Shown: positions 1 to 8,060 of the stretch, piece by piece
How the letters are laid out: each line of letters begins with the position of its first letter
Position numbering within the stretch: the stretch's first letter is position 1
Source of the DNA: an uncultured Erysipelotrichaceae bacterium
GTDB taxonomy: Bacteria; Bacillota_I; Bacilli_A; Erysipelotrichales; Erysipelotrichaceae
DNA length: 8,060 bases
NCBI GenBank assembly: GCA_902795905.1
Contig: CADBMY010000253.1
Coordinates: 1-8,060 of the forward strand
Direction of reading: 5' to 3'
Made by a program: the position numbers and the translations under genes
The notes under the pieces: model-generated
Database searches by the model: none
Told to the model about the DNA's origin: nothing
The model's input: the letters and a program-made list of their open reading frames with translations, nothing else

Positions 1-2
1 GG

Positions 3-29
3 AAAAGCCAGCGTCTTAAGGCGCTGGCT
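3..29 (-). terminator. Probable rho-independent terminator of the hflKC transcript
   Basis: An 8-bp stem (AGCCAGCG at 6-13, CGCTGGCT at 22-29) is followed on the minus strand by a short T run (6 to 3). It is the last and most GC-rich of three hairpins downstream of the hflC stop. The T tract is short, so termination may be incomplete or shared with the hairpin at 59-81. Confidence 0.5.
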
Positions 30-81
30 GGCACTTATAGGCTTATAGCCTTAGAGCAAACCACCCGTTTCACGGGTGGTT
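6..81. repeat. Cluster of three hairpins, possible IS200/IS605-type palindromic end
   Basis: Three perfect inverted repeats follow each other: 6-29 (8-bp stem), 39-51 (AGGCT, TAT loop, AGCCT) and 59-81 (a 10-bp stem of AACCACCCGT and ACGGGTGGTT with loop TTC). The last begins 5 nt after the hflC stop codon. A strong short palindrome with an AACCACCCG-type arm resembles the subterminal hairpins of IS200/IS605-family elements in Firmicutes, from memory. No transposase or TnpB gene is visible, because the window starts here. The simpler reading is a compound transcription terminator. Confidence 0.35.
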
Positions 82-86
82 ATGAT

Positions 87-950
87 TTAGTTGCCGTAGA
101 GGATCTTTGCCAGTTCGGAATCCTTGCTCAGGATCAGCGTCTTGTTTTGCCCGCTGAGGGATTCTTTCATGGCATCCAGAGAACGTGCGTATTCATAGAA
201 TTCGGCTTTCTCCGGGGTGTTGTAGGCTTCCTGCAGGATCTGCATGTACTGTTCTTCACCCTCTGCCCGCAGGATGGCTGCCTGTTTTTCGGCTTCGGCT
301 TTCAGTACGGCGACTTCTCTGTCGGTGGCGTTATGGATCTTCTGAGCTTCTGCCTGACCTCCGGCAATGTAGCTTGCGGCGATGTTGTTTCGTTCGGAGA
401 TCATTCTCTCGTAGACAGCTTCTTCGTTGTCGTTGGGCAGTCCCAGCACCTTGATCTGAGAAGTGACGATCTCAATACCGTACTGTCCGATATCGGAGTT
501 GGCTTCGTTTGTGATCAGACCTGTCAGTCTTTCACCTGTTGCTGCGATGATATCATCCTGGTTCATTGAGGAGATCGTATTCTTCAGGGCGTTGTATACA
601 GCTGCTTCGATACGTTCTTCGGCCCTGTTTTTTGAGGCGTTCAGCGTACGAATATATGCCATCGGGTCAACGACACGCCACAGCACGAAGTTATCAGCTG
701 TCATTGTCTTCTTGTCTCTGGTAATAACATCGGATTCGGGAATATCGTAGAGGATCGTACGGGCGGAGATGGTCTGTACGGTCTGGATAAACGGAATACG
801 GAACTTCAGTCCGGGTGTATCATCGATGCGGACGATCCTTCCCATCTGTCTGACGGCCGCGTATTCATTCATGCGGACAGAGTAGGCGGAACTGTTAAAT
901 CCGAGAATAAGCAGTACGATCACGATCAGGATCCATAATTTCTTCTTCAT
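87..950 (-). CDS. hflC: HflC-like SPFH/Band 7 membrane protein
   Basis: This is the partner of HflK in the membrane complex that surrounds and modulates the FtsH protease. The 287-residue protein, close to the usual HflC length, has a short basic start (MKKK) and one membrane segment at about residues 5-22. A Band 7/SPFH domain follows (about 23-190), with the typical GLKFRIPFIQTV at 48-59 and LPNDNEEAVYERM at 171-183. An Ala/Glu/Lys-rich coiled coil runs over about 195-240. The ATG at 950 was chosen over an in-frame ATG 8 codons upstream because AGGAGG (963-958) lies 7 nt before it and the membrane anchor then starts at once. The gap to the hflK stop is 16 nt, so the two are cotranscribed and probably translationally coupled. 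Family assignment is firm. The FtsH-partner role is inferred from the family. Confidence 0.9.
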   Translation of the reverse strand: MKKKLWILIVIVLLILGFNSSAYSVRMNEYAAVRQMGRIVRIDDTPGLKFRIPFIQTVQTISARTILYDIPESDVITRDKKTMTADNFVLWRVVDPMAYIRTLNASKNRAEERIEAAVYNALKNTISSMNQDDIIAATGERLTGLITNEANSDIGQYGIEIVTSQIKVLGLPNDNEEAVYERMISERNNIAASYIAGGQAEAQKIHNATDREVAVLKAEAEKQAAILRAEGEEQYMQILQEAYNTPEKAEFYEYARSLDAMKESLSGQNKTLILSKDSELAKILYGN

Positions 951-966
951 TGTCTTTCCTCCTGCG

Positions 967-1902
967 TCAGTCATTGAAACTCTCCAGCGGCAGCAGTGTC
1001 TGCGTATTGCCGTCGGTGATGATCACCTTGAGCTCAGGAAGTACTTCTTCCATCGTCTCATAGAACATTCTCTTCTTGGTGATCAGCGGATATCTGCTGT
1101 ATTCTTCATACATCTTGTTAAAGCGGGCAGCCTGTCCTTCGGCTTCGGCGATCCTTGCCTGTTTCTCAGCTTCGGCAGCCTGGATGATGCGGTCAGCTTC
1201 GGCTTCGGCATACGGGATCTGTTCATTCTTGTATTTGTTGGCGTCATTGATGGCTGTCTCCCGGCCCTGACGTGCGGTTTCTACAGCTTTGAAGGCTCTG
1301 GCGACTTCATCTGTCGGCGGCTCGGAATCCTGAACGGAGACATTGACGACCTGCAGACCGATATTTTTTTCACTCAGTTCTTTCTGCAGCATCTCTCTGA
1401 TCTCGGACTGGATCTGTCCCTTGCCGGTGGTCATGACTTCATCAACCGGATAGTCACTGACGGTGGCACGGATACAGGAGAGGGCTTCGTTGGCCAGAAT
1501 CATTTCGGGATCGTTTGTGTTGAACAGGTAGGCAATCGGATCACTGACCTTGTATTCAAGATAGAAGTCGATATTGATGAGATTGAAGTCGGAGGTGATC
1601 ATCTTGGCATCCGAATCGATATCGATATTCTGTCCGCCGCTTTCCACCTGATAGCCAAGGCCGACACCGTGTGTGGTCATATCCACCTTGTGTACTTCCT
1701 GGATCCAGGGAATGCGGAAGTGCAGACCTGCCGAATCGGTGCGGATGACCTGTCCGAACATGGTAATGACCGCCAGTTCATCTTCACGTACGCTGTACGT
1801 TGCGGAACCTGCAGAGATGAGCAGGAACACGGCGGGGATGATCCACAGGGCCTTACCGGTGATCTTCTTCAGGGCATTGGTGAAACCTTCCAGTTTGTTC
1901 AT
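967..1902 (-). CDS. hflK: HflK-like SPFH/Band 7 membrane protein
   Basis: This is the first gene of the hflKC pair. HflK and HflC alternate in a large ring or cage on the membrane that encloses FtsH and limits its access to substrates. The 311-residue protein has one membrane segment at about 18-36 and an SPFH domain at about 37-210. That domain shows LHFRIPWIQEVHKVD at 60-74 and the HflK-typical VQDSEPP at 190-196. An Ala/Glu/Gln-rich coiled coil covers about 205-262. It is shorter than E. coli HflK because the Gly/Pro-rich cytoplasmic N-terminus is missing, as is common outside Proteobacteria. The ATG at 1902 has a perfect AGGAGG (1915-1910) 7 nt upstream; an in-frame extension of 27 codons would run into the structured leader and lacks a ribosome binding site. 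Expression probably depends on the leader described at 1923-2071. ftsH is not visible nearby. Confidence 0.9.
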   Translation of the reverse strand: MNKLEGFTNALKKITGKALWIIPAVFLLISAGSATYSVREDELAVITMFGQVIRTDSAGLHFRIPWIQEVHKVDMTTHGVGLGYQVESGGQNIDIDSDAKMITSDFNLINIDFYLEYKVSDPIAYLFNTNDPEMILANEALSCIRATVSDYPVDEVMTTGKGQIQSEIREMLQKELSEKNIGLQVVNVSVQDSEPPTDEVARAFKAVETARQGRETAINDANKYKNEQIPYAEAEADRIIQAAEAEKQARIAEAEGQAARFNKMYEEYSRYPLITKKRMFYETMEEVLPELKVIITDGNTQTLLPLESFND

Positions 1903-1922
1903 TCTTTTTCCTCCTGATAAAC

Positions 1923-1951
1923 AAAAACCGTATACGGGATTCCGTATACGG
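1923..1951 (-). terminator. Leader terminator (attenuator) just upstream of hflK
   Basis: Two copies of the self-complementary decamer CCGTATACGG (1928-1937 and 1942-1951) are separated by 4 nt. On the minus strand they fold into a 10-bp stem with a tetraloop, followed directly by five T residues (1927-1923). This is an intrinsic terminator signature. It lies after the hflK promoter and ends only 7 nt before the hflK ribosome binding site, so it would stop transcription before the gene unless it is prevented from folding. Because each arm is itself palindromic, a double-stranded operator site is an alternative reading. Confidence 0.65.
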
Positions 1952-1967
1952 ATATCATGCATACGTT

Positions 1968-1990
1968 CCGCACACGGCACCACCGTGTAC
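1968..1990 (-). promoter_or_regulatory. Switching hairpin / antiterminator segment of the hflK leader
   Basis: On the minus strand GTACACGG (1990-1983) pairs with CCGTGTGC (1977-1970) over 8 bp including one G-U, with a 5-nt loop. The 3' arm is part of CCGTGTGCGG (1977-1968), which can instead pair along all 10 bases (with two G-U) with the first arm of the terminator (1951-1942). The 5' GTAC (1990-1987) overlaps the 3' strand of the proposed aptamer closing helix. The segment can therefore take mutually exclusive pairings, as expected of an expression platform. The pairings are seen in the sequence; the switching is inferred. Confidence 0.5.
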
Positions 1991-2071
1991 GAGTCTCACT
2001 TTTTCTGCCGGACCGGATACGATCGTGCTGACGATCCGACAACGATATATCGTAAGTTACTCCCTCGATAC
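1987..2071 (-). promoter_or_regulatory. Candidate riboswitch aptamer, yybP-ykoY (manganese)-like, in the hflK leader
   Basis: The predicted transcript starts at about 2071. Its first bases, GTA (2071-2069) and CGAG (2067-2064), pair with CTCG (1993-1990) and TAC (1989-1987) to close an ~85-nt domain, with one bulged base. Just inside the helix are GGAGTAAC on the 5' side (2063-2056) and GTGAGA on the 3' side (1999-1994). They mirror the GGGGAGUAG and GAGACC blocks I recall as conserved in yybP-ykoY manganese riboswitches. Inside are a palindromic hairpin (ACGATATATCGT, 2042-2053) and a second hairpin (2021-2036) whose loop region reads GTCAGCAC. UGUCGGAU and GUCCGGCA (about 2042-2035 and 2013-2006) can also pair. 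In known members of this class Mn2+ typically turns expression on. The class assignment is from memory and unverified, and hflKC would be an unusual target. A structured leader of another kind is the alternative. Confidence 0.42.
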
Positions 2072-2077
2072 AAGCGT

Positions 2078-2105
2078 ATTATACCATATCCGCAGGGGTT
2101 GTAAA
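2078..2105 (-). promoter_or_regulatory. Sigma-A promoter of hflKC
   Basis: On the minus strand TTTACA (2105-2100) and a perfect TATAAT (2083-2078) are 16 nt apart. A TG one base before the -10 box makes it an extended -10 promoter. Transcription should start near 2071, giving an untranslated leader of about 170 nt before hflK. Confidence 0.8.
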
Positions 2106-2124
2106 GAGATTATGATAATTAATT

Positions 2125-2143
2125 CACAATGCGCTGAATTGTG
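2125..2143. promoter_or_regulatory. Inverted repeat overlapping the plus-strand -35 box, candidate operator
   Basis: CACAAT (2125-2130) and ATTGTG (2138-2143) form a perfect 6-bp inverted repeat with a 7-bp spacer. The right half covers most of the -35 box of the plus-strand promoter, a position suited to a repressor. No regulator is encoded in the window and I cannot name one from this motif. The short arms leave room for chance. Confidence 0.3.
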
Positions 2144-2167
2144 CAGATATGCGAAATAACCTATAAT
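2139..2167 (+). promoter_or_regulatory. Sigma-A promoter of the plus-strand operon, giving a leaderless mRNA
   Basis: TTGTGC (2139-2144) and a perfect TATAAT (2162-2167) are spaced 17 nt apart. The expected start of transcription, 6-8 nt after the -10 box, coincides with the ATG at 2174. No other promoter-like pair was seen by eye in the short gaps of the five-gene cluster downstream. Confidence 0.7.
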
Positions 2168-2173
2168 ACTGTC

Positions 2174-3016
2174 ATGGCTTATTATACGTCGGAAGCGCTG
2201 AATGACCGCCTGTATGTGATCACAGATGCGGCAGGGGTACATGCTTTTCTGGCTCTCGGAGAGCGCAGGGCATTACTGATGGATACCTGCTGCGGTCTCG
2301 GGGATATCCGGGAAGAGATAAAGAAGATCACATCGCTTCCGCTTACGGTATGGTGCAGCCACGGACATCTGGATCATGCCGGAGGAGCAGGGGTATTCCC
2401 TGTCGTTTATCTGAATCCGCTGGATCTGATGCTTGCCCACAGGCGGTGTACACGGGAGACACGGATCTGGTATGTGAAGCGGGTCCTGCGGGAGGAGTAT
2501 GATTTCCGTGAAGAGGAATATGTGCCGCAGAAGCTGACGGGTTTTCTGTCCCTGCATGATGGTGATGAGATCGATCTTGGCGGTCTTACGTGCAGAGCGG
2601 TATCTCTCGGCGGTCATACACCCGGCAGTATGTGTGTGCTGCTGAAGGAGCTGCGGATGGTCTTTCTGGCAGACGCATGCAACAGGATGACGTATATGAT
2701 GCTGGAGGAATCGCTTTCCCTGGAAGAGTATATCGATCATCTGAAGGCATTCCGTGATATGTATTATGATAGTTTTGATACAGGTCTTGTCTGTCATGAT
2801 GAGGCTGTTGTGGATAAGGTGATCATTCCCAACACGATCGAGGTGGGAGAAGAGATCCTGCGCGGTGAGGATCTGCACGAAGAACGGCTGTTTTTCGGAC
2901 ATGAAGGGGTGCTTGCCAAGGCGATCGTTCCGCATAAACCTGTACGAAGGGATGGCATCCTCGGTAATATTGCCTATAATAAGTATAAAGTTTTAAGGAA
3001 AGGAAATCCTCTATGA
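2174..3016 (+). CDS. Metallo-beta-lactamase-fold hydrolase
   Basis: A zinc-type hydrolase of the metallo-beta-lactamase superfamily, 280 residues, probably cytoplasmic (no signal peptide). The metal site is complete: SHGHLDH at 62-68 (the HxHxDH motif), the second histidine in GGHTPGS (H148), the bridging aspartate in ADAC (D167) and a last histidine in VCHDE (H208). About 70 residues after H208, with HKPVRRDG and a basic C-terminus, are not recognised. The substrate cannot be named; the superfamily includes glyoxalase II-like thioesterases, lactonases and phosphodiesterases. The ATG at 2174 has no ribosome binding site and sits at the predicted transcription start, so translation may be leaderless. 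A GTG at 2141 in frame would lie upstream of the -10 box and is unlikely. The stop overlaps the ROK start by 4 nt (ATGA), indicating translational coupling. Confidence 0.85.
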   Translation: MAYYTSEALNDRLYVITDAAGVHAFLALGERRALLMDTCCGLGDIREEIKKITSLPLTVWCSHGHLDHAGGAGVFPVVYLNPLDLMLAHRRCTRETRIWYVKRVLREEYDFREEEYVPQKLTGFLSLHDGDEIDLGGLTCRAVSLGGHTPGSMCVLLKELRMVFLADACNRMTYMMLEESLSLEEYIDHLKAFRDMYYDSFDTGLVCHDEAVVDKVIIPNTIEVGEEILRGEDLHEERLFFGHEGVLAKAIVPHKPVRRDGILGNIAYNKYKVLRKGNPL

Positions 3017-3945
3017 AACAGTATCTGGTATTCGACATCGGCGGTACATTTGTCAAATATGCATTAATGAATGATCATGCAGAGATCCTCGAGAATAATA
3101 AGATCCCCACAGACCGTGAGTCAGCGGAAGGACTTCTGGCCTCCATGAAAGAGGTGGCTGACCGCTACGAAGGCCGCTTTGAAGGCTGTGCGGTATCCAT
3201 GCCCGGAAGGATCGACACAAAGAACGGTATCGCGATCACTGCCGGTGCTCTCGGAAAAACATTAACGGGATTTCCTTTTGGTCCGGAATTAAGCAAAGTC
3301 CTCGGCAAGCCGGTGGTCATTGCCAACGACGGCAAGTGTGCTGCAGCGGCAGAAGCCTGGCAGGGTGCCCTGAAGGATGTCGAGAACGGTTTTGTGATCG
3401 TCTTCGGTACAGGGATCGGCGGCGGTATCGTCATCGGCGGTAAGACATACTTCGGATCACATTTCAGTTCCGGTGAAGTCAGCGGTATGATCTATGACGG
3501 ACAGATGGTCACGGACGGCTTTGTTCAGGAGATGAATTTCAGAAAACCTTCTCCGGGTTGGGCATATCAGGCTTCCGCATCATCACTGCTGCGTAAGTAT
3601 AAGACAAGGAAAGGAATTGACCTTGATGAAGATATCTCCGGTGAGGAGTTCTTTGAGGCTGTACGCAGCGGCGAAGAGGAAGCGAAGGAAGTCCTGGATG
3701 AATTTGCCAGATGTGCAGCTACCGGATTCTTTAATATTCAGATCCTGTTTGATGTAGAGAAGATCGCTGTCAGCGGCGGTATTTCCAATGCTCCGGAATT
3801 ACTGCCGGCACTGCAGGAGGCTGTACATGATGTGTTTAAGAGGTTCGAGAACAGCCCGGCTGTGGAGCCTGAAGTTGTTAAGTGTCATTACGGTTCCGAG
3901 GCCAATCTTGTCGGAGCACTGAAGATCTATCTGGATCAGGAATAG
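3013..3945 (+). CDS. ROK-family sugar kinase
   Basis: A cytoplasmic, ATP-dependent sugar kinase of the ROK family, 310 residues, which is the usual length. The N-terminal phosphate-binding motif is DIGGTFVK (8-15). The catalytic aspartate is D106 in ANDGKCAA, and GTGIGGG (132-138) is the second phosphate-contacting loop. The usual zinc site is absent: the GE-x-GH motif reads GEVSGM (154-159) with glycine where the histidine should be, and no CxCGxxGC cluster follows. This suggests a zinc-free subgroup, as in some beta-glucoside kinases and related Firmicutes proteins. It has no DNA-binding N-terminus, so it is a kinase and not a ROK repressor. The sugar is unknown. The ATG overlaps the preceding stop by 4 nt; GGAAAGG-type bases just upstream act as ribosome binding site. 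Confidence 0.88.
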   Translation: MKQYLVFDIGGTFVKYALMNDHAEILENNKIPTDRESAEGLLASMKEVADRYEGRFEGCAVSMPGRIDTKNGIAITAGALGKTLTGFPFGPELSKVLGKPVVIANDGKCAAAAEAWQGALKDVENGFVIVFGTGIGGGIVIGGKTYFGSHFSSGEVSGMIYDGQMVTDGFVQEMNFRKPSPGWAYQASASSLLRKYKTRKGIDLDEDISGEEFFEAVRSGEEEAKEVLDEFARCAATGFFNIQILFDVEKIAVSGGISNAPELLPALQEAVHDVFKRFENSPAVEPEVVKCHYGSEANLVGALKIYLDQE

Positions 3946-3950
3946 TTAAC

Positions 3951-3972
3951 ACTGCGTAAGCAGTACGGAGGG
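3951..3972 (+). promoter_or_regulatory. Small hairpin and ribosome binding site in front of trkA
   Basis: The 30-nt gap between the ROK stop and trkA holds a 5-bp stem (ACTGC, 3951-3955; GCAGT, 3960-3964) with a GTAA loop, a GNRA-type tetraloop. The strong GGAGGG ribosome binding site (3967-3972) follows 2 nt later. It has no T run, so it is not a terminator. It could keep the ribosome binding site open or be an mRNA processing or stability element. The function is inferred. Confidence 0.35.
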
Positions 3973-3975
3973 TAT

Positions 3976-5337
3976 ATGAAGATCGTAGTTGCCGGAGCCG
4001 GTAAAGTAGGTTCATCGCTGGTCAGCCAGCTGGTAAATGAAGGACATGAGATCACTGTTGTAGACCGGGATACCGATGTTCTGGAAGAAACCATGCAGAT
4101 GTATGATGTGATCGGTGTACAGGGAAATGCAGCATCGATGGAAGCACTGGAAGAGGCAGGCATACGTACTGCCGATCTTCTGATTGCAGCGACAGACCGT
4201 GACGAGGTCAATCTGCTGTCCTGTCTGACAGCACACGGACTGAATCCCGACCTGCATACCATCGGCAGGATCAGAGATAAGGACTACCGCGCACAGGCTT
4301 ACCAGATGCGTGATTATTTTGCCCTGAACTACGTGATCAATCCCGAACATGAAGCTGCGATCGAGATGCGCAGACTGCTGAATTTCCCGGGTTTCCTGGG
4401 TCTTGAGACATTTGCCAAGGGCAATGTGGAGATCGCTGTATTGAAGATCGGAGAGGACAGTGCTCTTAATGGTATTAAACTGTCCGGTATGAATGATATC
4501 GTACACTGCCATGTGCTGGTCTGTGCGGTACAGAGAAACGGTGAATGCATTATTCCTGACGGTAATTTTGTGTTCAGAAACAATGATCTGATCTACGTTA
4601 CGGCATCTTCTTCCAATCTTTCCGTACTGCTGAAGAATCTTGGTATTATTACCCGCAAGGTCAGAAGTGTACTGATCGCCGGCGGCAGTCTGATCAGTTA
4701 TTATCTTGCCAAGGAACTGGAAAGCAGCGGCATTTCCTCGACGATCGTGGAAGCGAAACGTGAGCGCTGTGAGGAACTGGCAATGTTACTGCCGAATACG
4801 CGGATCATTGTCGGTGATGCCAGCAGTCAGGCTTTCCTGGACAGTGTTGGTATTGATGACTTTGATGCGATGGTCACATTAACGGGTCTGGACGAACTGA
4901 ACATCGTTATTTCACTGTACGGCAATTCCCGCAAGGTACCGCATCTGATCACAAAGCTGAGTCATGCCGAGAATAACCGGATGCTGGATTCGCTGCCTCT
5001 TGGCAGTGTGATCGCACCGAAGGAGCTGGTATGCAGCTCGATCGTACGGTATGTCAGAGCGATGCAGAACAAGGAAGGTGCGGCGATCACGATCCACCGT
5101 ATTGCGGACGGCCAGGGTGAAGCCATTGAATTTAACGTGGATGAAGACACTAAATATCTCGGTGTGCCTCTGAAAGATATGAATCTGAAACCGAACGTGC
5201 TGATCGCAAGTATCACCGACGGAATGAATACGGAGATCTCTACCGGAAACAGTAAGTTTAAGGTCGGCGATAATGTGATCGTGGTAACGAACAAGACGAC
5301 ATCCATCCGTCAGCTGAATGATATCTTTGAGGACTAA
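3976..5337 (+). CDS. trkA: Trk potassium uptake protein TrkA (two RCK modules)
   Basis: The cytoplasmic regulatory subunit of the Trk K+ transporter. It assembles on TrkH and gates it in response to bound nucleotide (NAD(H), ATP/ADP in studied members). At 453 residues it is the full-length, duplicated form. The first Rossmann/RCK_N module starts MKIVVAGAGKVG (GAGKVG, 7-12) with acidic D30 closing the dinucleotide site. An RCK_C lobe spans about 140-225. The second RCK_N begins near 230, and a final RCK_C covers about 366-450. In the second module the glycine-rich turn reads GGSLIS (236-241) where GGGxIG is usual, while acidic E259 is kept, so nucleotide binding there may be weaker or altered. 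GGAGGG lies just ahead of the ATG. It precedes trkH by 8 nt in the same operon. Confidence 0.93.
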   Translation: MKIVVAGAGKVGSSLVSQLVNEGHEITVVDRDTDVLEETMQMYDVIGVQGNAASMEALEEAGIRTADLLIAATDRDEVNLLSCLTAHGLNPDLHTIGRIRDKDYRAQAYQMRDYFALNYVINPEHEAAIEMRRLLNFPGFLGLETFAKGNVEIAVLKIGEDSALNGIKLSGMNDIVHCHVLVCAVQRNGECIIPDGNFVFRNNDLIYVTASSSNLSVLLKNLGIITRKVRSVLIAGGSLISYYLAKELESSGISSTIVEAKRERCEELAMLLPNTRIIVGDASSQAFLDSVGIDDFDAMVTLTGLDELNIVISLYGNSRKVPHLITKLSHAENNRMLDSLPLGSVIAPKELVCSSIVRYVRAMQNKEGAAITIHRIADGQGEAIEFNVDEDTKYLGVPLKDMNLKPNVLIASITDGMNTEISTGNSKFKVGDNVIVVTNKTTSIRQLNDIFED

Positions 5338-5345
5338 ACCTGCAT

Positions 5346-6803
5346 ATGAACTATAAAATGATCGGACGCCTGATCGCGCCTATTCTGTGTATCGAAGCAG
5401 TATTCATGCTGCCGGCACTGGGGATCGCTCACCTTGACGGGAGTAATGCTGCTGTGCGGGCTTTTGCGATGACGATTGCTGCTTCGGTGCTGGTAGCAGG
5501 ACTTCTGTGGGTCGGTACATCCAATGCACCCCGCAGAGGTTTTTATGCGCGTGAAGGCTTTGTGCTTACCGGTGCAGCCTGGATCGTCATGTCGGTCTTC
5601 GGTGCGCTGCCGTTCTGGATCTCCGGTGAGATCCCGCACTTTATCGATGCGCTGTTTGAGACGGTATCGGGCTTTACTACGACCGGTTCAAGTATCCTGC
5701 TGAATGTCGAGGAGATGTGCAGAGGCATGCTGTACTGGCGCAGCTTTACACACTGGGTCGGCGGTATGGGCGTACTGGTCTTCCTGCTGGCGATCGTCCC
5801 GATGAGCGGCAAGAATGAAGGCTTTACCCTGCATATTCTGAGAGCGGAGAGCCCGGGTCCTTCCGTAGGCAAACTGGTGCCGAGAATGCGTCAGACAGCG
5901 AAGATCCTGTATCTTCTGTATATTATGCTGACAGTGCTCGATGTCCTGTTCCTGATGCTGGGCGGTATGCCGCTGTTTGATGCATTATGTACAGCGTATG
6001 GCACAGCCGGTACCGGCGGCTTTGGCATCAAGGCGGATTCCATTGCCGGCTACAGTCCGTATCTGCAGAATGTCACAACGATATTCATGCTGCTGTTCGG
6101 TGTCAACTTCAGCTGTTACTATCTGCTGCTTCTGAAACGTGTGAAGGATGTCTTCAACGATGAAGAACTGCGTACATATGTCGGGGTTGTTGTCGTCAGT
6201 GCATTACTGATCGCGTTCAGTATCCGCGGTCTTTACCACTCTCTCGGAGAAGTGCTGCGGGTATCGTTCTTCCAGGTCGCTACCGTGATCACGACGACCG
6301 GTTTTGCGACAGCGGACTTTAACCAGTGGCCGGCATTTGCCAAGACGATCCTCGTGCTGCTGATGTTCTGCGGTGCCTGTGCAGGCAGTACCGGCGGCGG
6401 TATCAAGGTTGCCAGGATCCTGCTGCTGATCAGGAGTTTCCGCAGAAACCTGCACCAGAATCTGAGACCCCGTGAGATCAGTAATATCCGCATGAACGGA
6501 GCCAAGGTCGATGAGAAGGTCGTCAGTAATGTCGATGCCTATCTGATCGGGTATATGGGTATTATCGTGGTCAGTTTCCTGATCCTGTCTCTGGACGGGT
6601 TCTCATTTGAGACAAACCTGACGGCAGTGATCGCAACTTTCAACAATATCGGACCGGGTCTTGACATGGTCGGACCGGTAGGCAATTATTCTGCGTTCAG
6701 TGATCTTTCCAAGCTTGTCATGATCTTTGACATGCTGGCGGGAAGACTGGAGATCTATCCGATCGTACTGCTGTTCTCGCGCAGTACATGGTCAAGAAAG
6801 TGA
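5346..6803 (+). CDS. trkH: Trk potassium uptake protein TrkH (channel subunit)
   Basis: The membrane-embedded K+-conducting subunit, 485 residues, within the family's usual length. It is built from four membrane-pore-membrane repeats plus two extra N-terminal helices. All four selectivity-filter loops can be read: TTTGSS (111-116), GTAGTGGFG (219-227), TTTGFATAD (317-325) and NNIGPGL (433-439). The TrkH-typical CAGSTGGGIKVAR spans about 345-357, the region of the intramembrane gating loop. AGRLE (466-470) near the C-terminus is also conserved in the family. It starts 8 nt after trkA with only a weak GAGGA about 12 nt upstream, inside the end of trkA, so translation is probably coupled to trkA. 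The TGA stop overlaps the ribosome binding site of the next gene. Confidence 0.94.
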   Translation: MNYKMIGRLIAPILCIEAVFMLPALGIAHLDGSNAAVRAFAMTIAASVLVAGLLWVGTSNAPRRGFYAREGFVLTGAAWIVMSVFGALPFWISGEIPHFIDALFETVSGFTTTGSSILLNVEEMCRGMLYWRSFTHWVGGMGVLVFLLAIVPMSGKNEGFTLHILRAESPGPSVGKLVPRMRQTAKILYLLYIMLTVLDVLFLMLGGMPLFDALCTAYGTAGTGGFGIKADSIAGYSPYLQNVTTIFMLLFGVNFSCYYLLLLKRVKDVFNDEELRTYVGVVVVSALLIAFSIRGLYHSLGEVLRVSFFQVATVITTTGFATADFNQWPAFAKTILVLLMFCGACAGSTGGGIKVARILLLIRSFRRNLHQNLRPREISNIRMNGAKVDEKVVSNVDAYLIGYMGIIVVSFLILSLDGFSFETNLTAVIATFNNIGPGLDMVGPVGNYSAFSDLSKLVMIFDMLAGRLEIYPIVLLFSRSTWSRK

Positions 6804-6810
6804 GGCTGAC

Positions 6811-7638
6811 ATGGCACTTGTTCATCTGAATTTCGAAAGTCACTATCTTTACAACAATACCGATGTCAATATCATCCTGCCCGATATGCCGCGTACGGAT
6901 AAGCCGAAAGACTTCTACCGTTCCGGGAAGAAGTACAAGGTCCTGTGGCTGCTGCACGGTACCTTCGGCGACTATACCGACTGGATCCGCAAAAGCAATG
7001 TCGAGCTGTACGCCTGTGAGAAGGATGTGATCATCGTCATGCCTTCAGCGCTGAATTCCGACTATGTGGACTGGCATAATTTCGCGATGGGATACAACAT
7101 GTATTCCTACCTGACCGAAGAACTGATGCCCCTGATCTACGGCTGGTATCCTGCCAGTGATAAAAGAGAAGATAACTTCATTGCCGGTCTTTCCATGGGC
7201 GGTGCCGGAACAGCGCTCTATGCCCTGAATCATCCGGAACTGTTTGCCGGTGCCTATGTCATGAGCTCCAGCCCCAGACACTACAGCGATACATCTCTGA
7301 GCGGCACACAGTTTGCCGGAAGAGCGAAGAATGTGATCGAGAATGCCGGCGGTATGGACGCATACCTGAATTCCTATCAGAACACATGGGATCTGGTGAA
7401 GAAGAGAGTTGAAGAGAAGGCAGATCTGCCTGAGATGGTCTTTGCCTGCGGTACCAGTGATACGCTGGTATATAAGTCCTTCAAGGCATTTGAGAAGTAT
7501 GCCAACGAAGTAGGACTGAAGGCAGACTTCATCGAAGTAGATGGCTATACCCACGAATGGCGGTTCTGGGATCTCTGCATACAGGACTGTCTGAACAGAT
7601 TTGCGCCGAAAGAAGAAAACGCAGGGAATGCATTCTAG
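6811..7638 (+). CDS. Alpha/beta-hydrolase esterase (tributyrin esterase / esterase D-like)
   Basis: A serine esterase of 275 residues, similar in layout to the EstA tributyrin esterases and the esterase D/S-formylglutathione hydrolase group. Members cleave short-chain acyl or acetyl esters. The nucleophile elbow is GLSMG (126-130, S128). LLHGTFGD (48-55) supplies the oxyanion loop. The likely acid is D217 in CGTSDTLV and the likely base H248 in YTHEW. There is no signal peptide or membrane segment, so it should be cytoplasmic. The ATG at 6811 was chosen because GAGG (6802-6805), overlapping the trkH stop, lies 5 nt before it and MALVHLNFES matches the family's N-terminal strand. An in-frame extension from 6727 would lie inside trkH. 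It is the last gene of the operon and is followed at once by a terminator. The natural substrate is unknown. Confidence 0.88.
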   Translation: MALVHLNFESHYLYNNTDVNIILPDMPRTDKPKDFYRSGKKYKVLWLLHGTFGDYTDWIRKSNVELYACEKDVIIVMPSALNSDYVDWHNFAMGYNMYSYLTEELMPLIYGWYPASDKREDNFIAGLSMGGAGTALYALNHPELFAGAYVMSSSPRHYSDTSLSGTQFAGRAKNVIENAGGMDAYLNSYQNTWDLVKKRVEEKADLPEMVFACGTSDTLVYKSFKAFEKYANEVGLKADFIEVDGYTHEWRFWDLCIQDCLNRFAPKEENAGNAF

Positions 7639-7663
7639 GATCCGGGAATACCCGGATCTTTTT
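7639..7663 (+). terminator. Rho-independent terminator of the plus-strand operon
   Basis: GATCCGGG (7639-7646) and CCCGGATC (7651-7658) form an 8-bp stem with an AATA loop, followed by five T residues (7659-7663). It begins on the base after the esterase stop codon. Confidence 0.92.
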
Positions 7664-7671
7664 CTCTGCAC

Positions 7672-7698
7672 AAAAAACACAGGCATGTAAGCCTGTGT
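7672..7698 (-). terminator. Rho-independent terminator of the convergent minus-strand hydrolase
   Basis: ACACAGGC (7677-7684) and GCCTGTGT (7691-7698) form an 8-bp stem with a 6-nt loop. On the minus strand a T run (7676-7672) follows. It lies 7 nt beyond the stop of the hydrolase gene at the right edge and sits back to back with the plus-strand terminator. Confidence 0.88.
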
Positions 7699-7705
7699 AT
7701 GCGTA

Positions 7706-8060
7706 TTACTGTTTCCTGTAGATATCCTGCATGAAGAGATCTGCCAGCGGAAGCCACATCTCGAAGCCCGGGTAGTTGACCTTGCCGTCCAGCAGTCTTG
7801 CGCCGGCTTTACCGTGAGGTGTAGCCGCAAAAGTATGTACCTCGACCGGGATGCCGTGAGCGATCAGATCGGGATAGACATAGTTCAGGTTATCCAGAGC
7901 TTTGTCTTCTCTTCCTACCGCAAAAAAGGTCGGAGGATAATGTACACCTTCATAGCTGAAGGAATCACCGACAAAGCGGGGTCCGTAAATGCACAGGAAG
8001 GCATTCAGATCTGCACTGACCTGATCCAGTTCATCAGGTTCATAATCCGGATAGAGATCA
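7706..8060 (-). CDS. Alpha/beta-hydrolase (acetyl-esterase/lipase type), 3' end only
   Basis: This is the last 117 residues of a gene that continues past the right edge; its start and nucleophile region lie outside the window. The visible part reads YPPTFFAVGREDKAL (41-55 of the fragment), the usual strand and loop carrying the acid residue (D52), and FAATPHGKAG (77-86), where H82 should be the catalytic histidine. This arrangement is typical of the C-terminal half of BD-FAE/acetyl-esterase-like alpha/beta hydrolases that act on small acylated compounds or plant polysaccharide side groups. It ends with TAA at 7708-7706. It belongs to a different branch from the esterase at 6811-7638, so the two are not a recent duplication. 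The substrate is unknown. Confidence 0.75.
   Translation of the reverse strand, partial: DLYPDYEPDELDQVSADLNAFLCIYGPRFVGDSFSYEGVHYPPTFFAVGREDKALDNLNYVYPDLIAHGIPVEVHTFAATPHGKAGARLLDGKVNYPGFEMWLPLADLFMQDIYRKQ

Follow-up and report, generated by a model that had tools for sequence, protein, structure and literature searches.

The closest described systems are the Mn2+-sensing RNAs of the yybP-ykoY class. In the crystal structures, the L3 loop of the X. oryzae RNA is ACAUACU and that of the L. lactis RNA is UCAAUUC, and the adenosine at L3 position 3, A48 and A41 respectively, makes the Mn-specific N7 contact (PMC6754395, PMC9190785); in PMC6754395, each structure is described as using a U at L3 position 4 or 5 for a U-turn. 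The L. lactis yoaB riboswitch is described as an ON switch acting through the P1.1 helix (PMC6754395, PMC9190785, PMC11087558). The L3 of E. coli alx is UCAUUAC and that of E. coli mntP is ACAUACU, and PMC9603457 describes an alx reporter that rises with Mn and with alkaline pH. Sherlock and Breaker considered divalents other than Mn2+ to be the likely ligands of some common yybP variants (PMC7266159).

We analysed a window of 8,060 nucleotides from an uncultured Erysipelotrichaceae bacterium, in which the hflKC genes and their leader lie on the minus strand in the order promoter, aptamer (2071-1987), terminator, Shine-Dalgarno sequence and hflK start at 1902. The coordinates of the features are given in Table 1. 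The leader 2071-1987 is quite probably a yybP-ykoY Mn2+ riboswitch which, in the model proposed here, likely turns hflKC on via antitermination when Mn2+ binds. A strong extended -10 promoter had been claimed in an earlier note made from the sequence and is present, with 11 of 12 consensus matches. A longer mechanical ORF with a GTG start at 1983 would cross the terminator and was set aside. The divergent neighbours on the plus strand (window 2174-7638) code for a metallo-beta-lactamase-fold protein, a ROK kinase, a TrkA/TrkH potassium uptake pair and an esterase.

Table 1. Features of the hflKC leader and genes, in window positions and in the order of transcription.
Feature	Positions	Strand	Support
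Promoter: TTTACA 2105-2100, 16 nt, TG-extended TATAAT 2083-2078	2078..2105	-	consensus scan, 11/12
Whole domain, putative yybP-ykoY-type aptamer, 85 nt	1987..2071	-	mntP-only model R2 and covariation on 12 hflK leaders
P1 switch helix, 5' strand GUA-U-CGAG, partner 1993-1987	2064..2071	-	96.1% of cells paired
L1, 5' side, GGAGUA	2058..2063	-	GGAGTA in 157/158 aligned elements
P1.2, 5' strand ACUU, partner AAGU 2001-1998	2054..2057	-	three pairs counted: 100% paired, 2/3 changed on both sides
P2 hairpin ACGAUAUAUCGU	2042..2053	-	97.6% of cells paired; 4/4 counted pairs changed on both sides
P3: lower helix 2040-2032/2015-2007, upper helix 2024-2022/2018-2016	2007..2040	-	8 lower pairs 100% paired, 3 upper pairs 97.0% paired
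L3 loop UCAGCAC, A2029 in third position	2025..2031	-	C2 and A3 in 158/158 aligned elements, 7 nt in 156
L1, 3' side, GAGA	1994..1997	-	GAGA 111, AAGA 46, CAGA 1 among 158
P1, 3' strand CUCGUAC, also start of anti-P1 segment A	1987..1993	-	helix prediction
Anti-P1 hairpin, 1992-1982 with 1978-1968 (predicted ligand-free state)	1968..1992	-	-16.7 kcal/mol
Antiterminator: segment B core 1977-1968 (CCGUGUGCGG) with terminator 5' arm 1951-1942 (CCGUAUACGG)	1938..1982	-	-18.2 kcal/mol, 0/300 shuffles as strong
Intrinsic terminator: stem 1951-1928, then UUUUU	1923..1951	-	predicted, C:D -16.0 kcal/mol
Shine-Dalgarno AGGAGG	1910..1915	-	sequence
hflK (SPFH / Band 7), 311 aa	967..1902	-	PF01145 1.7e-26
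hflC (SPFH / Band 7), 287 aa	87..950	-	PF01145 1.6e-26

The features expected of a yybP-ykoY aptamer are present, namely an L1 with GGAGUA and GAGA closed by P1, and, in the 5' half of P3, a 7-nt L3 whose third base is an adenosine. The bulged closing helix, with GGAGTA and GAGA directly inside, was found where the earlier note had placed it, and the two internal hairpins described there correspond to P2 and to P3, which includes the GUCAGCAC stretch. No P4 hairpin was visible in the window, nor by eye in 20 aligned mntP leaders. The window RNA would thus form a three-way junction, compared to the four-way junction of the crystals, and P4 was not treated as class-defining because the mntP leaders lack it by eye too. 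Folding alone is weak evidence, since 21 of 200 shuffles folded as well as 2071-1985 (z = -1.30); for the 170-nt leader 2071-1902, z was -3.33 and none of 200 shuffles was as stable.

The search of the window with all Rfam models gave nothing above cut-off. RF00080, which the earlier note had proposed as a check, did not detect the hflK leader at any of the thresholds used, up to E 10. It gave a single weak match in the same genome (9.3 bits), elsewhere than the hflK leader, and matches in 18 of 100 relatives at E 0.1, none of them above cut-off. Ten of the 15 RF00080 matches with a downstream gene read stand before mntP (four checked against PF02659 positions). Since these same-order leaders of the Mn exporter gene mntP also score below cut-off, the silence of RF00080 does not refute the class. 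The low scores are likely due to the long P4 region of the model, which, read by eye, is missing from these RNAs. L036, a sister element of the same loop subtype, reached 23.2 bits with RF00080, its L3 being aligned on the ACAUACU of the model.

A covariance model, R2, was built from 20 of 23 mntP leaders (L038, L042 and L172 left out) and from no hflK leader. With filters off, the best R2 match in the window was exactly 1987-2071, with 41.6 bits and an E-value of 2.4e-9, the next-best one having 12.0 bits (E 0.12). All 12 element-bearing hflK leaders were recovered by R2 and none of the seven element-less ones. R1, a model from 8 sequences, also finds the mntP leaders. On the E. coli RNAs, R2 matched a fragment only of mntP (23.1 bits) and did not report alx at E up to 1, of which R1 matched a fragment only (11.6 bits, E 0.59). 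The assignment of minus strand 2071-1987 to the yybP-ykoY-type aptamers holds, and the class call of the earlier note is supported by the R2 match, the conserved GGAGTA and GAGA blocks and the covariation among hflK leaders.

We found an hflK orthologue at E 1e-60 in 19 of 70 genomes of the genus, which are Solobacterium-like Erysipelotrichaceae (Solobacterium itself belongs to this family). In 12 of the 19, the element stands upstream in the same arrangement, which confirms that its presence in hflK leaders is beyond chance; a search of both strands places it in L008 and L348 also. The seven other orthologues, 61-67% identical, showed no element at E 5. In the alignment of the 12 leaders, fitted to the model and comprising 11 distinct rows, 98.2% of cells pair compared to 27-34% with the partners slid, both partners have changed in 17 of the 25 pairs, and all five helices show compensatory variation. 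None of 500 shuffles equalled these leaders on four of five measures; the remaining one, further pair types, was not above shuffles (129/500). The block conservation and covariation that the earlier note had put forward as a test were thus clearly observed. A broader alignment with 76 distinct rows, also fitted to the model, showed changes of both partners in 21 of the 25 pairs. In the hflK leaders, the U.G pair next below the pair that closes L3 and the C-G pair one step further down are invariant; in the broader alignment, the U.G is replaced by C-G in 11 of the 76 rows.

The comparison with E. coli alx showed common GGGGAGUAAC and P1.2 ACUU/AAGU, GAUCG-loop-GAU in P3, the CCGGUC 3' strand and GUGAGAC. 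The two RNAs differ by a long extra hairpin (P4, by eye) between P3 and GAGACC, present in alx and absent from the window, and by their targets, a TerC-family exporter for alx and hflKC for the window leader. The same-order mntP leaders (L032-L048 and others) have the same helices as the window, the U.G and C-G pairs near L3 and no visible P4, but their L3 is mostly ACAUACU instead of UCAGCAC and their target is the Mn exporter gene. L. lactis yoaB shares with the window an L3 of the form UCA-n-n-n-C, with the adenosine at position 3 contacting Mn (PMC6754395, PMC9190785 and PMC11087558), while its L3, UCAAUUC, has the U-turn uridine and its junction is four-way. As described there, the 3' strand of the L. 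lactis P1.1 enters the terminator itself, whereas that of the window would act via an intermediate antiterminator.

We then consider the expression platform. Energy prediction gave a terminator and competing antiterminator segments in 12/12 hflK leaders, segment B being complementary each time to the terminator 5' arm, or to the arm plus loop; across these leaders, only 0-6 of 300 shuffles of B paired as strongly as B:C. The anti-P1 hairpin uses B itself in 10 of the 12. For L004 and L344, which are near-identical, the core of B stays in the loop of the best anti-P1 fold, so that the exclusion is only partial. Terminator-like sites were found within 110 nt after 122 of 157 elements (one of the 158 was too short) compared to 3 of 157 shuffled, the shuffles in the antiterminator and terminator tests preserving base composition only. 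According to the target, they follow 24/25 SPFH, 21/23 mntP, 14/28 exchanger and 0/4 P-type ATPase elements, and some targets may be controlled otherwise given the last two counts. From these predicted pairings we infer the order of events and the ligand-ON logic. In the ligand-free state, the P1 3' strand (A) would pair with segment B and the terminator C:D would form, stopping transcription before hflK. In the presence of ligand, the bound metal would hold P1 closed and A would be kept in P1; because P1 would stay closed, B would pair with C to form the antiterminator instead of the 1951-1928 terminator, leading to read-through into hflKC. High Mn would in this way give more SPFH scaffolds steering FtsH-type membrane quality control.

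The R1 model had matches in 60 of the 70 genus genomes at E 0.01, with up to 8 per genome, and in 166 of 294 sampled genomes of the order at E 1e-4, genus included. Three copies were found in the assembly of the window, before hflK, a Na/Ca exchanger (L105, G000:C102:589-676) and a CitMHS-type carrier (L118, G000:C239:5253-5339). Judging from these matches, the element is not private to hflKC, which is one target of a large regulon. The alignment contains 158 elements among those listed, of which 57 genomes of the genus supplied 150 and relatives in the order the other 8; the 8 training sequences of R1 are included. They come from 160 sources given to R1, which at E 0.001 failed to match two of them, L043 and L044, although the motif is visible by eye in L044. 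The downstream genes were chosen by a simple start-plus-Shine-Dalgarno rule, so that single calls can be wrong, and Pfam was run on representatives, in genomes that are largely MAG drafts; two of the 158 elements had no readable downstream gene. The targets are Na/Ca exchangers (28), SPFH proteins (25), Na/Pi cotransporters (23), mntP (23), ABC ATPases (15), a 562-aa membrane protein (14), CitMHS carriers (9), DUF975 proteins (5), P-type ATPases (4) and others with fewer elements. The 25 SPFH targets are made of 11 HflK, 12 flotillins and two more distant proteins that read as QmcA-like. The 562-aa family (L166, L191, L102 and others), of which the one representative scanned had no Pfam match, is possibly a new metal- or membrane-related protein. 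The L207 element precedes a Castor/Pollux-like ion channel.

In the L3 of the window, A2029 is the equivalent of A41 (L. lactis) and A48 (X. oryzae), and there is no U at positions 4 and 5, a property shared by 51 of the 158 elements. Loops of the type xCA(G/U)CAC were present in 95 of the 158. The mntP-type loop, defined as ACAU...U, was found as ACAUnnU in 23/23 mntP elements (ACAUACU in 20, ACAUAAU in 2 and ACAUGCU in 1) versus 0/135 elements with other targets; two 8-letter loops outside mntP start with ACAUA, those of L040 (P-type ATPase) and L210 (CitMHS carrier). The mntP gene of the genome studied here (L352, G000:C18:3730-4167) has a leader without R2 match, and 17 relatives in the genus have an mntP element. 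Among 20 mntP leaders picked for having no visible element, three gave weak R2 matches of 21-25 bits.

Outside the genus, scanning named genomes with the pattern CGTCA(G/T)CACG gave at least 119 stretches, the 80 matches listed with titles including Lachnospiraceae, Oscillospiraceae, Proteobacteria, Chloroflexi, Nitrospirae and Solobacterium. The downstream gene, chosen by the same start-plus-Shine-Dalgarno rule, could be read for 117 stretches. Among the matches listed, it codes for an exchanger (22), a P-type ATPase (19), a CitMHS carrier (14), TerC (14, in clusters of 9 and 5), OadB (5), an M48 protease (5), an SPFH protein (4), a pectate-lyase-like protein (3), a Na/Pi cotransporter (3), the 562-aa family (2), and further products seen once or twice each. 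The SPFH cases among the matches listed are L236 and L258 from Solobacterium and the flotillins L247 (Lachnospiraceae) and L279 (Oscillospiraceae). The M48 (HtpX-like) membrane protease cases, L243, L274, L307, L335 and L339, all have the loop UCAGCAC. At L229, L230 and L254, in Monoglobus MAGs, this loop type lies 77-80 nt before a large pectate-lyase-like gene, whose Pfam match in L254 is below cut-off.

Mn2+ appears as the likeliest ligand because the window L3 is near the alx UCAUUAC, that of a published responder to Mn and alkaline pH; by analogy, Mn2+ would be bound here, possibly aided by alkaline pH as reported for alx. Points against this main reading are the silent RF00080, the missing P4, the L3 without a U-turn uridine, the distinct L3 of the mntP leaders, the lean of the other targets towards Ca, Na and phosphate transport, the seven hflK orthologues with no element found, the further pair types that do not exceed shuffles, the partial exclusion in L004 and L344, and the weak match to alx. 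The main rival to this reading is an altered ion specificity, in which the class and the ON switch are the same and the xCA(G/U)CAC subtype senses another divalent, Ca2+ being the leading candidate. Pectate-lyase-like enzymes, such as those predicted behind the three Monoglobus elements (Pfam below cut-off), are Ca2+ dependent. Na/Ca exchangers, Na/Pi cotransporters, CitMHS-type carriers and P-type ATPases are prominent among the targets, no mntP is found among the 117 genes behind this loop in the matches listed, and the two loop types occur side by side in 9 of 57 genomes. A change of ion was also foreseen for yybP variants generally by Sherlock and Breaker (PMC7266159). However, the A3 that contacts Mn, C2, the loop length and L1 are all kept, and, relative to UCAGCAC, the loops of the RNAs published as Mn responsive have changes at positions 4-6 only (L. 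lactis) and 4-5 only (alx). The same heptamers also precede TerC genes, in 14 of at least 119 named elements. The mntP loop may just go along with mntP, loop types travelling with genes rather than being tuned to ligands. We regard another divalent as unlikely. A search of open-licence papers found no report of a Ca2+ riboswitch. Since both loops occur together in those nine genomes, the altered specificity considered for yybP variants in PMC7266159 is directly testable in the genus.

It is still less probable that alkaline pH or membrane stress is the main input with Mn2+ as a mere cofactor. Many of the regulon's genes code for Na+-coupled carriers and SPFH proteins, and in PMC9603457 alkaline pH elicits a response from both the alx and the mntP reporter, with pH 8.5 tightening Mn binding to the mntP leader; pH and Mn are described there as acting together, so this input does not exclude the Mn2+ reading. 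Finally, the leader might be an attenuator with a coincidental resemblance to the class, or it might bind a protein or be some unrelated RNA, for instance SSRC10 (RF02617, Streptococcus), which was the best Rfam match in the window with 23.4 bits for a cut-off of 56, RF00080 being silent. SSRC10 and the trpB, SR6 antitoxin, freshwater-2, IMES-4 and SNORD49 matches were rejected as being all below cut-off, those of trpB, SR6 antitoxin, freshwater-2 and IMES-4 falling mainly on the expression platform. The E-value of the mntP-only model and the covariation argue against such an origin, and the SSRC10 consensus itself shows, like the window, GGGAGuag, CGUCaaUACG and gaGaC blocks; this explanation is hardly credible. 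From its consensus, SSRC10 may be a pneumococcal/streptococcal Mn riboswitch filed under another name.

We favour Mn2+ as the ligand of a riboswitch that would increase SPFH scaffolds as the metal load grows, because the regulon joins several of the players of published TerC/FtsH work. In PMC10550928, the B. subtilis TerC proteins MeeF and MeeY co-purify with FtsH, HtpX, FloT and FloA, FtsH becomes essential when MeeF and MeeY are both missing, and meeY (ykoY) is under a Mn-responsive riboswitch; PMC7231995 describes that Mn excess at low Mg activates cleavage of MgtE by the FtsH adaptor YqgP. The genes found behind this RNA in different bacteria (TerC, flotillin, HflK and an HtpX-like protease) overlap with the B. 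subtilis TerC co-purification list, which was obtained by a different approach. In the open literature, to which the search was limited, subscription papers lying outside it, no report of yybP-ykoY together with hflK was found, yybP together with flotillin was found only in the TerC secretion paper, and no mention of SPFH was found in yybP-ykoY or manganese riboswitch papers.

The switch would serve to raise the level of SPFH scaffolds at high Mn, and through them to steer FtsH-type membrane quality control. More tentatively, and with rather low confidence, the xCA(G/U)CAC RNAs could be a functionally separate yybP-ykoY subclass with a re-tuned divalent site, running a membrane-homeostasis regulon made of SPFH proteins (HflK, flotillin and QmcA-like), HtpX-type proteases, TerC and divalent or Na+-coupled carriers; if this separate subclass is true, one RNA would set membrane proteolysis and ion export together in these bacteria. 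With the Mn2+ riboswitch that we favour, the Mn-type class would gain a kind of target that was not found reported in the open literature, SPFH scaffolds of the type acting on FtsH, and metal status would be tied to membrane quality control.
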